The notes below the pieces were generated by a model. It made no database searches. It saw only the letters and a list, made by a program, of their open reading frames with translations, and was not told the origin of the DNA. Source: Opitutia bacterium ISCC 52 (GTDB lineage Bacteria; Verrucomicrobiota; Verrucomicrobiia; Opitutales; UBA2995). Taken from it: a stretch of 64,000 bases of DNA. The translations under genes were made by a program, and so were the position numbers. The stretch is taken from assembly GCA_014529675.2 (NCBI GenBank), contig CP076040.1, positions 310,001 through 374,000 of the forward strand. The letters run 5' to 3'. Below are positions 1-64,000 of the stretch, piece by piece; the stretch's first letter is position 1; the number at the start of each line of letters is the position of its first letter.

Positions 1-2
1 TC

Positions 3-914
3 CTGACTAATAATTTCCTTTCCCGATATCGACTGGAGGCAAATGTCTTTGTGCTCGGTACCAAGTCAGATGATCCAAGGTTCAGTGATAGTCTTTCGCC
101 CAGCTTCGGTGGCAATGTCGTTATTCCGACTGACAACTTCGAAGTCGAGGGAGCCTTTCTGCAGATCGATGATGATTTCAACCCGGCCCTGGGGTTTGCT
201 CCTCGGCGCGGCATCCGGCGCTTCTTTACCAATGCGACCTATCAGCCTCAACCGCAGTCGATCCCCTGGTTGCGACGCTATTATCTGTCCTACGAAGGGG
301 AAGTCGTAACCGACCTGTCTGGTAATTTGCAGTCGGAGACCCATACCCTGACGCCGGCTGGGCTACTTTTTGAGAGTGCCGAGTATTTGGAGTTTAGTTT
401 GGAGCACTCGTCCGATGTGCCGAGCGAAGAGTTTGAAATATCAGAAGGCGTGGTCATTCCTGCGGACGACTATTCCTGGACACGCGGTGTAGTGGTACTC
501 GAAACGGCAACCAAGCGTTCCGTCAGCTTCACCCATGAACTGTCATTCGGGGACTTTTACGACGGGACTCGAGTTGAAAACTCCTCGGAGATTACCTGGG
601 CCCCATCCAAGCACTTTGCATCGATTGTCGGTCATACCAAACAAAGCGTCGAACTGCCCCAAGGTGACTTCGATATCAAGCTGGCCTCGCTTACGGCTCT
701 GATCAATTTTACCCCCGACTTCACCTGGTCGAATCTGGTTCAGTACGACAACATCTCCGACAGCATGGGCATCAACAGTCGCCTGATCTGGGAATACAAA
801 CCCGGCGCCAAAGTCTTTCTCGTACTCAACCAAAGTTATCTGGATGAAACGACCGGTTTCGTCCGCCAGCAATCTGATACCACCATAAAACTGAGCTCAA
901 TCTTTCGGTTTTAA
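3..914 (+). CDS. DUF5916-type outer-membrane protein, C-terminal part
   Basis: The reading frame is open from the left edge, so about 303 C-terminal residues are visible and the start lies outside the window. The sequence is a series of alternating polar and aromatic strands ending in Phe-Arg-Phe, as expected for the last strand of an outer-membrane beta barrel. The segment GFAPRRGIRRFF, followed by strands such as EYKPGAKVFLVLNQ, resembles the C-terminal DUF5916 domain that in full-length proteins follows a carbohydrate-binding (CBM9-like) domain. In that family the protein is thought to sit in the outer membrane and bind or import glycans. An in-frame GTG at 51 is not a credible start because homology-like sequence continues upstream of it. 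Family assignment is by recall of motifs only. Confidence 0.7.
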   Translation: MTNNFLSRYRLEANVFVLGTKSDDPRFSDSLSPSFGGNVVIPTDNFEVEGAFLQIDDDFNPALGFAPRRGIRRFFTNATYQPQPQSIPWLRRYYLSYEGEVVTDLSGNLQSETHTLTPAGLLFESAEYLEFSLEHSSDVPSEEFEISEGVVIPADDYSWTRGVVVLETATKRSVSFTHELSFGDFYDGTRVENSSEITWAPSKHFASIVGHTKQSVELPQGDFDIKLASLTALINFTPDFTWSNLVQYDNISDSMGINSRLIWEYKPGAKVFLVLNQSYLDETTGFVRQQSDTTIKLSSIFRF

Positions 915-1091
915 GGCAAAGAGTTTTATTCTCCCGTCATTCGTTCAGCATCCTGAGTCAAATTATTCGCCAGATTCCATTAAGAGGTAGCGTTTCTAGA
1001 TTCGGTCTAGACGACTTTGATTCCTGTTCAGAATTCATAGAGCCGTAAGGATATATCTGACTGCTTTATAAGCGTTTAAGGAGCGCCTGTT

Positions 1092-1418
1092 TTATAAATC
1101 TGAGTCCGAGTTGGCTTTGCTCTTTTGGTAGGCCTCTATCTTCATGTCGTTAGCGATGATCGCCATCAGGTCCTGATAGTATTTAATCCACGCGGCATGT
1201 TGGGGTGAGTCGGGTGCCAGGTCTGGGAGATTTAGTTTCTTACTGGCTTTTCGCAAAACCACTTTTAGGCGTTTCCCTTGGGAATACTGATCCAGCACGT
1301 AATCATCGCGAACCAGCTCCTCTTCCGTTCGGTTATCCAGTTGATAACGGAAGCTCAGCGTCTCCTGGTAGTACTTTTCAACGGCGGCTGTGAACTGTTC
1401 GTCTGAGTTTGGTTCCAT
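1092..1418 (-). CDS. small hypothetical protein (108 aa)
   Basis: A 108-residue protein that I do not recognise. It is rich in charged residues and Gln/Tyr, predicted mostly helical, with no signal peptide or membrane segment, so probably cytoplasmic. It starts at an ATG and ends 177 bp from the convergent end of the outer-membrane protein gene. The tRNA-Lys gene lies about 290 bp upstream. Its amino-acid composition is natural and no better overlapping frame exists. Other open frames at 1378-1669 have unnatural composition and are treated as shadows. Confidence 0.6.
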   Translation of the reverse strand: MEPNSDEQFTAAVEKYYQETLSFRYQLDNRTEEELVRDDYVLDQYSQGKRLKVVLRKASKKLNLPDLAPDSPQHAAWIKYYQDLMAIIANDMKIEAYQKSKANSDSDL

Positions 1419-1708
1419 GGAAACTTTTGTAAGCGATGGTGATTGAATTGAAGGAGCGCAGAGTGGCTATGGCACCGGTGGATTCCTTCATTTGGTATCC
1501 TGAGCGAAGCATACTTTTGGGTCCAGAGAGAAACGCTGCGCTCTGTCGGGACGAGGGAGTTGGTTCTGACCCTGGAAGATCCCTATCGCTCCGCATTGGA
1601 AAAGAGCCTCGGATCTGGTTGCTAAAGGTATTGGTAAAGGAGTCTAAATATCGGGCCAATAATGTTTGACATTATCGGAAATCCTTGGAGCTTTGTCCGC
1701 TCTTAAGT

Positions 1709-1784
<76 letters not shown>

Positions 1785-1786
1785 AG

Positions 1787-1862
1787 GCCGGTGTAGCTCA
1801 ATTGGTAGAGCAACTGATTTGTAATCAGTAGGTTGCGGGTTCAAGTCCCATCGCCGGCTCCA
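1787..1862 (+). tRNA. tRNA-Thr (anticodon UGU), island attachment site
   Basis: A 76-nt cloverleaf with encoded CCA: acceptor GCCGGUG/CGCCGGC, D stem GCUC/GAGC, anticodon stem ACUGA/UCAGU around loop UUUGUAA (anticodon UGU). The T stem GCGGG/CCCAU contains one C-A mismatch and one G-U pair. The discriminator base is U. Positions 1799-1862 recur without a mismatch at 8759-8822. A 17-nt part of the 3' end recurs at 11163-11179, and a decayed copy lies at about 15086-15145. Tyrosine recombinases commonly use tRNA 3' halves as attB sites, so this intact copy is taken as the island's left end. Confidence 0.93.
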
Positions 1863-1975
1863 TTTAAAACACTGTTTTAGAGGGAGTTGTGAATGTTAAG
1901 GCAATTTCCATTGTATTTCATTGTAGGCAGATTTAGCTTGTTTTCAGCCGTTTTAGGGGCAATATAAGGGCAGTA

Positions 1976-2035
1976 ATGCCAAGGACAACAAAGCTGAAGC
2001 CCGTAAAAGTGGGTGATGGGAAGTGGCGGCAGTTG
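1976..2035 (+). pseudogene. N-terminal remnant of a probable tyrosine integrase
   Basis: An ATG 113 bp after the tRNA-Thr gene opens a frame beginning MPRTTKLKPVKVGDGKWR. This resembles the first strand of tyrosine recombinases that sit directly downstream of a tRNA target. After about 19 codons the sequence turns into the GC-rich repeat copy at 2011-2091. The frame then runs through composition unlike an integrase to a stop near 2120. No recombinase catalytic segment (the R..HxxR..Y residues) occurs anywhere in the window. Inference: the integrase was deleted and the repeat lies at the junction. The match is short and rests on recall of N-terminal patterns. Confidence 0.45.
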
Positions 2036-2091
2036 ATGCATATACATTCTAGGGCGACCTCCCCCGCTACCCCCGCCCCCGTCGGCGACAG
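2011..2091 (+). repeat. dispersed 75-bp repeat, copy A (orphan)
   Basis: Diverged copy of the island repeat. It shares GGCAGTTGATG followed by an AT-rich stretch and then a CCCCCGC-rich tail with the copies at 7327-7402 and 8507-8582. The T-run part of the element is not conserved here. It overlaps the end of the integrase remnant. Unlike copies B, D, E and F it does not stand before a gene start. Confidence 0.55.
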
Positions 2092-2105
2092 GGCTGCTTC
2101 TTTTT

Positions 2106-2261
2106 TTATTTCGACCTACTGAAACTTGCCATCGCTGATCTGTAAAAAGCTGGCATGTCCATCGACTTGAGAACCGCTTTTAGTTCTGGCGAGGCAGTTC
2201 CAAAAATTTCTATCTTTGCAATTTCAAAGTATCCTAAAAACTCCCCGAAAAGGCCCTCTAG
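2106..2261 (-). pseudogene. C-terminal gene fragment, unknown family
   Basis: A minus-strand frame of about 50 codons bounded by stops, with no convincing start codon and natural-looking composition (helical, ending SFSRSK). The segment ELKAVLKSM is echoed by a second minus-strand segment ELMLVLKSL just after the second tRNA-Thr copy (about 8830-8870). The two island segments therefore seem to have begun with homologous sequence at this place. I do not recognise the family. It could be the tail of a lost gene or chance. Confidence 0.3.
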
Positions 2262-2350
2262 TTAACCTCCCTCTGAGACATTCTGGCTATTAGTGAAATA
2301 ATGCATGAAGGCAATTGACTGTTAGGAACAGATTTTGCCTTAATTCAAAC

Positions 2351-2902
2351 ATGACAGATATCAAAAGAAGGGCTTTTCTCAAAAATGGTGTCGCGGCAGC
2401 GGCTATGCTCCCTGTCGCAGGGTTTGCGCAAGCGGGTGACGGTAATGAAATCCAAGTCGCCAATACCTTTGATGAAACAAAAATCGACTGGAAACCACTA
2501 CCAGGTCCCGATGGAGAACCAACAGAGCATGTTTCCTTGTCTTTTTTGAACATCGACGAGAAAGCAAAAGTAATCGATATCTTGTTTAAATTTTCAGCCA
2601 ATGCAAAAATTCCTATGCATAAACATTCCTCAAATTACAGTACCTTCACTGTTCAGGGAGAACTTCACACTTATGATACCGATGGGAATTTGAAAAGCGT
2701 TCGTCCTGCAGGTGTATTTAAAGCGGGAACTCCAGGAGAGGCACATACTGAGGGTGGAGGCGATGAAGACGTAGTCGTATATTTTAGTTTAAGGCCGTAC
2801 ACATCGACCGACCCTATATATGAAATACTAGATGAAAACTTAGAAGTTGTTGCAGGCATGTGTTTTGACGATCTTAAGGAACTTTACGAAGCATATTCCT
2901 AA
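2351..2902 (+). CDS. Tat-exported cupin-domain protein
   Basis: A 183-residue protein. The ATG at 2351 is chosen over an upstream in-frame start at 2315 because it places a twin-arginine signal directly at the N terminus (KRRAFLK, residues 5-11, followed by an Ala-rich hydrophobic stretch ending near residue 28). The mature part is a single beta-barrel cupin with metal-ligand-like H90 and H92 (MHKHS), then GELHTYDTDG and a later His in GEAHTEGG. This resembles small cupins related to ChrR-type or acetylacetone-cleaving enzymes. It is predicted periplasmic and metal-binding, with unknown substrate. It is the first intact gene inside the tRNA-Thr island and has its own downstream terminator. 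Confidence 0.75.
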   Translation: MTDIKRRAFLKNGVAAAAMLPVAGFAQAGDGNEIQVANTFDETKIDWKPLPGPDGEPTEHVSLSFLNIDEKAKVIDILFKFSANAKIPMHKHSSNYSTFTVQGELHTYDTDGNLKSVRPAGVFKAGTPGEAHTEGGGDEDVVVYFSLRPYTSTDPIYEILDENLEVVAGMCFDDLKELYEAYS

Positions 2903-2918
2903 TAAAAATATTATTCAG

Positions 2919-2945
2919 CGTTAGGGCTAACGAAGATATTTTTTT
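2919..2945 (+). terminator. rho-independent terminator of the cupin gene
   Basis: A perfect 6-bp hairpin CGTTAG-GG-CTAACG begins 17 bp after the cupin stop codon and is followed, after a short spacer, by a run of seven T. The T-run and following CTG resemble the core of the island repeat in the same orientation, so this terminator may be a diverged repeat copy. Confidence 0.65.
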
Positions 2946-2987
2946 CTGCCTAGAGTAGATGGGTTTCCAAGGGCAATCACGGCGTTC

Positions 2988-3521
2988 ATGTGCTATAATG
3001 GTACCTTGATATTGGAAGCCACAGGGTTGAAGGAGAGTATCGCTGATGCGGTGCATGAGTACGCGAGCAAGAAGCAGGAGGAGGGCGTAAAGAGTCTTTC
3101 TAGGATGAATCCTGAGAAGGTTGGCCAGATCCTCTATTTGTTCTCCCTAGGCGTAAGTCAGAGCCAAATGGTAAAGCGACACAAAATATGCCACAAGACG
3201 ATCAAGAAAACCTTGATGGAGTACGCTGATCATTTGGGTAAATGGGCCGAGGTTGGAGCGAGGCTTTCCAAACAGCTTTTTCTCAATCTTCATTCATTGG
3301 AGGAAGATATTATTGAAGATGTCAGGGAGCGTATGGAGAGCGGTAAATTGAAGCCCAACTTCCGCGATGTCTATTACGTCTCAACAGCTAAGGAAAAATC
3401 TTGGCAGCAAGCTCACAGAATTGAGGAGCGGAGAGAGGAAACAAATTACACTAGGAATGTTGTTAGCCAAGAAGACTATGAAAAGGTCCTAGCTAAGGCT
3501 AAGGAGAGGATGAAAGCCTGA
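2988..3521 (+). CDS. helix-turn-helix-like island protein, paralogue 1
   Basis: A 177-residue basic, helical protein. Residues about 36-75 contain a Trp/Phe-poor helix-turn-helix-like stretch (ILYLFSLGVSQSQMVKRHK, then KTIKKTLMEYA). A conserved second half follows, with SLEEDI..DV..R..SGKLKPNFRD. The same architecture, with the motif order SLSR-NP-KVG, LGVSQS, T-IK-TL-EYA, is present in the minus-strand gene at 10511-10969. I do not recognise the family. Spaced HTH plus acidic helices would suit a DNA-binding regulator, excisionase or terminase-small-subunit-like protein. The frame stays open upstream of the ATG without a better start. Both copies lie near a tRNA-Thr attachment-like site. Confidence 0.65.
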   Translation: MCYNGTLILEATGLKESIADAVHEYASKKQEEGVKSLSRMNPEKVGQILYLFSLGVSQSQMVKRHKICHKTIKKTLMEYADHLGKWAEVGARLSKQLFLNLHSLEEDIIEDVRERMESGKLKPNFRDVYYVSTAKEKSWQQAHRIEERREETNYTRNVVSQEDYEKVLAKAKERMKA

Positions 3522-3651
3522 ACTTAGCCCCCAGATGTTAATCTAAAAAGGAAGAGACTGGGAAAGAGAACAGGAGTGCGAGTGCTAATAAGGGGAGGTG
3601 TTTCATTCTACTGAGGATTTACTAATTTTGAGATTCTTTGTGAAGCTTTTT

Positions 3652-4018
3652 TCAGAACACTCTGTGCGGGAAAATTTCAATGTCCATTGAGTAGTGTCTC
3701 GCCATCTTCCTTAGCCTTTCCAGGTGCTTCTTCATCACCTCTGTCTTTAAGGACCAGAACAATGCCAGCCTTCTTGCCTGTCTGCATAGCGTAATTAAGA
3801 CTCTGCCCAATGGCTTCCGCCCATTTGTCCGCAAAGTCCACCTCAATGGCGTGAGTGGCTGTAACAATGTCGCAGCGAGTTCTATCCTCAAGAACCACTT
3901 CCGTTTCCCCTCCAACTAAGTTGGCGTAGTATTGCTAGTAGTGGCTTTCAGGGTACAGGCGTTTCGCCTGTAGCAAAGAGCAGGTGGCTAACAACACCAA
4001 TAGAGCGAGGGTTTTCAT
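3652..4018 (-). pseudogene. secreted nuclease-like protein, broken by stop and frameshift
   Basis: Read on the minus strand from the ATG at 4018, the frame begins with a signal peptide (MKTLALLVLLATCSLLQA). It reaches an amber stop at 3937-3935 after about 27 codons, then continues in frame through VLEDRTRCDIVT, AIEVDFADKWAEAIGQ and GIVLVLKDRGDE. At about 3725-3735 the coding frame shifts, and HLERLRKMARHYSMDIEIF follows in another frame to the stop at 3652. The E-V-D...K-W-A-E-A-I-G-Q pattern is shared by a family of small secreted PD-(D/E)XK-like proteins of unknown role. Two independent lesions make this a pseudogene. It is the last gene of the minus-strand island run, 7 bp after the J-domain gene. 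Confidence 0.7.
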
Positions 4019-4025
4019 TGGTGGA

Positions 4026-4790
4026 TTAAGATTCACAAGAGCCTACAACTATAAGAAAAATGATAAATAGCAAAACTGATCCACCAAGCATCACCCAACT
4101 ATCAGTATCATACTCAGGTTCTCTCACACTGGCCTTTTCTTTCTCAGGGTCATAGGCTATATACTGGTATCCATCCCATCGCAATGGTAGAGAATGCTTT
4201 TCTATTAAGCGTTTTATAATTTCTATGGCACTGCTATCTCCTAAGATACTAACGGCCTTATTAAGTTCTCTTAAAACCTCTTTATTTTTCTTCTTAATCA
4301 GGAAATTGGCTAATTCGATAACACTTCTATTTTCCCCAAAATAGGTTTCCAAAAAAGCCTTTCTAAGACGCTGTTTTAATTCCTCAGCTTCCATAAATTT
4401 TTTGGATTCCAAGAGTGTTATTCTAAAGATAAATCCTAGCCGTGATGATAGTGAAGAAAGCTCCTCAGAATACTCCTTCACTTCGGGGTGATAGGACAGG
4501 GCAATTTCCCATTCATCCTTAAAAGGGTCATTAGACCCACCTTGAGATTCAGTGAAGAATGGATCTTCTTCAGGTAGTTCATCCTTTCTTGAAGCATCAT
4601 ACTCGGTTCGCTTCTCCTCATTTGATAATGTATCGTAGGCTTTGTTTATAGCAGCCATGCGATCATGAGAATCCTCTCCTTGATAGAGATCGGGATGATA
4701 AAGCTTAGAAAGAGCTTTGTATGCCGCTGTGATTACTGCTGGCTCTGCACTGGGCAAAACACCCAAAATTGAATAGTAGTCCTTACTCAT
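4026..4790 (-). CDS. membrane-anchored J-domain protein
   Basis: A 254-residue protein with an N-terminal J domain (residues 4-66) carrying the HPD triad at 32-34, which in this family stimulates DnaK ATPase. A charged middle region of unknown fold follows. One hydrophobic segment lies near the C terminus (about 232-250), just before the end ESCES-like tail, so it is probably tail-anchored with the J domain in the cytoplasm. It lacks the G/F region and zinc fingers of DnaJ, so it is a specialised co-chaperone rather than DnaJ itself. Its ATG lies 5 bp after the stop of the Sel1 gene, indicating cotranscription. Confidence 0.85.
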   Translation of the reverse strand: MSKDYYSILGVLPSAEPAVITAAYKALSKLYHPDLYQGEDSHDRMAAINKAYDTLSNEEKRTEYDASRKDELPEEDPFFTESQGGSNDPFKDEWEIALSYHPEVKEYSEELSSLSSRLGFIFRITLLESKKFMEAEELKQRLRKAFLETYFGENRSVIELANFLIKKKNKEVLRELNKAVSILGDSSAIEIIKRLIEKHSLPLRWDGYQYIAYDPEKEKASVREPEYDTDSWVMLGGSVLLFIIFLIVVGSCES

Positions 4791-4795
4791 TATGG

Positions 4796-5245
4796 CTAGT
4801 CGCCCATCAACTTCGGGTTGGCCTTAAGCATTTCCCGTGAGAGGTCTTGAGCTTTAGCAATTTGTTCTTTGGTCATTAATTCAGCCAAATCTGCTTTCAC
4901 TTCCTTGGCATCTTCATCCCCATTGGCAGCAGCAATGAGCCACCACTTAGCTGATTCCTTGAAATCTTTAGGAACTCCTTGCCCAACATAATACCAATAT
5001 CCAAGCTTGAACTGAGCCAGAGGATTCCCTTGTTCGGCTGATTTCATAAGCCATTTCAAAGCTTCCTTGTCGTCTTCAGGAACGCCTCTCCCGTACTCAT
5101 ACATAACACTAAGATTATACTGAGCATCAACATTCCCATTTTCAGCAGCTTCTTTCCATTCCGCAATTTGTTCGGGAGTGGGCGTGTCGCCCCAAACACA
5201 TGCGCCGAAGGCGAGAAGGAGAATAATTGTTAGGAGTGCTTTCAT
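4796..5245 (-). CDS. secreted Sel1-repeat protein
   Basis: A 149-residue protein with a signal peptide (residues 1-19, ending CVWG) and two clear Sel1-like (SLR) repeats at about 38-73 and 74-109, with the signatures A-YNLSVMYEYGRGVPED and A-FKLGYWYYVGQGVPKD, plus a degenerate third. SLR proteins act as adaptor scaffolds. The location is periplasmic or surface. It sits between a lipoprotein gene (63 bp upstream) and the J-domain gene (5 bp downstream). The pairing of Sel1 and J-domain genes suggests a protein-handling or stress role, but no direct evidence fixes it. Confidence 0.85.
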   Translation of the reverse strand: MKALLTIILLLAFGACVWGDTPTPEQIAEWKEAAENGNVDAQYNLSVMYEYGRGVPEDDKEALKWLMKSAEQGNPLAQFKLGYWYYVGQGVPKDFKESAKWWLIAAANGDEDAKEVKADLAELMTKEQIAKAQDLSREMLKANPKLMGD

Positions 5246-5308
5246 TGCTTAATATATAGCACCCATCCTTCAGCTTGTGAAGGAATAATGGGAGAGCGGT
5301 TAGGTTAA

Positions 5309-5875
5309 CTAGAAATTATTAGGGTCATCAATTTTAACCCATCTCAACCCATTTTCATTGACGTAATACGCTCCATCCATCGCTGCAATTCCCAGAGTAG
5401 TGCGACTTTCAAATTTGGATTCACCTGAAATATCTTCATCCATGAGCTTTTGGTTATTTTTATCTCTTAATATGATGCTCATATTTACTTTTCCCTCCGA
5501 TCTAGTGCGGTTCTGAATAACAGGGATTGCTGAGACACCCTGATCATTACCTGCTGAATGGACAACTACTTGAAGTACTAAATCAGAGTCGGGTCCGCTT
5601 AAAATACACCCTGCATTTTCTATTTTTGATTCAAAGAAATATTGGAAATATGGACGCATATTTTCATCGGCAAATCCTATGATCTGGCAGGAAATTGGTT
5701 GGCCAGCGTAAGGTGAAAAATCTAAATTTTTAGAAGCCTCAACTAGTGCAATTCTCACTACGTTTTGGGCAACTGCGCTGTAGCCTCCAGTTCCAGCTGT
5801 CTTTTGTGTAGTGCTGCAACCTAGAAAAAGGAGTGAAATCAGTCCAAAGGATATAACTAGAGCTTTTATTTTCAT
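5309..5875 (-). CDS. lipoprotein of unknown function
   Basis: A 188-residue protein with a type II signal peptide; the lipobox LFLG-C places the lipidated Cys at residue 20. The mature part is a mixed alpha/beta domain with no family I recognise. The pattern (Ala-rich helix after the lipobox, then strands and S-G-E-S-K-F-E-S) is loosely like small outer-membrane lipoproteins that bind periplasmic partners. It is preceded 27 bp upstream of its ATG by repeat copy F, so it may start its own transcript even though it lies in the codirectional minus-strand run. Confidence 0.7.
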   Translation of the reverse strand: MKIKALVISFGLISLLFLGCSTTQKTAGTGGYSAVAQNVVRIALVEASKNLDFSPYAGQPISCQIIGFADENMRPYFQYFFESKIENAGCILSGPDSDLVLQVVVHSAGNDQGVSAIPVIQNRTRSEGKVNMSIILRDKNNQKLMDEDISGESKFESRTTLGIAAMDGAYYVNENGLRWVKIDDPNNF

Positions 5876-5902
5876 CGCTGTAGTGTAGATAAAAACTAGA
5901 GC

Positions 5903-5960
5903 TTAGGAAGAACATTTTTTCGGAGGCTAGTTGATGCTCTCAACCCATCTTGTGATGGGA
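5903..5960 (-). repeat. dispersed repeat, copy F (leader of lipoprotein gene)
   Basis: In the sense of the downstream lipoprotein gene it reads ATCAACTAGCCTCCG, then AAAAAATGTTC, then CCTAA, ending 27 bp before the ATG at 5875. This matches the core of copies B and D (ATCAACTGCCCCCAG, AAAAAATTGTC). The distal half differs from the other copies and contains a perfect hairpin, CCCATC-TTGT-GATGGG, at 5944-5959. Confidence 0.55.
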
Positions 5961-5968
5961 GGGTGTCC

Positions 5969-6211
5969 CTAATCAGTAACTCCAGCGACACCATCCTGTT
6001 CCGAGTTGTACTCAAGCTCACAGGAAGTTTGCTCCTTATTTAGCCATGGAGACATGCTCATGGCCTTGTTCCTTGGAAGGGATCCTCTGGCCGCGTTCTT
6101 CCTAGCTTCTTCCTCATCATCTCCGACCCAGCGGACAAAATCATCCTCTGGATAGTGTTTCCAGATGGAGTCCTGTGGATTGAGTTTCTTTAGTGAGTAG
6201 ACTTTAGGCAT
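5969..6211 (-). CDS. small hypothetical protein (80 aa)
   Basis: An 80-residue acidic protein beginning MPKVYSLKKLNPQDSIWK. The layout (Y-S-L-K-x-L-x-P-x-D near the start, then EDDFVRW and a D-E-E-E-A-R-x-x-A-A motif) resembles small single-domain proteins found near mobile elements, whose function is unknown to me. Its start codon overlaps the end of the preceding membrane-protein gene by 8 bp, a sign of translational coupling. There is no signal peptide, so it is probably cytoplasmic. Confidence 0.55.
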   Translation of the reverse strand: MPKVYSLKKLNPQDSIWKHYPEDDFVRWVGDDEEEARKNAARGSLPRNKAMSMSPWLNKEQTSCELEYNSEQDGVAGVTD

Positions 6212-6713
6212 CTTTTGATTCTAGCCAGTTAGAGAAACGTATGGCCCATGGCTCTGGAGAAAAGTATTCGGAAGTGTGAAACCTATCAACCTCAGCATTC
6301 ATTCCAGCATTGGGTTTAGGTATACCTAGCCATCCCCACAAAGCCTTCCTGTTTGCAGCAAACGCCATGCTTTCCCTGAATGGACTTTCATCAATCAACC
6401 CATTTATGAACTGATAGTATACGTCTTCAAATCGTTGGTACCTTACCCTCTCAAACCAGAACAGTCTTTCTTTATCTAGGCCAGTGATTGCCTCAAAATC
6501 ACCTTCCATTAGAGCCATATGAACAGAAAGCACTGAATCTTCGGAGTATATCTGGCTGAATTCCTCAATCATCGCGTTACTGCGATCCTGCCTGATCTCA
6601 GACCGAGCGATGCTTGAAGTCTGCCGCATTTCAATAATCAGGAAAACGAGGCCAGCGAGTACAGCTACGTTTCCAAGTGCTGTGGTGATAGTAAGGATGG
6701 TGTTTGTTTTCAT
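6204..6713 (-). CDS. single-pass membrane protein, paralogue A
   Basis: A 169-residue protein with one N-terminal membrane segment (about 8-27, TTALGNVAVLAGLVFLII). A cytoplasmic helical domain with charged residues and the signature SEIRQDRSNAMI follows, then a Trp-rich C-terminal half (KALWGWLGIPKPN). It is clearly paralogous to the upstream gene at 6750-7298: both begin MKTNT, share AGLVFLI/VGLVFLI, EIRQ-R, and R-PLW-WL-IP-PN. Tandem duplication is inferred. The fold resembles small membrane proteins of unknown function common in marine bacteria. Confidence 0.7.
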   Translation of the reverse strand: MKTNTILTITTALGNVAVLAGLVFLIIEMRQTSSIARSEIRQDRSNAMIEEFSQIYSEDSVLSVHMALMEGDFEAITGLDKERLFWFERVRYQRFEDVYYQFINGLIDESPFRESMAFAANRKALWGWLGIPKPNAGMNAEVDRFHTSEYFSPEPWAIRFSNWLESKDA

Positions 6714-6749
6714 AATTACGCTAAACTGGGGAATTAAGAAGCTGTGAGA

Positions 6750-7298
6750 TTATTCAAACACAAAGGGTGAGCCTAAGCCTTTGGAGGGACTTATCTTGCC
6801 CTCACTCCATTTTTTGAAAAATATCGCAAAGTTGCTCTCCTTGAATTCTGAATCTTCCATGTAGCTCTTAATAGCCGCCCGAAATTTAGGGTTAGGATCT
6901 GGAATTCTTAACCATTTCCAAAGAGGCGTTCTGCTTGCAGCCATAGCTATGCTGAAACGGTATGCATTCTCATCAATTAATCCTTCCTGGTACTGAAAGA
7001 AAACGTCTTCAAGTCGGAAGCCCCTTGCTAGTTCATAGTGTCTTATCTGTCCCCATTCATTATTGGGTACAGAGTCAAAATCCGCATTATCTATCGCTCG
7101 GTGAAGAAGAGAGTTGAATTGCTCATCTCTGGCGTAAGCGGTGTATTCATTAATAATACTAAGAGTTCTTTCCTGTCTTATCTCGGATAGTGCGATGGCA
7201 GAATTCTGTTTAATTTCAAAGATAAGGAAGACCAGTCCGACTAGGACCCCGACATTGGCAGTTGCTGTACTTAAGGTGATGAAGGTGTTTGTTTTCAT
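6750..7298 (-). CDS. single-pass membrane protein, paralogue B
   Basis: A 182-residue protein. The ATG at 7298 is preferred to the in-frame ATG at 7313 because it aligns with the start of paralogue A (MKTNT) and gives the same 28-bp distance to repeat copy B that the other cargo genes have to theirs. The N-terminal membrane segment spans about residues 8-26. The cytoplasmic part has SEIRQERTLSII, FRLEDVFFQYQEGLIDE and PLWKWLRIPDPN. This is the first gene of the seven-gene minus-strand run and lies 36 bp before paralogue A. Function unknown. Confidence 0.7.
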   Translation of the reverse strand: MKTNTFITLSTATANVGVLVGLVFLIFEIKQNSAIALSEIRQERTLSIINEYTAYARDEQFNSLLHRAIDNADFDSVPNNEWGQIRHYELARGFRLEDVFFQYQEGLIDENAYRFSIAMAASRTPLWKWLRIPDPNPKFRAAIKSYMEDSEFKESNFAIFFKKWSEGKISPSKGLGSPFVFE

Positions 7299-7326
7299 AA
7301 TAAAACCAAACATGAAGAAGACCTGT

Positions 7327-7402
7327 TAGGGCGACAATTTTTTCTGGGGGCAGTTGATGTATATATATTGCGATGCTGCCGCCCCCCGCGACCCCGTCCC
7401 CG
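7327..7402 (-). repeat. dispersed repeat, copy B (leader of minus-strand gene run)
   Basis: Positions 7327-7396 are identical to 8507-8576 (copy D) over 70 bp. In the sense of the minus-strand genes it reads a GC-rich block, an ATATATATAC stretch, ATCAACTGCCCCCAG, AAAAAATTGTCG and CCCTAA, then 28 bp to the ATG at 7298. The TATATA could serve as a -10 region, but no good -35 is evident. The part GGGGGCAG...CTGCCgCCCCC can also fold. It lies between the minus run and the divergent VPDSG gene at 7447. Confidence 0.75.
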
Positions 7403-7446
7403 TTGGTCTGCTTCACATCGGCCAACGCATAATATTGTGTTACGAT

Positions 7447-8004
7447 ATGAAAAGAGTGTTACCCCTGCTCAAAGTCAGTCTCCTGTTGGCATGCCTCCCT
7501 GCTTCGGCATCGGCGATAACCATTACCATTTCGGCTCTGAACGACTCGGCGACCGAAATAACACTCACGGCCACTGGGGAGGCTTATATTTCTCAAACCT
7601 TTTGGCCGGCCGGCGATAAATATTTTGGAAATATAGGGGATTTTATCACAAACGGCTCCGGGTTAAATGCTACATGGTTTACTCCGTCATCTGGGATAAC
7701 TGCATCAGGACATGCATTAACTAGGATTCAGCTGAACGATGGTGGCGGCTCAAACGATGACGATTTGTGGATTTGGTTTGCCATCTTCACTTCAACGCCC
7801 GGCTCGTATGAGATTTCAGGCAGTGCAACGATAGACCTTGGGGGAGAAGGGCATACGTTTGGCGATTTCAACGTAGGTACGTATGAGGATGACGGCGATA
7901 CTTTTATAGTTCAATACAGTTCCGTCCCCGACACAGGGTCCACAGCAGCCCTTCTTGGAGTGGGTGTTGCGGCTCTAGCCTTCGCTAGGCGGAAGCTGGG
8001 ATAA
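7447..8004 (+). CDS. secreted VPDSG-CTERM protein
   Basis: A 185-residue exported protein. The ATG at 7447 is chosen because it begins a normal signal peptide (MKRVLPLLKVSLLLACLPASASA). The longer frame from 7354 would run through repeat copy B. The body is beta-rich with Gly/Asp/Thr and no recognised enzymatic motif. The C terminus has VPDTGST, a hydrophobic segment (AALLGVGVAALAF) and basic ARRKLG. This is the tripartite VPDSG/PEP-CTERM sorting signal recognised by exosortase in Verrucomicrobiota. No exosortase is in the window. The protein is expected at the cell surface or in exopolymer. Confidence 0.82.
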   Translation: MKRVLPLLKVSLLLACLPASASAITITISALNDSATEITLTATGEAYISQTFWPAGDKYFGNIGDFITNGSGLNATWFTPSSGITASGHALTRIQLNDGGGSNDDDLWIWFAIFTSTPGSYEISGSATIDLGGEGHTFGDFNVGTYEDDGDTFIVQYSSVPDTGSTAALLGVGVAALAFARRKLG

Positions 8005-8019
8005 GAATAGCTTCAGACG

Positions 8020-8053
8020 CCCTTTGAGGGACAATTTTTTCTGGGGGCAGTTG
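8020..8053 (+). terminator. terminator-like hairpin containing partial repeat copy C
   Basis: A short stem CCCT-TTG-AGGG starts 15 bp after the VPDSG gene stop and is followed by ACAA and a run of six T. The segment from 8026 (GAGGGACAATTTTTT then CTGGGGGCAGTTG) matches the first 28 bp of repeat copies B and D. This copy sits between two converging genes and lacks the AT- and GC-rich second half. It may end transcription of the VPDSG gene. Confidence 0.5.
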
Positions 8054-8074
8054 CTTAGGTATGCGATCAAGGCA

Positions 8075-8479
8075 CTATTTTAATCGCGATCCACTAAAGC
8101 TGATTTTCCGCTGACCACTTAGCTCTCCCTCAATGTCATCTCCATCAATGACAGCTTTGAGATCAAAAGAATAACCACTAATTGTAAAATTAGCAGTTGC
8201 CGAGCCATCAGATTCAAGGACTACGTTTTTGAGTGGTGCCTCGCCTGTTGGAGTAATAACCGCACCCGAAAATCCTTCACTCGCTTCATTGAACCGTAGT
8301 TCCGAATTCTCTTCCGCTCCTCGCCAAGGGTTAACATATTTAATAAGGAAATTGCCGCCGAGCGGTTCTTCATCCGCTTCGGGGATTTGGGCTGATTGAG
8401 TCTCAGCTACTTTCGGTACAGTCTCACAGCCTGGAAAAAAGAGGCAACCGAGGGCGAGTAGGATGGAGAGCGATTTCAT
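8075..8479 (-). CDS. small lipoprotein
   Basis: A 134-residue protein with a type II signal peptide (lipobox FFPG-C, Cys18). After a Glu/Ala/Pro linker comes an all-beta domain of about 90 residues (GNFLIKYVNPWRG, ATANFTISGYSFDLKAVIDG, EGELSGQRKISFSGSRLK). This looks like a small lipocalin- or META-like barrel, but I do not recognise a named family. It is probably anchored to the outer membrane. Repeat copy D ends 27 bp before its ATG. It converges with the VPDSG gene. Confidence 0.72.
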   Translation of the reverse strand: MKSLSILLALGCLFFPGCETVPKVAETQSAQIPEADEEPLGGNFLIKYVNPWRGAEENSELRFNEASEGFSGAVITPTGEAPLKNVVLESDGSATANFTISGYSFDLKAVIDGDDIEGELSGQRKISFSGSRLK

Positions 8480-8506
8480 ATCTTAACCAAATCAGAGATT
8501 GCCCCA

Positions 8507-8582
8507 TAGGGCGACAATTTTTTCTGGGGGCAGTTGATGTATATATATTGCGATGCTGCCGCCCCCCGCGACCCCGACCCCC
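8507..8582 (-). repeat. dispersed repeat, copy D (leader of lipoprotein gene)
   Basis: Seventy bases (8507-8576) are identical to copy B at exactly 1180 bp distance, then diverge slightly. It ends 27 bp upstream of the lipoprotein ATG at 8479. The adjoining bases GCCC-CATA-GGGC (8501-8512) form a small hairpin next to the T-run. Identity of this length between non-coding segments implies recent duplication or gene conversion. Confidence 0.75.
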
Positions 8583-8750
8583 TTGCCGTGGGAAAATGCT
8601 CTTGATAATCTTTGAAAAGGAAGCTTTTAGGTTCACGGTTCCACTAGTAGGGCAAGATCCTTAGAGGCAATATAGGGGCATCAACTTTTTTTATCCAGAT
8701 AAAATAACAGATTTTAATCTTATAAGTTACTATTTATAAGATATTTGCAT

Positions 8751-8822
8751 GCGTAGCACAATTGGTAGAGCAACTGATTTGTAATCAGTAGGTTGCGGGT
8801 TCAAGTCCCATCGCCGGCTCCA
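8751..8822 (+). repeat. tRNA-Thr partial copy (attachment-site repeat)
   Basis: Positions 8759-8822 are identical to 1799-1862 of the intact tRNA-Thr, exactly 6960 bp apart. Upstream of 8759 the sequence departs: the 5' acceptor becomes GCATGCG (two mismatches to CGCCGGC) and the D stem becomes GCAC/GAGC with an A-A clash. The duplicated block therefore covers the 3' five-sixths of the tRNA, as expected of an att site made by integration. It is unlikely to be a working tRNA. Confidence 0.85.
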
Positions 8823-8990
8823 CTTTTAAATAGTTGTAGTTCAACGACTTGAGAACCAGCATAAGCTCTGACAATATTTTTTGGGATGTGGGTATATGGG
8901 TAAAATCTCCGAAAAATCTCCGATAAAAACCCAATTTTCCTGCGAGCCACTGTTTTCCAGCCACCTTGCACTCGTCAGGATTGGAACCGC

Positions 8991-9067
8991 ACGGGGAGGG
9001 GGTCGAGGGGATCCAGTCTCCGGATATATTTATACATTAACCACCCTCGAAAAAAATTGTTCACTTA
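8991..9067 (+). repeat. dispersed repeat, copy E (inverted; leader of LRR gene)
   Basis: Inverted relative to copies B and D, so that it again points at a gene start. In the plus sense it has a GGGGAGGGGGTCGAGGGG block, ATATATTTATACATTAAC, CACCCTCG, AAAAAAATTGTTC and ACTTA, ending 28 bp before the ATG at 9096. It is diverged in sequence from copies B and D but keeps the order of blocks and the spacing. Confidence 0.65.
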
Positions 9068-9095
9068 TTAGGCAAGCTGTGCGAACACTAGCTTG

Positions 9096-10619
9096 ATGAA
9101 AAGATCACTAGCCCTTCTCGCTGCCTTTGTTATTGCCTCCGTCCATCAGACTTTGTTTGGAGAAACTTCAGGAGATTGGACATACACGGTCTCCGACAAC
9201 CAAGCTACCATCACGGGCTATTCGGGTGATGACACAGAAGTGGTAATCCCAGCTGAAGTTGACGGTAAGTCGGTCGTCAAGGTCGAGGGAGGCTCTTTTA
9301 ATTCTATCTTCGACCCCTCATCTTCCTCCGTGACAAGTGTCACCATCCCCGACGGCGTTAAGACCATTGGTCAATGCGCTTTCTATAATTGCAGCAACCT
9401 TACAAGCGTCACCATACCCGACAGCGTCACGTCTATTGAGTGGTTTGCTTTTAACTCGTGTATTAAACTTTCAAGTGTTAACATTCCCAAAGGTATAGCT
9501 AGTATTGGTGATAGAGCCTTCGGAACTTGCTACAAGCTCACCAGCTTCACGGTTGATCCAGACAACTTAAGTTTCAGCTCATTAGCTGGCGTATTGTTCA
9601 ATAAACTACAGACTGAATTAATTTTATACCCAATCGGAAGTGAAAATAGTTCTTACACCATTCCAGACGGCGTGACGACTATTGGTGATCACGCTTTCTT
9701 ATATGGGAGATCGCAGCTTATTAGTATCATCATCCCAGACGGCGTGACCACTATCGAGCGTTATGCATTCTATCATGTCGAAGGCATTATCAATTTCACT
9801 ATTCCTGCCAGCGTGACGACTATTGGGGAAAATAATTTCGATGCATGTTATAATCTTTTTAGTATCACGGTTGATACTAATAACTCAAATTATAGTTCTG
9901 TAGATGGTGTATTATTTAATAAACTGCAAACGTCATTGATTAAATACCCAACTGCAAAAGAGAATGACTCTTACACCATCTCCGACAGCGTCACGAGTAT
10001 TAGTCCTAGTGCGTTCTTTGGTTCCAGCAGCCTTACCAGTGTCACCATCGGAAACAGCGTCACGAGTATTGGTTATGCTGCTTTCGCCGCTTGCCGGAGC
10101 CTTACCAGCGTCACCATCCCTGACAGCGTGACGATTATTGAATGGGAGGCGTTCGTTCATTGCATCAGCCTTACAAGCATCACCATCCCTGACAGCGTCA
10201 CGTATATTGAGGGATATGCGTTCTTTGGTTGCACCAGCCTTACCAGCGTAACTCTTCCGGTAACCCTCTTTATGGAGGAAAACTATAGTTCTTATAGTTT
10301 GTCAGCCGATCAAGTTCGTGTGGAAAAGACTTCAATAGATACATTCGTAGCTAATGCCGAAACAGCCGCACGCACACTAGGGCAAACGGATGTTATCAAT
10401 AACCCTACCATTCATGGACTATTTGGTGAAAACACTGTTGAAGACGTAAGAATAGGTGCCCCGATGATGAGGAAGAACAGTGAGGGTAAGTTGTTGTTTG
10501 ATTTCCAAATTCAAGCTTCGGACGACCTACAAAACTGGACCACCCTTGATGCTCCAGAATACGAATTGATTCCAAGCTCAGACAAAGAGTTTTTGAGAGT
10601 TAGGGTTTCAAACGAATAG
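9096..10619 (+). CDS. BspA-type leucine-rich repeat surface protein
   Basis: A 507-residue protein with a signal peptide (residues 1-22). The ATG at 9096 follows a TTG that the longer frame would use. A short N-terminal strand region (DWTYTVSDNQATITGY) precedes about a dozen LRR_5 (BspA/TpLRR) repeats, each of about 23 residues with consensus LTSVTIPDSVTSIG-AF--C. Two longer inserts carry VDGVLFNKLQT-LI-YP. The end (about 430-507) is a non-repeat domain. BspA repeats mediate adhesion in other bacteria, but in this family the ligand is often unknown. It is preceded by repeat copy E, and its last 109 bp overlap the antisense HTH-like gene. Confidence 0.85.
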   Translation: MKRSLALLAAFVIASVHQTLFGETSGDWTYTVSDNQATITGYSGDDTEVVIPAEVDGKSVVKVEGGSFNSIFDPSSSSVTSVTIPDGVKTIGQCAFYNCSNLTSVTIPDSVTSIEWFAFNSCIKLSSVNIPKGIASIGDRAFGTCYKLTSFTVDPDNLSFSSLAGVLFNKLQTELILYPIGSENSSYTIPDGVTTIGDHAFLYGRSQLISIIIPDGVTTIERYAFYHVEGIINFTIPASVTTIGENNFDACYNLFSITVDTNNSNYSSVDGVLFNKLQTSLIKYPTAKENDSYTISDSVTSISPSAFFGSSSLTSVTIGNSVTSIGYAAFAACRSLTSVTIPDSVTIIEWEAFVHCISLTSITIPDSVTYIEGYAFFGCTSLTSVTLPVTLFMEENYSSYSLSADQVRVEKTSIDTFVANAETAARTLGQTDVINNPTIHGLFGENTVEDVRIGAPMMRKNSEGKLLFDFQIQASDDLQNWTTLDAPEYELIPSSDKEFLRVRVSNE

Positions 10620-10969
10620 TTCACCTGCCCAACATCTTCTATAGCTCTCATCGCTTGCCGTTCCGCCTTGTCCAAAGCAACGCTCACCGGCAACAAATCA
10701 CTGAATGTTGGTTTCAATTCTCCGGAGCTGAGTCGCTGCTGTAAATCTGACACCATGTCCTCTTCAATGGAGCTTAGCTCAAGGAATAGTCGTCTATTAA
10801 TTTCAACACCCAACTTGCGCCAGCGTGTTGTGTGGTTGGCATACTCAATTAGTGTGTGTTTGATAGTGCCGTGAGACAAATGATATTTCTTCACCATCGT
10901 CGATTGGCTGACGCCCTGACTCCATAGATAGAGGATCAGTCCGACCTTCTTTGGATTGTATCGGCTCAA
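10511..10969 (-). CDS. helix-turn-helix-like island protein, paralogue 2 (altered ends)
   Basis: Paralogue of the 2988-3521 protein: SRYNPKKVGLILYLWSQGVSQS, T-IKHTLIEYANH and SIEEDMVSDLQQRLSSGEL match it in order. The TTG at 10969 is the only usual start codon. In-frame homology (IDIELKESIAEAVDEF) continues upstream to about 11050 in a frame open to 11098 but without ATG, GTG or TTG, so the N terminus is damaged or starts unusually. The last about 36 codons (10511-10619) are antisense to the end of the LRR gene and do not match paralogue 1. The C terminus was probably replaced when the LRR gene arrived. It may be a pseudogene. Confidence 0.55.
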   Translation of the reverse strand: MSRYNPKKVGLILYLWSQGVSQSTMVKKYHLSHGTIKHTLIEYANHTTRWRKLGVEINRRLFLELSSIEEDMVSDLQQRLSSGELKPTFSDLLPVSVALDKAERQAMRAIEDVGQVNYSFETLTLKNSLSELGINSYSGASRVVQFCRSSEA

Positions 10970-11162
10970 GCTTTTAATTCCCTCCAGCTTCTTCTGCTTG
11001 GCAAACTCATCGACCGCTTCAGCGATGCTTTCTTTTAATTCGATATCAATAAATTGGGGATTGGCTATCCTGTAAAAATGTTTCCAGCTTCGGTTCTTTC
11101 ACCTGCGCGGGTGTTCCAATCTGCTTCGCAGTCTGTCTTATCCTCGCTAGGCTCCACGTAAT

Positions 11163-11179
11163 AAGTCCCATCGCCGGCT
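11163..11179 (+). repeat. 17-bp tRNA-Thr 3'-end repeat
   Basis: AAGTCCCATCGCCGGCT matches the T-loop/acceptor end of the tRNA-Thr gene (1843-1859 region) and of its copy at 8751-8822, in the same orientation. It lies about 110 bp beyond the N-terminal end of HTH-like paralogue 2. Seventeen bases is a usual core length for tRNA att sites, so it is read as a third attachment relic. Confidence 0.6.
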
Positions 11180-11912
11180 TCATTTTGAAAAGGGAGGTTC
11201 ACTATTAACTCTCTTTTGTTATGGCACTTTTATCTGGTTTTACAGCTTCCAACGAGAGGTATTCGACCAGCCCGATTGTATGTTGTGAGATTTAAAAAGC
11301 ATTTCATGCTCCCTATTGAGGTATCTTTTAAGGAACGGAAAAGCAGGATGCACAGCAGGCACACTGAGTCGTATTTGAATAATCTAATTTTATCCAAATA
11401 GCGCGGTTGGGTTGCTGGTGACCAAGATTAATTTCAGCCTTTTTGTGGTTTTTCTCTCTGCTCAAAGTTATACACAAAACAAAATGTTTTTGGAATTTCC
11501 TTATTGTCTCATCCGCAGCGTCGTTACGGATGCACTGGATCGAGCATTTGCGCGTTTTCAACTCAATTCAACATGGCATCAAAATCTCCCCCATTGCGAA
11601 GACTTCCAGCAATTTTACTAAGTCCAAAAGCCCACTCTACAACTCTCTATCAAGAACCCCATTTCGAATGGCAGATCTTTTGGAAAGCCAAGCTGTAACC
11701 AATAACTAAAAAATGTTCCCCAAAACCCATAGCCTGTTCGCATATTGCGGCGAGGTATTGAAGCAAACCGCTACTGATCTGAAATTTAAAATTCGGGTCC
11801 AAACCGAAGCTGTAGACCTCCATCTTTTGCGGCTCGAGCTCAGCGGATCCAAAACAAAACACGACCGAAGCAACAGTTTCCGGTGCCTTGTTGAAGAAAA
11901 CATCATCCTGTA
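11180..11912. other. 733-bp stretch without a convincing gene
   Basis: Several overlapping short frames exist (for example minus strand 11650-11925). None has a start, composition or motif that I can defend. The sequence is AT-richer than the photolyase genes beside it. Given the attachment-like repeat at its left edge, it may hold worn-out coding remnants. Confidence 0.4.
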
Positions 11913-12998
11913 ATGATATTCCCAACTCAATACAACGAGGTTCTCAACAGGATAGAGCAGGTAGATCCCATTGCTTATGGGCGGAGTCGAAATTTTGTGG
12001 ATGGTGCCGTAACTTACTTGTCACCCTACATCTCCAGAGGTGTTATTTCTACAAAACAGGTGCTCCATTCAGTGTTGGGTCGGGGATACAATCCAGAAAA
12101 GATTAAAAAGTTCATTCAAGAGTTGGCTTGGCGGGATTACTGGCAGCAGGTATGGATTCATAAGGGGTCGGCGATTGAAAAGGATCTGCTTCACCCTCAG
12201 CCTGGATTCGACAATCATCAATTGGCGATTTCCATTATTCGGGCTGAAACAGGTATTCATGCGATTGATACAGCGATCGAAACATTTTATGAAACCGGTT
12301 ATCTTCATAACCATGTTCGCATGTATGTTGCAGCCATGGCTTGTAACCTTGGTAGAAGTCACTGGAGAGCCCCGGCTCGCTGGATGTATCATCATCTTCT
12401 CGATGGGGATTGGGCGAGTAACGCGCTGAGCTGGCAGTGGGTAGCGGGCTCCAACAGCCGCAAACAATACATCGCAAATCAGGAGAATATCAACCGTTAT
12501 TGTCATTCCCAGCAACGCGGAACTTTCCTCGATAAACCCTACAGTCGATTGTTGACCGACCCGAAACCTGAAGCTTTGGTGCCTCTCGCCGATCCCGAAC
12601 TAACGACCAAGCTGCCGAAAACCACACCTTCTGAAATCGATGCAGAACTCCCAACACTTATCTACAATTATTACAACCTCGATCCGCGATGGCATGTTGA
12701 AATGAAGGCAAATCGTGTACTTTTACTCGAGCCAGAGGTCTTCTCCAAATACCCAGTATCGGAGCCTTGTATACGTTTTGTCTTAGAGCTCGCAAAAAAT
12801 ATACCAGGCATCCAAATTTTTACCGGAAGCTTTGCTGCTTTACAATCACATTTGGGCGGGACAGAAGTACGGTTCAAAGAGCATCCCCTGAATCAGTTTC
12901 AAGGGACAGAAGAGCCTCGGGAATGGATGTTTGAAACGACAGGCTATTTCCGCTCTTTCTTTGCCTTTTGGAAACGCTGCGAGCGAGAAACAAGATGA
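11913..12998 (+). CDS. photolyase-like FAD-binding domain protein
   Basis: A 361-residue protein made only of the helical FAD-binding half of the cryptochrome/photolyase superfamily (PF03441-like). It carries ELAWRDYWQQVW, HNHVRMYVAAMACNLGR, a DGDWASNALSWQWVAGSNS block and IANQENINRY, which in this superfamily form the FAD cradle. The N-terminal antenna-binding alpha/beta domain is absent. After residue about 210 there is an extra domain instead. It may repair DNA lesions or act as a light sensor; substrate unknown. The next gene, a full-length family member, overlaps its stop by four bases (ATGA), so the two are translationally coupled. Confidence 0.85.
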   Translation: MIFPTQYNEVLNRIEQVDPIAYGRSRNFVDGAVTYLSPYISRGVISTKQVLHSVLGRGYNPEKIKKFIQELAWRDYWQQVWIHKGSAIEKDLLHPQPGFDNHQLAISIIRAETGIHAIDTAIETFYETGYLHNHVRMYVAAMACNLGRSHWRAPARWMYHHLLDGDWASNALSWQWVAGSNSRKQYIANQENINRYCHSQQRGTFLDKPYSRLLTDPKPEALVPLADPELTTKLPKTTPSEIDAELPTLIYNYYNLDPRWHVEMKANRVLLLEPEVFSKYPVSEPCIRFVLELAKNIPGIQIFTGSFAALQSHLGGTEVRFKEHPLNQFQGTEEPREWMFETTGYFRSFFAFWKRCERETR

Positions 12999-14482
12999 CT
13001 AAGTGCCCCATTAACATTGTCTGGCTCAAGCGAGACCTACGTCTTGCCGATCATGCACCTCTGCAAGCTGCAGAGGAGGCAGGTATCCCTTACTTTATTT
13101 GCTGTTTGCTGGAACCATCCTTCCAAAAGCATCCCGACTGGAGTCTACGTCATTGGCAGTTTACTTATCACAGCCTGCCTTCCATGAACCGAGGGCTTGG
13201 GTCCTCTGGGCGAAAAGTGGATCTTTTCTTTGGAGAGGCCACCGAGGTTTTTTGCTGGGCCCTAAAACATTATTCAGTAAGGAATGTTTTTAGTTATCAG
13301 GAGACGGGGACGGAAACCACCTGGAACCGGGACAAACAGGTTAGAACGATTCTCCAAGAGCACGGAACGCAGTGGACGGAGTTTCAACGTGACGGCATTT
13401 TACGTGGAATCAAGGACCGAAAGGGTTGGGATAAAAAGTGGTTTTTTATTATGCATTCACCTGGCATTGAGAATCGTTATTCCATGCAGTCCCTTACCCT
13501 CAAAAAGCATCCCTTTACCCTCAATGCCAATCTCCTTAAGGAATTGGAAAGTTATCCTCATGCCTTCCAAAAACCTGGAGAACCGGAGGCATACCATCAG
13601 CTCTCCTCTTTCGCTGAAGAAAGGGGACTAAATTACCACAAGCACATTTCTAAACCGGCAGAGAGTCGCGTATCCTGTTCCCGCCTTTCTACTCATCTCG
13701 CATGGGGCAATCTTTCTGTTAAACAAGCCTATCGATTCATCAAGCAGCATGACCAATATGCAAATCACAAACGTCCCTTCTCGGCATTTCTGCAACGTCT
13801 CAAATGGCATTGCCATTTTATGCAAAAGTTCGAAGTCGAATGTAGTTACGAATACCAGTGCGTGAATCGAGGTTATGAGTCGCTGGAACACGAGAACAGA
13901 TCGGATTGGCTGGAGGCTTGGAAAACCGGTCATACAGGTTTGCCACTGGTCGATGCATTAATGCGTTGCCTTCATGAAACCGGTTGGATCAATTTTCGCA
14001 TGCGAGCCATGTTGGTTTCTGTCTTGTGTCACCACTTGGACCAAGACTGGAGACGAGGTACTAACCACTTGGCGCGACTTTTTCTCGATTACGAACCGGG
14101 GATACACTTCACCCAATTTCAAATGCAGGCCGGAACTACTGGTACAAATGCCATACGAATCTACAACCCTGTAAAACAATCCCTGGAACATGATCCGCTG
14201 GGTCATTTCATTCATCGCTGGGTTCCAGAACTTGAGGGCGTCCCGAACGCATTTACACATACCCCATGGAAAATGGAGCTATTGGAACAAACCATGTGTG
14301 GCGTAAAAATCGGAGAGACTTACCCTTGTCCTATAATAGACCCATTGGAGCGAGCTAAACAGGCTCGTAAGAAAATATGGGGCCATCGTAGTAATCCGTT
14401 GGTCAGATCAGAACGCGCCCGCATTCTCAAGACACATACCCGTAACACTTCAAGCGTAGCTCAACCGGCTCAACAAATTTAA
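12995..14482 (+). CDS. cryptochrome/photolyase family protein
   Basis: A 495-residue protein with both photolyase domains. The N-terminal alpha/beta antenna domain starts INIVWLKRDLRLADHAPL. The C-terminal FAD-binding domain contains TGLPLVDALMRCLHETGWI, NFRMRAMLVSV and a DYEPGIHFTQFQMQAGTTG segment. The ATG at 12995 is used, overlapping the upstream stop in ATGA, rather than the longer frame from 12968. The family uses FADH- and blue light to split pyrimidine dimers or (6-4) products, or to signal. Class cannot be assigned from motifs alone. Basic C-terminal tail. The pair lies between two tRNA-Thr relics. Confidence 0.88.
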   Translation: MTKCPINIVWLKRDLRLADHAPLQAAEEAGIPYFICCLLEPSFQKHPDWSLRHWQFTYHSLPSMNRGLGSSGRKVDLFFGEATEVFCWALKHYSVRNVFSYQETGTETTWNRDKQVRTILQEHGTQWTEFQRDGILRGIKDRKGWDKKWFFIMHSPGIENRYSMQSLTLKKHPFTLNANLLKELESYPHAFQKPGEPEAYHQLSSFAEERGLNYHKHISKPAESRVSCSRLSTHLAWGNLSVKQAYRFIKQHDQYANHKRPFSAFLQRLKWHCHFMQKFEVECSYEYQCVNRGYESLEHENRSDWLEAWKTGHTGLPLVDALMRCLHETGWINFRMRAMLVSVLCHHLDQDWRRGTNHLARLFLDYEPGIHFTQFQMQAGTTGTNAIRIYNPVKQSLEHDPLGHFIHRWVPELEGVPNAFTHTPWKMELLEQTMCGVKIGETYPCPIIDPLERAKQARKKIWGHRSNPLVRSERARILKTHTRNTSSVAQPAQQI

Positions 14483-15085
14483 GGAATATAAAAGAGTCCC
14501 AAATGATTATGCATTTCCACTTTGTATTGTGAAACAAATCATCCAGGCTCAAAGATCACAAACCGCTGAGCAGGTTGCTCAAAATAGGCAAAGCTGAACA
14601 GTATCGTAGTTCGTTATGCATGAAACCTTTTTCTGCTGCCCACTTCATACCTCCAGCGATTCGATGCGGATCTTTCAGTAAATGTGTCATTGCAAAAGTT
14701 CGAAAGGCTTTTTTGAGCTGATCGAATTAACAGAGTCCGCATCTCTCCCGGTTTTTCATGAGCTAGGTGACATCTACTATTTATCCGGCATAGAAGAATA
14801 ACTAAGACCTTTCGGGATTCTAGGCCCTTCAGTCAACTCTTCCCAGATGAGTCTCTCAATCTTTGAAGGGCGTTCCGCGAAAAACATGTTTTCGAAGGAA
14901 AGCGTACCCTGAGCTGTTACAGGGGCCACAACTTGATCTGGACTGGGAGGAGCGTCTTGGTCCCCATATAGCCAGGTCATAAAAAAATAAGATCTCCTCT
15001 CGTCGGGGTGTACGACAAAAAAAGATGAGCCAAGGCTGTTTCTGAAAGCAATCTAGCTACAAGACCGTATACAGTGTCTCTGGAG
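14483..15085. other. 603-bp stretch with possible gene remnants
   Basis: No intact gene is seen. Two minus-strand frames look compositionally like coding sequence but lack a complete gene: 14777-14980 (67 codons, MTWLYGDQDAPPSPDQ...) and a frame around 14548-14719 containing FAMTHLLKDPHRIAGGMKW. They could be pieces of one decayed gene. I do not recognise a family. Confidence 0.3.
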
Positions 15086-15145
15086 GCCGTGTGAAAATTG
15101 GAAAAACAAGTGATTTACAATCAGCAGATTGTGGGTGTTCCTCAT
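15086..15145 (+). repeat. decayed tRNA-Thr relic
   Basis: Aligned by eye to the tRNA-Thr gene, this segment keeps GCCG at the 5' end, AATTGG in the D loop, GATTT..AATCAG around the anticodon and TTG-GGGT into the T arm. Most differences are G-to-A or T/C transitions, roughly 80 percent identity over 45 bases. No cloverleaf can form. It is a pseudo-tRNA or a fourth att relic and may mark the old right end of the island. The core-like TonB cluster starts just beyond it. Confidence 0.45.
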
Positions 15146-15215
15146 TTCTGTAGGCATGAAGCTAAATCTCATTTGGACATTGGAGCCGATTTGAGGTCGC
15201 TAATTTTAAAACGAG

Positions 15216-16112
15216 TTAGCTCTCTTTCCCTTGCTTGGATCTGCTTTGCGCGCGCAACTCTTCAAGTTCTTCTTTGCTAACTTTCTTAAGCCCTCGAGCC
15301 ATGTTGGTGGCCACGTGCTTGCCTTTGCTGTCGAAGAGAAAGAGGTCGACCTTGGCTCCAGCCACTTTCAGCTCAGGAAATTGACATTCGAATTCCACGG
15401 GTTGGGTTTTCCCTTCTTTTAGGTCTCCCACTGGAAAGGTTCGAATGAGGGCCGCCTTTTTTAATGATCCATCTTTTTGGGCTACTTGAAGGCTTATAGA
15501 CAAGGCGCCGTAAGCATCCTCAATGTTCTTCGTGGATATGAAGGTGCACTGGCCTTTGATCATATCCATGAACCCCAAGCCATTTAAATTGTCGATTTGA
15601 TCGATGTTCTGGTTATAGCTGAGATCTTCTTGAGTATCTTCATTATTCCAGAGATCTCGTTGTTGGTTCTGAATCTCACTAAGCCGTGCACTGTCTCCAG
15701 CGGCAGTGGCGGAGAGTCTGTCAGAGGCGAGCGCAGCATGCTCAAAATCAAGCCCCATCTGATTTTGTAAATCCTCGGCTCCGACCTCGTTCATCGAATG
15801 TAGTGCACGGATCTCGGATTCTAAGGAGTGGAGGTTGAAACTAAATTCGGCTACCTCCGCGAACATGGTGCTGACAGCTAGAATGGGTTTTAGCCCAGCG
15901 GCCAATTTCGGGGAGGGCTTTATGTTCTTTCCTCCTGCCTGGTAGCGTTTTCCGTCGAAGCTTGTGATGGGAACCATTTCTCCCTTCACATCAACGCTCA
16001 CTTTCCCGCTCAGGAAGAGGTAGTGAGATTTCTCAGAAGAAGAGGCGTTTTCTTGGCCATGGGCTAAAGAAATAGAAATGAGGAGTAGGCTGATAACAGT
16101 AATGTTTCTCAT
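15216..16112 (-). CDS. secreted protein of unknown function, TonB-cluster twin 1
   Basis: A 298-residue exported protein (signal peptide 1-19). It is a clear paralogue of the gene at 21682-22575. Both have HY-FLSG-(K/Q)(V/I)S, P-I-TFDG-R, KPI-A-S--(F/Y)AEV--FS, a Gln/Glu-rich helical middle, DQL/IDN-LSYNQ, and end with AKVDLFLFD--G-HVATN-A. The order suggests a beta-domain, a helical linker and a second beta-domain. No family is recognised. It is transcribed divergently from the DUF3450-ExbB-TonB operon, whose other end carries the twin. That makes it a candidate accessory subunit of this transport system in the periplasm. Confidence 0.75.
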   Translation of the reverse strand: MRNITVISLLLISISLAHGQENASSSEKSHYLFLSGKVSVDVKGEMVPITSFDGKRYQAGGKNIKPSPKLAAGLKPILAVSTMFAEVAEFSFNLHSLESEIRALHSMNEVGAEDLQNQMGLDFEHAALASDRLSATAAGDSARLSEIQNQQRDLWNNEDTQEDLSYNQNIDQIDNLNGLGFMDMIKGQCTFISTKNIEDAYGALSISLQVAQKDGSLKKAALIRTFPVGDLKEGKTQPVEFECQFPELKVAGAKVDLFLFDSKGKHVATNMARGLKKVSKEELEELRAQSRSKQGKES

Positions 16113-16335
16113 AATCGGGTAGATTTTTGCAGATTATTACCGTATCCAGATTCAATTTTGAGTCAAACGGCAAGGGAAACTTGGGAAGACTGCTGATAAA
16201 AACATTGCTCCTCATTTCAAGATTCTTCCACTATCGAGTAACCCTAGCCTTCAAGATCCCGTTACTCTTTGTGACGTCTCTTTTTAGTGCCATTTTCAGG
16301 ACTCTCCTGGCTCTGGCACCATCATTTCAGTTTAT

Positions 16336-17100
16336 ATGACTCTTCTTAAATTACCTACGAAGGCTATCCCTCTATTATGTTTCATTCCAATGGTCCTGGC
16401 TGGCGCGACTTCGGTCGAAGTAGACAAGGCCATTGAGCTGTTGGAAAAACGCATCGAAATCAAAAAAGACACCGCGAAGTTGCGCAGCGATTGGGAGCTG
16501 GACCAGGCTGAACTCAAACAGGAGGAAAACTTGTTGGATGCAGAGCTTAAAGGCTTGGAAGAGAAGCTGGAAGTTCTACTTGGTATCAATAACGAGTTGC
16601 TAGCACGGGAAGACGTGGCCACCGGTTCGGCTGATGATCAGGATCGTATTTTGGAGCGTCTGAAAGAGAGCGCTGTGAATTATGAATCCTTGTTACTGAA
16701 ACTTACACCTCGTCTACCGGATCCGCTGAGCACTCAGGTTAAAGATGAATTGGGCGAGGCGCCAGATCGGGAAATTAAAACTATAGGTGCCCGCTATCAG
16801 TCCCTCGTATCGGCGCTTAATCTGGTCCATCGTTTTAATCAGAAACCGTTTTTCACCAAGGAGTCTTATGAGGGGGGAGACGGAGCTAAGCAGTTGGATA
16901 CCCTCTATTGGGGAATTGCCACGGGCTATCGGATTGATCCTTCCAACACAATTGCTCAAGTAGGGCATCCCGGGGACGATGCCTGGGTCTGGGAAGATGC
17001 GAACGATCACCTTGAAGGGATTCGCCAGGCCTTCTTTATTCATGAAGGCGTTGAGATCCCGGCCTTTATTCAACTTCCACTCAGGAGCTCTCATGAGTAG
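16336..17100 (+). CDS. DUF3450 family periplasmic protein
   Basis: A 254-residue protein with an N-terminal signal (about 1-23) followed by a long coiled coil (about 28-85, LEKRIEIKKDTAKLRSDWELDQ). A mixed domain ends in the conserved DTLYWGIATGYRIDPSN and DAWVWEDAND segments typical of DUF3450. In other bacteria these proteins are always encoded beside TtpC/ExbB/TonB2 systems, as here. Their role is thought to be periplasmic coupling, but it is not proven. The next start codon overlaps its end by 8 bp. First gene of the operon. Confidence 0.85.
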   Translation: MTLLKLPTKAIPLLCFIPMVLAGATSVEVDKAIELLEKRIEIKKDTAKLRSDWELDQAELKQEENLLDAELKGLEEKLEVLLGINNELLAREDVATGSADDQDRILERLKESAVNYESLLLKLTPRLPDPLSTQVKDELGEAPDREIKTIGARYQSLVSALNLVHRFNQKPFFTKESYEGGDGAKQLDTLYWGIATGYRIDPSNTIAQVGHPGDDAWVWEDANDHLEGIRQAFFIHEGVEIPAFIQLPLRSSHE

Positions 17101-18505
17101 TCGCCTTTGGAAAACTTTTTTGGGTGTGGTCGGCATTGTAATTTTGTCGTGCTCAATCCTCCGTGCTCAAGAGCTCAACATCGCTGGAAAGAGCATCACG
17201 CTTGAAGCTCAGTTTGAGAAAGCTTTGGAGGAATACGAACAGCTATCGGCTGAGGTATCTAAAAAGAAATTGACCTTGGTTACCCCGCTGAACGGCAAGC
17301 GTATGCGAGTAAGTCAGCTGCGTAACCAAACGGACATGCTCTTGCTCAAGCGGTCAGAACGATTGAGCGTGGTTGAGCGTATCGAGGAACAAAATACAGG
17401 ACAGGCTGATCAGATCGACTTTATTGACGCTCTCCTCGTGGATCACCTCTCCAATTTCGATACCTTGATTCATCCGGCTGAAGATCAGCTTTACCGACCA
17501 AGGTTTACTGAGTTGAGGAATAAGAAGAACGAAGGTGCTTCCCGTGAGGAGCAGATGCTGGCTCAGCTTGAAGTGATCGACCTGTCCTTCGAACGCATCG
17601 AAAAGGCCTTGGGCGGTTACAGCTTTGACGGCAAGGCGGTGAATGAGGCTGGCGATATTTTAGAAGGATCCATCAGCTTAACCGGACCGACAGCCTACTT
17701 TGCTGGAGGAGATAAACAGTCGGTTGGAGAACTGGAGTTTGAGACCAATTCCTTATTACCTGAGTTGAGCACTGTGCCTGACATAGCGATTGATCAAATC
17801 AATGCTCTGTCCTCTGGCGGCTCCACGGTTTTCCCCATCGATATCACTTTGGGACAGGCCAAAGAGTTTGGTCAAACGGAGTGGTCTCTTGGTCAGCATG
17901 TGGAGAAAGGGGGCATGGTTGGTTATGTCATTCTCGGGTTTGCCGCTGCGGCCTTGCTGATTGTGCTCGTCAAGATGCTCGACCTCTCCCGGGTACGTGG
18001 ACTTCACAGTGTGCCCGTGGCCGACTTGATCGAACACCGATTGACTCAAGGCAACGACGAGGCGCTCGCCTTGGCAGAGAAGAAACCCTTTCCTGCCAAC
18101 CGTGTGTTGTCAGTGGCATTAAAATATGCGGATCACCAAAGTGATGTGATAGAAGAGGTGATCATTGGTGAGATTCGCAATGTAAAGACTCGGCTTGAGC
18201 GCTTGCTTCCGTTCCTGGCTATCATTGCTGCCACCTCCCCGTTGATGGGCTTGCTGGGAACTGTGGTGGGTATGATTAAAACCTTTTCGCTGATCACCGT
18301 CTTTGGATCGGGTAATGCTCAATCGTTTTCCGCCGGCATTTCTGAAGCTTTAGTCACGACTGAGTTTGGGCTCATCGTAGCAATCCCGGCGTTGATCTTA
18401 CATGGTGTGTTGTTGCGCTCAGCTCGAGAAAAGCTGGGGTCCCTGGAAGACCTCGCTTCTGAGTTTGTTATCTCCTTACAGGAATCGAGAAAGGAGAGTG
18501 CTTGA
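17093..18505 (+). CDS. TtpC-like MotA/TolQ/ExbB proton channel with periplasmic domain
   Basis: A 470-residue protein. The ATG at 17093 overlaps the upstream stop and gives a signal peptide (ending ILRAQ, residue ~26). Residues about 27-270 form a periplasmic coiled-coil region. Three membrane segments follow, in the MotA/TolQ/ExbB arrangement: GGMVGYVILGFAAAALLIVL, LLPFLAIIAATSPLMGLLGT and ALVTTEFGLIVAIPALILHG. The T-SPLMGLLGTVVGMI block is the proton-channel signature. By analogy with Vibrio TtpC it links ExbB2/ExbD2 energy to TonB2. Confidence 0.88.
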   Translation: MSSRLWKTFLGVVGIVILSCSILRAQELNIAGKSITLEAQFEKALEEYEQLSAEVSKKKLTLVTPLNGKRMRVSQLRNQTDMLLLKRSERLSVVERIEEQNTGQADQIDFIDALLVDHLSNFDTLIHPAEDQLYRPRFTELRNKKNEGASREEQMLAQLEVIDLSFERIEKALGGYSFDGKAVNEAGDILEGSISLTGPTAYFAGGDKQSVGELEFETNSLLPELSTVPDIAIDQINALSSGGSTVFPIDITLGQAKEFGQTEWSLGQHVEKGGMVGYVILGFAAAALLIVLVKMLDLSRVRGLHSVPVADLIEHRLTQGNDEALALAEKKPFPANRVLSVALKYADHQSDVIEEVIIGEIRNVKTRLERLLPFLAIIAATSPLMGLLGTVVGMIKTFSLITVFGSGNAQSFSAGISEALVTTEFGLIVAIPALILHGVLLRSAREKLGSLEDLASEFVISLQESRKESA

Positions 18506-19104
18506 TGACGACGGAATGGTTGGCTCCCTTTATAGAAGTGGCCGAAGCAGGAGGTCCTATCATTATTTGTATCTTTGTGCTCTCCATCCTCTTGTATGGA
18601 ACCCTGTTGCGTGCGCTTCACCTGACTTTGACTACCTCGGCTCCTTACAAGGTGGTGAGGATTCAGGGGAACGCTCTTCCACCTAATGCTAAGCTGAATC
18701 GCTATTGGAGGAATTTGTCGGAAGGACTGGATGGCTTCAGCGACAACACCCATCTGGCTATCTCTTACCTGAAGTTTGCTCGACGGGGTATCCAGAGGTT
18801 GGTGACGTCCAAGTTGGCCCATATAAAAATTGCGATTGCTGCTGCACCGCTCCTGGGGTTGTTGGGAACCATTACCGGGATGATTCAAACCTTCTCAGCG
18901 TTGAGTACAGGTATGGGCGAAGATGCATCTAATCTGGTTGCAAGTGGAATTTCCAAGGCACTGCTCACCACCAATGCCGGATTGGTGGTGGCGATTCCCG
19001 CAATCTTTCTCACCTATCTGGTGCAGCGTCATTTGAACCGAACCCTGGCTGTTTTTGGAAGCCTGGAAACTCAATTTCTAAACGCGATGGAGGGCACGCG
19101 CTAG
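18505..19104 (+). CDS. exbB: ExbB-type proton channel subunit
   Basis: A 199-residue inner-membrane protein with three helices (about 13-33, 108-128 and 150-172). It carries the ExbB/TolQ block [22 protein letters not shown] and then [17 protein letters not shown]. The ATG at 18505 shares its A with the stop of the previous gene (TGATG), so translation is coupled. With ExbD it forms the pmf-driven motor that moves TonB. Length is slightly short of E. coli ExbB, as usual for ExbB2 types. Confidence 0.9.
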
Positions 19105-19105
19105 T

Positions 19106-19513
19106 ATGATCCGAAATCGTGTCAGTAACCCGGACGGGGATTTCGACAGCGCGGAGATCAATTTATCTCCTTTGATCGACTGTGTGTTCATTCTTTTGAT
19201 TTTCTATATTGTCACCACCGTTTTCATCGAGGAAACCGGAGTCGAAGTAAACAAACCGGAGGCCGCGGCCTCGACCCAGTTGGATAAGAAGAGCCTGCTC
19301 ATTGCCATCACAGCTGAGAACAACGTCGTCTATGCGGGAACGGAGATCGGCATTTCCGGCGTGGCTGGAATCGTCAAACGTCAGATGGAGATCGCTGAGA
19401 TCCCCGTGATAATCCAGGCCGATGAACGGGCCGACCATGGTGTATTTTCCCGCGTCTATGGAGAGGCTAAAGCAGCGGGGGCGACGAAAGTCAACTTTGC
19501 CACGGAGTATTGA
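19106..19513 (+). CDS. exbD: ExbD/TolR-type subunit
   Basis: A 135-residue protein with a single membrane helix (about 20-42, [19 protein letters not shown]). The Asp in LSPLIDC is the conserved proton-carrying residue of ExbD/TolR. A periplasmic domain with VVYAGTEIG and [12 protein letters not shown] follows. Start one base after the exbB stop. Works in the ExbB-ExbD motor complex of the inner membrane. Confidence 0.9.
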
Positions 19514-19532
19514 ATTCTTTGGGGAAACATAT

Positions 19533-20210
19533 ATGAAAGACTGGAATACAACCACACCATACACCTGGGGCCAAAAGCTGCTCCATGTGGTTATTGGCGT
19601 GTACGTATCGGCTGGTCTTTTCTACACCGTCTCCTTGAGTTTGAAAAATGACGCGAAGCCGGAGGAGCAAGTGAGTGCCTTCGTGACTCAATCAGTCCAG
19701 ATCACGCCCCCCGAGCCTCCCGAAGTAGAGCAACCGGCGGATGAGCCGGACAACACCATATCCGCAAAGGTCGACTTTGCTTTGGCGCAGGACAATTTGG
19801 CCATCAAATTGTTGGCTTCCAACATTCGCCCAACACGTGCCCAGGATATCGTGCAGAAAGTGGACTTCGATCTATCCAAGTTTGAGGTGAAAGGTCGGGA
19901 CATAAACGACATGGTCGTCTACGAGGGAAGGGAAGTCGATAAACGCCCGGAGCACATCTACCGCGTGATGCCGGATTTGAAAATTAAGAAACCCAAGGAA
20001 ACCGTTCAGCTTATCTATGTAGTCAACGTCGACGGTACCGTGGGTGATACCTATGTGCTTGAAACCACGAATGCCCAGTTCAATGAGGAGGTTGTCGCAT
20101 GCGTCAAAACATGGACTTATTCTCCTGCAGAGAAAAACGGCATGAAGGTGCGCTGTTGGGTAAAACAAAAAATCATTATCAACAAAGCCAGCTCCAGGTT
20201 TGGGTTGTAA
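19533..20210 (+). CDS. tonB: TonB family energy transducer
   Basis: A 225-residue protein. The ATG at 19533 is preceded by a purine-rich GGGGA about 10 bp upstream, one of the few good ribosome sites here, and gives a cytoplasmic N tail plus one membrane helix (about 14-36). A short Pro-rich linker (ITPPEPPEVEQPADEPD) and a C-terminal TonB domain follow (VYVVNVDGTVGD-like strand, then FNEEVVACVKTWTYSPAEKNG). The linker is far shorter than in E. coli TonB, as in TonB2 proteins. It should contact TonB boxes of outer-membrane receptors, none of which is encoded in the window. Confidence 0.88.
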   Translation: MKDWNTTTPYTWGQKLLHVVIGVYVSAGLFYTVSLSLKNDAKPEEQVSAFVTQSVQITPPEPPEVEQPADEPDNTISAKVDFALAQDNLAIKLLASNIRPTRAQDIVQKVDFDLSKFEVKGRDINDMVVYEGREVDKRPEHIYRVMPDLKIKKPKETVQLIYVVNVDGTVGDTYVLETTNAQFNEEVVACVKTWTYSPAEKNGMKVRCWVKQKIIINKASSRFGL

Positions 20211-20215
20211 CTTTT

Positions 20216-21628
20216 ATGGGGAATCAGAAAACAGTTCGTCTTATAGCTTTCGCAGCAGCAATCATGCTTTGTATCCCCTTGATGGGTACTGCGCAATCAA
20301 TCAGTGTCGACAAGCCGATCACTGAGTCTGAGTTGGCGAAAAAAATCCAAGGCAGTTATGGGTTCCTGAGCAACCGCGAGCCTGCCTTGAATCAAGGAGA
20401 GTATGCGATCGTGGAGAAGTTCTTGCCTTTCCTGGAAGAGGATCCGGATTTTGCCCTGGAAATGATCGAGGGTTTGACGGCCAATAATCCTGACCTCTCT
20501 GCTTCTTTCGATTTTGTCCTGGGAAATCTTTACTATCAGTCTCAGCGTGAGCCGGACGCCTTACAGTCTTACAAGAAAGCCTTGGCAAAATACCCGGACT
20601 ACATGCGTGCCTGGCGATCCATTGGTTGGATCAGTTTGTACGCGGAAGACTACGAGACCGCTTTGGACGCTTTCGGTAAAGCGATCAAGCTTGGTGATAC
20701 TGAACCTGACACCTTTGGGCAGATTGGTTATTGTTACTACCTGCAGGGGGACCATATGGCAGCCCAGTCGGCCTACTCACAAGCGCTGCTCTACGATCCG
20801 ACCAACCTGGATTGGATGCGGGGTAATCTGTCCTGCCACATTGCCTTGGGCAACAATGAGGCGGCTATTGTTATTTTGGAGAGCCTCACGCGCCGCCAGC
20901 CGGAAGAGGGCGAATTCTGGCGAACCTTGTCTAACCTCTACATTCAAGAGGAAGACTTTACCAAAGCAGCTGCTTGTATGGAGTTTCTGCGGATGACGAA
21001 CGAAATGAATTTTGAGGAATACGACATGTTGGCGCGTGTTTACATCAACACGGAGTCCTTCGATCTCGCAGCCGAAGTGTTTATTGAGATGATCGCCAAG
21101 GGGCATGTCCCGGATGGCGATGCTTTACTCATTTGCGTCAATGGCCTCTACAAAAACCAGTGGGTCGACCTGGCCGATCGTTTAGACGATAGCCTAACGG
21201 CGGATGAGGATTCACTGTCGGATGAGAGCCGGGCGTTGTTGGTTCTGATCGGTTCAAAGCGGGCTGAGCTTGCTGGGGAGCTGTCGGAGGCCGAGCGGAT
21301 CCTGACAAAAGGGCTTGAAATAGGAAAGCGATTGGGAGACATTCGACTTCGTTTGGGAATCGTCCAGTTTCAAAGTGGCCAATCTGAAGCTTCTTTGGAA
21401 ACCCTAGCCCTTGCCGAGTCCCACGCATCATCTCGTCGAAATGCACTCATTGCGCAGGCGCAAATTCTTATGAGTATTCAATCTTACTATGCAGCGGGGG
21501 AGAAACTGGAAGTGGCCATTGCCGAGGGCGCTGGTGACCACGCGTCCAACCTTTACCAAGATTGTATGCACGCTGCTCGAAAACAAGAACTCGATCGAAT
21601 CAGCCTGACTCACGGAACGCTCCAATAA
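20216..21628 (+). CDS. secreted TPR protein of the TonB cluster
   Basis: A 470-residue protein. The ATG at 20216 starts a signal peptide (ending GTAQS) five bases after the tonB stop. At least eight tetratricopeptide-type repeats follow from about residue 90 (for example LGNLYYQSQREPDALQSYKK and IGYCYYLQGDHMAAQSAYSQ). TPR proteins of this kind close DUF3450-TtpC-ExbBD-TonB operons and are thought to scaffold periplasmic parts. No enzymatic motif is seen. A 53-bp gap separates it from the second unknown secreted protein. Confidence 0.85.
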   Translation: MGNQKTVRLIAFAAAIMLCIPLMGTAQSISVDKPITESELAKKIQGSYGFLSNREPALNQGEYAIVEKFLPFLEEDPDFALEMIEGLTANNPDLSASFDFVLGNLYYQSQREPDALQSYKKALAKYPDYMRAWRSIGWISLYAEDYETALDAFGKAIKLGDTEPDTFGQIGYCYYLQGDHMAAQSAYSQALLYDPTNLDWMRGNLSCHIALGNNEAAIVILESLTRRQPEEGEFWRTLSNLYIQEEDFTKAAACMEFLRMTNEMNFEEYDMLARVYINTESFDLAAEVFIEMIAKGHVPDGDALLICVNGLYKNQWVDLADRLDDSLTADEDSLSDESRALLVLIGSKRAELAGELSEAERILTKGLEIGKRLGDIRLRLGIVQFQSGQSEASLETLALAESHASSRRNALIAQAQILMSIQSYYAAGEKLEVAIAEGAGDHASNLYQDCMHAARKQELDRISLTHGTLQ

Positions 21629-21681
21629 TCATTTTCCAACCCTGACCACAGAACCATACTAACATTAAACTAAATCAAATT

Positions 21682-22575
21682 ATGAAAATCAGTATCGCTG
21701 CAGTTTGCTTATTGATCGTCTCAGTCATTGTTGGGACTGCTGAATCCGGACCTCATTATGTATTTCTAAGTGGTCAGATTAGTGCCGCGGTGAGTGAAGA
21801 CTTTTATCCCATCGATACCTTTGACGGAGATCGCCTACGATTGGAAGGCATCAAGAAGCGCCTAAGACCGGCTGGGAATTTGCCGTGTCAGATGAAACCT
21901 ATCGTCGCCATCAGTAATAAGTATGCGGAGGTGAGTAGCTTTAGCTATAGTTTCAACTCCAACAGAGCCGATATGACGGAACTGATGGCAATCAATGAGA
22001 TGAATTCCGAACAGATGCGTTTTGAACAGGGGCAGAATTTTGAGCAAGCCACGCAGAACGGTACCTTTTTCGGAAACGGAGGCGGAGTGTCGCTAGAAGA
22101 GGGAGGAGGATCTCAGTCGTTTGAGAATAGTGCTCAGAGTGTAGATGAACTGGACCAGCTCTCGTATAATCAATCCATAGATGATCCTGATGCTTTTGGA
22201 GCTAATATCTTGCAGGATACGATCTCCCTGCGATTTGAGCTTCAACCGAGGCAGTCTATCGAAAATGCATATGCTGCTGTAGTACTTAGTTTCAAAGAGC
22301 AGAATGCCCAAAAGCGTTTGCAAGGAATTCGTCGCTCTGTGGTGCGTGTCATCCCCATAGGTGATATTGAATCCGGAGTTGCTCGACAAATGAAATCTAC
22401 CTGTACCTTCCCTGAGCATAACATATCTGATGCCAAGGTGGATATTTTCCTCTTTGATGGAAATGGGGATCACGTAGCGACCAACATCGCCAAAGCGATC
22501 AAGGAGATTACACCTGAGCAGTTGGAGAAATTTCGCGAGCTTGAGAAACTTGAGTCAGCTGAGTCAGCCGGCTAA
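21682..22575 (+). CDS. secreted protein of unknown function, TonB-cluster twin 2
   Basis: A 297-residue exported protein (signal peptide about 1-20), paralogous over its whole length to the 15216-16112 product. Shared features are HYVFLSGQIS, PIDTFDGDR, MKPIVAISNKYAEVSSFSY, a Gln/Gly/Ser-rich helical middle (about 110-155), DQLSYNQS and the end AKVDIFLFDGNGDHVATNIA. It follows the TPR gene in the same direction at 53 bp and is probably the last gene of the operon. The 3' end overlaps that of the DUF1501 gene by 4 bp. Unknown function; co-occurrence suggests a part of the TonB2-like machine or of its regulation. Confidence 0.75.
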   Translation: MKISIAAVCLLIVSVIVGTAESGPHYVFLSGQISAAVSEDFYPIDTFDGDRLRLEGIKKRLRPAGNLPCQMKPIVAISNKYAEVSSFSYSFNSNRADMTELMAINEMNSEQMRFEQGQNFEQATQNGTFFGNGGGVSLEEGGGSQSFENSAQSVDELDQLSYNQSIDDPDAFGANILQDTISLRFELQPRQSIENAYAAVVLSFKEQNAQKRLQGIRRSVVRVIPIGDIESGVARQMKSTCTFPEHNISDAKVDIFLFDGNGDHVATNIAKAIKEITPEQLEKFRELEKLESAESAG

Positions 22576-23996
22576 GCAAGGATACCATCGATCAGGTGAC
22601 CGTGCACATCCGTGAGACGGAAATCACGTCCTTGGAATTTGTAGGTCAGGCGCTTGTGGTCGACACCGAGTAAGTACAACATGGTGGCATGCAGGTCGTG
22701 CACGGCTGTTGGATTCTCTTGCGCATTGTAACCAAAGTCGTCGGTCGCCCCATAAGTGGTGCCTCCCTTGATGCCTCCACCGGCTAGAAAGATGGAGAAC
22801 CCTTTTATGTGGTGATCCCGGCCATCACCGCCACCACCCTGACTCATCGGGGTCCGGCCAAATTCGCCGCCCCAGATGATGAGGGTCTCACCCAGCATGC
22901 CTCGTTCTTTCAAGTCCTTGATTAACGCAGCGGTCGGTTGGTCAGCCAGATTAGAAACCGATGTAAAGTTCTTCTCGAGATTACTGTGATGATCCCAGCC
23001 GCGGTGGTAGAGTTGAATGAAACGCACGCCTCGCTCGGCCAAACGTCGTGCCATCAAGCAATTCGATGCATAGGAACCGTCGCCCGGAGTACAACCATAG
23101 CTCTCCAGAATATGCTGGGGTTCTTTTGAGAAATCGGCCAAGTCAGGCACGGAGGCCTGCATTTGAAAGGCGAGCTCGTATTGAGCGATGCGGGTTGCGA
23201 TTTCGGGATCATGCCTTCGAGAGGCGAGGTGGTGGTTGAGGGAATTGATGGTTTCAACCAGGTCCCCCTGGGAACCGCGGCTGACACCGTCGGGATTTCC
23301 GACGTAATAGACCGGATCTCCCTTGGATTGTAGTTCTACGCCCTGGTGTTTGCTTGGCAGAAAGCCATTGTGCCATTGTTTGGCGGAAATGGGTTGCCCT
23401 TGGCCACCAGCTTCGGACGTAAGAACCACGTAACCGGGTAGATCGTTGGACAGGCTACCTAGACCGTAGAGGGTCCAGGCTCCCATGCTTGGGCGTCCTG
23501 GGATGATCGATCCCGTATTCATGAAGGTGTGGGCCGGGTCATGATTGATCTGCTCCGTATACATGGATCGGATCACCGCAATTTCATCGGCTAGACCCGC
23601 GATGTGCGGGAAGCGGTCGCTGATTTGCATGCCGCTTTGTCCATGGCGGGAAAACTTGAAAGTGGGGCCTTTAATCTTGAGCTCCGCACCCTGTAGCTGG
23701 GCGATCTGTTCACCGTCAGTCACTGATGCCGGCATGGCTTGTCCGTGTTGAGCTTCCAATACCGGTTTGTAATCGAAGGTTTCCAGGTGGGAGGGGCCAC
23801 CAGCCATACACAGGTGGATGATTCGCTTCACTTTTGCTGGATGATGTAAGCCTTCACTTCCCAGGATGGGGCTTGAAGTTCCTATAGCATCGGTGGCAAA
23901 TAGATCACCGAGTGCTACCACTCCCAAACTGGAAAGAGACTTCTTTAAGAAAGTTCTCCGATTTACTTCTGTGGCGTATTCAGAAAATGATGACAT
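22572..23996 (-). CDS. DUF1501 domain protein (Tat-exported)
   Basis: A 474-residue protein of the DUF1501 family, related to alkaline-phosphatase/sulfatase-fold proteins abundant in Planctomycetes and Verrucomicrobiota. The N terminus has a twin-arginine motif (NRRTFLK, residues 12-18). Typical motifs are HLCMAGGPSHLETFDYKP, SMYTEQINHDPAH, the FIQLYHRGWDHH block and LIIWGGEFGRTPMSQ. It is placed 7 bp after the PSD1-type gene. The two are nearly always paired and are thought to act together in the periplasm. The reaction is not known. Confidence 0.9.
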   Translation of the reverse strand: MSSFSEYATEVNRRTFLKKSLSSLGVVALGDLFATDAIGTSSPILGSEGLHHPAKVKRIIHLCMAGGPSHLETFDYKPVLEAQHGQAMPASVTDGEQIAQLQGAELKIKGPTFKFSRHGQSGMQISDRFPHIAGLADEIAVIRSMYTEQINHDPAHTFMNTGSIIPGRPSMGAWTLYGLGSLSNDLPGYVVLTSEAGGQGQPISAKQWHNGFLPSKHQGVELQSKGDPVYYVGNPDGVSRGSQGDLVETINSLNHHLASRRHDPEIATRIAQYELAFQMQASVPDLADFSKEPQHILESYGCTPGDGSYASNCLMARRLAERGVRFIQLYHRGWDHHSNLEKNFTSVSNLADQPTAALIKDLKERGMLGETLIIWGGEFGRTPMSQGGGGDGRDHHIKGFSIFLAGGGIKGGTTYGATDDFGYNAQENPTAVHDLHATMLYLLGVDHKRLTYKFQGRDFRLTDVHGHLIDGILA

Positions 23997-24003
23997 AGTT
24001 CGA

Positions 24004-26997
24004 TTAGTATCGGGTTATGGTTTCGTGCAGATTGAGGATGGCTCGACTCAGGCTGGTCAGGGCAGCGAGTTCAATGGTTGGCAAATCTGGGTCTGGGAAA
24101 TAAAGTCCAATCTGGAGTAGGGCATCTGCCTGGTTCTCCGACTTTTTAAAACGTTCCCGTTCGCGATTAAGAAATGAGGAAAGTGTCGTGAGTTCTTTCT
24201 TCGAGGGTGTTCGAGCCAAGGCTCTGGTATAGGCGGCCTTGATCCGATCCGCATCCGTGCTTTCTTCCGTGAGTAGAATCTCTGCCAGGGCCTTGGCAGC
24301 TTCAACTTGGGTAGGGTCGTTCAACAGGGTGAGCGCTTGGAGCGGCGTGTTGGAAAGGTCCCGCTTTACCACACACTCGTCGCGACTACTGGCGTCAAAC
24401 GTGGTCATCATGGGATGAAGGAAGGTGCGCTGCCAATGGACATACACGCCACGCCGGTACTGATCGTCATCCGTGTCGGCCGTGTACTTACGTCTCGGGA
24501 AGTTCAGGTTTCGGTAGTGCCCGTCGGGTTGGTAAGGCCGTGCCGCAATGCCTCCCATCTTGGTGTCGAGAAGGCCGCTGATCTGCAATGCGTTATCACG
24601 AATCACTTCTGCTGGAAGTCGAACCGGACTCTGGCGTGCCAGCAATCGATTGTAGGGATCGAGCTCGTGGAGTTTCTCTGAAACGTCACTCGATTGGCGG
24701 TAAGTGCGAGAGCTTACAATGGTTTTGACCAAGTGCTTGATATCCCAACCTGAGTCCATGAATTCTGCAGCCAACCAATCCAGGAGTTGAGGGTAGGGTG
24801 GATATTCACCCTGCAACCCGAGGTCTTCCGGTGCACTACTAAGGGGCATTCCAAAATACATCGCCCAGATCCGATTCACAAAGGTGCGAGCTGTCAGCGG
24901 ATTCTTTCGGTCAACGATCCAGTGAGCGAGATCGAGACGGGTTAGGTGTCGATTGTTGTTGGATGCGATTGAGTTGGGTAGGAACCCCGGACTGGCTGGT
25001 AAGACGGTTTCACCGCTGTCGTCCATCCAGTTTCCTCGGGGAAGCACTTTTACTTCCCTTGGTTTGGCACTGACCGTGAGCGGGGTGTAGCGCTTGCCGT
25101 GGAGCTCCTGCTTGAGAGCATCTATTGCTGAACGTTCTTCGGTAAAGCTGTCCGCGTGGTGGACAAAGAATACTTGCTTGAGTTGGTCCGTGTCTTGCTG
25201 AGTCGCATTTCCCTCCAACTGTTTAGCCAGGAGCTTGGAATCCCTGTCGCTGAGTTCAGCGTATTGAGACCCGTTTCTTAGGGTACGCATTTTGAAGTTT
25301 CGGAAACTGGAGGAGTTGCCTTTGAGTGGGCGCAGAGAAATCAATTTGGCTCCTCGTGGCAGGTTGAGCGTGTCCTGGGTCAGTTTGATAGAGTGCCAAG
25401 GCCCTTTGTAAAGTTTGGGGGATACCTGGATGCGCCATGGGGCGGTAGATTTGCTGTCCAGCTCTCGTTCGTAGTTATCGCCCATATGGTAGGCGCGTTT
25501 GTGGAGCCTCCCGTTTACGTCGTACCTCACCTCCAATCCCAGGCTGCCTCTTCCTCCACCCCCTAGCATCCTGGCTTCGAATTCCAGCGCTGCGATTTCT
25601 TTGAGTGGGTATGGGTAGCTGCTGACCTCAATGGATTCCGAGTTGGCCGTTTCTAAATATTTATCCGTGTAATTGAATGGCAGATACGTTCGGATATTGC
25701 GGCGAGCGAGTTCGGATTGTTGGCTCAACCAGCTTTCAAATTCCTGGGATGCTTCTTCGGCCCCTTTCGCGAGTTTAGCTTCTTGTTCCTTAATTTTCTT
25801 CCGGAGTTCATCAGGTGTTTCGTGGAAGACATAATTGGGGACGCTCATCTCCGGGCCAAACCATCCTTCATGAGTGAAGTCTTTTTCCAGATAAGGATCG
25901 ATTGATTCCTGGTAGCTACCGTCTCCGGTGTAGGCACCTTTTTCAAGTATGTCTGCAAAGAAGGCCGCCATGCTGTAGAAGTCTTTGGTAGTAAAGGGGT
26001 CAAACTTGTGATCGTGACACTCGGCACACGCCATGGTGGAACCCAGCCAGGTCGTTGCCGTCGTCCTCACGCGTTCGGCCTGATACTTTTTCACGTACTC
26101 CTTGTCTTGAATGCCACCTTCCCGGCTGAGTTGGTTTATACGATTATAGCTGGTTGCAACCAGTTGCTTGATGGTTGGATTGGGAAGGAGATCACCGGCG
26201 ATTTGCTCAATGGTAAATTGATCGTAGGGTTTGTTGTTATTAAAGGACTCGATCACATAATCCCGATAGGGAGTGGCATCGCGTTCCTGGTCGCCATGGT
26301 ATCCAACCGTATCCGAGTAACGCACCGCATCGAGCCAGTGAATGGCCATCTTTTCGCCGTAACGGTTAGAGGACAGTAGCTGATCGACCATAGTCTCGTA
26401 AGCCTTCGAGCTACGGTCTTTCATGAACGTGTCTACTTCGTCTGGTGTGGGTGGTAAGCCAATAAGATCTAAATAGGTTCGACGAAGCAGGGTTTCTTTG
26501 GTGGCTTCTTTTGAGAACTTCAAGCCGCGGTCTTTGAGTTCTTTCCCTACGATTTCGTCAATGCCGTTGTAGTCTGGTTTCTCCACCGGATTGTAGGACC
26601 AATGACTGTCGTACTCGGCGCCTTCTGCAATCCATCGTTTAAGGAGCAGTTTTTCCTTTTCGCTTAGCACCTTGTTGGAGCCGGGTTCCGGCATCACCTC
26701 GTCTGGATCATCGCTGAAGATTCGCAGCAGCAGCTCTCCATCTTCCGTATCACCTGGAACAAACGCGAAGCTCTCAATCGCGTCCTCGCGTATGTCGAGC
26801 CTTAGGTCGCCTTCCCGCTTTGCCTCGTCCGGTCCGTGACAGAAAAAGCAATTATTGGACAGGATGGGGCGGATGTGCCGGTTGAAGTCGACCTCCTGAA
26901 TGGCATCGACTTCGGCTTGGGCCGCTTCGTTTCCACTTGTGGAAGCAGTTGAGACGCAGATTAGAGAAAGTATAACTGACAGGGTAGATCTAAACAT
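24004..26997 (-). CDS. PSD1 family protein (planctomycete cytochrome c, DUF1549, DUF1553)
   Basis: A 997-residue exported protein (signal peptide about 1-22). The heme-binding CFFCH at 50-54 belongs to the planctomycete cytochrome c domain. It is followed by DUF1549 (AIHWLDAVRYSDTVGYHGD, ACAECHDHKFDPF with a second Cys pair), a carbohydrate-binding-like beta insert, and DUF1553 (AHWIVDRKNPLTARTFVNRIW, LLDWLAAEFMDSGWDIKH). It is cotranscribed with the DUF1501 gene. The pair is frequent in polysaccharide catabolic loci of this phylum, and a redox role on sugars has been proposed. Full length, no damage seen. Confidence 0.9.
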   Translation of the reverse strand: MFRSTLSVILSLICVSTASTSGNEAAQAEVDAIQEVDFNRHIRPILSNNCFFCHGPDEAKREGDLRLDIREDAIESFAFVPGDTEDGELLLRIFSDDPDEVMPEPGSNKVLSEKEKLLLKRWIAEGAEYDSHWSYNPVEKPDYNGIDEIVGKELKDRGLKFSKEATKETLLRRTYLDLIGLPPTPDEVDTFMKDRSSKAYETMVDQLLSSNRYGEKMAIHWLDAVRYSDTVGYHGDQERDATPYRDYVIESFNNNKPYDQFTIEQIAGDLLPNPTIKQLVATSYNRINQLSREGGIQDKEYVKKYQAERVRTTATTWLGSTMACAECHDHKFDPFTTKDFYSMAAFFADILEKGAYTGDGSYQESIDPYLEKDFTHEGWFGPEMSVPNYVFHETPDELRKKIKEQEAKLAKGAEEASQEFESWLSQQSELARRNIRTYLPFNYTDKYLETANSESIEVSSYPYPLKEIAALEFEARMLGGGGRGSLGLEVRYDVNGRLHKRAYHMGDNYERELDSKSTAPWRIQVSPKLYKGPWHSIKLTQDTLNLPRGAKLISLRPLKGNSSSFRNFKMRTLRNGSQYAELSDRDSKLLAKQLEGNATQQDTDQLKQVFFVHHADSFTEERSAIDALKQELHGKRYTPLTVSAKPREVKVLPRGNWMDDSGETVLPASPGFLPNSIASNNNRHLTRLDLAHWIVDRKNPLTARTFVNRIWAMYFGMPLSSAPEDLGLQGEYPPYPQLLDWLAAEFMDSGWDIKHLVKTIVSSRTYRQSSDVSEKLHELDPYNRLLARQSPVRLPAEVIRDNALQISGLLDTKMGGIAARPYQPDGHYRNLNFPRRKYTADTDDDQYRRGVYVHWQRTFLHPMMTTFDASSRDECVVKRDLSNTPLQALTLLNDPTQVEAAKALAEILLTEESTDADRIKAAYTRALARTPSKKELTTLSSFLNRERERFKKSENQADALLQIGLYFPDPDLPTIELAALTSLSRAILNLHETITRY

Positions 26998-27084
26998 AAG
27001 TAATGGCGCCCAATAGCGGCTTATTCGACTGCTAGTTTTTACTTCTGCGATCTATTCAGTCAATGATATCAGGAAATCGCTTTG

Positions 27085-28506
27085 TTAAGGGCTTGCTGTA
27101 GGGGGTCTTGTGTCGTGTTCGCCTTTACGGCTCAATGCATCGAACTCCGTTTGTTTACCTTGATCCTTTTGCTGTTTCATCCAAGCCACGAGTTGAGCTT
27201 TTAGGTCTTCCTGGATCGATCGAACCTGTGCTTTTCCAGCCAGGTTCTCCAGCTCATAGGGATCTTCCTCAAGATCGTAGAGCTCGAATTCCGGGCGCCG
27301 TTGATAAAAATTGTATCGCTCCATTGCAAAATCATCGCCTTGCTCACCCTTGGTTTTCCAGCTCTGGTAAGCATCCATCCTGGTGATCACCGTATTACTA
27401 AAGGCCTGGTCCCAGTTTAGATTCCACACCAAGCGGTAGCGTTCACTTCTCACCGTTCGTATGCCGTATCCATCGGGTTCGGGACCCGAGTAGATACCCT
27501 TGGATGTTTGCACGCCAAACGAGTAGGCGTGGTGTGTGTCCGACTGCCCCTTTAAGACTCCCAGGAAACTTCTTCCATCGAAATTAAAGTCTGTAGGGTC
27601 TCCTCCAGCTGCCTCGATGAAGGTAGGCAGGACGTCGATGTATTGAATCATGGCCTTTGTCTCGCGCCTGGGTTCGATAACACCTGGCCAGCGAACCACT
27701 GCAGCCGATCTCAGCCCGGTGTCGTAACAGGTCCATTTGCAATGGGGAAAATTGGAACCTTGTTCACTCAGAAAGAGGACCAAGGTCTCCTCGGTCTTCC
27801 CATGTGTATCCAGATAGTCGAGACATTGTTTGACCTGGTTATCCATGTAGTTGATCTCTGCATAGTAGCGCGTGAGGTTTTCACGGGTCACCGGCGTGTC
27901 GATAAGGTAGGGTGGCAAGGTCAGTTTATCAGCCTCATAGACACTGGGATCGCCCCGGTTCCAAGGTGTGTGAGCTTGATTGGATGCTACGACCATGCAC
28001 CAGGGTTGGTCTCCGGTGTTCTCGATAAATTTATCCAAAAGTGTCATGTCCAGGTCAATTCCACCACCACGGTCCCCGTGTTGGCCGCCGAGGAATTCGA
28101 AGGGAAAATTTTCGATCGGAGCTTCATGGCGTTTTCCCATAAGTCCTACGCGATAGCCTAAGGGTCGCAAATAATGGGCCATGCTCTGGATGTGATCGTA
28201 AACACGGCTGTGGTTGGGGTGGGCTCCATTGCGGACGGGATGAATGCCAGTATAAAGGCTCATCCGGGTCGGGGCGCACATCGGGGCTGAATTGAAACAG
28301 TATTCAAATCGTAAGCCCTCTTTGGCTAATTGATCGATCGTTGGGGTTCGTACCTCCTCATTTCCATAACAACCTATATCGTGGTAGGTCAGATCGTCTG
28401 ACAGAAAGAGTAGTAAGTTGGGTTGAGTTGGCTGAGCAAGACCTTGGGCCAAAAGACCTAGTTTAAAAAGAAGAGCAAGCAAGCCAAAGCGGAGAAAGGT
28501 AATCAT
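27085..28506 (-). CDS. sulfatase (type I, FGly)
   Basis: A 473-residue exported protein (signal peptide 1-24). The FGly maturation motif is C77-A-P-T-R81 in NSAPMCAPTRMSLYTG. Metal-binding SDD is at 36-38 and the GKRHEAP segment supplies further active-site residues. This is a class I formylglycine sulfatase (Alkaline_phosphatase superfamily), hydrolysing sulfate esters, here probably of algal polysaccharide. The specificity (S1 subfamily) cannot be told by eye. It lies between the PSD1 gene and an SSS transporter on the same strand. Confidence 0.88.
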   Translation of the reverse strand: MITFLRFGLLALLFKLGLLAQGLAQPTQPNLLLFLSDDLTYHDIGCYGNEEVRTPTIDQLAKEGLRFEYCFNSAPMCAPTRMSLYTGIHPVRNGAHPNHSRVYDHIQSMAHYLRPLGYRVGLMGKRHEAPIENFPFEFLGGQHGDRGGGIDLDMTLLDKFIENTGDQPWCMVVASNQAHTPWNRGDPSVYEADKLTLPPYLIDTPVTRENLTRYYAEINYMDNQVKQCLDYLDTHGKTEETLVLFLSEQGSNFPHCKWTCYDTGLRSAAVVRWPGVIEPRRETKAMIQYIDVLPTFIEAAGGDPTDFNFDGRSFLGVLKGQSDTHHAYSFGVQTSKGIYSGPEPDGYGIRTVRSERYRLVWNLNWDQAFSNTVITRMDAYQSWKTKGEQGDDFAMERYNFYQRRPEFELYDLEEDPYELENLAGKAQVRSIQEDLKAQLVAWMKQQKDQGKQTEFDALSRKGEHDTRPPTASP

Positions 28507-28702
28507 AAACTCAAAAGTTTCTTCAAGACCTAAAAACGGATTCCTCTGGCAGCAACCAGATTCCGGGACGCACGATGATTTAGGCTTCTATATTCAAAGC
28601 GTAAAGTAACACAATTTTCGAAGATTGATCGACCAGCTACAGTCATGGTTATGTAAGTTGTATCTATGGTAAGAATACAGTGTATAAGTGGGGAGGATCT
28701 GT

Positions 28703-30304
28703 TTAGAACAGCAAATACACGCCCACGAATCCACAAATATAAACGCCCAGCCAGAACTTAAAGGTTCCAAAGATACCAACGCGTTTGATGGTGGCTGCCC
28801 GTTCCTGTTTCTCTTCTTCCGATGGCTGCAAAAAGGCCAGATCTTCCTTTGTTGGGGCCGGGCGTAAGCGGCTACTTACTAACAGGACGACTACATACGC
28901 TCCTACGAGGAAGAAATTGATGTGGTACAAATTGCTGTTTAGAATAATTTCCGGACAGTAAGCCTGGAGTGCTGGCACCGTCCTCAGTGAAAGGATCGTA
29001 ACTCCGAACACATACCCGACGGTTAGAGTAATCATGGCACCGAATCCGTTGGCACGTTTGCTAAAGCGGCCAACCACGTAACACACGCCGATGGCAGGCA
29101 GGAGGAAGCTGGAAACCCGATGCATTAACAGATACACGATTTCGCCCGCATCCTTGACCATGGGAGCTGTGAAGATGGCCCAAGCGAGAATAAAGATGGC
29201 AAAGATACGGCCCACTTTGAGCGCCTTTTTTTCGCTTATCTTTTTATCGAACAGAGGATAGATATCGATCGCGAATATCGAACTCAGAGACATGATGCTG
29301 GAATCCAGGGTCGACATTAACGCGGCTAGGAAACCTGCCAATACGATTCCGGATATTCCAATGGGCAGCACTTTCTGGATGAGAGCCGGGTAAGCTTGAT
29401 CGGGGTTGATGCCGGGAACCAATTTGAACGCGAGTATGCCTGGGAAAACCAGGACGAAAATGGCTATGATTTTTAGAAAACCTCCGAGCAACATCCCTAG
29501 TTGGGCGTTGCGAGTGTCTTTGGCTCCCAGCGTTCGCTGTAGAAGCTCTTGATTACTGATGGCCCAGAAAAAGCTGATCATAAGAAGGCCACTGAACACA
29601 GCCGTCCAGGGCATCTGGGGATGGTCGGAAGGCAGCAATAGCTCAAAGTTTTCTTCTGGCACCGTGGCGAAGAGTTCGCCGAGTCCACCCACTGAGAGGG
29701 TGCCTAGAACCAGAACCAACACACCGCCCACGAGCAGGACGATTGATTGGATAAGATCCGTATATACAACGGAGGTGAGTCCTCCGATGATGGCGTAAAC
29801 ACCTACCGCTATTCCCAGAATTAATGAGCATGTGAAAAGCATGTCTTCTCCAAGGCCAAACAGCTGGAGAATCACCAGACTTCCCGTGTAGAGAATGATC
29901 GAGGTCATAAACAGACCGAAGCTGATCATCGTAATACAATAGACCAGCTTGGCTGGTTTGCTATACCGCTGCTCGAGAAAACCGGGGATGGTAAATATCT
30001 TGGTGCGAAGGTAGACCGGAATAAAAAACAGGGCCGATGTTGCCAGGCAGATGCCTCCGATGAGTTGAGGGTTCGCTGCGGCAATTCCAATCTGGTAGGC
30101 TAGACCCGATTGCCCCACGAACTGAACGCTGGAGATGTTGGTCGCGAACAATGAGGTTCCGATCAGCAACCAGGTAAAATGTCGACCTCCTAGAAAGTAG
30201 CCTTCGCGGTCCGCCTTTTCTCGGCGACCAATCCAGATGCCGAAAACCAACACGCCTACGAGGTAAACTATGACGATGGTGATATCAATGGTTTCTAGAG
30301 TCAT
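28703..30304 (-). CDS. SSS-family sodium:solute symporter
   Basis: A 533-residue membrane protein with about 13-14 hydrophobic helices. It shows the SSS (SLC5, TC 2.A.21) features GRREKADREGYFLGGRHFTW near the first loop and the LAGFLAALMSTLDSSIMSLSS sodium-site helix. Such carriers import sugars or sugar acids with Na+. Its place among sulfatases and fucose genes suggests uptake of a released monosaccharide such as L-fucose; this is inference. It is separated by 196 bp from the sulfatase gene downstream. Confidence 0.88.
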   Translation of the reverse strand: MTLETIDITIVIVYLVGVLVFGIWIGRREKADREGYFLGGRHFTWLLIGTSLFATNISSVQFVGQSGLAYQIGIAAANPQLIGGICLATSALFFIPVYLRTKIFTIPGFLEQRYSKPAKLVYCITMISFGLFMTSIILYTGSLVILQLFGLGEDMLFTCSLILGIAVGVYAIIGGLTSVVYTDLIQSIVLLVGGVLVLVLGTLSVGGLGELFATVPEENFELLLPSDHPQMPWTAVFSGLLMISFFWAISNQELLQRTLGAKDTRNAQLGMLLGGFLKIIAIFVLVFPGILAFKLVPGINPDQAYPALIQKVLPIGISGIVLAGFLAALMSTLDSSIMSLSSIFAIDIYPLFDKKISEKKALKVGRIFAIFILAWAIFTAPMVKDAGEIVYLLMHRVSSFLLPAIGVCYVVGRFSKRANGFGAMITLTVGYVFGVTILSLRTVPALQAYCPEIILNSNLYHINFFLVGAYVVVLLVSSRLRPAPTKEDLAFLQPSEEEKQERAATIKRVGIFGTFKFWLGVYICGFVGVYLLF

Positions 30305-30372
30305 GGGGTAGGAATTAAGGCTGAAGGAAGAAGATTGAAGGATGAAAAATTCGTCGAAGAAAGGACAAAAAT

Positions 30373-30561
30373 TGTAGGAGCGGTTTGTTATTCAGCGTTT
30401 TACTTGTAGATGTGTCGACTAAAGTTTCGGTAATCCCGCGATTGCGTAGAGGTTGTGATAGGATCGCTGTGTTAAGTCCCTCCGACAATGTTTTATTTTT
30501 TCCGCGGCCAGCTTTCAATATGCCAACGACGTATGAATCGCGGCGTAAAGCCGCTCCTACA
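30373..30561. repeat. REP-like inverted pair
   Basis: TGTAGGAGCGGTTT at 30373-30386 recurs in inverted form (AAAGCCGCTCCTACA) at 30547-30561. The right unit also folds on itself as GCGGC-GTAAA-GCCGC (30540-30554). Paired inverted REP units of this size are REPIN-like. The GTAGGAGCGGCTTTACGCCGC pattern is a common interspersed palindrome in several phyla. It lies between the SSS transporter and a sulfatase gene. Confidence 0.55.
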
Positions 30562-30565
30562 GCTC

Positions 30566-32071
30566 TTATGATTCGAGTGGCCAGCTTTCGTAATCACTAT
30601 CGTTTACCCAGAACGTTGGCATTTGTTCGCCAGCCATATAACGTTCGTAGAAGCCGTTCATATCAGGATTTGCGCATGGGTAATTATCGAAGACATCGCC
30701 TTGGCCAAACATCCGCGGGTCACCTTGTTCCGCCAGCTCAGCGAATAGCTGGTCGCGCAAAGACTCTTTGCGAGCTCTGTGTTCCCCGTCGTGTGCCAGA
30801 TTGGTGATGCAGGCAGGGTCCTGATTGATGTCATACAGCTGCTCAAAAGGACGTTTGCCGAAAGCCCAGTCCCAGAAGTGTCGCGTATCCGGATTTTCCC
30901 GACATTTGAGGATCTCGGTTTTGGTGGGGCTGCCGTCGCAGTTTAGATAACCCGTTTCTGGATTTCCGGCTGGCCAGCGAGTCGGCTCAAAATTGCGTAA
31001 GTAGAGGTAGCCATTCTTAATGATTCCGCGAATGGGGTAGCCTTGATCGTGAGGTCGCCCGATGTCGTGGCGCTCTTTGCCCATGAGATGATGGTCGCGG
31101 TCAGGGTTGATGTGACCTTGCTGATCGGTGTTGAAAAACTCGGTCAAGCTGCGTCCCGTGATTGGCTTCATGCCGTTCGCTTCGGCATCCAGCTCAGTGA
31201 CCTCAAGAAAGGTTGGGGCAAAATCAATGAAGTTTACAAAGTCGTCGATCGATCTGCCCGTTGATTGGATCCCCTTCAGCCACATGACCGCCAAAGGCAG
31301 GTGGTTCGAGTAATAATATTCCTGCCCCTTGATGGTGGGGAAAGGCATGCCATTGTCTGAGGTGACAACTATCAGAGTATTTTCTAACTCTCCCCGCTTT
31401 TCCAGTTCATCGAGCATTTGCCCGAGGTGCTTATCGAAATACTCGATCTCGTATCCATAATCCAGCAAGTCCTTGCGGACGACTTCATTGTCAGGCCAGA
31501 TCTCGTACACTTCGTCGATGTCCTCCAATTTTTTAGTCCCGCGCTTGAACCCTGATTCGTATTCGTATGGGCGATGAGGTTCCTGCGCACCATACCAGAA
31601 GCAGAAAGGCTGGTCTCCATCCCTGTCATCGAGAAACGCTTTGAAATTGGCTGAGTAGTCGTTAGAGGAGGTAAAATCTGTGGGTGACTTGCATGTGTGC
31701 TCATCATACGGCGTGCCGCAAAGTTGCCTCGGCTTTCCGTCCACCATTCCTGCATCACCGGGTGCCCAGCCTTTATTGGTCACACCGACGTGGTAACCAT
31801 TTTCTCCCAACGTCTCTGCAAAGGTCTTAAACTTGGCAGGGAAGTAGGGCATGTGGTTGCAGGCTTCTTCCAGTTGCCAGCTGTTGCGTCCGGTCAGGAT
31901 ACAAGCGCGCGACGGAGCGCATTTAGCGTTCGGCGTGTAGGTATTCTGAAACAGGATACCGTTTTTCGCTACTCGATCAAAGCTAGGTGTGTCTACCCAG
32001 GGACAGCCATAAGCGCCAAAGTGCATGCCGGCATCATCAGCAATACAGAATAAAATATTGGGTTGAGTCAT
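30566..32071 (-). CDS. sulfatase without signal peptide
   Basis: A 501-residue sulfatase with FGly motif C51-A-P-S-R55, metal-binding ADD (11-13) and SDNGMPFP. Unlike the other four sulfatases here it starts directly with the catalytic fold ([15 protein letters not shown]) and has no signal peptide; no upstream start would add one. It is either cytoplasmic, acting on imported sulfated sugar, or its start is annotated differently. It resembles heparan N-sulfatase/choline-sulfatase-like members with a long C-terminal subdomain. Confidence 0.85.
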
Positions 32072-32138
32072 AGAGCTTGTAGTAAACTTCTAAGTGACCA
32101 GATAAATGGCCCTTGGCCAACCCTTTTGTGGCAGCAAG

Positions 32139-32825
32139 CTAACTCAACCAGTTATTTACAATCTTGGGCACATGCTCAGACGCTTTGCCCTGGTAAAAGT
32201 GGAATCCACCAGGGAGGTGGTCGACTTCTAAGGCGACTAGCAACTTTTCTGCGGTCGCTTGGCAATAATCGACGAGGCCTGCGGCGGGGTAAACGGACAA
32301 TGAAGTTCCTATCACTAGAACCTTGTTTGCCTGGGCAACCAAACTGGCGGCTTCTTCCATATGATTGACCGACTCGCCAAACCAAACGATGTGTGGCCTC
32401 AACTGGCTACCGAGCTCGCAGGTATCGCCTAGTTGAATATCTGCATAGCCGATATCGGTTATCGCAGTTGGATCAGCTGAACTACGAGCCTTGGTGATTT
32501 CACCATGCACGTGCACAATATTCGCGGATCCGGCTTTTTCGTGCAGGTTATCCACGTTTTGCGTAATGATGGTTACGTCGTAACTCTCTTCCAGTTTCGC
32601 CAGGGCCAAATGTGCCGCATTGGGTTGAACTTCTTCCACTTTCCGGCGGCGTTGATTGTAGAATTCCAATACCAGCTCAGGGTTTTCAGCCCAGCCCTCT
32701 GGCGTGGCTACCTCGTAAACAGAAAAACTTTTCCACAAGCCACCGCTATCCCTGAATGTGGACAATCCACTTTCAGCGCTGATACCTGCCCCGGTCAGGA
32801 CGACAATTTTAGCTTTTTCATCCAT
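32139..32825 (-). CDS. Sir2-type NAD-dependent protein deacylase
   Basis: A 228-residue sirtuin. It shows the NAD site VVLTGAGISAESGLSTFRD (8-26), TQNVDNLHE (88-96) and catalytic H107 in HVHGE. Y56-x-x-R59 matches the class III pattern linked to desuccinylase/demalonylase activity. The zinc-binding Cys pairs expected after the catalytic His are missing; only one Cys remains (DTCELGSQLRPHIVWFGE). Zinc-less sirtuins of this form are known, so it may still be active. It regulates metabolic enzymes in other bacteria. The neighbour spacing (67 bp to sulfatase, 15 bp to the PQQ pseudogene) allows cotranscription. Confidence 0.88.
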   Translation of the reverse strand: MDEKAKIVVLTGAGISAESGLSTFRDSGGLWKSFSVYEVATPEGWAENPELVLEFYNQRRRKVEEVQPNAAHLALAKLEESYDVTIITQNVDNLHEKAGSANIVHVHGEITKARSSADPTAITDIGYADIQLGDTCELGSQLRPHIVWFGESVNHMEEAASLVAQANKVLVIGTSLSVYPAAGLVDYCQATAEKLLVALEVDHLPGGFHFYQGKASEHVPKIVNNWLS

Positions 32826-32840
32826 GTGTGCGTCCGCGCT

Positions 32841-34061
32841 TTAGTTCTGCACAAGGCACACGATCTGACCAGCATCGTTTCGCAGGAGAATACGCCCGTG
32901 TGCGTAAGTAGGTTTGGTCCAGCAGGTGGGTTCCAGAACCTTTTTTCTTGAGATTTCCTGATAAGCGTCAGGATCCGCTTGGGCCGTTATCAGCTCTCCA
33001 TCTTCGGTCAGGACGAGCAGAGTGTCATCGATGGCAATCAGGCTCCCAAAACCGAAATCCGCAACAGACCAGTAGGCATCCCCGGTCTGCAGGTTACGTG
33101 CGTAGAGCCGAGTTCGATTGTTTTCCGGAAGGCCGTTTAAGCCATATAGGACATCATCCACAATGACCGCGGCACTCTGCGAGTTTTGCAATTTTCGATC
33201 ATTCCAAACGGTTTCAACCGCTACGCCGTCAAAACTCAAGATCTCCGAAAATGCGTTGGTGTGAATGAAGATACGCGTACCTTCCGCAAAAACCAGAGGG
33301 GTGTTCGAGATGACATTGTTTTTGGTCACCATTCGCTTGTGAAAGAGCTCCTCTCCGGAAGAGCTTAGGATGGCAAATCCGTTGCCATCCATGGCCGCGA
33401 TAAACGATAGGTCGTCCAGTTTAAATGGAACTGGCGTCCCTTAGCTGGCGCGCCTTTCCACTTCTTTCATCCAGATCAGTTTGCCGTTGAATTTATTGAG
33501 TCCGGCTACCGGTCCCGCGCTGACAATCAGTTGTTCTTCCGTCACGATTGGAGATGCGCCAAAACCCCAGCTAGGGCGGTCGACTTCCAATAGGTCAGTG
33601 AGTTGGTATTCCCGTATGAGTTGACCCGTTTCCGGACGGAGACAAAGCAACTGACCATCTTTACTGATGGCATAGAGACGGTCATTATCTATGACGATCG
33701 ATGCATTGGGTCCACCTCCATGAGCTCGCGGAATCAAGTCGGCCTCAAAGCTGTGCGTCCAGAGGGCCTCCCCGGTCTGAATATCCAAGCACACGATCGT
33801 TTCCTGCGAAGTCTGGTCGTGCCCATTTGTATAGAGGCGCTTTCCTGAAGTCGTGATGCTTGAGTAACCACGGCCAACTTGCTTGGTCCAGGCTACGTTC
33901 CATTGAGAAAGATCAGATTCGAACCCATCCTGAGTCCGTGTCGTATTGTCTTCATGAGGGCCTAACCAGGTGCTCCACTCGGATGCCTGTACAGCGGAGA
34001 CGAGGCCGAAAATGATTGCGGAGGTAGCTAACCAGCAGTGCTTGAGTCCTGGGTTGAGCAT
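32841..34061 (-). pseudogene. PQQ-like beta-propeller protein, interrupted by one stop codon
   Basis: Two halves in one reading frame: 34061-33441 (signal peptide, then SEWSTWLGPHEDNTTR..., ending VERRAS) and the rest down to 32841. They are separated only by a TAA at 33443-33441. Aligned with the intact neighbour at 34063-35280, the stop takes the place of the Tyr in AYKPGYGSPVVF; the sequence after it reads GTPVPF. No other lesion is seen, so the inactivation is recent, or the stop is a sequence error or is read through. It would encode an exported about 406-residue PQQ-binding-like propeller, a tandem duplicate of the upstream gene. Confidence 0.82.
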
Positions 34062-34062
34062 C

Positions 34063-35280
34063 TTAACCCTTTTTCAGGGCAATCAAGGTCCCGTGCTCAT
34101 TGCGGATGTAGATACGTCCGTCCACGTAAGTAGGATGAGTCCAGCAAATGGCGTCGAGTAATTTTTTGCGTGAAATTTCTGTATACTGCTTGGCATTGAC
34201 AGGAGCGGTTACCAAGTCTCCATCTTCTGTCAGGATGAGGAGCGTATCTCCCACAGCGATCATCGATGCGTATCCGAAGTTGGGTACGGACCATTTCTCT
34301 TCTCCGGTGGAAAAGTTCCGGGCATACAAATCTGTGCCGCTATTTTTATGGGTGCCGTTTACGCCATAAAGCGTTCCGTCGATCAGCAATGAACCGGATA
34401 GGGAGTTCTTTAGTTTCCGGTCCTCCCATTGAGAGGATAAGCTGGACCCATCGAAGCCAAGGACCTCCGTTTTCATATCCGTGAAAATGTAGATGTCTTT
34501 CCCCTTATTGAAAACAGCCGGCGTGGTGGCGATCATAGTGTATTTGGATCGAACTTCGTGGCGTGCGATTTCATCTCCGTTCTTCGCATTCAGAATAGAG
34601 AGTCCGCTCGAATCCATACTAGCGATAAAATCCTTCCCTCCGTTGGTGAAAACAACGGGCGAGCCATAGCCTGGTTTGTATGCCGTCTCAGATGTCCAAC
34701 TCGGCCGGCCGTTGTTTTTATCTAAAGCGACTGTCTTTCCAGCGCTGATAATTAAGTCACCCTGGTATTCAATGGGAGAACTTCCAAAACCCCACTTCGG
34801 AACCTCCATGCCTAAAATCTCGGTCAACTGAGTGCTCCACTTCACCTTCCCGGTTTTAGCATCCAATGATAGCACACGGCCATCCTTGCTGATGGTGTAA
34901 ACGACATCGCCGCTAACCGTTACGGAGGCATTCGGGCCGCCTACATGCATGGCGGGGATTAATTGCCCCTGGTAGGAATGTTCCCACAGTTTCTGGCCGG
35001 TGGTGGCATTGAAGCAGAGAATGGTTTCTGTAGACTGGCCATCGTGCCCCATGGTGTAAGCCAGACCGTTCGCGCTGGTGACCGTGGAGTAACCAAGCCC
35101 CACGTCCTTTTGCCAGGCAATTTTCCAGTTATTCAGGTCCGGGTCAAAGTTGTCGGCAGCGGCAACGATATTATCGCCATTGGGGCCGAGCCAGTGAGGC
35201 CAATCCTCAGCCTGGAGAGTGAACGCGGTAACCGACAAACTAGCCAACAGGCCTGTGAGAAAGTGTTTTCTTAAAATCAT
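34063..35280 (-). CDS. exported PQQ-like beta-propeller protein
   Basis: A 405-residue protein with a signal peptide (1-24) and a PQQ-binding-like repeat propeller. Blades carry W-type docking motifs such as ATTGQKLWEHSY, AKTGKVKWSTQL and FSTGEEKWSVPNFG. Such outer propellers are frequent in verrucomicrobial polysaccharide loci and probably bind ligand or scaffold periplasmic enzymes; no dehydrogenase domain is attached. Tandem paralogue of the pseudogene directly downstream (TAA-G-ATG spacing), so the two were one operon. Divergent from the sulfatase at 35419. Confidence 0.85.
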   Translation of the reverse strand: MILRKHFLTGLLASLSVTAFTLQAEDWPHWLGPNGDNIVAAADNFDPDLNNWKIAWQKDVGLGYSTVTSANGLAYTMGHDGQSTETILCFNATTGQKLWEHSYQGQLIPAMHVGGPNASVTVSGDVVYTISKDGRVLSLDAKTGKVKWSTQLTEILGMEVPKWGFGSSPIEYQGDLIISAGKTVALDKNNGRPSWTSETAYKPGYGSPVVFTNGGKDFIASMDSSGLSILNAKNGDEIARHEVRSKYTMIATTPAVFNKGKDIYIFTDMKTEVLGFDGSSLSSQWEDRKLKNSLSGSLLIDGTLYGVNGTHKNSGTDLYARNFSTGEEKWSVPNFGYASMIAVGDTLLILTEDGDLVTAPVNAKQYTEISRKKLLDAICWTHPTYVDGRIYIRNEHGTLIALKKG

Positions 35281-35418
35281 AATATCGTTTAGGGTTTTAA
35301 AGTGGATGTGTTTTGCCGGCTAATATTCCCGTATTGTTTTGGAACTTCAATGCGAATTGCCATCTGACAATGCTTGGGGCTTGCTCCCGACCCAGGAGTA
35401 TTGAAACACTATCGGTCT

Positions 35419-36879
35419 ATGTGTTCCCCGAAAGCTATTTTCTCTGCATCCCTGATCCTTCTAAGTACCGGTGTTTTTAGTCTGGCTGCGCCCAATGTCA
35501 TTTACATTTTGGCGGATGACTTAGGATTCAATGACCTGTCTTGCTACGGTCAGGAAACCTTGAAAACGCCGCATCTCGATCGTTTGGCCCAAAACGGTAT
35601 TCGCTTCACCAGTCATTACTCCGGAGCAACGGTGTGTGCGCCTTCGCGCTATGTCCTGATGACCGGGAAGCACAATGGTCATGCGGGTATTCGCAACAAT
35701 CGCATCAAAGCCATGGGCGAAGAAGAGTTCACAATCGCCGAACTGTTTAAAAAGGCGGGCTATCGAACGGCCTGTATCGGTAAGTGGGGTGTGGGTACTC
35801 CCCCCGACGATGACGATCCGCAGCGTGCCGGCTTTGATGAGTTCTACGGTTATTTGAACATGTTTCACGCTCACAACTACTGGCCGGAGTTTCTCATTCG
35901 AAACGGAGAGAAAGAAATGCTTCGCAATGAGGTGCCGGACTTTTTTGACGAGCCGACCAATTACATGCAGAATGCCTATTATCTGGAGGGTCGGGGAGTG
36001 GCTACAAAGAAAGTCGATTACGCGCCACAGCTTATTCAGGACGACGTGCTGCGATTTATTCGTGAGAATGAAAAGAATCCCTTCTTCCTCTATTATGCGT
36101 TGAATATCCCGCATGCTAACAACGAAGGTGGTAGTGGTTATACTGAGACAGGCGAACGCATCCGCGGAACTCAGTTTAACGGCATGGCAGTGCCCGATGT
36201 TGGAGGATTCGCAATGCAGGACTGGCCTATTCAAGAGCAAGGCTTTGCTCGCATGATTCAATACATTGACGATTGGGTGGGGGAGATCGTGGCTCTATTA
36301 GATGAATTAGACCTGACCGAAGATACGGTCGTTATGTTCTCTAGTGATAATGGTCCACACCATGAAGGTAACCATGATCACGAGTTTTTTGATTCGAACG
36401 GAGACTTCCGCAGTTACAAACGCGCGCTCTTTGATGGCGGTGTGCGAGTTCCTTTTATTGCATCCTGGCCTGGCACGATTCCCGTGGGCCAAGAAAGCGA
36501 CTTGATGTCTGGTTTCCATGACATGATGCCCACGATGGCTGAACTGATCGGTACCGAATCACCGGATACTGATGGCATTTCCATCGTTCCGACCCTCACT
36601 GCAAACAGGGATGCCCAGAAGAGACATGAGTTTTTATACTGGGAGTTTCCGTCTTTGGATGGCAGGCAAGCACTGCTCTATTTAAACCAATGGAAGGCGA
36701 TCCGGCACAACTTGTATGAAAACAAGCATGCTCCTGTTGAGTTGTACGATATCACTTGGGATGTGGGCGAGCAGACAGATGTTGCGGCGGCGCATCCAGG
36801 CTTGGCCAAGCAGCTTTTGGCCATGATGATGGAACAGCATACACCCTTTGACGAGACCTGGGACCTCACAACGGATTGA
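35419..36879 (+). CDS. sulfatase (type I, FGly)
   Basis: A 486-residue exported sulfatase. The ATG at 35419 is chosen because it begins a signal peptide (MCSPKAIFSASLILL..., cleavage near 23); the longer frame from 35374 has an unnatural N terminus. FGly motif C73-A-P-S-R77, metal site ADDLGFNDLSCYG and SSDNGPHHEGNHDH. It resembles arylsulfatase A-type enzymes. It is the first gene of a sulfatase-ThuA-DUF1080 set; the next start lies 10 bp after its stop. Confidence 0.88.
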   Translation: MCSPKAIFSASLILLSTGVFSLAAPNVIYILADDLGFNDLSCYGQETLKTPHLDRLAQNGIRFTSHYSGATVCAPSRYVLMTGKHNGHAGIRNNRIKAMGEEEFTIAELFKKAGYRTACIGKWGVGTPPDDDDPQRAGFDEFYGYLNMFHAHNYWPEFLIRNGEKEMLRNEVPDFFDEPTNYMQNAYYLEGRGVATKKVDYAPQLIQDDVLRFIRENEKNPFFLYYALNIPHANNEGGSGYTETGERIRGTQFNGMAVPDVGGFAMQDWPIQEQGFARMIQYIDDWVGEIVALLDELDLTEDTVVMFSSDNGPHHEGNHDHEFFDSNGDFRSYKRALFDGGVRVPFIASWPGTIPVGQESDLMSGFHDMMPTMAELIGTESPDTDGISIVPTLTANRDAQKRHEFLYWEFPSLDGRQALLYLNQWKAIRHNLYENKHAPVELYDITWDVGEQTDVAAAHPGLAKQLLAMMMEQHTPFDETWDLTTD

Positions 36880-36889
36880 GAGTGAAACG

Positions 36890-37546
36890 ATGCTGAAAAT
36901 TGCAGTCATAACCGGTGGGCATCCCTTCGACCTTCCTTCCTTTCATCAACTCTTCCGGAAGATGGAAGGACTCGATGCCCATATCCAGCGCTTGGATGAC
37001 TTCGGCACATCGCCGGATGAAATTCGCGATAGTTACGATGCCGTTGTGTTTTACACCATGGAGCAGTTGGTGGCTTATGAGGATACCTGGTTCAAGCGGG
37101 ATCCACGACCGGCCATTGAGAGGCTCTTTGAACGAGGGCAAGGAGTCGTTGTGCTTCATCATTCGTTCTTTGCCTTACCCGATTGGTCGTTCTGGGATGA
37201 GGTGATTGGGTTAAAGAATCGCCAGTCGGATCCAGAGGCGGGGTTTGAATTTCACTTCGACGTAGAACAGTGCGTGGAGGTTCTTGATTCAGTTCATCCC
37301 ATTCTGGCCGGAATCGAGTCCTTCGAGGCGATCGATGAAGGTTATCACATGCCTGATGAGGATGCCCAGGGGCATATGCTTCTGAAAGTGGATCATCCTA
37401 AGACTATTCGACCCACGGCTTGGACGCGTGAGGTTGGGAGCAGTCGTGTATTTTGTTTTCAATTGGGGCACGATGCTATCGGATGGAATCACTCGTCCTT
37501 CGAAACGATTCTTAGGCAGGGCATTCATTGGGTTGCCCATTCCTAG
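36890..37546 (+). CDS. ThuA-like domain protein
   Basis: A 218-residue protein of the ThuA (trehalose-utilisation) family with a class I glutamine-amidotransferase-like fold. It has KIAVITGGHPFDLPSFHQLF, AVVFYTMEQL, GQGVVVLHHSFFALPDW, DEGYHMPDE and FCFQLGHDAIGWNH. The ATG at 36890 is preferred over the in-frame 36848 start that would overlap the sulfatase. ThuA proteins are linked to oxidation or degradation of sugars; the reaction is not settled. No signal peptide. Confidence 0.85.
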   Translation: MLKIAVITGGHPFDLPSFHQLFRKMEGLDAHIQRLDDFGTSPDEIRDSYDAVVFYTMEQLVAYEDTWFKRDPRPAIERLFERGQGVVVLHHSFFALPDWSFWDEVIGLKNRQSDPEAGFEFHFDVEQCVEVLDSVHPILAGIESFEAIDEGYHMPDEDAQGHMLLKVDHPKTIRPTAWTREVGSSRVFCFQLGHDAIGWNHSSFETILRQGIHWVAHS

Positions 37547-37559
37547 CTCTCTTTTTGTC

Positions 37560-38303
37560 ATGAATCGATCACCCGAAAACGAACACTTTGGTTATAGCGA
37601 TACACCTGTGTTTCCAGATTCTGGATACACGGTGCACGATGGCACCCGACCGCAGCCACCGGTGGTAACAGCAGATGGGAATGGCGCACCCTCTGACGCT
37701 ACTGTTCTTTTTGACGGCACAAACCTGAATGCTTGGGAGTCCGTAAAGGAAGAGGGACCTGCTCAATGGAAACTAATTGAGGATGGTTCGATGGAAGTCG
37801 TACCTGGCACCGGAGACATTCAAACACTTAAATCTTTCGGCGACATTCAATTGCACCTCGAGTTTCGCTGTCCAACTGAGATTAAAGGTGAAGGGCAGGG
37901 CCGTGGAAATAGTGGAGTTTTTTTCATGGGTTTATACGAGGTTCAGGTCTTGGATAATTACAAGAACCTTACTTATGCAGACGGCACAGTAGGTGGACTT
38001 TACGGACAGCGTCCACCCCTGGTTAATGCCATTCGTGAGCCGGGCGAGTGGAACACTTATGAGATTCTCTGGGAGTGTCCTGTCTTCGAAAATGAGGCAT
38101 TGAAAAGGCCAGCACGCATTACCGCATTGCTCAACGGTGTGGTCGTCCACCATGCAAAAGAGCTTCTCGGGCCCACTATGCACAAAGAACTCCCTCCTTC
38201 TGAGGCTCATGCATCAACGGGCCCATTGAAACTCCAAGATCACGGCGACCTGGTTCGGTTTCGAAATATTTGGATCCGGCCGATGGGGGAGTATGATCAG
38301 TAG
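37560..38303 (+). CDS. DUF1080 (3-keto-disaccharide hydrolase family) protein
   Basis: A 247-residue protein of the DUF1080 family, a concanavalin-like beta sandwich. It has DATVLFDGTNLNAWES, FRCPTEIKGEGQGRGNSGVFFMGLYEVQVLDN and GPLKLQDHGDLVRFRNIWIRP. Recent work on the family describes cleavage of 3-keto-glycosides, in line with the ThuA and Gfo/Idh partners nearby. The ATG at 37560 lies 13 bp after the ThuA stop. No signal peptide is seen, although many relatives have one, so it may be cytoplasmic. Intact. Confidence 0.88.
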   Translation: MNRSPENEHFGYSDTPVFPDSGYTVHDGTRPQPPVVTADGNGAPSDATVLFDGTNLNAWESVKEEGPAQWKLIEDGSMEVVPGTGDIQTLKSFGDIQLHLEFRCPTEIKGEGQGRGNSGVFFMGLYEVQVLDNYKNLTYADGTVGGLYGQRPPLVNAIREPGEWNTYEILWECPVFENEALKRPARITALLNGVVVHHAKELLGPTMHKELPPSEAHASTGPLKLQDHGDLVRFRNIWIRPMGEYDQ

Positions 38304-38333
38304 CTTTGACTTTTCCAAGGTTCTTAGAACTTC

Positions 38334-38413
38334 GGACGGCAGAGCAAGGATGCTCTGGCCCTACCACTAGAAACGAGAAAGTTAGGGCTACTGCGTCCTC
38401 GCAGTGCCGTCGT
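38334..38413. repeat. REPIN-like pair of palindromes
   Basis: Two units in inverted orientation. 38336-38365 has the palindrome CAGAGC-aaggat-GCTCTG followed by GCCCTA. 38381-38412 begins TAGGGC and has CTGCG-tcct-CGCAG followed by GCCGT. The reverse complement of the second aligns with the first (ACGGCA..GC.AGGA.GC..T..CCCTA), so this is a two-unit REPIN-like element. It sits between DUF1080 and a pseudogene. Confidence 0.55.
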
Positions 38414-38525
38414 TAGCTTCAAGTTTTGAATTTCCCTGCAACTACTCGGTTTCGTTTGTGTAATAGAGGAATCAATCGTTCCATAGCTAAAAATAGGTGT
38501 AGAAAATCGTTCGAGCAAATAAGAC

Positions 38526-40031
38526 ATGTCTAAAAACCTTTCCGAATCATCAAACTCTGCCTCTAACCTTCGGCTATGGCCGGGAGTAACCATCGTGGCG
38601 CTCCAGTGGGTGCTACGATTTGTCGTTCCTGTGATAATTCCCGGTGCTATGATTGTTGGAGTGCTGGGGTCGATGGCTCTTGGGATCATCTTTATGCTTT
38701 GGTGGTTGTTTTTTAGTCGAGTGCGATGGGCGGAGCGCATTGGCGGGATACTGCTTATGGGGCTGGCGTTCCTAGTGGGCTCACTGTTGCTCCATGACAG
38801 CATATCCTCAGCGATGATGGGCATCATGTTCCCTGTTTTCGCTATTCCGGGATTGTGCCTTGCGTTCCTTCTATGGGCAGTGTTTTGCAGACGACATTCG
38901 GAAAGTCCGAAATGGGCGACCATCGCCATCGCCTTATTTTTGTCGACCGGTATCTGGAGCTTGGTAAAGACAGCGGGTTTCTCAAGTGACATGAATCACG
39001 ACTTTTCCTGGCGTTGGTCAAAGACAGCGGAGGAAAAACTGCTAGTTGAATCAAATGCCGATTTGTCAGGTTCTGCTGTTGCCTCTGCGCTACTCGACAC
39101 AGATGTAAAATGGTCCGGATTTCGTGGGGAAAACCGGGACAGCATTATTCGCAATGTTTTTATCGATACTGATTGGGATTCTTCTCCTCCTCAGGAGTTA
39201 TAGCGTCGTTCGATCGGACCCGGATGGTCTTCCTTTGCGGTTCAGGGTGACCTTGTGTTTACTCAGGAGCAAAGAGGTGAAGAAGAAGTGGTTGCCTGTT
39301 ACGATCTTCAAACAGGGCGGCCCGTTTGGATGCACAGCGACACGACTCGTTTTTGGGAAGCGAACGCTGGAGCAGGCCCCAGGGGCACGCCAGCTCTAAG
39401 CGGTGATCGGGTATATGCTTTGGGGGCAACGGGTATTCTCAATGCGCTCAATGTCGCCGACAGTTCTGTTGTGTGGTCGCGTCATGCTCCAACGGATACG
39501 AGTGCTAAGACACCCGGGTGGACCGCCATCGATTTGCCGCCACTCGCTCCCGATAGCCTGGTCTCAGTGATTGAAATCGAACTAGCGTGTACTTCGGAAG
39601 TGGATACGACGATCGGCCTGGATCCAAATATTGAAACAGAAATACTGGCCGAGTTCGCCACGGTGGAAGGTGCACAGATCTCGACCAAGCGGTGGACGGA
39701 AAAATTCGGAGAATGGAAGAGTGTTCGTCCAGTTCATGATTGGTCACCACGTGGTAAAGTTACCTGGGAGATCGAAGTGTATCAGCCTGGAGACTACAAT
39801 GTGAGTTTGACCTATACCGGGGACGGACGTATGGCCTGGGCAGTCAACGTGGTTGGTGGAGAGCATCTTCAAAACCAACAGAGCTCATCGAATATTTACC
39901 AAGAGTATCCTATGGGCTGGATAAATTTCCCCGAATCCGGTACCTATCAAGTCGTAGTCCGTCGCCTGGAAGGGAAACGGGAGGAAGCCCATTTGAAAGC
40001 GATTCACTTTACTCCGATCGCTGAGGATTAA
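38526..40031 (+). pseudogene. chimeric membrane-PQQ / fucosidase-tail gene with amber stop
   Basis: One continuous frame with a single TAG at 39201. Residues 1-~165 hold five hydrophobic segments, then a PQQ-type propeller begins (WSGFRGENRDS, ...SSPPQEL). After the stop it continues (RRSIGPGWSSFAVQGDLVFTQ, CYDLQTGRPVWMHSD) with the stop standing where related propellers have Trp (E-L-W-R-R). At about 39517 the propeller ends abruptly after SAKTPGW. The rest (39520-40031) resembles the C-terminal beta domain of alpha-L-fucosidase/sulfatase proteins (YQPGDYNVSLTYTGDGRMAWAVNV, GWINFPESGTYQVVVRRLEG). A deletion fusing two genes plus a nonsense mutation best explain it. Confidence 0.75.
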
Positions 40032-40036
40032 CTCGG

Positions 40037-40891
40037 CTATTGAAGTTCAGGCAATGCTCCACTTCTCGATGCCGCTTCTGCTCCGAGTTGACAGCAGACA
40101 TTGAGGAAGTCCAATTCTGGATCTTGATCGGATGAAACGAGTTGGTGCATGAGCCCTGCCATGAAGGCATCTCCAGCGCCAATAGAATCTGCCACCTCGA
40201 TTGCGGAAGTGGCTCCTGAGAAGATTTCATTTTTTTCTGAAAAGTAGAGCGCGCCCTCTTTCCCAAAGGTGACACAAAGATTTTTGGGGAAATTAGAGAA
40301 CTTTTCCTTAGCGGATCTCAACAGGCTCATGTCGCTCACGGATGCTTCCAATTGAGTGATGGCTTCGTACTCAGTCTCATTACATTTTAAGACATCGGGG
40401 GTGGCTGCGATTTCTTGAACGAGCTCGAGTTCCCAGGGATCGCGCAAGTTGATGTCGCAACATTTCAATCCGGGAAAATTCTTTAACTGAGCTTTTAGCC
40501 AGGACCAGTTTTCCGGAACGTGATTCGCGAGGGAACCATAGAGCAGCGCGTCGCCTTTTGGAAGTGGTGCTGTCTCCATCAATTCTGCAAGATGGTGCCA
40601 GGCGCAGTTGGGGGTAAAGGCGTAGCTGGCGTCTCCTTCTTCGTTGAGCGTTACTTCGACCGTTCCAGTCGGGTAGTCGCCGACTTGAACAAAGTCCGTG
40701 TTTAAACCGTATCGCTTCATTGCTTCCAACGCACGCTCGCCAAACTCATCTTTGCCGAGTGCTGAAACCATAACTGCTTCGTGCCCGAGGAGGCTGAGGT
40801 TTGCGGCTGCATTGAGAGGTGCGCCACCCAGCCGGGGGCCGGATGGGAGGCAGTCCCAGAGGATTTCGCCAAAAATAATAATACGAGACAT
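40037..40891 (-). CDS. PfkB family carbohydrate kinase
   Basis: A 284-residue ribokinase-fold sugar kinase. It has the N-terminal FGEILWDCLPSGPRLGGAPLNAAANLSLLG, and the C-terminal ATP/anion-hole motif DSIGAGDAFMAG whose Asp is the catalytic base. It resembles bacterial fructokinases. In this locus it could phosphorylate a ketose made by the isomerase-family gene (43558), but the substrate is not readable from sequence. It is transcribed towards the chimeric pseudogene and divergently from the GH29 gene. Slightly short for the family but complete. Confidence 0.85.
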   Translation of the reverse strand: MSRIIIFGEILWDCLPSGPRLGGAPLNAAANLSLLGHEAVMVSALGKDEFGERALEAMKRYGLNTDFVQVGDYPTGTVEVTLNEEGDASYAFTPNCAWHHLAELMETAPLPKGDALLYGSLANHVPENWSWLKAQLKNFPGLKCCDINLRDPWELELVQEIAATPDVLKCNETEYEAITQLEASVSDMSLLRSAKEKFSNFPKNLCVTFGKEGALYFSEKNEIFSGATSAIEVADSIGAGDAFMAGLMHQLVSSDQDPELDFLNVCCQLGAEAASRSGALPELQ

Positions 40892-40970
40892 ATGGTAATG
40901 AGAATTAGAAGCTGGGTTTCTAACTCAGCAACCTGGTTTCGGGAAGGTCTATTTTCGTCATGTTGATTTT

Positions 40971-42326
40971 ATGAATATGCGAATGGTAAATCGTGTACTG
41001 TGGGCAGGATTATTGTTGATGTTGGTCTGCTCACTCATGGGCAAAAATTATTTGGAAGAAAACGCTGAAGACCGGGATGCTCGGATGGATTGGTGGAAGG
41101 AAGCGCGCTTCGGCATGTTTATCCATTGGGGCGTCTATTCCGTTCACGGTGGAACCTACAAGGGGAATCAGGTTCCGGGTATTGGTGAGTGGATTATGAA
41201 TAAAGCTCCTATTCCCGTAGATGAATATGAAGGATATGCTGAAATGTTTAATCCTGTGTTTTTCGATGCCGAGGAGTGGGTGCGTATTGCCAAGAATGCA
41301 GGTATGAAATACATCGTCATCACCTCCAAGCATCATGACGGCTTCGCGTTGTGGGACTCGAAGGTCAGCGATTGGGATATCATGGATGCTTCGCCCTTCA
41401 AACAGGACATTTTGAAAGAGCTTTCCATTGCGTGTGAGAAGTATGGCATTCGACTTTGCTTCTATCATTCGATCATGGATTGGCATCACCCGGATGCCCA
41501 GGGACCGTTCTATCCCAAATATAATGATCGCAAGCGCGAAAATCCCCGCTTCCCCCTGTATGTAGAAAACTACTTGAAGCCCCAGTTGAAGGAACTGCTT
41601 ACCGGGTATGGGGACCTGGGGATTCTCTGGTTTGATGGCGAGTGGATTCCAGATTACAAAACCGAAATAGGAAAGGACATCTACAACTTCGTTCGCAATC
41701 TTCAACCCGACATCATTATAAACAACCGGGTCGATAAAGGGCGCAAAGGTATGGAAGGGTTGAATGCGGAAGGCAACTTTGCTGGCGACTATGGAACCCC
41801 TGAACAGGAAATTCCTGATACTGGGCTGCCCGGTGTTGATTGGGAGTCTTGCATGACTATGAACAGAACCTGGGGTTGGAAAGCTTACGACAATGAGTGG
41901 AAGTCGGATGAGCTCCTGATACGAAACCTCATTGATATCGCTTCCAAGGGGGGGAACTACCTCTTGAATGTTGGCCCTACTCATGAAGGTCTCATTCCTG
42001 CTCCCAGTATCGAGCGTCTGCGTGCGATGGGTGACTGGCTGGCCGTATATGGGGAATCGATTTACGGCTCAGATGCGAGTCCGTTTGAAAAACCTGATTG
42101 GGGTCGGTTCACACAGAAAGAGGGTGAGGTATTTGCTCACATTTTTGAATGGCCAGAAGACGGAACGCTGCGAATTCCGCTCATGGATGGGATGCCATAT
42201 AAAAGCATCCAGATTATCGATTGTTGCGATGACTTGGCTTGGGAGATCCGCGGTGACGATGCATTTATTTCTCTCCCGTTAGAAATGCAGGATGCAATTG
42301 CCACCGTTGTGAAGCTCGAGTACTGA
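40971..42326 (+). CDS. GH29 alpha-L-fucosidase
   Basis: A 451-residue exported enzyme (signal peptide about 1-24). GH29 motifs: ARFGMFIHWGVYS (46-57), SKHHDGFALWDS (119-130) and the nucleophile D222 in LWFDGEW. The acid/base position varies in the family and is not assigned. Releases L-fucose from glycans in the periplasm or outside the cell. A small beta domain ends the protein, but the longer C-terminal domain seen as a remnant in the neighbouring pseudogene is absent. The first annotated ATG fits the signal peptide. Confidence 0.9.
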   Translation: MNMRMVNRVLWAGLLLMLVCSLMGKNYLEENAEDRDARMDWWKEARFGMFIHWGVYSVHGGTYKGNQVPGIGEWIMNKAPIPVDEYEGYAEMFNPVFFDAEEWVRIAKNAGMKYIVITSKHHDGFALWDSKVSDWDIMDASPFKQDILKELSIACEKYGIRLCFYHSIMDWHHPDAQGPFYPKYNDRKRENPRFPLYVENYLKPQLKELLTGYGDLGILWFDGEWIPDYKTEIGKDIYNFVRNLQPDIIINNRVDKGRKGMEGLNAEGNFAGDYGTPEQEIPDTGLPGVDWESCMTMNRTWGWKAYDNEWKSDELLIRNLIDIASKGGNYLLNVGPTHEGLIPAPSIERLRAMGDWLAVYGESIYGSDASPFEKPDWGRFTQKEGEVFAHIFEWPEDGTLRIPLMDGMPYKSIQIIDCCDDLAWEIRGDDAFISLPLEMQDAIATVVKLEY

Positions 42327-42328
42327 TT

Positions 42329-43384
42329 TTAGTCGAAGACCACTTCTCTGCCGGTCCGACTCGATTCGGATACGGCATCTAGGATTTTTTGAACTGCCAA
42401 GCCTTGCTCTAGATTCATGGCCAGTGGTTCGTCGCCGGTCAGATGATTGATGAAGTTGTGGAAACGATTGCCGTGTGGAAATGGATTGGATCGGCTTCCT
42501 ATCTCAACTGCATGGTAGTCATTCGGTTTGGAACCGGGACGATAAAGCTTGGCTGGACTCATGGATGCCCCTGCCTCCGTTCCAAAGAGCTCTATCCCTT
42601 GCCGGTTTTCCTCAGCGGCGTGACAGGCCCAGGTAACTTCCAGGTGAACGGTCGCTCCGTTCTTCATTTTGATGAGGGCAGAAGCAAAGTCATCTACATC
42701 AAAGGTAATATCCTCCTTGTCTGAGTTCCCCCAATCACCTTCTCCCAAACCGCGGTTGCCAAATTTTGTATAAGTGACGCCCGATACTGAAGCAGGTTCA
42801 AAATTGTTCATCAGGTATAAACAGGCATCCAGGTAGTGGACACCGATATCGTTAATGGCTCCTGCGCCAGCCAATTCTTTGTTTCCGAACCAGGTACCCA
42901 GTTTAGGGATACCAGAACGGCGGAACCAATAGGCCTTGGCATGGTAGACCTCTCCAAGCTCGCCTTCTTCGACTACAGATCTGATTCGTTGGACTTCCTC
43001 GAAGAAGCGAAGGTTCATGCCCAGAGTAAAGCATTTACCACTGACTCTGGCTGCCGCTGCGACTTCCTCTGCCTGTGGTTGGTTCATAGCAAATGGTTTT
43101 TCAAGGATGACATGCTTTCCTGCCTGCAGTGCCTGGATTGCCAAGGGTGCGTGAAACTTATTGGGCACGGCTATGTAAACCGCATCCACCTGATCGCTGG
43201 CGAGTAACTCCTCGCTGCTTGCAAATGTCTCCGCTATCTTGTGTTTGGTGGCGAGTGCTTCGCACCTTCCTTGGTTGAGGTCCTGGATAGCAACTACCTG
43301 AGCCGCTGCATGCTGGTTGATTTCTCCTGCACTAATATCTGCTATTTGTCCTGCGCCGATGAGCCCGAACTGTATCTTTTTCAT
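42329..43384 (-). CDS. Gfo/Idh/MocA family oxidoreductase
   Basis: A 351-residue NAD(P)-dependent dehydrogenase. The ATG at 43384 is chosen since MKKIQFGLIGAGQIAD opens the Rossmann fold at once. GAGQIA binds the dinucleotide, and HVILEKPFAMN carries the conserved E-K-P motif whose Lys is catalytic in the family. The C-terminal beta sheet domain has GAGAINDIGVHYLDACLYLM with the conserved His. It oxidises or reduces a sugar; with ThuA and DUF1080 this suits a 3-keto-sugar route. Convergent with the fucosidase gene (2 bp gap). Confidence 0.88.
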   Translation of the reverse strand: MKKIQFGLIGAGQIADISAGEINQHAAAQVVAIQDLNQGRCEALATKHKIAETFASSEELLASDQVDAVYIAVPNKFHAPLAIQALQAGKHVILEKPFAMNQPQAEEVAAAARVSGKCFTLGMNLRFFEEVQRIRSVVEEGELGEVYHAKAYWFRRSGIPKLGTWFGNKELAGAGAINDIGVHYLDACLYLMNNFEPASVSGVTYTKFGNRGLGEGDWGNSDKEDITFDVDDFASALIKMKNGATVHLEVTWACHAAEENRQGIELFGTEAGASMSPAKLYRPGSKPNDYHAVEIGSRSNPFPHGNRFHNFINHLTGDEPLAMNLEQGLAVQKILDAVSESSRTGREVVFD

Positions 43385-43557
43385 GGTATTGTATTGATGA
43401 TTAGACTTTGAATAGCGAACTAAATGCGTCAATGGTTGTCCTTTCGACGGTAAGAAAAGGATCTAATCAACGGCCTTAACTTCTGCTTTACTGATAAAGT
43501 TTCCCTAGCTTTGCCTTTTCATCCGAAGGACAAAGCTTATTAATAGAATCCTCTACT

Positions 43558-45174
43558 ATGAAAATTACCCTAATTGCGAGTGGCGACTTACGCGAAAGTG
43601 CCAACCAAACCTGCTGGGAGAAACAAGCCGAAATGGAAGCGCAGCTTAGCGACGTGGTGGCGAAGCTCGGGCATGAGCTTGAACGGGCGCATCTCTACAA
43701 TAAAGCCCGTGGCCATGGTTTCATTGGAAGTCAAAAGGAAGGCATGGATGTCTTTTCCAAGATAGATCCTAAGCAACCCATCATTGTGGCAGAGGCGGTG
43801 TGGCAATACAGTCACCACATCTTGCACGGGCTCATCAGCCACCAGGCGCCCATACTCACTGTAGCGAACTGGTCGGGTACCTGGCCAGGGCTTGTTGGTA
43901 TGCTTAATCTTAACGGCTCACTTACGAAAGCTGGAGTGAAGTATTCGACGCTCTGGAGCGAGGACTTTAGTGACGATTTGTTCTTAAACGGATTAACATC
44001 CTGGTTGGAAACTGGCGAAGTCGTTCATGCCACACCGCAGGTAAACCCGTTTGGCGGAGCATCGGGGCAGGCCGATGAAGTTGCTGGCCAACTAGCTGGA
44101 CAGTTACAGAGGGACAAAGCCATAATGGGCGTCTTCGACGAAGGTTGCATGGGAATGTTCAATGCCATCATACCTGATCACCTGCTTTTCTCGACCGGAG
44201 TTTACAAAGAACGTCTGAGCCAATCGGCCCTTTATGCTGGGATGCAGGAGGTCAGCGACGAGGAAGCTGCGAGTGCCTATCAGTGGATTTGTGATCGTGG
44301 ATTCAACTTTCATTTCGGTGAAGACGAAGTTGAGGACCTGACCGAGGCGCAAGTACTTGAGCAGTGCAAATTGTATATTGCTGCCTGTCGGATCGGAGAT
44401 TTCTTCGGGTGCGACGCGATTGGTATTCAATATCAACAAGGACTCAAAGACCTGTGTCCTGCCTCTGACCTTGCCGAAGGTTTACTTAATAGCAGCGAGC
44501 GTCCCCCAGTGACCAATGATGCTGGAGAAGTCATCAAGGCCGGGAAACCATTTACTCATTTCAACGAAGTTGACGAGTGTGCCGGACTGGATGGATTGCT
44601 GACCCAGCGAGTGCACGATGCACTGGGTCAACCGCCGGAAAATACTCTGCACGATTTACGTTGGGGCGATGCTGACAAAAGTGGCACCACCGACGAATAC
44701 GTCTGGGTGTTTCTCATCAGTGGGTCTGTCCCAGTCGAGCACAACGGTGGCTATGAAAACTGTCATGGTTATCGCCAGCCCATTATGTACTTTGGTAAAG
44801 GTGGATCCACCTTGCAGGGTATATCTCATCCCGGCGAAGTGGTGTGGAGTCGTATCTGGGTTGATGGATCTGTGCCCGGCGGCCAGCTCTGCATGGATCT
44901 GGGTCGTGGAGAAGCTATTGAATTACCGGAAGAAGAAACTCAACGCCGCCTCAATGAAACGACTCCTCAATGGCCGATCATGCATTGTATCACCTATGGA
45001 GTGTCGCGCGACGAGATGATGGCCCGTCATAAGGCCAACCACATTCAGCTTGCTTATGCCAACAGCGCTGAAGACGCGGACCTGGCCATGCAAACGAAGG
45101 CCGCATTGGCCGCCAAACTAGGAATTAAGGTCTCTCTGTGCGGAACGGGCAAGGGCGGGGCACCTTTGTCTTAG
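43558..45174 (+). CDS. L-fucose/L-arabinose isomerase family protein
   Basis: A 538-residue protein that I place in the fucose/arabinose isomerase fold from its overall layout: an N-terminal Rossmann-like part ([56 protein letters not shown]), a middle with [17 protein letters not shown] and [29 protein letters not shown], and a C-terminal barrel with [20 protein letters not shown] and [14 protein letters not shown]. In the family Mn2+ is held by Glu, Asp and His residues; here I cannot assign them surely. Would convert L-fucose to L-fuculose. Next to GH29, kinase and dehydrogenase genes. Confidence 0.75.
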
Positions 45175-45235
45175 TTTCATTTTATTGGCTGTAAACAAGC
45201 CAGTCTGGGCAGTTTGGGATAGATTCAGCCCCTCC

Positions 45236-45254
45236 ATCAAAAATTGTTTTTGAT
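45236..45254. repeat. short palindrome
   Basis: ATCAAAAA-ttg-TTTTTGAT forms a perfect 8-bp inverted repeat in the 231-bp gap between converging genes. It may act as a weak two-way terminator; the stem is AT-only. Confidence 0.35.
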
Positions 45255-45405
45255 AAAATCAGTGAACTGGGGTGTTTTAGCTGTGTTAAGCTCATTGTAT
45301 TTTCTGAATGGCTCCCGAATTCTCAGATCAAAATTTATGGTTCTCGCAGAACTCTATTCAATGGAAAAGTGATTTTAGGCTGTTTTTCCTGGCGATCTTC
45401 CAACC

Positions 45406-47220
45406 TTATTTGTCGAGAAATATCTGATTATAGCTTCTGGTTCTGCCGCCTCTTGCTTCGAGTTGGGGGAGAGCCCCATACTTTTCGGCTTCCGCCCACC
45501 AGAGTGCCTGGAGCTCTTTGAGTTTCTCGGGATGTGTATCTGCGAGGTTAGTAGACTCTGTAAAATCGTTGTTTTGATTGTAGAGTTCCCAATGGTCGTC
45601 TGCGAAATGGGTTCCGTGCTTGTGGAAAGCCATGGCTTTCCAGCCTTGATGATAAATGGATCGGCTTGCCCAAAGCTCCCAGTATTGAGTGTCTCGAGGA
45701 GCCGGTGCTTCCGGACTTTGGAATACGGCCCTCAGACTTTTACCATGAAGTGGCATCTGAGGAACACCATCAAAGGTATCCGGTGCTTCGATGCCAACCA
45801 GGTCGAGCACGGTTGGTGTAATATCAATGACATCGACGAATTGTTCGCGAAGGCCTTTTGATTCTATTCCTTCGGGCCACGACACTATCATCGGTGTCCG
45901 AACGCCTCCATTAAATGGCCACAGTTTGTAATATTGGAAAGGGGCACTTGAAGCCATTGCCCAGGGCCTTTGATATTGAGGCTGCGAATTGCGAGAGCCG
46001 AGGTCATCGAGTCGCTCATACATTTCTTCCACTGTAAGCTTCCCGTTATAGGGATGTTCGAAATTGCCTTCCACGCCAGCTTCTGGCGCTCCACCGTTGT
46101 CCGAGATCAGAATAATTAGAGAATCCTCAAAGTGATTCTTCTCTTTGAGAAAATTGATGAGGCGACCAATTTGATCGTCCGTGTGTTCAAGGAAACCTGC
46201 ATAGGCTTCCATGAAGCGGGCAAATACTTTTTGCTCGACCTCACTCAGATCTGCCCAGGCTGGATCTCCCAGCCCTCGCGCCGGTAATTTGGAACTGGCA
46301 GGAATGAGTCCGGTTTTGAGCTGCTTACGAAAGCGTCGTTCCCGAACCTTATCCCAGCCTTCATCGAACTTGCCCTTGTATTTTTCGATGTAGCGTTTGG
46401 GCACTTGTATAGGTGAATGCACCGCTCCAAAAGTGAGGTAGAGAAAGAATGGCTTGTCCGGTTTGTCATCTAAATTCGCACCGATCATTTGAATCGATTG
46501 ATTTACGATGTCTTCGGAAAAATGATAGTCGGGGTCTTCAGGTGGATCAACATGTCGATTATCGATGACTAGGTCGGGACGGTATTGATCTGTCCAGCCA
46601 TAGAGAAATCCATGAAAGCGATCGAAACCCTTTTGCAGCGGCCAGTGGGTGCGTTCACCAGCAGCGTACATTTCGGCCGCAGGTACCAGGTGCCACTTTC
46701 CCGCCATCAGCGTGCTGTACCCGTTTCGTCCAAGAATTTGAGCAATGTTCGCTGCCGCTGCGCTTACTTGTCCTCGCGTATGAGGATAGCCTTGATCGCT
46801 TCCTGTTAATTCTTTCATACCCACTGCGTGGGAATTGCGACCGGTCAATAGAGATGCTCGGGTAGGTGAACAAACCGCCTTCGAATGAAAGTTGTTAAAC
46901 TGCAATCCTTCAGTAGCCAGCGTATCCATGTAAGGCGTTGAAACTATCGACCCGTAGGAACCTAAATCTCCAAAGCCCGTATCGTCCAATACGATGTAGA
47001 TGACGTTCGGGCTTTGTTGGGGAGCTTTCACTTCTTGAAGGTGATCTGGTGTCGAGTCCGCAGCTAATCGACCTATGCTACCTTGAAACCTTTCAGCTGC
47101 CGGATGATCCGGAGTGGTGGAAGAACCTTGTGCTGCCAGCTTGGAGTGGGATGTCGCAACCAAAGTAAAGGTTGTAAGCAAAATAAAAGGGAAGCGTGGT
47201 ATTTCTTTAAAGATAGTCAT
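45406..47220 (-). CDS. arylsulfatase (type I, FGly)
   Basis: A 604-residue exported sulfatase, the longest of the five (signal peptide 1-31). FGly motif C117-S-P-T-R121 in SKAVCSPTRASLLTGRNSH, metal site LDDTGFGDLGSYG, SDNGGAPEAGVEGN and GKWHLVPA. The form with the long central insert and FHKHGTHFADDHWELYNQNND near the end matches arylsulfatases of the AtsA type. Acts on sulfated glycans or aryl sulfates in the periplasm. Downstream (minus strand) is the 231-bp convergent gap. Confidence 0.9.
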   Translation of the reverse strand: MTIFKEIPRFPFILLTTFTLVATSHSKLAAQGSSTTPDHPAAERFQGSIGRLAADSTPDHLQEVKAPQQSPNVIYIVLDDTGFGDLGSYGSIVSTPYMDTLATEGLQFNNFHSKAVCSPTRASLLTGRNSHAVGMKELTGSDQGYPHTRGQVSAAAANIAQILGRNGYSTLMAGKWHLVPAAEMYAAGERTHWPLQKGFDRFHGFLYGWTDQYRPDLVIDNRHVDPPEDPDYHFSEDIVNQSIQMIGANLDDKPDKPFFLYLTFGAVHSPIQVPKRYIEKYKGKFDEGWDKVRERRFRKQLKTGLIPASSKLPARGLGDPAWADLSEVEQKVFARFMEAYAGFLEHTDDQIGRLINFLKEKNHFEDSLIILISDNGGAPEAGVEGNFEHPYNGKLTVEEMYERLDDLGSRNSQPQYQRPWAMASSAPFQYYKLWPFNGGVRTPMIVSWPEGIESKGLREQFVDVIDITPTVLDLVGIEAPDTFDGVPQMPLHGKSLRAVFQSPEAPAPRDTQYWELWASRSIYHQGWKAMAFHKHGTHFADDHWELYNQNNDFTESTNLADTHPEKLKELQALWWAEAEKYGALPQLEARGGRTRSYNQIFLDK

Positions 47221-47325
47221 AGAATAAAAATGAATTGTGTCACGTCTGGTAAACCGTTCGGGATCCTTCTGTTTCCGTCCTCTTAAATCATCAAGTGGGC
47301 GGTTGTTTTTGTAGTAATGGACGTC

Positions 47326-48240
47326 CTACTTATTTAAATGATGGATCAGAAATGGCACTTCGTTTTCGAAAGGCAGCTGTATTTGCGGATACTTAAGAAA
47401 TACTTCCACACCTGCTCTTCGTAGTTTTTCTTCCATGATAATTCCAAAATTTACGTGGTGAATCGACCAGCCTCGCGCACGCTCCGGGTTATCTGGAATT
47501 TGATCATCCGGTTTCATTCCATAACTCATGTAGCTAGGAGGATCATCCGAACTGATGTGGTTGATGATAGAGAGCTCCTTCATCAGTGCACGCATCTCTA
47601 CGTCCGAGAGATCAAACTCCGAACGGTCCCTGTCGTGAAAGGCTTTTCTGTAACCAGGAATATTTTCTACCCACCAGTCAAAGTCCATGGTCGACTGACC
47701 GGCTAATGGCGCAACAGCTGCAAGGCGGGTTGATTCACGTGCAATTGGATCATCACTTTCCGGGTCGGCGAAATCATCGCCCCAGGCGAGGTAGGCGACC
47801 AGTTGTGCCCCGGCTGATCCGCCGTAGGCCGCGATCCGATTTTTATCGATGCCCCATTCATCTGACTTGCTCCGGATAAATTGTAATGCACGAACTGCAT
47901 CTTCATGCGCGGCTGGAAGTCTCGCATGCTTCATAAAGCGGTATTCTACTGAGGCATGGTGAATCCCCGCATCCAGGTATTGTTGGATTTTCTTTGCAGT
48001 GACCTTTTTATGTGAACCTCCTGTGAATCCACCACCGTGAATATAAACAACCAAAGGTGCAGGACCATCTACATCCGCCTTCCAAAAGTCGATCACTTGA
48101 TTACTGTGGTTCCCATAGGAAACATCCTCGTAGGTTATCGGCGGTATGGGGGCCCTTTGCTGTGCCTGGGTACTGATGCCAAAGGCTGCAATGAATAGGA
48201 TGGTGGGAAGAAGATGGCGAACATTCCTAGAGTAGATCAT
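47326..48240 (-). CDS. exported alpha/beta hydrolase (carboxylesterase-like)
   Basis: A 304-residue protein with a signal peptide (about 1-26) and an alpha/beta hydrolase fold of the HSL/BD-FAE type. The oxyanion motif is VVYIHGGGFTGGS and the nucleophile elbow is AYGGSAGAQL (Ser in GGSAG). The catalytic His near the C terminus is not certain. Likely removes acyl groups from polysaccharide, allowing glycosidases and sulfatases access. It reads in the same direction as the arylsulfatase, 105 bp upstream of it. Confidence 0.82.
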   Translation of the reverse strand: MIYSRNVRHLLPTILFIAAFGISTQAQQRAPIPPITYEDVSYGNHSNQVIDFWKADVDGPAPLVVYIHGGGFTGGSHKKVTAKKIQQYLDAGIHHASVEYRFMKHARLPAAHEDAVRALQFIRSKSDEWGIDKNRIAAYGGSAGAQLVAYLAWGDDFADPESDDPIARESTRLAAVAPLAGQSTMDFDWWVENIPGYRKAFHDRDRSEFDLSDVEMRALMKELSIINHISSDDPPSYMSYGMKPDDQIPDNPERARGWSIHHVNFGIIMEEKLRRAGVEVFLKYPQIQLPFENEVPFLIHHLNK

Positions 48241-48349
48241 AGGGAAATCATAGGACGAAGCAATTCGTCTACAAGAAAATTGGCTGAATCTGGTACTACC
48301 TTATTATTAAACCTCTTGCACTTTTGAAGGCGTTTGAAACTTTAAGATT

Positions 48350-49306
48350 ATGTCTGAACTTTGTGCTCACCTCGATGATATTCAAGCAGCGGCAGGTAGT
48401 ATTGCTCCCTTTGCGCACAAGACACCTGTGTTACGTTGTTCTGCTTTGGATAAAACCCTGGATGCCCAACTCTACTTCAAGTGCGAGAATTTTCAGAAAG
48501 TAGGAGCCTTTAAATTTCGCGGTGCCTGCAACGCGGTTACCAGTTTGTCTGAGGAGGAACTCAAGCGAGGAGTAGCTACTCATTCATCGGGCAATCACGC
48601 CGCCGCCCTGGCTTTGTCTGCCAAACTGGCTGGATCGAGTGCTCACATCGTCATGCCCTCGAATGCCCCGGCCGTGAAAAAGGCTGCGGTAGAGGGTTAC
48701 GGCGCAAAAATTACTTATTGTGAACCCACCCTGGAAGCGCGTGAGAGGACTTTGGCCCATATCCTGGAGAATGAGGGCCGGGTACTGATTCATCCTTACA
48801 ACGATGCGCGTATTATTGCCGGGCAAGGGACTGCAGCCCTCGAACTGCTAGAAGAAGTCGGCGAGCTGGATGTTGTTATGGCCCCGGTCGGTGGGGGTGG
48901 ATTGCTGAGCGGTACTTCCATCGCTTTCAGTGAATCGAATCCAACCACGAAAGTCATCGGCGCTGAACCGTTGAATGCAGATGATGCTTATCGTTCGACG
49001 CAAACAGGTGAGATACAGCCTTCCGATAATCCTCAAACTATAGCTGATGGACTCCTTACCAGCCTGGGCGAATTGACCTTTGCGATCATTCAAGAACGCT
49101 GTTCCAGTATCGTAACCGTTTCCGAAGAATCCATTGTCGAGGCCATGCGCCTGGTTTGGGAGCGGATGAAAATTATTATTGAACCGTCTGCAGCCGTACC
49201 CGTTGCCGCACTACTTGAAAAACGCAGTGAGATTCCTGGCGAGCGCGTGGGAGTGATCTTCTCGGGAGGCAATATTGATCTGGAGCGATTGCCGTGGCTC
49301 AAATAA
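48350..49306 (+). CDS. PLP-dependent threonine/serine dehydratase
   Basis: A 318-residue fold-type II PLP enzyme. The Schiff-base Lys is K55 in VGAFKFRGA, the substrate loop is SSGNHAAALA and the phosphate-binding loop PVGGGGLLSG. Size and lack of an ACT regulatory domain fit catabolic threonine/serine or threo-3-hydroxyaspartate dehydratases and related racemases. Produces 2-oxo acids plus ammonia. The next gene, an FAD/Fe-S oxidoreductase, starts 16 bp after its stop, so the pair is an operon. Confidence 0.88.
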   Translation: MSELCAHLDDIQAAAGSIAPFAHKTPVLRCSALDKTLDAQLYFKCENFQKVGAFKFRGACNAVTSLSEEELKRGVATHSSGNHAAALALSAKLAGSSAHIVMPSNAPAVKKAAVEGYGAKITYCEPTLEARERTLAHILENEGRVLIHPYNDARIIAGQGTAALELLEEVGELDVVMAPVGGGGLLSGTSIAFSESNPTTKVIGAEPLNADDAYRSTQTGEIQPSDNPQTIADGLLTSLGELTFAIIQERCSSIVTVSEESIVEAMRLVWERMKIIIEPSAAVPVAALLEKRSEIPGERVGVIFSGGNIDLERLPWLK

Positions 49307-49322
49307 TTGTCTCATTGAAAAT

Positions 49323-52271
49323 ATGAATCACGTGAAAGACGACATTTCCCAGAAGCTCGTTGAACTCAGCTCCCTCCTCGAAGGAGAGTTACATACCGGT
49401 CGCCTCATGCGGACCTTGTATGCAACGGATGGGTCAGCTTATCAAGAGATGCCACTCGCCGTGGCAATTCCTGAGTCTGAGAAAGATTTGATCGAACTCA
49501 TCCGTTTCGCTGGTGAGCACGGAGTAGGGCTTATCCCAAGAACGGCCGGAACCTCACTCGCTGGGCAGGTCGTGGGGAACGGAATCGTTGTGGATGTATC
49601 CCGCCACTTCACCGATATTCTGGAAATTAACGAATCGGAATCTTGGGTACGTGTCCAACCAGGCGTGATTCGAAATGAGCTCAATGCTGCTCTCAAGTCG
49701 CATGGTCTTTTCTTTGGCCCAGAAACGTCGACCCAAAATCGAGCTATGGTGGGCGGGATGCTGGGCAATAATTCCTGTGGCTCGAATTCGGTTAAGTATG
49801 GGAGTGTAAGGGATCATATACTAGAAGTTACCGCCTTACTCTCAGATGGCTCGAAAGTGATCTTTGGCCCTATAAGTCTGGAGGCGTTTGAGGCAAAATG
49901 CGAGGGTCCGGAATCCTTAGAAACGCGACTCTATCGTTCTATTCGAGATCAGCTTGGTGACGAGTCAGTGAGAGCAGAGATCGCAAAAGAATTTCCCAAG
50001 CCGTCCATTCCGAGACGCAACACCGGTTATGCTCTGGATCTACTTATGGACGCCTCTTGCATGGATCCCGCGAGTGATAAGGCATTCAATTTTGCTAAAC
50101 TCATTGCAGGGAGTGAAGGCACCTTGTGTCTGGTCACGGAAATGAAACTCCACTGTAATCCTCTGCCACCCAAAGTGGTTGGTATACAGTGTGCTCAATT
50201 TGACTCAGTCGATCAGGCTTTGAAAGCCACACAGATTGCTGTCGGCTTTGACTGTTATGCCTGTGAACTGATTGATGATTTCATCCTCGAATGCACTGAG
50301 CGGAGCCTGGAACATCGTAACAGCCGCTTCTTCATCGAAGGTTCGCCGGGAGCGGTACTCGTTACCGAGATTCGGGCGGATTCGGAGGATGCGGTTCTGA
50401 AGATAACCCATCAATTGGAAGAAGCCTTTCGTAACGCCGGATATGGTTATGCCTACCCAGTCTTGTTTGGTCAGGATACGGAAAAAATCTGGAATTTGAG
50501 AAAAGCTGGCTTGGGATTGATGAACAATATTCCCGGCGATGCGAAACCCGTTCCGGTGGTGGAAGACACGGCTGTCGATGTGGCAGACCTTCCACAATAT
50601 ATTGCCGAATTTGATCGTCTGTTAGCTGAGCGCTTTGGTCTGCAGTGCATTCACTACGCCCATGCCGGTAGTGGTGAGATACATTTACGGCCCATTATCA
50701 ATCTCAAGACGGAGGAAGGTAAACAGCAGTTCCGGGAAGTCGCCCAGGTGATTGCCGATCTGGTAAAACAGTATCGAGGTTCGCTCTCTGGGGAGCATGG
50801 CGATGGTCGTCTTCGTGGAGAGTTTCTCAAGCAAATGTTGGGCGAGCAAAACTATGCTCTGGTTGAAGCGGTTAAGCGTAGCTGGGATCCCCAGGATATC
50901 TTTAATCCTGGCAAGATCGTGAACACCCCTCCGATGAATGAGTATCTTCGTTATCAGCCGGGCGTGGCACCCCCTGAGGTTGAAACACATTTCGATTGGT
51001 CTGCGACCAGTGGGTTATTGGGGGCGGCTGAGATGTGCACGGGATCAGCGGATTGCCGCAAGACCCATCTGGCCGGCGGAACGATGTGCCCCAGTTACAT
51101 GGCAACGCGCAATGAGAAAGACACAACTCGGGCTAGGGCCAATATGCTTCGCGATGTGTTGACCTCATCGGAAAATGAAAATCCGTTCAATGACGAGTAT
51201 CTCAAAGACGTTTTGGACCTTTGCCTTTCCTGCAAGGGGTGTAAGAAAGAATGCCCGACCTCGGTCGATATGGCGAAGCTCAAGGCTGAGTTTCAGCAGC
51301 ATTATTACGATGCGAATGGCGCTTCTCTTCGCTCGAAGTTAATAGCGCGCTATGCCTCGATGCAAAGGTGGGCGGCCATGCTTCCGGGGCTATGGAACAT
51401 GGCTTTCGGAACACCTTTCATTCGACGTTTTTTAAATAGCCTGAGTGGATTCCATCCAGAGCGGTCTATTCCACTACTTCCGAAGCAAACCTTAGAGCGA
51501 TGGTTCAAGAATCGTACTCCGCATGCTAACGCCGGATCGAACGGTAGTGTATGGTTCTTCAACGATGAGTTTACGAATTACCAGGATACACGTGCAGGAA
51601 TTTCGACCATTGAGTTATTGGAACGTCTGGGCTATAAAGTTGAAATTCCCGAGCATGGTGAAAGCGGCAGAACCTGGTTATCGAAAGGCTTTGTTCGAAA
51701 AGCCAAACGCATCATCAATGATAACCTTAAGACCCTCTCGGAAAAGGTAAATGAAGAGCGACCCCTGGTGGGCGTCGAGCCATCCGCCATTCTTACCTTT
51801 CGGGATGAGGCGCTCGATCTTGCCGAACCGGATTTGAAAGAGACTGCTCAACAAATGGCACCTCATTGTTTGTTGTTAGAAGAGTTTATCGAACGCGAAG
51901 CAAAGGCCGGTCGTGTCAGTTCAGGAGACTTTGTTGAGGATGCGGAAAAGGTACTCTTGCACGGGCATTGTTTCCAAAAGGCTTTAGTTGGAATTCAACC
52001 CACTTTGGCTGCGCTCAGTCTTCCGGTGAACTATACGGTCGAGGCGATCCCCAGTGGCTGTTGTGGTATGGCCGGATCTTTTGGTTATGAAAAAGAGCAC
52101 TTCGATGTATCCATGAACATTGCAGACCTGGTACTCCTTCCGGCTGTTAAGAATGAAGCGGATACAACTTTGGTAGCCGCTTCAGGCACCTCCTGTCGGC
52201 ATCAGATTCTCGATGGAGCACAGCGAGAGGCATTACACCCGGCCGAGATACTGTTGCGTGCATTGAAATAA
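49323..52271 (+). CDS. FAD-linked oxidase with Fe-S and CCG domains
   Basis: A 982-residue fusion. The ATG at 49323 is used, not the longer frame from 49275 that overlaps the dehydratase. An FAD_binding_4 domain (LIPRTAGTSLAGQVVGNGIV, AMVGGMLGNNSCGSNSV) and a FAD-oxidase C domain (YAHAGSGEIHLRPIINLKT, SLSGEHGDGRLRG) come first. Then comes a 4Fe-4S ferredoxin module with CTGSADC and CLSCKGCKKECPTS, and a CCG domain with HGHCFQKALVG and SGCCGMAGSFG. This is the GlcD/Dld-II architecture oxidising D-2-hydroxy acids (D-lactate or similar) at the membrane side. It could use lactate from fucose catabolism. Confidence 0.9.
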   Translation: MNHVKDDISQKLVELSSLLEGELHTGRLMRTLYATDGSAYQEMPLAVAIPESEKDLIELIRFAGEHGVGLIPRTAGTSLAGQVVGNGIVVDVSRHFTDILEINESESWVRVQPGVIRNELNAALKSHGLFFGPETSTQNRAMVGGMLGNNSCGSNSVKYGSVRDHILEVTALLSDGSKVIFGPISLEAFEAKCEGPESLETRLYRSIRDQLGDESVRAEIAKEFPKPSIPRRNTGYALDLLMDASCMDPASDKAFNFAKLIAGSEGTLCLVTEMKLHCNPLPPKVVGIQCAQFDSVDQALKATQIAVGFDCYACELIDDFILECTERSLEHRNSRFFIEGSPGAVLVTEIRADSEDAVLKITHQLEEAFRNAGYGYAYPVLFGQDTEKIWNLRKAGLGLMNNIPGDAKPVPVVEDTAVDVADLPQYIAEFDRLLAERFGLQCIHYAHAGSGEIHLRPIINLKTEEGKQQFREVAQVIADLVKQYRGSLSGEHGDGRLRGEFLKQMLGEQNYALVEAVKRSWDPQDIFNPGKIVNTPPMNEYLRYQPGVAPPEVETHFDWSATSGLLGAAEMCTGSADCRKTHLAGGTMCPSYMATRNEKDTTRARANMLRDVLTSSENENPFNDEYLKDVLDLCLSCKGCKKECPTSVDMAKLKAEFQQHYYDANGASLRSKLIARYASMQRWAAMLPGLWNMAFGTPFIRRFLNSLSGFHPERSIPLLPKQTLERWFKNRTPHANAGSNGSVWFFNDEFTNYQDTRAGISTIELLERLGYKVEIPEHGESGRTWLSKGFVRKAKRIINDNLKTLSEKVNEERPLVGVEPSAILTFRDEALDLAEPDLKETAQQMAPHCLLLEEFIEREAKAGRVSSGDFVEDAEKVLLHGHCFQKALVGIQPTLAALSLPVNYTVEAIPSGCCGMAGSFGYEKEHFDVSMNIADLVLLPAVKNEADTTLVAASGTSCRHQILDGAQREALHPAEILLRALK

Positions 52272-52291
52272 GTGCACGTTGCTCTATCGAA

Positions 52292-54187
52292 TTACTCAAC
52301 TGCCTCCAACGCTGCGAGGTCAGTGCTGAGTAGAACGCGAAGGTTTCGATGACCTTCTTCATCGGCCATCAGCCACAGGTCGATAGCCGTATGTCCGGGG
52401 TTGGGTTCGTCCCAGAAGTAAGGGGGGGGATCCAGCGGGCGTGCTTCCAGCGTGTAACGAACGCCTTCAGGTATGATGGCTTTCAGGTGGCAGGTTTTGC
52501 CCTCTTGTTTGAGGACAGCGGACTTGTTTACAACTTCTACCTTGGATTTGGTTACCATGCGCCAATGGAGAGTCGCTGAGTTTCTGCCTTCGTGTTCGAA
52601 GGGTTTGCGTGCACCCACAACACGGTCGTCAATTTGAAGTACCTTCATGTCGTGCGTGGTGAAGGTGCGTTCATAGCTTTGCACGTTCTTTGAATTCACC
52701 GAACTCAGGTCGACGGTGCCAGAGATCTTATTTCCGTTTTCGGAAAAGTGAGTGATTGAGGCCTGTTCGTTTACCAAGTGTGGTTGTTCATCAATGAGAA
52801 GGATGTTATGACTATACGGACCCAGCCGAAATGTGCGCCATCGATCAGAGCTTTGCCTTTGGTCCCAGATGCCAATATTTTTCGACTCCAGGGTCAGGTA
52901 AGTCTGAGCGCCAAGATCCACGGCCCAGCGTACGCCTTCGTCTTCATAGATAAAACTACCTGCATCCATGTGAGCATGACTGATGGAACAGAGGCCTCCT
53001 TTGAAACCCAGAAAGAATGCCTCTGGATCTCCCCACGCCGACTTGACCATTCCTATGGGATTACTCCCATTTCCATACCAGGTGTTTGGTAGGTCCATCT
53101 CGGCGGGATCAATATCGTTGGCGTTTTCTGGATACCACAAGGCGGCGAAAGGAAGCAGGCGATTCCGGTTATTACCTTTGGTCCACTCGTCGGATTTTAG
53201 AAACGAGCTGAGTTGTCTGCGGTATTCGTAATGAGCAACCGGGTCGTCATATTTTTGGGCGAACCAGGTGGGGCCCGGTGAGTAGTAGATATAGCTTCCA
53301 CTATCAAAGAAGTTGTAGGCAGCTCCGGTGGGAGCGACGGCCATGGTGCGGAACCCCATCGATTTCTTGAAGGACTCGTGATCCTCCAATCCAAAATTGT
53401 GACCGACCGCACGATCCAGAAGGTCCATGAAGATGGCTGAGAACTCCGTACCGTAAGCCCAGTAGGTGGGTCCTTCCGGATAAACGCCTTCGGGATCGGT
53501 TTCGGCCATGGCGATGGGAACTGCTTTGAGGGCGCGGTTAATAATTTTCTCAGCTAACTCCGGTTCCCGGTCGGCAATGAGGATGGCGCCTGCAGTAAGC
53601 CCGGCATGACAAACCGGGTTCCAGTTATTGTTATAGTAGATCCACCAATTCTTTTCCGTTTCTTCATCGAGGGAAGGGTGGAGGCCTTTTTCGATGATGG
53701 CTATCAGGTAGCGTTCACGTTGCTCAGTTGTCAGGTCCTGCCATAACCAATCCACGCCGATGGCAACGGCGAGGGTCATTTCGCCTATGTCGAGGAAGTG
53801 TTGGGGGTTCCAGTCTGGAAAAGAGGTAACGTTGTCCAGGTATTCAATGACTTTCTCTTTGTATCTATCTTCTTCATATACACGATAGAGCATTGCAAAT
53901 GTGCTGATGTGTTTTAGAGCTAGGCACTATTCGGCGAGGAGTCGTATGCCGGCCAACTCATATTGTGCTGGCTCGGCGGTAAATAACGATTCTCCCGTAT
54001 TCTGAAGGAACGCGAGCAGGTCTTGCCCAAGCTCATCCGGTAGTCCGTTTCGCAGACGTGTGAAGTCGGATGCCGAGGCCAAAATCATCGGATGCTCTTG
54101 CTGAAGCTGGTCGACTGAAAACGGTCCCTCCGCAGCGCAAAGACCAAGAGTGAAACATAGAAAAGTTAGAATGAAATATCTAGGCAT
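52292..54187 (-). pseudogene. heparinase II/III-like lyase with in-frame amber stop
   Basis: Two halves share one frame: 54187-53927 (signal peptide MPRYFILTFLCFTLGLCAA, then HPMILASASDFTRLRN, ending IRLLAE) and the remainder from just after the TAG at 53929-53927. The remainder starts CLALKHISTFAMLYRVYEED, so no residues are lost around the stop. The long part has an alpha-toroid (FPDWNPQHFLDIGEMTLAVAIGVDWLW, NNWNPVCHAGLTAGA) and a beta domain with ISHAHMDAGSFIYE, SERTF-like strands and HWRMV, as in polysaccharide lyases of heparinase II/III type. A single nonsense mutation is the only lesion seen. The short ATG-started frame at 53893 would lack export and the first helices. Confidence 0.78.
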
Positions 54188-54374
54188 AATTGGATAACAA
54201 ATGGAGTTCATCACTCAAAGAACCGCAGAAAGTTTGCAACAGTCATTTTCGTTGCTCAAAGTGCCTCTGAGTTTACGGTAGATACCGGTTGCCGGTCTAA
54301 GGTCTTGCTTCTGATTAACTTCTTATGGATGATCTAAAACATGGTGTGACTCCTTAATCATTTTACTCCGAATC

Positions 54375-55775
54375 GTGTCCGATATCTCAGATCCAATTAC
54401 TCCTTCGCAAGCACCCACTTCTTCCGGCGAATTTGAACGCGAACCCGTTCCTCCATCCGAGCTTAAAGGCGCCAATAAGTTCTGGGGTATGTATGCGGGC
54501 GAGCATTGTGCTGGAACGGAGTTTATGATCGGCCCACTGTTTCTCCTAAATGGAGTGAGTCTGCAGAACATTTTTCTCGGTCTTCTTCTAGGAAACTTAC
54601 TGGCGGTGCTTAGTTGGCGATTCCTGTGCGCACCGATTGCGACTCAGGCTCGGCTCACACTCTATTATCATTTGGAAAAGATCGCCGGCAATAAACTGGT
54701 GATTCTCTACAACCTGGCGAACGGCATTCTGTTTTGTTTCTTAGCCGGAGCCATGATTACCGTGTCCGCGACGGCGGTGGGGATCCCTTTCGATATTCCC
54801 ATGCCAACAAAGGAGGATGTTTTCCCCAACAGTATTTCGTTTGTTGTCATAGTTCTTGCGGTGGGTTCTGTCATCGCCTTGGTAGCGGCCAAGGGCTACG
54901 ATACCGTTGCCAAGTTCGCCAATGTTGCTGCCCCTTGGATGATTCTGGTGTTTGCTGCTTGTGGCATTGTTGCTTTCAAACAGCTGGAAGTCTCGGACTG
55001 GGCAGCACTCAACAGCTTGTGGAGTGAGTCCATTGTATTCGCTCAGGAAGAAGAGGCTGCATCCTCCATGAGTTTCTGGAGCGTGGTATTTTTTGGCTGG
55101 TTTTGTAATGCCGCGATGCACGTAGGTATGTCCGACCTATCTGTTTTTCGTTTTGCTAAAAAGCCTAGTTATGGCTGGGCCTCCGCTGCGGGCATGTATG
55201 TCGGTCACTATATGGCTTGGATAGCCGCGGCCTTCATGCTGGCCGCTCAGATTAAACTCCTGCGCGATGCCAATCCGGTTCCTGGCCCCATGGCCTACAG
55301 TGTCGCAGGTATTGCCGGAATTATTTGTGTGATCGTGGCCGGCTGGACTACAGCCAACCCAACCATCTACCGCGCGGGTCTCGCTTTTCAGGCTATCGTT
55401 CCCAAAGTGTCACGCTTCAAGGTCACTTTGTTCACCGGATTTATAGCTACTGTGGCAGGAACCTTTCCTGCAATCGCATGGCAGCTACTCGATTTTGTAG
55501 GCATCTACGGAACTATCCTGGCACCTATTGGGGCGATCATTTTCTTTGATTGGTATTTCAGACGAAACGGGGATTCAGCGAATTTCCATAGTGCCGGACC
55601 TGCTTCTTCTTTCAGCATACCTGTGCTCATATCCTGGCTCGTCCCAGTATCCATAGGATTATATTTCTATAAATTCCATGGAGTATCCGCCTGGTATCTG
55701 CCTTTACCCTGCTGGCTTGGTTGCGGAGTACTTTACCTGGCTCTTAACAAAAAAGAGGCGACCGCCTCAGCTTAG
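54375..55775 (+). CDS. NCS1-type permease (cytosine/purine family)
   Basis: A 466-residue membrane protein with about 12 hydrophobic helices, starting at GTG 54375. It resembles the cytosine/purine/uracil/thiamine/allantoin permeases (NCS1, CodB-like): a hydrophilic N tail, then FWGMYAGEHCAGTEFMIGPLF, a GYDTVAKFANVAAPWMIL helix 5-6 region and WTTANPTIYRAGLAFQAIVP. Substrate is not certain; relatives transport nucleobases, hydantoins or vitamins. Divergent from the lyase pseudogene. The small membrane protein gene follows at 20 bp. Confidence 0.8.
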   Translation: MSDISDPITPSQAPTSSGEFEREPVPPSELKGANKFWGMYAGEHCAGTEFMIGPLFLLNGVSLQNIFLGLLLGNLLAVLSWRFLCAPIATQARLTLYYHLEKIAGNKLVILYNLANGILFCFLAGAMITVSATAVGIPFDIPMPTKEDVFPNSISFVVIVLAVGSVIALVAAKGYDTVAKFANVAAPWMILVFAACGIVAFKQLEVSDWAALNSLWSESIVFAQEEEAASSMSFWSVVFFGWFCNAAMHVGMSDLSVFRFAKKPSYGWASAAGMYVGHYMAWIAAAFMLAAQIKLLRDANPVPGPMAYSVAGIAGIICVIVAGWTTANPTIYRAGLAFQAIVPKVSRFKVTLFTGFIATVAGTFPAIAWQLLDFVGIYGTILAPIGAIIFFDWYFRRNGDSANFHSAGPASSFSIPVLISWLVPVSIGLYFYKFHGVSAWYLPLPCWLGCGVLYLALNKKEATASA

Positions 55776-55795
55776 ACCTAGAACTTATTTCAATC

Positions 55796-55999
55796 ATGAC
55801 TCTCGTATTGACTATTCTGGCACGCGTTGGACTTTTTCTAACTATTCTACCAGCCATACTCTTTCTTTTTGATGGGATGACCCTAAGCACTGCCAAGTGG
55901 GTGATGATGCTCGGCACTATTTTGTGGCTGGTTGCCGCGCCTCTCTTGCAAAAGAAACATGAGGAAGCAGCAATGAGTCATGCAAGTGATCCATTGTAA
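55796..55999 (+). CDS. small two-helix membrane protein
   Basis: A 67-residue protein with two hydrophobic segments (about 3-26 and 34-50) and a hydrophilic, His/Glu-containing tail. The ATG lies 20 bp after the permease stop, so it is probably cotranscribed and might be an accessory subunit. I recognise no family. Confidence 0.6.
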   Translation: MTLVLTILARVGLFLTILPAILFLFDGMTLSTAKWVMMLGTILWLVAAPLLQKKHEEAAMSHASDPL

Positions 56000-56018
56000 G
56001 CTACTACTTCGAAGGTAC

Positions 56019-56060
56019 AAAAAAACCCTCAACCAACTTTGTCATCAAGTCGGTCGAGGG
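56019..56060 (-). terminator. rho-independent terminator (minus strand)
   Basis: On the minus strand: CCCTCGACC, a loop, GGTTGAGGG, then seven T. It stands 18 bp downstream of the 56078 gene stop and supports transcription of that small gene. In the plus direction it also follows the 55796 gene, without a T-run of its own. Confidence 0.75.
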
Positions 56061-56077
56061 TGATAAAAGGTAAGTGC

Positions 56078-56308
56078 TTACTTATTAAGCTCTGACAGCT
56101 TCTTCTCGGCTTCCTTCTCGAGTTCGGCTGCTTTCTTTTTAGCTTCCGCTTCAGCATCTTTGGCCATAGCAGCTGCTTCGCTTTGAGCCTTTTCAGCGTC
56201 TGATTGCATCGCTGCGGCAGATGAGTCCGCTCCTCTGTGATCGGCAAGATAATGAATGGACGAAAGAGGGGGCGAGTTCTTAAAATGAAATCCGTCTCGT
56301 CCAATCAA
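56078..56308 (-). CDS. Ala/Lys/Glu-rich small coiled-coil protein
   Basis: A short frame whose last about 48 residues form a highly charged Ala/Glu/Lys helix (SDAEKAQSEAAAMAKDAEAEA and on), ending in KLSELNK. A good terminator follows. The start is uncertain: TTG at 56308, or the internal ATG giving MQSDAEKAQ. An AGGAGG-like sequence lies too far upstream. Helical repeats of this kind occur in small lipoproteins or histone/phasin-like proteins. No signal peptide is visible in this frame, so the N terminus may be damaged. Confidence 0.5.
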   Translation of the reverse strand: MIGRDGFHFKNSPPLSSIHYLADHRGADSSAAAMQSDAEKAQSEAAAMAKDAEAEAKKKAAELEKEAEKKLSELNK

Positions 56309-56403
56309 GTTGAAACACGAGCTCTTGATAGCGGCGTTCCTCCTGTATGCTAGGATGTATTACGAATTTGAACTATGAGAATAGGCCCTAATCGATGATC
56401 GAC

Positions 56404-57897
56404 CTAATATCGCTGGATTGGTTCCGGAAGTAGAGAAAGAAACTGAGTTCCTTTCTTCTCCAACTCCTTAGTCAGGAGCGCACGCATCTCCAGTTTAGTT
56501 TTATGGTATTCTGGTCGCACGGCCAAGTTGCTTAGTTCTTCCGGATCGGCTTCTATGTCGTAGAGTTCATCCAGATAATCTTTGTAGATGTATCGGATAT
56601 ACTTATACTTTCCCTGACGGACCATGAGCCAGGCTTTGATCTCGGTCTTGTGGGTGTTGAACTTTTCCCAGTCTCCTGTTTCGTGCGCTTTTTTTAGCTC
56701 CTCGATCATCTGCTCCTGGCCGTAAATGTTTCCGGTGTAGGTTTGTAGCATGGGGCGTTCGTCCCAGCTTCGCGTTTCCGGGTGGAGGAAGAGGTCCGTC
56801 AGATCGCGGCCATCCAGTTTCATTGCTGGTTCGATACTCGCCAGACTGTGAAAGGTGCGGATGAGGTCTACGCCATTTACCGGCACGGTGCTGCGGGTGT
56901 TGAAGGGCACCTTGCCCGGCCAGTGAATGATTAAAGGAGCAAGGAGGTTGGCATCGTAGGGAGCAATTTTCAGATTAAAGCCATGCTGTCCCCAGGCGTA
57001 GCCCTGGTCTGAAGTGAAGACGACTACGGTGTTTTCCAATTGTCCGTTTGCTTCCAAGGCCTTCATGATACGCCCTACGCCTTCATCGATAGCCATGACC
57101 GCTTCATGATACATCTTCACTGTCTCATCGAGCGTGTTGTTTCCCTTCATGGGGATACCTGTTTTCGGGTGAGGGGGATTGGTCTCCAGATTTACCATGT
57201 GTGCCGGCTTGTCGGGACGGGGAGGAAAAATATCCTTCGGGTAAACCATTTCAGGAGCTTCTTCCAGTTTGCCGATGTGCCGATCGGCAGGTGTGTAGGG
57301 TCCGTGGACGGCACCATAGCATAGCCAGAAATACCAGGGATGATCTGGTTCGGTTGCACGTTCCTCCAAGAATGCGATCGTCCGGTCAGTGTAGGCGTCC
57401 GTACTGTATTGTTCCAATTCTACCGACTCTTCCCCATTGATGCGCAGGGATTGATCCCAGTAGTAATTCTTACCGTTTCCTGGCAAGTGATGTTCCCATA
57501 CGGCAGACCAATCCCAGGCTTCCTTGTAGCGAGGGACATTCCAGTGCCATTTGCCGATCATGCCCGTGTAGTAACCTTGTGATCGGAAGTGAGTGGCCCA
57601 GTAGGGAGTTCCTTTGTGGTAGTTGAACTGGAGCATACCCGTGAGGGCATTGCCCCGGGAGGGGACACATTTCGCGCCCGTGTAACTGTAGCGGAATCGC
57701 AGACCTTTTTCAGCTAAGGCATCGATATTGGGGGTATTAATCCAGGGTTGAGCTTCAGTGTAACTACTGATGGTCCGGATGCTTTGGTCGTCTGTAAAGA
57801 TATAGAGGATGTTGGGGCGATCCGCTGGAGTGGATGAAAAGAGCGACGAACAAAGAGCCACTAGGAAAGCCGATAGAAAATAGGTGGGATATCTCAT
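56404..57897 (-). CDS. sulfatase (type I, FGly)
   Basis: A 497-residue exported sulfatase (signal peptide about 1-24). FGly motif C77-V-P-S-R81 in YTGAKCVPSRGNALTG, metal site FTDDQSIRTISSY, GKWHWNVPRYKE and FTSDQGYAWGQHG. This layout resembles choline-/iduronate-type S1 sulfatases acting on sugar sulfates. It is preceded 18 bp upstream by the YtoQ-like gene on the same strand, so the two may be cotranscribed. Confidence 0.88.
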   Translation of the reverse strand: MRYPTYFLSAFLVALCSSLFSSTPADRPNILYIFTDDQSIRTISSYTEAQPWINTPNIDALAEKGLRFRYSYTGAKCVPSRGNALTGMLQFNYHKGTPYWATHFRSQGYYTGMIGKWHWNVPRYKEAWDWSAVWEHHLPGNGKNYYWDQSLRINGEESVELEQYSTDAYTDRTIAFLEERATEPDHPWYFWLCYGAVHGPYTPADRHIGKLEEAPEMVYPKDIFPPRPDKPAHMVNLETNPPHPKTGIPMKGNNTLDETVKMYHEAVMAIDEGVGRIMKALEANGQLENTVVVFTSDQGYAWGQHGFNLKIAPYDANLLAPLIIHWPGKVPFNTRSTVPVNGVDLIRTFHSLASIEPAMKLDGRDLTDLFLHPETRSWDERPMLQTYTGNIYGQEQMIEELKKAHETGDWEKFNTHKTEIKAWLMVRQGKYKYIRYIYKDYLDELYDIEADPEELSNLAVRPEYHKTKLEMRALLTKELEKKGTQFLSLLPEPIQRY

Positions 57898-57915
57898 GGT
57901 ATCTAAAGTAGTAAA

Positions 57916-58500
57916 CTAGCTAACATGCCGATGGGGCTTATGGAAAGCAACGGCCTTCAGATGGAACCGTTTCAAGCGTCTCAGAATTGGGAGTGCGTTG
58001 AAACCATATTTACGTTCGGTATCAGAAGAATGATCGAGGCTCTTGGGAGCCAATAGCCATTCTTTGGTGATCACGTATTTTAATATTTCAACCACTTGCT
58101 CGGGTGTTGTGGCCCATGCCAAGGCAGAGGCGTCTACTTCCTTCAGTGGATGTATGATCGTTTCATCATGGAGGGTTATGTAAGGTTTTCCCAAAGCGGC
58201 GAAAAAGCCGGCATCAAATGCGGCGTTCCACTGTTTATATTTATCTCCAAAACGAACGATCGCTAGATCACAACTATTAATCAGTGTTTTAGTTCGTATG
58301 GTATTCACCTTAGCAGACTTATGGTCACGCCAAAAACGGTTCTCTTCGGCTCCGAGTACATCGCCTGCCTCGTCGCTGGCTTCATGATCGGTTACGGGTG
58401 CTGAGAACGTGGCTGGTAGATTGCTTGCCCTGCAGCTATCTTCTATTTGTTGCCTCCAGTCAGTATGTATCTCGCCGGATAGATATATTTTCCAATTCAT
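57916..58500 (-). CDS. YtoQ family protein with C-terminal extension
   Basis: A 194-residue protein. The ATG at 58500 opens MNWKIYLSGEIHTDWR, the standard YtoQ start; a longer frame from 58539 adds an unnatural leader. YtoQ features are PVTDHEASDEAGDVLG, FWRDHKSAKVNTIRT, RFGDKYKQWNAAFDAGFFAALGKPYITLH and LKEVDASALAWA. The family is related to nucleoside 2-deoxyribosyltransferases and its substrate is unknown. After about residue 148, where YtoQ normally ends, there is a basic 46-residue extension (LLAPKSLDHSSDTERKYG...) that I do not recognise. Confidence 0.85.
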   Translation of the reverse strand: MNWKIYLSGEIHTDWRQQIEDSCRASNLPATFSAPVTDHEASDEAGDVLGAEENRFWRDHKSAKVNTIRTKTLINSCDLAIVRFGDKYKQWNAAFDAGFFAALGKPYITLHDETIIHPLKEVDASALAWATTPEQVVEILKYVITKEWLLAPKSLDHSSDTERKYGFNALPILRRLKRFHLKAVAFHKPHRHVS

Positions 58501-58581
58501 GATATTTATTTCATTGAGTTCTGATAAGGTGTTTCTCAATGGGGTCGCTGTCTATTCTTCTCGTCCTAAGAAACATACACC

Positions 58582-58839
58582 TTAAACCTTCCTTCCCGTG
58601 TCATGCGAAGGTTGGTTTTTTTCGATCATCTTAAAAGTATTAGAAACACCTTCTTCTTTCGCAAGCGAAGCAGCTATTTTGGTAACGAATGTTCGAATCT
58701 CTTGATCGGCGAATCGATGGTATATTTCCTTATTCATCGAATCTTTCAGATTGCCCCATTTCGCTCCTGCTAAATAACTAGACCATTGCCCATAATTCAG
58801 CATCCTATGGTTTTGATCATCCGGAGTTCCTATTTCCAA
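58582..58839 (-). CDS. small hypothetical protein (85 aa)
   Basis: An 85-residue, charged, helical protein beginning MEIGTPDDQNHRMLNYGQW and ending DTGRKV. No signal peptide, membrane segment or known motif. It lies 81 bp upstream of the YtoQ gene on the same strand, so it may be part of that transcript. It could be a remnant of a larger gene, since the neighbouring sequence (58883-59014) is clearly a fragment. Confidence 0.5.
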   Translation of the reverse strand: MEIGTPDDQNHRMLNYGQWSSYLAGAKWGNLKDSMNKEIYHRFADQEIRTFVTKIAASLAKEEGVSNTFKMIEKNQPSHDTGRKV

Positions 58840-58882
58840 ACGAAATAATCTCCTTTAAATAAAACGGTACCCCATACCCAGG

Positions 58883-59014
58883 ATGCCCGATACCTGGGAA
58901 AAACAAAACGGTTTAAATCCAAAAGACCCTGGTGATAGAAATGGTGATAAGAACCATGATGGATTTACGAATCTGGAAGAATATCTGAATAACCTTGTCG
59001 AACTTGATACTTAA
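58883..59014 (+). pseudogene. C-terminal fragment with EF-hand/thrombospondin-3-like motif
   Basis: Forty-three codons reading MPDTWEKQNGLNPKDPGD, then DRNGDKNHDGFTNLEEYLNNL. The D-x-N-x-D-G calcium motif after M-P-D-x-W-E-x-x-N-G-L-N-P is the standard C-terminal tail of large secreted pectate-lyase-like or sulfatase-associated proteins in this phylum. No upstream coding sequence in the frame continues it, so the rest of the gene is gone. It ends 8 bp before the hydrolase ATG. Confidence 0.65.
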
Positions 59015-59021
59015 ACGATCG

Positions 59022-59987
59022 ATGCATTCTCAACAAAACTACCCTGCGATACGGCGTTGGTCGAGTTTGGTCGCGACTATTCTCGCAACAACTTTCTCCG
59101 TGGTCCTAGGTCAAGAACCTGATCAACCACCCGAAACTTTCGCCGGGCCACCGCCTGCTTCTTTTCTTCCAAACGAACGATTGCATCCGGAAGTATTGCT
59201 TTGGCCGGACGAAGCTCCGGGATCGGAAGGCAAAACCGAAGGCGCTCGTTATAGAACGCTCAATGACCGGTTGGTGCTATCCAATATTCATCATCCATCG
59301 ATCACAGTTTATCTTCCGCCTGCTGAAGTCGCAACTGGAGCGGCGGTGGTCGTAATACCGGGAGGAGGTTTTCGTTCGAACTGGATTACCCATGAAGGAT
59401 ATCGAGTAGGGGACTGGTTGGCCAGTCATGGTGTTGCCGCCTTTGTTTTGAAGTATCGGCTGGAACGCGACCTGGGGTCTGACTACTCCACGATGGAACA
59501 TTCCCTGGCTGATGCGCAACGCGCCTTGCGAACGGTTCGTAGCCGTGCATCCGAATGGTTGATCGATCCTGAACGCATCGGGGTCATGGGTTTTTCTGCC
59601 GGCGGTGTACTTTCGGGTCTAGTGGGCACGCATTTTGATAAGCCCGTGAAAGATCGGACAGATGCGATCGATGACCTGAGCGCCAAGCCAGCTTTTATCG
59701 GCCTGGGTTACGGTTCTCCTTTTGGTTCCAACAGCTCCTGGAAAACAAAAATTCGAAAAGATATGCCACCCGTGTTTCTAATTGCCGGTGGGGACGATCT
59801 GATAGCGGAGGATTATCCTGATATTTATCTTCGACTAAAATCTGCCGGCGTATCAGCCGAGTTGCATATTTATGCAGGTGTCGGACATGGATTCGGTATC
59901 CAACCGAGGAACTCACCTGCCGTCGCCGGTTGGATCGATCGGTTTCATGAATGGTTGTTTACGCAAGGGCTATTGTCGGGGAGATAA
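59022..59987 (+). CDS. exported alpha/beta hydrolase (acetyl-esterase-like)
   Basis: A 321-residue protein. The ATG at 59022 (MHSQQNYPAIRRWSS) gives a basic N terminus and signal helix ending VVLG; an in-frame TTG at 58995 would overlap the upstream fragment. Oxyanion loop VVVIPGGGFRSNW, nucleophile elbow GVMGFSAGGVLSG and a late GVGHGFG His. The order and EVLLWPDEAPGSEGK resemble the esterase domains attached to xylanases and pectin enzymes. Likely deacetylates polysaccharide or oligosaccharide in the periplasm. Confidence 0.83.
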   Translation: MHSQQNYPAIRRWSSLVATILATTFSVVLGQEPDQPPETFAGPPPASFLPNERLHPEVLLWPDEAPGSEGKTEGARYRTLNDRLVLSNIHHPSITVYLPPAEVATGAAVVVIPGGGFRSNWITHEGYRVGDWLASHGVAAFVLKYRLERDLGSDYSTMEHSLADAQRALRTVRSRASEWLIDPERIGVMGFSAGGVLSGLVGTHFDKPVKDRTDAIDDLSAKPAFIGLGYGSPFGSNSSWKTKIRKDMPPVFLIAGGDDLIAEDYPDIYLRLKSAGVSAELHIYAGVGHGFGIQPRNSPAVAGWIDRFHEWLFTQGLLSGR

Positions 59988-60101
59988 AGAGGCCTAGATT
60001 GCTCGAACGGGTGGGCGCTGGCGCAGGGTAAAATTTTATCGCTTAATTTTTCGCTTTCATTTGTCGGTATCTATGCCACAAATATTGTCCTTCAGAAATC
60101 T

Positions 60102-60368
60102 ATGAACGGAATCGAAAACATCCTGGAGCAGGAAGGCATCGGCCTTGCGATCACCGGTATGAGTATCGTATTTATCGCGCTACTCCTGATCACCTTCTAT
60201 ATCGCGTTTCTGCCAACGCTGCTCAAACACCTGGACAAGATTCTTCCGGAACAAAAATCGAGCCATCAGCGGGCTGAAGGCAAAGTATCGGAAGAAGAGG
60301 ACTTGATGGTTGCTGCGGCGATCGCCACTGCATTTCGGCGCCGGCGGAAACTTAAGGAGACTCGCTAG
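60102..60368 (+). CDS. oadG: oxaloacetate decarboxylase gamma-type subunit
   Basis: An 88-residue protein with one membrane helix (about 14-40, GLAITGMSIVFIALLLITFYI) and a charged C tail, the OadG layout. OadG holds alpha and beta together and binds zinc through its C tail; here the tail is short and the usual His-rich end is not evident. It lies 9 bp before the beta subunit gene in the order gamma-beta-alpha. Confidence 0.85.
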   Translation: MNGIENILEQEGIGLAITGMSIVFIALLLITFYIAFLPTLLKHLDKILPEQKSSHQRAEGKVSEEEDLMVAAAIATAFRRRRKLKETR

Positions 60369-60377
60369 ACTGCGATT

Positions 60378-61508
60378 ATGGATCTTTTTATTTCTTTCTT
60401 AGAAACGACCGGCTTCGCGCAAATGACCTGGGGCAACGCGGTCATGATACTGGTCGGCTTAGTGTTTATTTACCTGGCGATCACCAAGGATTACGAACCT
60501 CTCCTGCTAGTACCGATCGGGATGGGCGCTGTTGTGGGGAACATCCCCAGTGTCGAGAGTATGGCCCTCGGGGTCTATGATGATGGGAGTGTCCTTCAGT
60601 ATATCTACTTTGGAGTTAGCAACGGGATCTACCCGCCACTGATCTTTCTCGGCATTGGAGCGATGACCGATTTCAGCACTATGCTCTCCAATCCAAAGCT
60701 GATCCTGCTTGGTGCAGCGGCGCAGGTTGGCATCTTTCTCACATTGCTCGGAGCCCTTTTCCTTGGATTCACTGGCCAGGAGGCCGGCGCTATCGGGATT
60801 ATCGGAGGAGCGGATGGACCGACCGCGATCTTCCTCTCGGCTAAGCTCGCTCCGCACCTGCTGGGGGCCATCGCCATAGCCGCCTATTCCTACATGGCTC
60901 TGGTTCCAGTGCTGCAACCGCCGGTGATGTACCTTTTGACATCGAAAAAGGAACGGCTGATTCGGATGAAGCCGCCCCGCCATGTGAGCCAACGAGAAAA
61001 GATTATCTTTCCTATTGCTGGGTTCCTGATTGCGGCGTTGATCGCCCCGGGTTCCCTGACGTTGGTCGGTATGCTGTTTTTTGGCAACCTGCTTAAAGAG
61101 AGCTGCGTTACCGAGCGTCTGGCCAATAGCGCCCGAAACGCCATGGTTGATATCGTCACCATCCTGCTTGGCTTCTCAGTCGGGGCCAGTACACAGGCCG
61201 ATAATTTTCTCACCTCGCAATCCTTGATGATTTTTGGATTGGGCGCCTTGTCCTTCATCGTCGCCACAGCTGGAGGAGTGCTCTTTGCCAAATTCATGAA
61301 CTTGTTCCTTAAGGACAAGATTAACCCTCTGGTCGGTGCTGCTGGCGTGTCCGCTGTGCCTGATTCGGCCCGCGTAGTCCAGATGGTTGGCCAGAAAGAA
61401 GATCCCGAGAACTTCCTGCTTATGCATGCGATGGCGCCCAATGTGGCCGGGGTTCTTGGCAGTGCCATTGGCGCTGGCATTCTCTGGTCCGTACTAGTGG
61501 GAGGATAA
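60378..61508 (+). CDS. oadB: oxaloacetate decarboxylase beta-type subunit (Na+ pump)
   Basis: A 376-residue membrane protein with about nine helices. The family signature GAIGIIGGADGPTAIFLSA (carrying the Asp used for Na+ transfer) and GAAGVSAVPDSARVVQMVGQ are present. It couples decarboxylation of carboxybiotin to sodium export. Full-length for OadB. Cotranscribed with the gamma subunit; a 93-bp gap leads to the alpha subunit. Confidence 0.92.
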   Translation: MDLFISFLETTGFAQMTWGNAVMILVGLVFIYLAITKDYEPLLLVPIGMGAVVGNIPSVESMALGVYDDGSVLQYIYFGVSNGIYPPLIFLGIGAMTDFSTMLSNPKLILLGAAAQVGIFLTLLGALFLGFTGQEAGAIGIIGGADGPTAIFLSAKLAPHLLGAIAIAAYSYMALVPVLQPPVMYLLTSKKERLIRMKPPRHVSQREKIIFPIAGFLIAALIAPGSLTLVGMLFFGNLLKESCVTERLANSARNAMVDIVTILLGFSVGASTQADNFLTSQSLMIFGLGALSFIVATAGGVLFAKFMNLFLKDKINPLVGAAGVSAVPDSARVVQMVGQKEDPENFLLMHAMAPNVAGVLGSAIGAGILWSVLVGG

Positions 61509-61601
61509 GATACATGGCTCTCACACTTCATCTTTCCCGCCCGATTATCCCCGAACCTTTTAAACTACTTTCTCTGATTTCCACCATTTGACGAACTGAT
61601 C

Positions 61602-63425
61602 ATGGCAAAGAAAAAAATTGATTTCATGTGCACCGCGTTTCGCGACGGCTTCCAATCAGTCTTTGGCGCACGGGTGTTTACCCCCGACTTTCTCCCAGCC
61701 CTTGAGGCCGCCCGCGATGCTGGCATTACCTACTTTGAGGCGGGCGGGGGCGCGCGGTTCCAGTCGCTGTATTTCTACTGCCAGGAAGACGCGTTTAAGA
61801 TGATGGATGCGTTCCGCAACACCGCGGGGCCGAAGGCAAACCTCCAGACCCTGGCCCGGGGAGTCAACGTGGTCGGCCTGGAGTCCCAGCCTAGCGACGT
61901 AATCGATATGCATGCCAAGTTGTTCAAGAAACATGGCATGACCACGATCCGCAACTTTGATGCACTCAACGATGTCAACAACCTGATCTACAGTGGGCAG
62001 GCGATTACCAACGCCGGATTGAAGCACCAAGTCTGTGTAACCATGATGGCACTACCTCCCGGCTGCAGCGGTGCCCACGACCCTGACTTTTACAGCAAGA
62101 CCTTGAAAGACATTCTCGACGCAGATGTCCCCTTCGACTCCGTCTGTTTCAAGGATGCCAGCGGTACCTCAACCCCGCAGACGGTTCACGAAACGATCAA
62201 GCGGGCTCGCCAAATGCTGCCTGAGGGCACCTACATCCATTTCCATACTCACGAGACGGCTGGTACCTCGATTGCTGGTTACCTCGCTGCACTGGATGCC
62301 GGAGCGGATGCCATTGACTTGTCCATGGACCCGGTTTCCGGCGGAACCAGCCAGCCCGATATTCTCTCGATGTGGCATGCTTTGCGCGGATCGGATTACG
62401 ACCTTGATATCGATATCGACAAGATTCGGACCGCCGAGGAAATCTTCCAGGAGTGCATGTCGGACTATTTTCTTCCGCCAGAAGCACAACGGGTTGAACC
62501 GATCATTCCCTGGTGTCCCATGCCCGGTGGCGCGTTGACGTCGAACACGCAGATGTTGCGCGATAACAACATCATGGACAAATACCCGGCTATCATCAAA
62601 GCCATGGGCGTGGTAGTGGAAAAAGGCGGTTACGGCACTTCGGTGACTCCCGTCTCCCAATTTTACTTTCAACAGGCGTTTAACAACGTGCTTTTCGGGC
62701 CGTGGGCCAAGATCGCCGAGCCTTACGGATTAATGGTGCTCGGTTATTTTGGTAAGACACCGGTGGAACCTGATCCAGCGGTCGTCAAATTGGCCAGCGA
62801 ACAATTGGGCAAGGAACCCACGACTCGAGTACCGCTGGAGATGAATAATGAGGACCCGAGCAAGGGGCTCGAGCCGGCGCGCGAGGTTTTGATCGCGGAG
62901 GGGCTGGCCGAGACTGATGAGAACTTGTTCATTGTTGCGACTTGCAAAGACAAAGGGGTGAAATTCCTGAAAAATGAGGGCGAGTTGGGGGTACGCAAGG
63001 TGGAGCCGACCAAAGATGAAGAGGACACCGACCACTACCAGGTCACAGTCAACGGTCGCAGCCATTACGTGGTTTTGCAGGATGACCAGGCCATTGTGGA
63101 CGGTAAGGTATACAATATCGATTTACAGCCCTACGATCCTGATTCCGTCCCGCCGCCGTCCGATACGCAGACCACAAAGTCTAAGGCACCCGTGGTGTCG
63201 GGCGATGGCACGCCACTCAAGGCTCCCATTCCTGGTGTTGTCTATAAGTTGGTTGCCAAGGAAGGCGCCAAGGTTAACGCGGGCGACACGATTATCATTC
63301 TTGAAGCGATGAAAATGGAGAACGCAGTTGGGGCTCCGGTGGATGGTACTGTCTTAGAGATTAAAGTTAACGAAGGTGACCACGTAACAGGCGGCCAGAC
63401 GATCGCAGTCATTGGTACGGACTAG
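61602..63425 (+). CDS. oadA: oxaloacetate decarboxylase alpha-type subunit, biotinylated
   Basis: A 607-residue protein. The N-terminal carboxyltransferase TIM barrel (FRDGFQSVFGARVFTPDFL; KDASGTSTPQTVHE; HFHTHETAGTS with metal-binding His pair) is followed by the PYC_OADA conserved domain. A linker rich in Pro/Ser/Thr leads to a biotinyl domain with ILEAMKMEN, where K571 is the biotinylated Lys. The N-terminal motif here is a variant: the usual D-x-T-x-R-D start is replaced by DFMCTAFRDGF. That may mean a related substrate such as malonyl- or glutaconyl-like, but oxaloacetate is the default. Ends the operon. Confidence 0.88.
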   Translation: MAKKKIDFMCTAFRDGFQSVFGARVFTPDFLPALEAARDAGITYFEAGGGARFQSLYFYCQEDAFKMMDAFRNTAGPKANLQTLARGVNVVGLESQPSDVIDMHAKLFKKHGMTTIRNFDALNDVNNLIYSGQAITNAGLKHQVCVTMMALPPGCSGAHDPDFYSKTLKDILDADVPFDSVCFKDASGTSTPQTVHETIKRARQMLPEGTYIHFHTHETAGTSIAGYLAALDAGADAIDLSMDPVSGGTSQPDILSMWHALRGSDYDLDIDIDKIRTAEEIFQECMSDYFLPPEAQRVEPIIPWCPMPGGALTSNTQMLRDNNIMDKYPAIIKAMGVVVEKGGYGTSVTPVSQFYFQQAFNNVLFGPWAKIAEPYGLMVLGYFGKTPVEPDPAVVKLASEQLGKEPTTRVPLEMNNEDPSKGLEPAREVLIAEGLAETDENLFIVATCKDKGVKFLKNEGELGVRKVEPTKDEEDTDHYQVTVNGRSHYVVLQDDQAIVDGKVYNIDLQPYDPDSVPPPSDTQTTKSKAPVVSGDGTPLKAPIPGVVYKLVAKEGAKVNAGDTIIILEAMKMENAVGAPVDGTVLEIKVNEGDHVTGGQTIAVIGTD

Positions 63426-63574
63426 ATATATCGGTAATAGATAGACTGAGTAGATCCGCTTTCATGGATAGGGCTAGGCACTGTGTAGACGAAAGCTGCA
63501 AAGCGAGCCACTGATGCTTCCGCATCGATCAGCTCTTCATAATGAATCATTAGCTTCTTCTAAATAGGAATTAG

Positions 63575-64000
63575 CTAGTCCGTTTCTTTCAGATGATGTT
63601 CGGGAGAACTTGGCCAGTACAACTCTTCAATGAGTCTTGGGGCCATGAGCTTCCATGTAAAATGCTCTTCGACTCTTCGTTTTGCAGCCTTTCTCATCGC
63701 CTGCTTTTCAGAGTGATCCAAACGGAAGAAGTCAGATAAGGCAGCAGTGATACCTTCGGTGATTTTAGTAGGATCAGAAGAGATGAGGTATCCGAGCGCA
63801 TGCTTACAAAAGAGCTGATCGCTTCCTAGGCTCATGCCCATGACTTCACTGCCTCCGTAAGTAGCTGTTGTGATGAGAACCTGTCCCCTCGCCAAAGCCT
63901 CAAGCAGGGTATTACCCAATGGTTCGTGGAGGGAGGGCACAACGATAATCCCAGCTCTATCCACCAGCTGAATCAGGTCATCCCCATGAATACCTCCTTC
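63575..64000 (-). CDS. GT4-type glycosyltransferase, C-terminal part
   Basis: The minus-strand frame is open to the right edge, so only the C-terminal about 141 residues are visible. The segment HGDDLIQLVDRAGIIVVPSLHEPLGNTLLEALARGQVLIT holds the E-x(7)-E motif that binds the nucleotide-sugar in GT4/GT-B enzymes, followed by TYGGSEV. Transfers a sugar from an NDP donor, probably in surface polysaccharide or lipid glycan synthesis. Not obviously linked to the Oad operon, with which it converges. Confidence 0.8.
   Translation of the reverse strand, partial: EGGIHGDDLIQLVDRAGIIVVPSLHEPLGNTLLEALARGQVLITTATYGGSEVMGMSLGSDQLFCKHALGYLISSDPTKITEGITAALSDFFRLDHSEKQAMRKAAKRRVEEHFTWKLMAPRLIEELYWPSSPEHHLKETD

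Follow-up and report, generated by a model that had tools for sequence, protein, structure and literature searches.

A repeated sequence in tRNA- and tmRNA-linked islands of Opitutales as a probable inner seam for cargo gene exchange

The window (the whole stretch of 64,000 nucleotides that was analysed) contains two tRNA-Thr genes, and the 3' 45 nt of the first, tRNA-Thr(tgt), are repeated at 8778-8822, with 17 nt repeated again at 11163-11179. Since the two tRNA-Thr genes are accompanied by this third, 17-nt 3'-end remnant, we interpret the region as two tandem integrated islands, at 1862-8822 and 8822-11179. Six copies of a repeat (A to F) lie here together with their cargo genes and two genes for TerS-like proteins; in the following list, junctions are those of the repeat core described below, and distances such as +54 are counted from the junction.

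1787..1862, plus strand: tRNA-Thr(tgt) (ARAGORN), attachment site and left end of the first island
1976..2031, plus strand: start of an integrase-like gene (MPRTTKLKPVKVGDGKWRQ; from the translation), cut off at seam A
2001..2085, minus strand: copy A (profile match), left half only, junction 2031/2032, joined to the truncated integrase gene
2988..3521, plus strand: TerS-like gene of the first island, whose relatives immediately precede the large terminase gene in 17 viral contigs
5309..5875, minus strand: cargo lipoprotein, ATG at +54 from seam F
5898..5967, minus strand: copy F (profile match), junction 5929/5930, left half of the CCCATCACAAGATGGG type
6750..7313, minus strand: cargo membrane protein (MKTNT...), ATG at 7298, +54 from seam B
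7320..7405, minus strand: copy B (profile match), complete seam, junction 7352/7353
7450..8004, plus strand: cargo VPDSG-CTERM sorting-signal protein (Pfam PF18205, E 2e-10), antisense, stop at +45 from seam C
8016..8053, minus strand: copy C (profile match), right half only, junction 8049/8050
8075..8479, minus strand: cargo lipoprotein, ATG at +53 from seam D
8499..8585, minus strand: copy D, complete seam, junction 8532/8533, 215 bp from the tRNA-Thr copy and oriented away from it
8747..8822, plus strand: duplicated tRNA-Thr (ARAGORN), boundary between the two tandem islands
8902..8923, plus strand: tandem 11-bp direct repeat AAAATCTCCGA (from the sequence), a putative integrase arm-like site
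8992..9076, plus strand: copy E, complete seam, junction 9041/9042, 219 bp from the tRNA-Thr copy and oriented away from it
9096..10619, plus strand: cargo BspA-type leucine-rich-repeat (LRR) protein (Pfam PF13306, E 7e-68), ATG at +54 from seam E
10511..11098, minus strand: open frame for the TerS-like protein of the second island, reduced to 10511-10969 with a TTG start
11163..11179, plus strand: tRNA-Thr 3'-end remnant (17-nt duplicate), right end of the second island

An initial annotation of this DNA had proposed copies B, D, E and F, and a profile search recovers them at essentially the same coordinates, with E-values of 2e-20 for B, 8e-21 for D, 2e-16 for E and 1e-10 for F, as well as 3e-11 for A and 1e-5 for the half copy C, the search profile having been built partly from these same window copies. 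Copies B and D share 97% identity across 79 bp. All six copies in the host genome lie within this island locus; a search of the rest of the 4.8-Mb genome gave no further convincing copy, the sole other match having an E-value of 0.38. A complete copy, which we refer to as a seam, consists of two blocks joined at a core, TATACATCAAC-TGCCCC (hyphen, junction). The left block contains G-runs followed by TATATACATCAAC, and the right block is TGCCCCCAGAAAAAATTGTYNYCYTA. The core common to the copies is about 25 bp, TATACATCAAC-TGCCCCCAGAAAAAATTG, and was located in 75 copies among the Opitutales loci examined; aligned copies have in common the pattern G-runs ... TATACATCAA[CG]TGCC ... AAAAAATT. Copies B, D and E are complete seams, and F has another left half, unlike that of these three. 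The additional partial copies that had been suggested are real half copies, A being a left half and C a right half, but C is positioned at the 3' end of the antisense gene 7450-8004 and not before a start codon.

The flanks outside the conserved part were clustered into left and right classes. The right side carrying the VPDSG-CTERM protein is present in 16 copies with 12 distinct left sides, the lipoprotein/LRR right class (which merges two protein families via similar leaders) in 11 copies with 8 left sides, and the MKTNT membrane protein right side in 6 copies with 5 left sides. Most left classes with multiple copies carry two to four different right sides, the classes L1, L2 and L3 having 7 copies with 2 right sides, 5 with 4, and 3 with 3, respectively. 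The clearest swap is seen between copy B and its orthologue in genome G005, which have the same right side and gene but an unrelated left side. One right side joins as many as 12 left sides, and single left sides likewise join several right ones, so that the core is where cargo is exchanged. The two halves change partners separately, contrary to the proposal of a single portable 75-bp unit. In position-wise comparisons, identity between pairs with the same right side drops to baseline left of the core, and between pairs with the same left side to the right of it; the right side is common up to the core and the left from about -9 outward, the resolution of the breakpoint being the conserved ~25-bp core and no finer. 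Half copies (C with a right half only, A with a left half only, and others in G003 and G211) stop at the same place, and some are fused to interrupted coding sequence, as at locus L139, where the MKTNT gene is cut at its own GCAACTGCC.

The seams are linked to tRNA islands, as had been anticipated. In loci that contain a tRNA or tmRNA gene, or a duplicated 3' end of either, the core of 18 copies is at a distance of 167-267 bp from that gene or end and all 18 are oriented away from it, as is one more copy at 408 bp; the half copy A, 169 bp from the tRNA, is the only copy oriented towards it. Further seam copies are situated deeper inside islands, and in several genomes tmRNA and tRNA ends are tandemly duplicated. 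From the distance and orientation of the seams relative to the tRNA we assign the left block to the side of each island that holds the attachment site. Direct repeats resembling arm sites sit between the attachment site and the seam (e.g. 8902-8923), and from their sequence these could be integrase-binding arm sites.

Seam copies are present in three of five other genomes of the same genus; UBA2995, an Opitutales MAG, is one relative that carries them. When 373 Opitutales genomes were searched with the profile, strong copies were identified in a second family (11 in the complete chromosome of G211, and others in G243 and G323), along with weaker relatives in two further families, and in a sample of 388 genomes of the phylum the seam was found, at the threshold used, only in Opitutales. 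There were no seam matches in plasmid and phage records, and the idea of a plasmid or known-phage element was rejected for this reason; pattern scans of viral contigs gave one chance-like match and then none, with nothing convincing. Pattern matches in Maribacter, Desulfosporosinus and Bacteroidetes were also discarded, as they fit the short pattern only and their profile scores are unconvincing.

Both islands in the window encode a helix-turn-helix TerS-like protein, and no structural genes were recognised in them. In the viral contigs, the gene just downstream of the TerS relatives matches PHROG 'terminase large subunit'. The PDB profile match of TerS to the Sf6-type small terminase has an E-value of only 0.9, so the assignment is made on genome position; an AF2 model with a pLDDT of 59 is too weak to use. 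TerS was found only in G000, G003 and G005 among 53 related genomes, and only in G211, G243 and G323 among ten further seam-matching genomes, so that, of the seven genomes in which the seam matches strongly, six have it. It was not found in G004, a fragmented MAG in which the seam is present, and the family was not found in the f10 genomes. The product of 1976..2031 resembles the N-terminus of L025:3530-3895, itself only a weak match to PHROG integrases, and integrase genes or fragments are located near seams in G211 and G016. A stretch at 3.65 Mb in the host genome that looked like the second portion of the integrase-like protein of G005 was rejected, being accounted for by an overlapping antisense gene. 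Two features of phage satellites are thus present, namely site-specific integration with direct repeats (the tRNA/tmRNA 3'-end duplications in the window and in several relatives) and a packaging-redirection gene (TerS-like), and the islands may be mobilised by helper phages. A packaging-redirection gene such as TerS is not universal among phage satellites.

The constant distance between repeat and start codon reported for the window is borne out, the ATG being at +53 for D and at +54 for B, E and F, and it extends to unrelated genes in other genomes. For 24 sense copies with 11 protein families the ATG is located at +49 to +58, mostly at 52-55, with about ten unrelated families represented; for one of these copies (L170) the longest frame begins earlier, at +25. 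Counts of ATGs behind 53 cores in the f1/f13 genomes show a sharp peak at +50-54 (n=23). In the f10 genomes the sense ATGs are at other distances, from 57 to 110, and the stop of the antisense gene is often at +14. Between unrelated families the spacer from about +32 to +52 has an identity of 0.20-0.48, mostly near random, and its length is kept. A position always ahead of a start codon, as first described, does not hold: of the 49 copies that could be classified, about 21 are directed at the 3' end of an antisense gene.

None of the 23 regions upstream of the ATG contains a Shine-Dalgarno-like motif. Positions -12 to -7 relative to the ATG read roughly T-W-W-A-R-T, with a T at -7 in 19 of 23, a pattern that was spotted post hoc and whose P value is uncorrected for that or for relatedness. 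This block occupies the position expected of a -10 element if the transcript begins at the ATG, and an ATG kept at constant spacing from promoter elements without a Shine-Dalgarno sequence is as seen at leaderless promoters. The right block could therefore act as a promoter, and the fixed spacing, lack of a Shine-Dalgarno motif, and -10-like block suggest that it would be a promoter for leaderless mRNAs. The TTGT motif is about 20 bp from the -10-like block, which is longer than usual, and a consensus sigma-70 scan of the region predicted fewer promoters than in shuffled sequence. A shared RNA fold, also considered at the outset, was not borne out, with no consensus pairs among the copies; as the fold is not conserved and Rfam matched tRNAs only, an RNA leader or riboswitch was rejected.

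We think it probable, with some reservation, that the repeat is the inner seam of phage-satellite-like islands at tRNA and tmRNA genes, with cargo swapped at the core and the right block probably serving as a leaderless promoter. The seam would join the attachment-site end of the island, represented by the left block, to the front of the cargo, represented by the right block, and cargo modules would be exchanged through recombination inside the ~25-bp core, so that one and the same seam is followed by very different genes. When the cargo is in the sense orientation, the right block would probably also be its promoter, with transcription starting at or next to the ATG, and this would fix the ATG at about +53. 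A more specialised form of this is possible but doubtful, in which a dedicated system for cargo-cassette exchange operates in tRNA-anchored satellites, a recombinase swapping modules at CATCAAC-TGCC with the start codon as the transcription start; such a system would be integron-like in effect and unrelated to IntI/attC. A recombinase that acts at the core was not found, and the integrases near seams are mostly remnants.

Exchange could also occur by ordinary homologous or phage-recombinase activity at a short conserved border that is kept for some other role such as cargo expression, with no dedicated enzyme, and we regard this as a real possibility if not a probable one. Breakpoints anywhere within the conserved ~25-bp core and the decay of most nearby integrases are consistent with it, and the conserved spacing provides an independent reason for the border to be conserved, but half copies adjoin foreign coding sequence with only about 8 bp (CAACTGCC) in common with the core. 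It is unlikely that the core is a cos-like packaging site, with terminase-cut ends of different elements re-joined so as to mix halves. The TerS genes in the islands and the constant distance between the attachment site and one complete seam are in keeping with such a site, but there are several seams per short island (six in the window), halves of seams also interrupt unrelated genes, and the surroundings of TerS in the 17 phage contigs yielded no seam. A mobile 75-bp promoter or leader moving as one unit ahead of cargo would account for the ATG distance being constant across families, but is very improbable given that the halves reassort, that many copies face antisense genes, and that neither the terminal repeats nor the target duplications expected of a transposable unit are seen; for the left half it is contradicted directly by the comparison of copy B with its G005 orthologue. 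An integron-like cassette array with attC-type sites moved by an integron integrase is scarcely credible and largely refuted by the failure of its defining features: as in integron arrays and CALIN, single-gene modules are separated by a repeated recombination-type site, and integron-integrase-like genes occur in three genomes of the genus, but those have no adjoining seam, no integrase scores above the cut-off (TIGR02249) in G000, the core GTTGATG/CATCAAC mismatches attC GTTRRRY/RYYYAAC, single strands of the main types fold no better than shuffled sequence and those of the F type only slightly better, and the modules here are tRNA-anchored. A CALIN would lack a linked integron integrase in any case.

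The preferred reading, of an inner cargo seam in satellite-like islands, can be set beside several described systems. Phage morons and the boundary sequences of mosaic phages also involve cargo near the attachment end that is exchanged at short conserved borders, but in the present case a single border sequence is shared by several bacterial families and turns up at many tRNA loci. The PICMI phage satellites of Vibrionaceae are islands of about 6 kb with short direct repeats and minimal genes that are mobilised by phages (PMC10803314). The islands described here are of similarly small size and are also flanked by direct repeats, but PICMIs are located next to fis, lack a terS homologue and have no reported cargo seam (PMC10803314), whereas these putatively mobile islands have tRNA/tmRNA sites, TerS and a cargo-exchange seam. 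In additive flexible genomic islands, cassettes are added via site-directed recombination (Alteromonas, PMC5217437; fGI-2 of Methylophilaceae, PMC10872708), and recurring tRNA 3'-end repeats mark those islands as they do ours; unlike them, a second conserved, non-tRNA sequence marks an inner cargo seam at a fixed distance from the start codon. Tycheposons are likewise tRNA-anchored and cargo-carrying, but those described span 4-200 kb with a tyrosine recombinase, whereas the islands here are a few kb, with mostly decayed integrases and a repeated internal seam.

To our knowledge of the open-access literature, the combination of an inner seam, cargo reassortment and a fixed start-codon distance is undescribed. 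If the preferred reading is correct, several families of one order shuffle genes for surface and secreted proteins (lipoproteins, LRR, Sel1 and sorting-signal proteins) via tRNA-anchored satellites, following the simple rule of a swap at one short core with the start codon at a fixed distance. This would give a testable route for the entry of cargo into satellites and its immediate expression, and the seam is a cheap sequence tag with which to find such islands.

A search with a defence-gene library matched none of the cargo proteins. With a possible Xer/dif-exploiting element in mind, six genomes were scanned for a proteobacterial-type dif pattern, which may not fit the host dif, and none matched. 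Read on its reverse strand, the right block can resemble a terminator, in copy D as a stem at 8499-8514 followed by CAATTTTTTC.

Both of the tandem islands next to the tRNA-Thr copies carry a small-terminase-like (TerS) gene, which ties these islands to phage packaging:

window 2988-3521, small-terminase-like gene, first of the two tandem islands
window 10511-11098, small-terminase-like gene, second of the two tandem islands

Immediately past the second island lies an adjacent gene pair, 11913-12998 and 12968-14482, whose translations resemble proteins of the photolyase/cryptochrome family.

In the compared genome G003, a pair of similar proteins (L030:2375-2986 and L114:6090-6920) is encoded close to seam or TerS copies. 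A weak resemblance to Toprim in the protein at L030 (E 0.002, under the curated cut-off) could mean that it is the remnant of a satellite primase. Several contigs of this MAG, C10 (L030), C20 (L098) and C38 (L027), have a seam copy within ~110 bp of their start; assemblies therefore probably break at seam copies, such that copy numbers in MAGs are likely to be underestimates.

Orphan integron-integrase-like genes, matching TIGR02249 above cut-off, are present in the same genus at L043:6725-8221, L042:105-1124 and on G001:C60, one of the three being a long form of ~500 aa, and no attC-like array was seen near any of them.

In the f10 genomes of the Opitutales, otherwise unrelated antisense cargo proteins at L168, L169, L171 and L178, including pentapeptide-repeat, lectin-like and other proteins, have in common an FRFK-type C-terminus, with the stop codon 13-14 bp from the seam.

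Follow-up and report, generated by a model that had tools for sequence, protein, structure and literature searches.

Here we describe a reading frame at 38526-40031 (+) of a 64,000-nucleotide stretch of bacterial DNA (hereafter the window, meaning the whole stretch analysed). The frame is very probably a recent pseudogene, made by an illegitimate deletion that joined a propeller gene to a fucosidase gene and carrying, in addition, a premature TAG. It reads through 225 codons to the TAG at 39201-39203 and then through 275 open codons to a TAA at 40029-40031 (Table 1). Both joined parts have intact parents in living relatives, the two parent families share a Trp codon at the point of the join, and the missing halves were not found in the genome. 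The window corresponds to bases 310001-374000 of a single 4.8-Mb contig, within which its sequence occurs once, and the nearest named relatives are uncultured Opitutales assemblies.

Overall organization of the fused frame

The original prediction described a chimera of membrane segments, half a PQQ propeller and a fucosidase C-terminal domain. This make-up is present: the N-terminal part and the propeller match the congener G004, and the tail matches GH29 C-termini from its first residue. When each part was searched separately, intact parents were recovered, in G004 for the propeller and, for the fucosidase, in other families belonging to the same order and class. Since these parents exist apart and the same architecture is absent elsewhere among the loci examined, the description of the frame as a chimera of two genes holds.

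Table 1 Coordinates of the fused frame, its parts and the surrounding features
Feature	Position	Strand	Basis
Neighbouring propeller gene, broken by TAA 33441-33443	32844..34061	-	Near full-length match to G004 L031:7558-8799, 61%
Divergent island (1.8 kb) breaking an otherwise collinear match to G005	38288..40049	+	Nucleotide comparison with G005
Dispersed palindromic repeat, just inside left edge of island	38325..38425	.	Genome search, folding
N-terminal part: membrane helices and linker, as far as first propeller strand	38526..39200	+	76% identity to intact G004 protein
In-frame TAG at Trp codon, family position 226	39201..39203	+	TGG in G004
First two blades of BamB/PQQ-like propeller	39204..39521	+	Pfam PQQ_2 34.2 bits against a cut-off of 27.6; 88.7% identity to G004
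Junction, GGG TGG	39516..39521	+	TGG in phase in both parent families; DNA match to G004 stops at 39521
Cut end (last strands) of GH29 Fucosidase_C	39519..39599	+	Alignment to G086, G111, G091 and the window's own GH29; residues 1-27 of tail model of low confidence
C-terminal beta-sandwich from GH29 fucosidase, carbohydrate-binding-module-like, predicted complete	39600..40028	+	Whole-tail profile and Foldseek
TAA ending the fused frame	40029..40031	+	Frame reading

The membrane-anchored propeller parent

The first parent is a membrane-anchored propeller protein, the gene for which is whole in G004 (576 codons from the likely ATG). An AlphaFold2 model of the G004 protein, built from 38 relatives (mean pLDDT 87.5), contains five membrane helices (residues 18-37, 39-63, 68-88, 101-120 and 126-146) and a propeller of eight blades by strand count, the last of which is closed by the first strand (residues 223-229). 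The solved structures that best match this model are those of BamB; against the NCBIfam BamB equivalog models, the membrane-propeller family scores far under the cut-offs. The membrane helices of the window copy are assigned by homology, its residues 1-225 aligning to the G004 protein on whose model the helices were predicted. The junction corresponds to W332 of the model, a Trp in all 38 relatives. As this residue falls after blade two, about two of the eight blades are left in the window copy, by strand count on the model, and not the half propeller originally proposed. A closed propeller in one open frame is not found in the window copy (stop at 39201; two of eight blades).

The GH29 fucosidase parent

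Over its last ~170 residues the frame matches GH29 fucosidases at their C-terminus, and the intact parents (~590 aa) come from other families within the order and the class. Tail matches were present in 7 of 132 relatives and 33 of 384 genomes of the class (own genome counted in both), the nearest being 50-57% identical. We examined 26 tail loci, comprising 24 from the relatives and class searches together with L114 and L118, and excluding the window's own, one short weak match (L021) and places that had been given no locus; GH29 catalytic sequence adjoins the tail in every one of them. A profile of 15 tails matches two GH29 structures, PDB 9rzx (residues 432-597, E 3.8e-64) and 9rzy (E 7.5e-62).

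The beta domain of the original prediction is indeed a fucosidase C-terminus, but it comprises two parts: Fucosidase_C accounts, with its end, for the first ~27 residues, and the remainder is a separate beta-sandwich resembling CBM6/CBM35. This beta-sandwich is predicted to be complete, from a tail model of modest quality (mean pLDDT 69, three sequences) in which Foldseek matched it to the FucWf4 GH29-like fucosidase and to CBM6/CBM35. None of the three pieces into which the fused frame was divided matched the catalytic domain (PF01120). The window's own GH29 gene (40971-42326) was rejected as the parent, because it stops short of the extra domain. The G005 copy of that gene (L032:8281-9636) is in two open frames, with ~190 bases between them.

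Junction and deletion model

The junction had been placed near 39517, which is close; its actual place is the Trp codon at 39519-39521. The junction codons are CCC GGG TGG ACC in the window and CCT GGC TGG GGT in G004, and DNA homology to G004 ends exactly with the shared TGG. At the equivalent site TGG is found in 38/38 propellers and 12/12 fucosidases. A Gly codon precedes it in 7 of the 12 fucosidases (GGG TGG in the nearest, G438) and in 8 of the 38 propellers; among the congeners the preceding residue is Gly in one of three (G004), with Ala in G005 and Leu in G001. Gly-Trp as a stretch common to both families was rejected on this recount, which leaves Trp alone. The sure common stretch is thus three bases (TGG), or five or six if the parents resembled G004 and G438, and three bases may be chance. 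Because both parent families carry the Trp codon in the same phase, selection is not needed to explain a join in frame, and a random cut is in frame one time in three. At only 57% identity, the nearest fucosidase parent is too distant for exact breakpoints to be fixed. Both the propeller and Fucosidase_C are cut within the fold, and comparison with G004 and G086 puts the lost parts at ~730 bases of the propeller gene and ~1,260 of the fucosidase gene.

We propose that a gene encoding five membrane helices and a BamB-like propeller of eight blades would have stood upstream of a GH29 alpha-L-fucosidase gene on the same strand. An illegitimate deletion of ~2 kb or more, with both ends at the in-phase Trp codon TGG (perhaps GGnTGG), would have removed six propeller blades together with the fucosidase's catalytic part, leaving the remainder joined in frame; separately, before or after the deletion, the Trp codon at the first propeller strand would have become TAG. 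A deletion between neighbours is the simplest account of the join. We infer that the fucosidase gene was once a neighbour, that one deletion sufficed, that the bases in common guided it and that the product lacks a function.

A search of the genome with the missing propeller half of G004 returned at best a 40% match, to a paralogue, and a search with the missing fucosidase half of G438 returned at best a 43% match, to the window's other GH29; no second copy of the tail was found within the same genome. The absence of the missing halves elsewhere in the genome supports deletion. The layout before the deletion has not been seen, which counts against the deletion model. None of 12 neighbourhoods (4.5-18 kb) around fucosidases of relatives contains a propeller match, and no fucosidase lies between the propeller gene and PfkB, or its remnant, in G005 or G001. 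In G005 the propeller gene directly abuts PfkB, with nothing fucosidase-like between them; in G001 the propeller gene is followed by a 58-base match to the PfkB end, after which comes sequence matching the fucose-isomerase-like gene at its end. These last two matches (L033:12355-12548, equivalent to window 40051-40108 and 45016-45147) are likely to be the scar left by another, separate large deletion.

Searches of 132 relatives, of 384 genomes of the class (with the tail only) and of 53 relatives at the DNA level recovered no fusion, either with the stop or lacking it. No fucosidase tail occurs at 78 propeller loci (from the best 80 of 112), and no propeller match occurs at the 26 fucosidase-tail loci. 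The original prediction had suggested looking for an unbroken version of the fusion in relatives, and none turned up in these sets; nor did a conserved family of this architecture, which would have argued against a chimera. Such a family was rejected, as no second genome examined has the architecture, and among those examined the fusion is seen in this genome alone. At the level of titles, open-access literature on fucosidase loci, pseudogene fusions and illegitimate recombination yielded nothing on this gene pair.

The in-frame TAG

The amber codon replaces an expected Trp, as originally proposed: the corresponding residue, W226 in the closing strand of the G004 model, is Trp in all 38 relatives. 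One substitution would yield the TAG, and the remaining frame is intact. Relative to the intact homologue, the disabling lesions are thus the TAG at an invariant Trp and the loss of six blades. As the TAG falls at the first propeller strand, translation would yield at most a membrane stub.

It is extremely improbable that the gene is instead split or recoded, with the TAG read through or with two proteins made from two frames. The frame does go on after the stop, a 258-aa product could begin at the GTG at 39255, and the copies in G005 and G001 are split too, at other places. Against this, the breaks differ between species in both place and kind, and TAG is a common, ordinary stop, terminating 13 of 34 main window frames (a set of our choosing). 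Recoding of TAG as Trp was considered unlikely for the same reason, and the tRNA genes viewed, those in the window, are three (Lys, Thr and Thr). A scan of 38250-40100 for sigma-70-like promoters, the one type it covered, found 0 sites where 1.7 were expected by chance; terminator-like sites numbered 3, against 1.8 expected.

Gene decay at the locus and age of the break

The membrane-propeller gene is also broken in two congeners, by an in-frame TGA in G005 (L032:10567-12300) and by a frameshift in G001 (L033:10418-12143), and these breaks differ in place and kind from each other and from that in the window. Both genomes are fragmented assemblies, so their breaks could be consensus errors. The same caution lends something to the view that the join or the stop in the window is a sequencing or assembly artefact, which is nonetheless very improbable: the window lies inside one 4.8-Mb contig, a single substitution gives the TAG in an otherwise intact frame, and nothing was mis-joined from within this genome, since the missing halves are not found elsewhere in it.

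The neighbouring propeller gene on the minus strand (Table 1) is open apart from its single TAA, which stands where G004 has Tyr; G005 keeps only ~90 bases at this place. Among the 78 propeller loci, in named genomes, L059, L079 and L085 also look interrupted, and broken propeller copies are therefore not unique to this genus.

Over 330 codons of the membrane and propeller part, dN is 0.13 and dS 1.6 relative to G004. The window copy departs at 2 of the 40 columns that are invariant in the other family rows, one of them the stop; this places it among the highest, level with two other rows, against a median of 0. The tail departs at 0 of 20 invariant and 0 of 27 nearly invariant columns. At sites on which G001 and G005 agree, 3 changes are private to the window and 6 to G004. 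On these counts the break is recent relative to how old the genes are. For the tail, dS against its relatives has reached saturation, which prevented any dating of selection there. The column and dN/dS data fit a recently dead gene and a gene recently working as a fusion alike, and do not separate the two.

A fusion that was once a working protein, with a membrane anchor, two blades and a carbohydrate-binding-like domain, and that was later silenced by the amber codon, is improbable. In its favour, the junction is in frame, the beta-sandwich is predicted to be complete with zero conserved tail columns lost, and the 275 codons past the TAG contain neither stop nor frameshift. This last point would also suit a frame that was until lately under selection, and in that respect weighs against the deletion pseudogene. 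The in-phase Trp codon, or a one-in-three chance, accounts for the frame without selection; a recent break accounts equally well for the intact tail; no relative with the fusion was found among the genomes searched; and two of eight blades would not be expected to close a propeller, just as only the end of Fucosidase_C is left. The original prediction reasoned that the frame was kept across the join until the stop arose, and that the fusion may thus have worked for a time. This does not follow, as the stop may have preceded or followed the join and the shared in-phase Trp or chance suffices. A once-working new protein is possible, and all that points to it is explained by the common codon or by chance.

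A divergent island and possible exchange between species

The fused frame lies in an island that interrupts an otherwise collinear match to the congener G005. Nucleotide identity to G005 is 78% on the left flank (34080-38287) and 86% on the right (40050-45352); inside the island, matches at E<=1e-5 are confined to 38698-38756 and 39111-39433 (69%; 59 and 331 aligned bases). All five flanking genes that were compared are closest to G005 (81-91% protein identity), with lower identity to G004 (58-79%). For the propeller gene this is reversed, with identities over the N-terminal and propeller parts of 49% and 65% to G005 versus 76% and 89% to G004. In a FastTree tree of 80 rows, which left out L039 and L069 (duplicates of the G004 and G005 records), the interrupted L085 and one row with too few residues, the window and G004 group together with a support of 0.998 and the four congeners group with 0.956; the position of G005 within the congener group is unsupported (0.096).

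Just inside the left edge of the island, the repeat at 38325-38425 folds into a hairpin of -45.9 kcal/mol (z -5.4), and a query of 38300-38525 has 26 matches in the genome at E<=0.001, itself included and mostly partial. The repeat may be a REP-like element.

From these sequence comparisons, the window allele may have been exchanged between species, or old copies may have been sorted. That the chimera formed in such an exchange, or arrived with it, is a tentative possibility: a G004-like allele would have recombined in, and the fucosidase end would have been carried along or gained at the right-hand joint. The sharp edges of the island (38288-40049), the repeat at its left edge and the strongly supported pairing with G004, in a gene whose five flanking genes are nearest to G005, argue for this. 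Yet exchange accounts for the origin of the allele rather than for the join, ancient tandem copies followed by differential loss would produce the same tree, and the placement of G005 is unsupported. The layout of the donor is unreadable because the G004 contig ends 212 bases past the gene, and G004 has no match to the tail. Exchange is compatible with the deletion pseudogene, and the probabilities that we give to the two overlap. A combined version, in which a short-lived but real anchor protein displayed the fucosidase carbohydrate-binding-like domain, moved between species with the island and was recently silenced here, is a long shot.

The genes around the island encode sulfatases, ThuA, a 3-keto-disaccharide hydrolase domain, a PfkB kinase, GH29, Gfo/Idh and a fucose-isomerase-like protein; fucose and sulfated-sugar loci of such a kind have been reported from marine Verrucomicrobiota (PMC8857213). 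Two further frames in the window have no Pfam match at E<=0.001, one of 466 aa at 54375-55775 (+) and one of 298 aa at 15216-16112 (-).

Comparison with known systems

The fused frame offers a legible example of two unrelated genes joined without loss of frame at a Trp codon that each carries in the same phase. That a chimera is in frame does not, taken alone, point to a new working protein. The frame stands in a sugar-use locus in which one gene is broken in three of the four congeners found to carry it, each time differently, and which bears signs of exchange between species.

With the membrane-anchored PQQ_2/BamB-like propellers (PF13360; Verrucomicrobiota, Acidobacteriota and others) the window copy shares the N-terminal part and the first two blades, and it retains the RLWPG start, GFRG and the RR-GPGWSSFAV stretch of that family. 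It differs from them in that a stop takes the place of the invariant Trp in the ELWRR motif and the last six blades are missing. With the GH29 alpha-L-fucosidases (9rzx and 9rzy; G438, G086, G111 and G091) it shares the last ~170 residues, from the invariant Trp onward; unlike those enzymes, it is without PF01120 and has only the last strands of Fucosidase_C.

Bacterial pseudogenes that arise by deletion and nonsense mutation, as treated in the review PMC11078800, likewise have a premature stop, a truncation and an intact homologue in relatives. In the text of that review the word 'fusion' is absent and 'chimeric' occurs once, about vsg genes. Unlike the pseudogenes it describes, the window gene joins two genes in frame.
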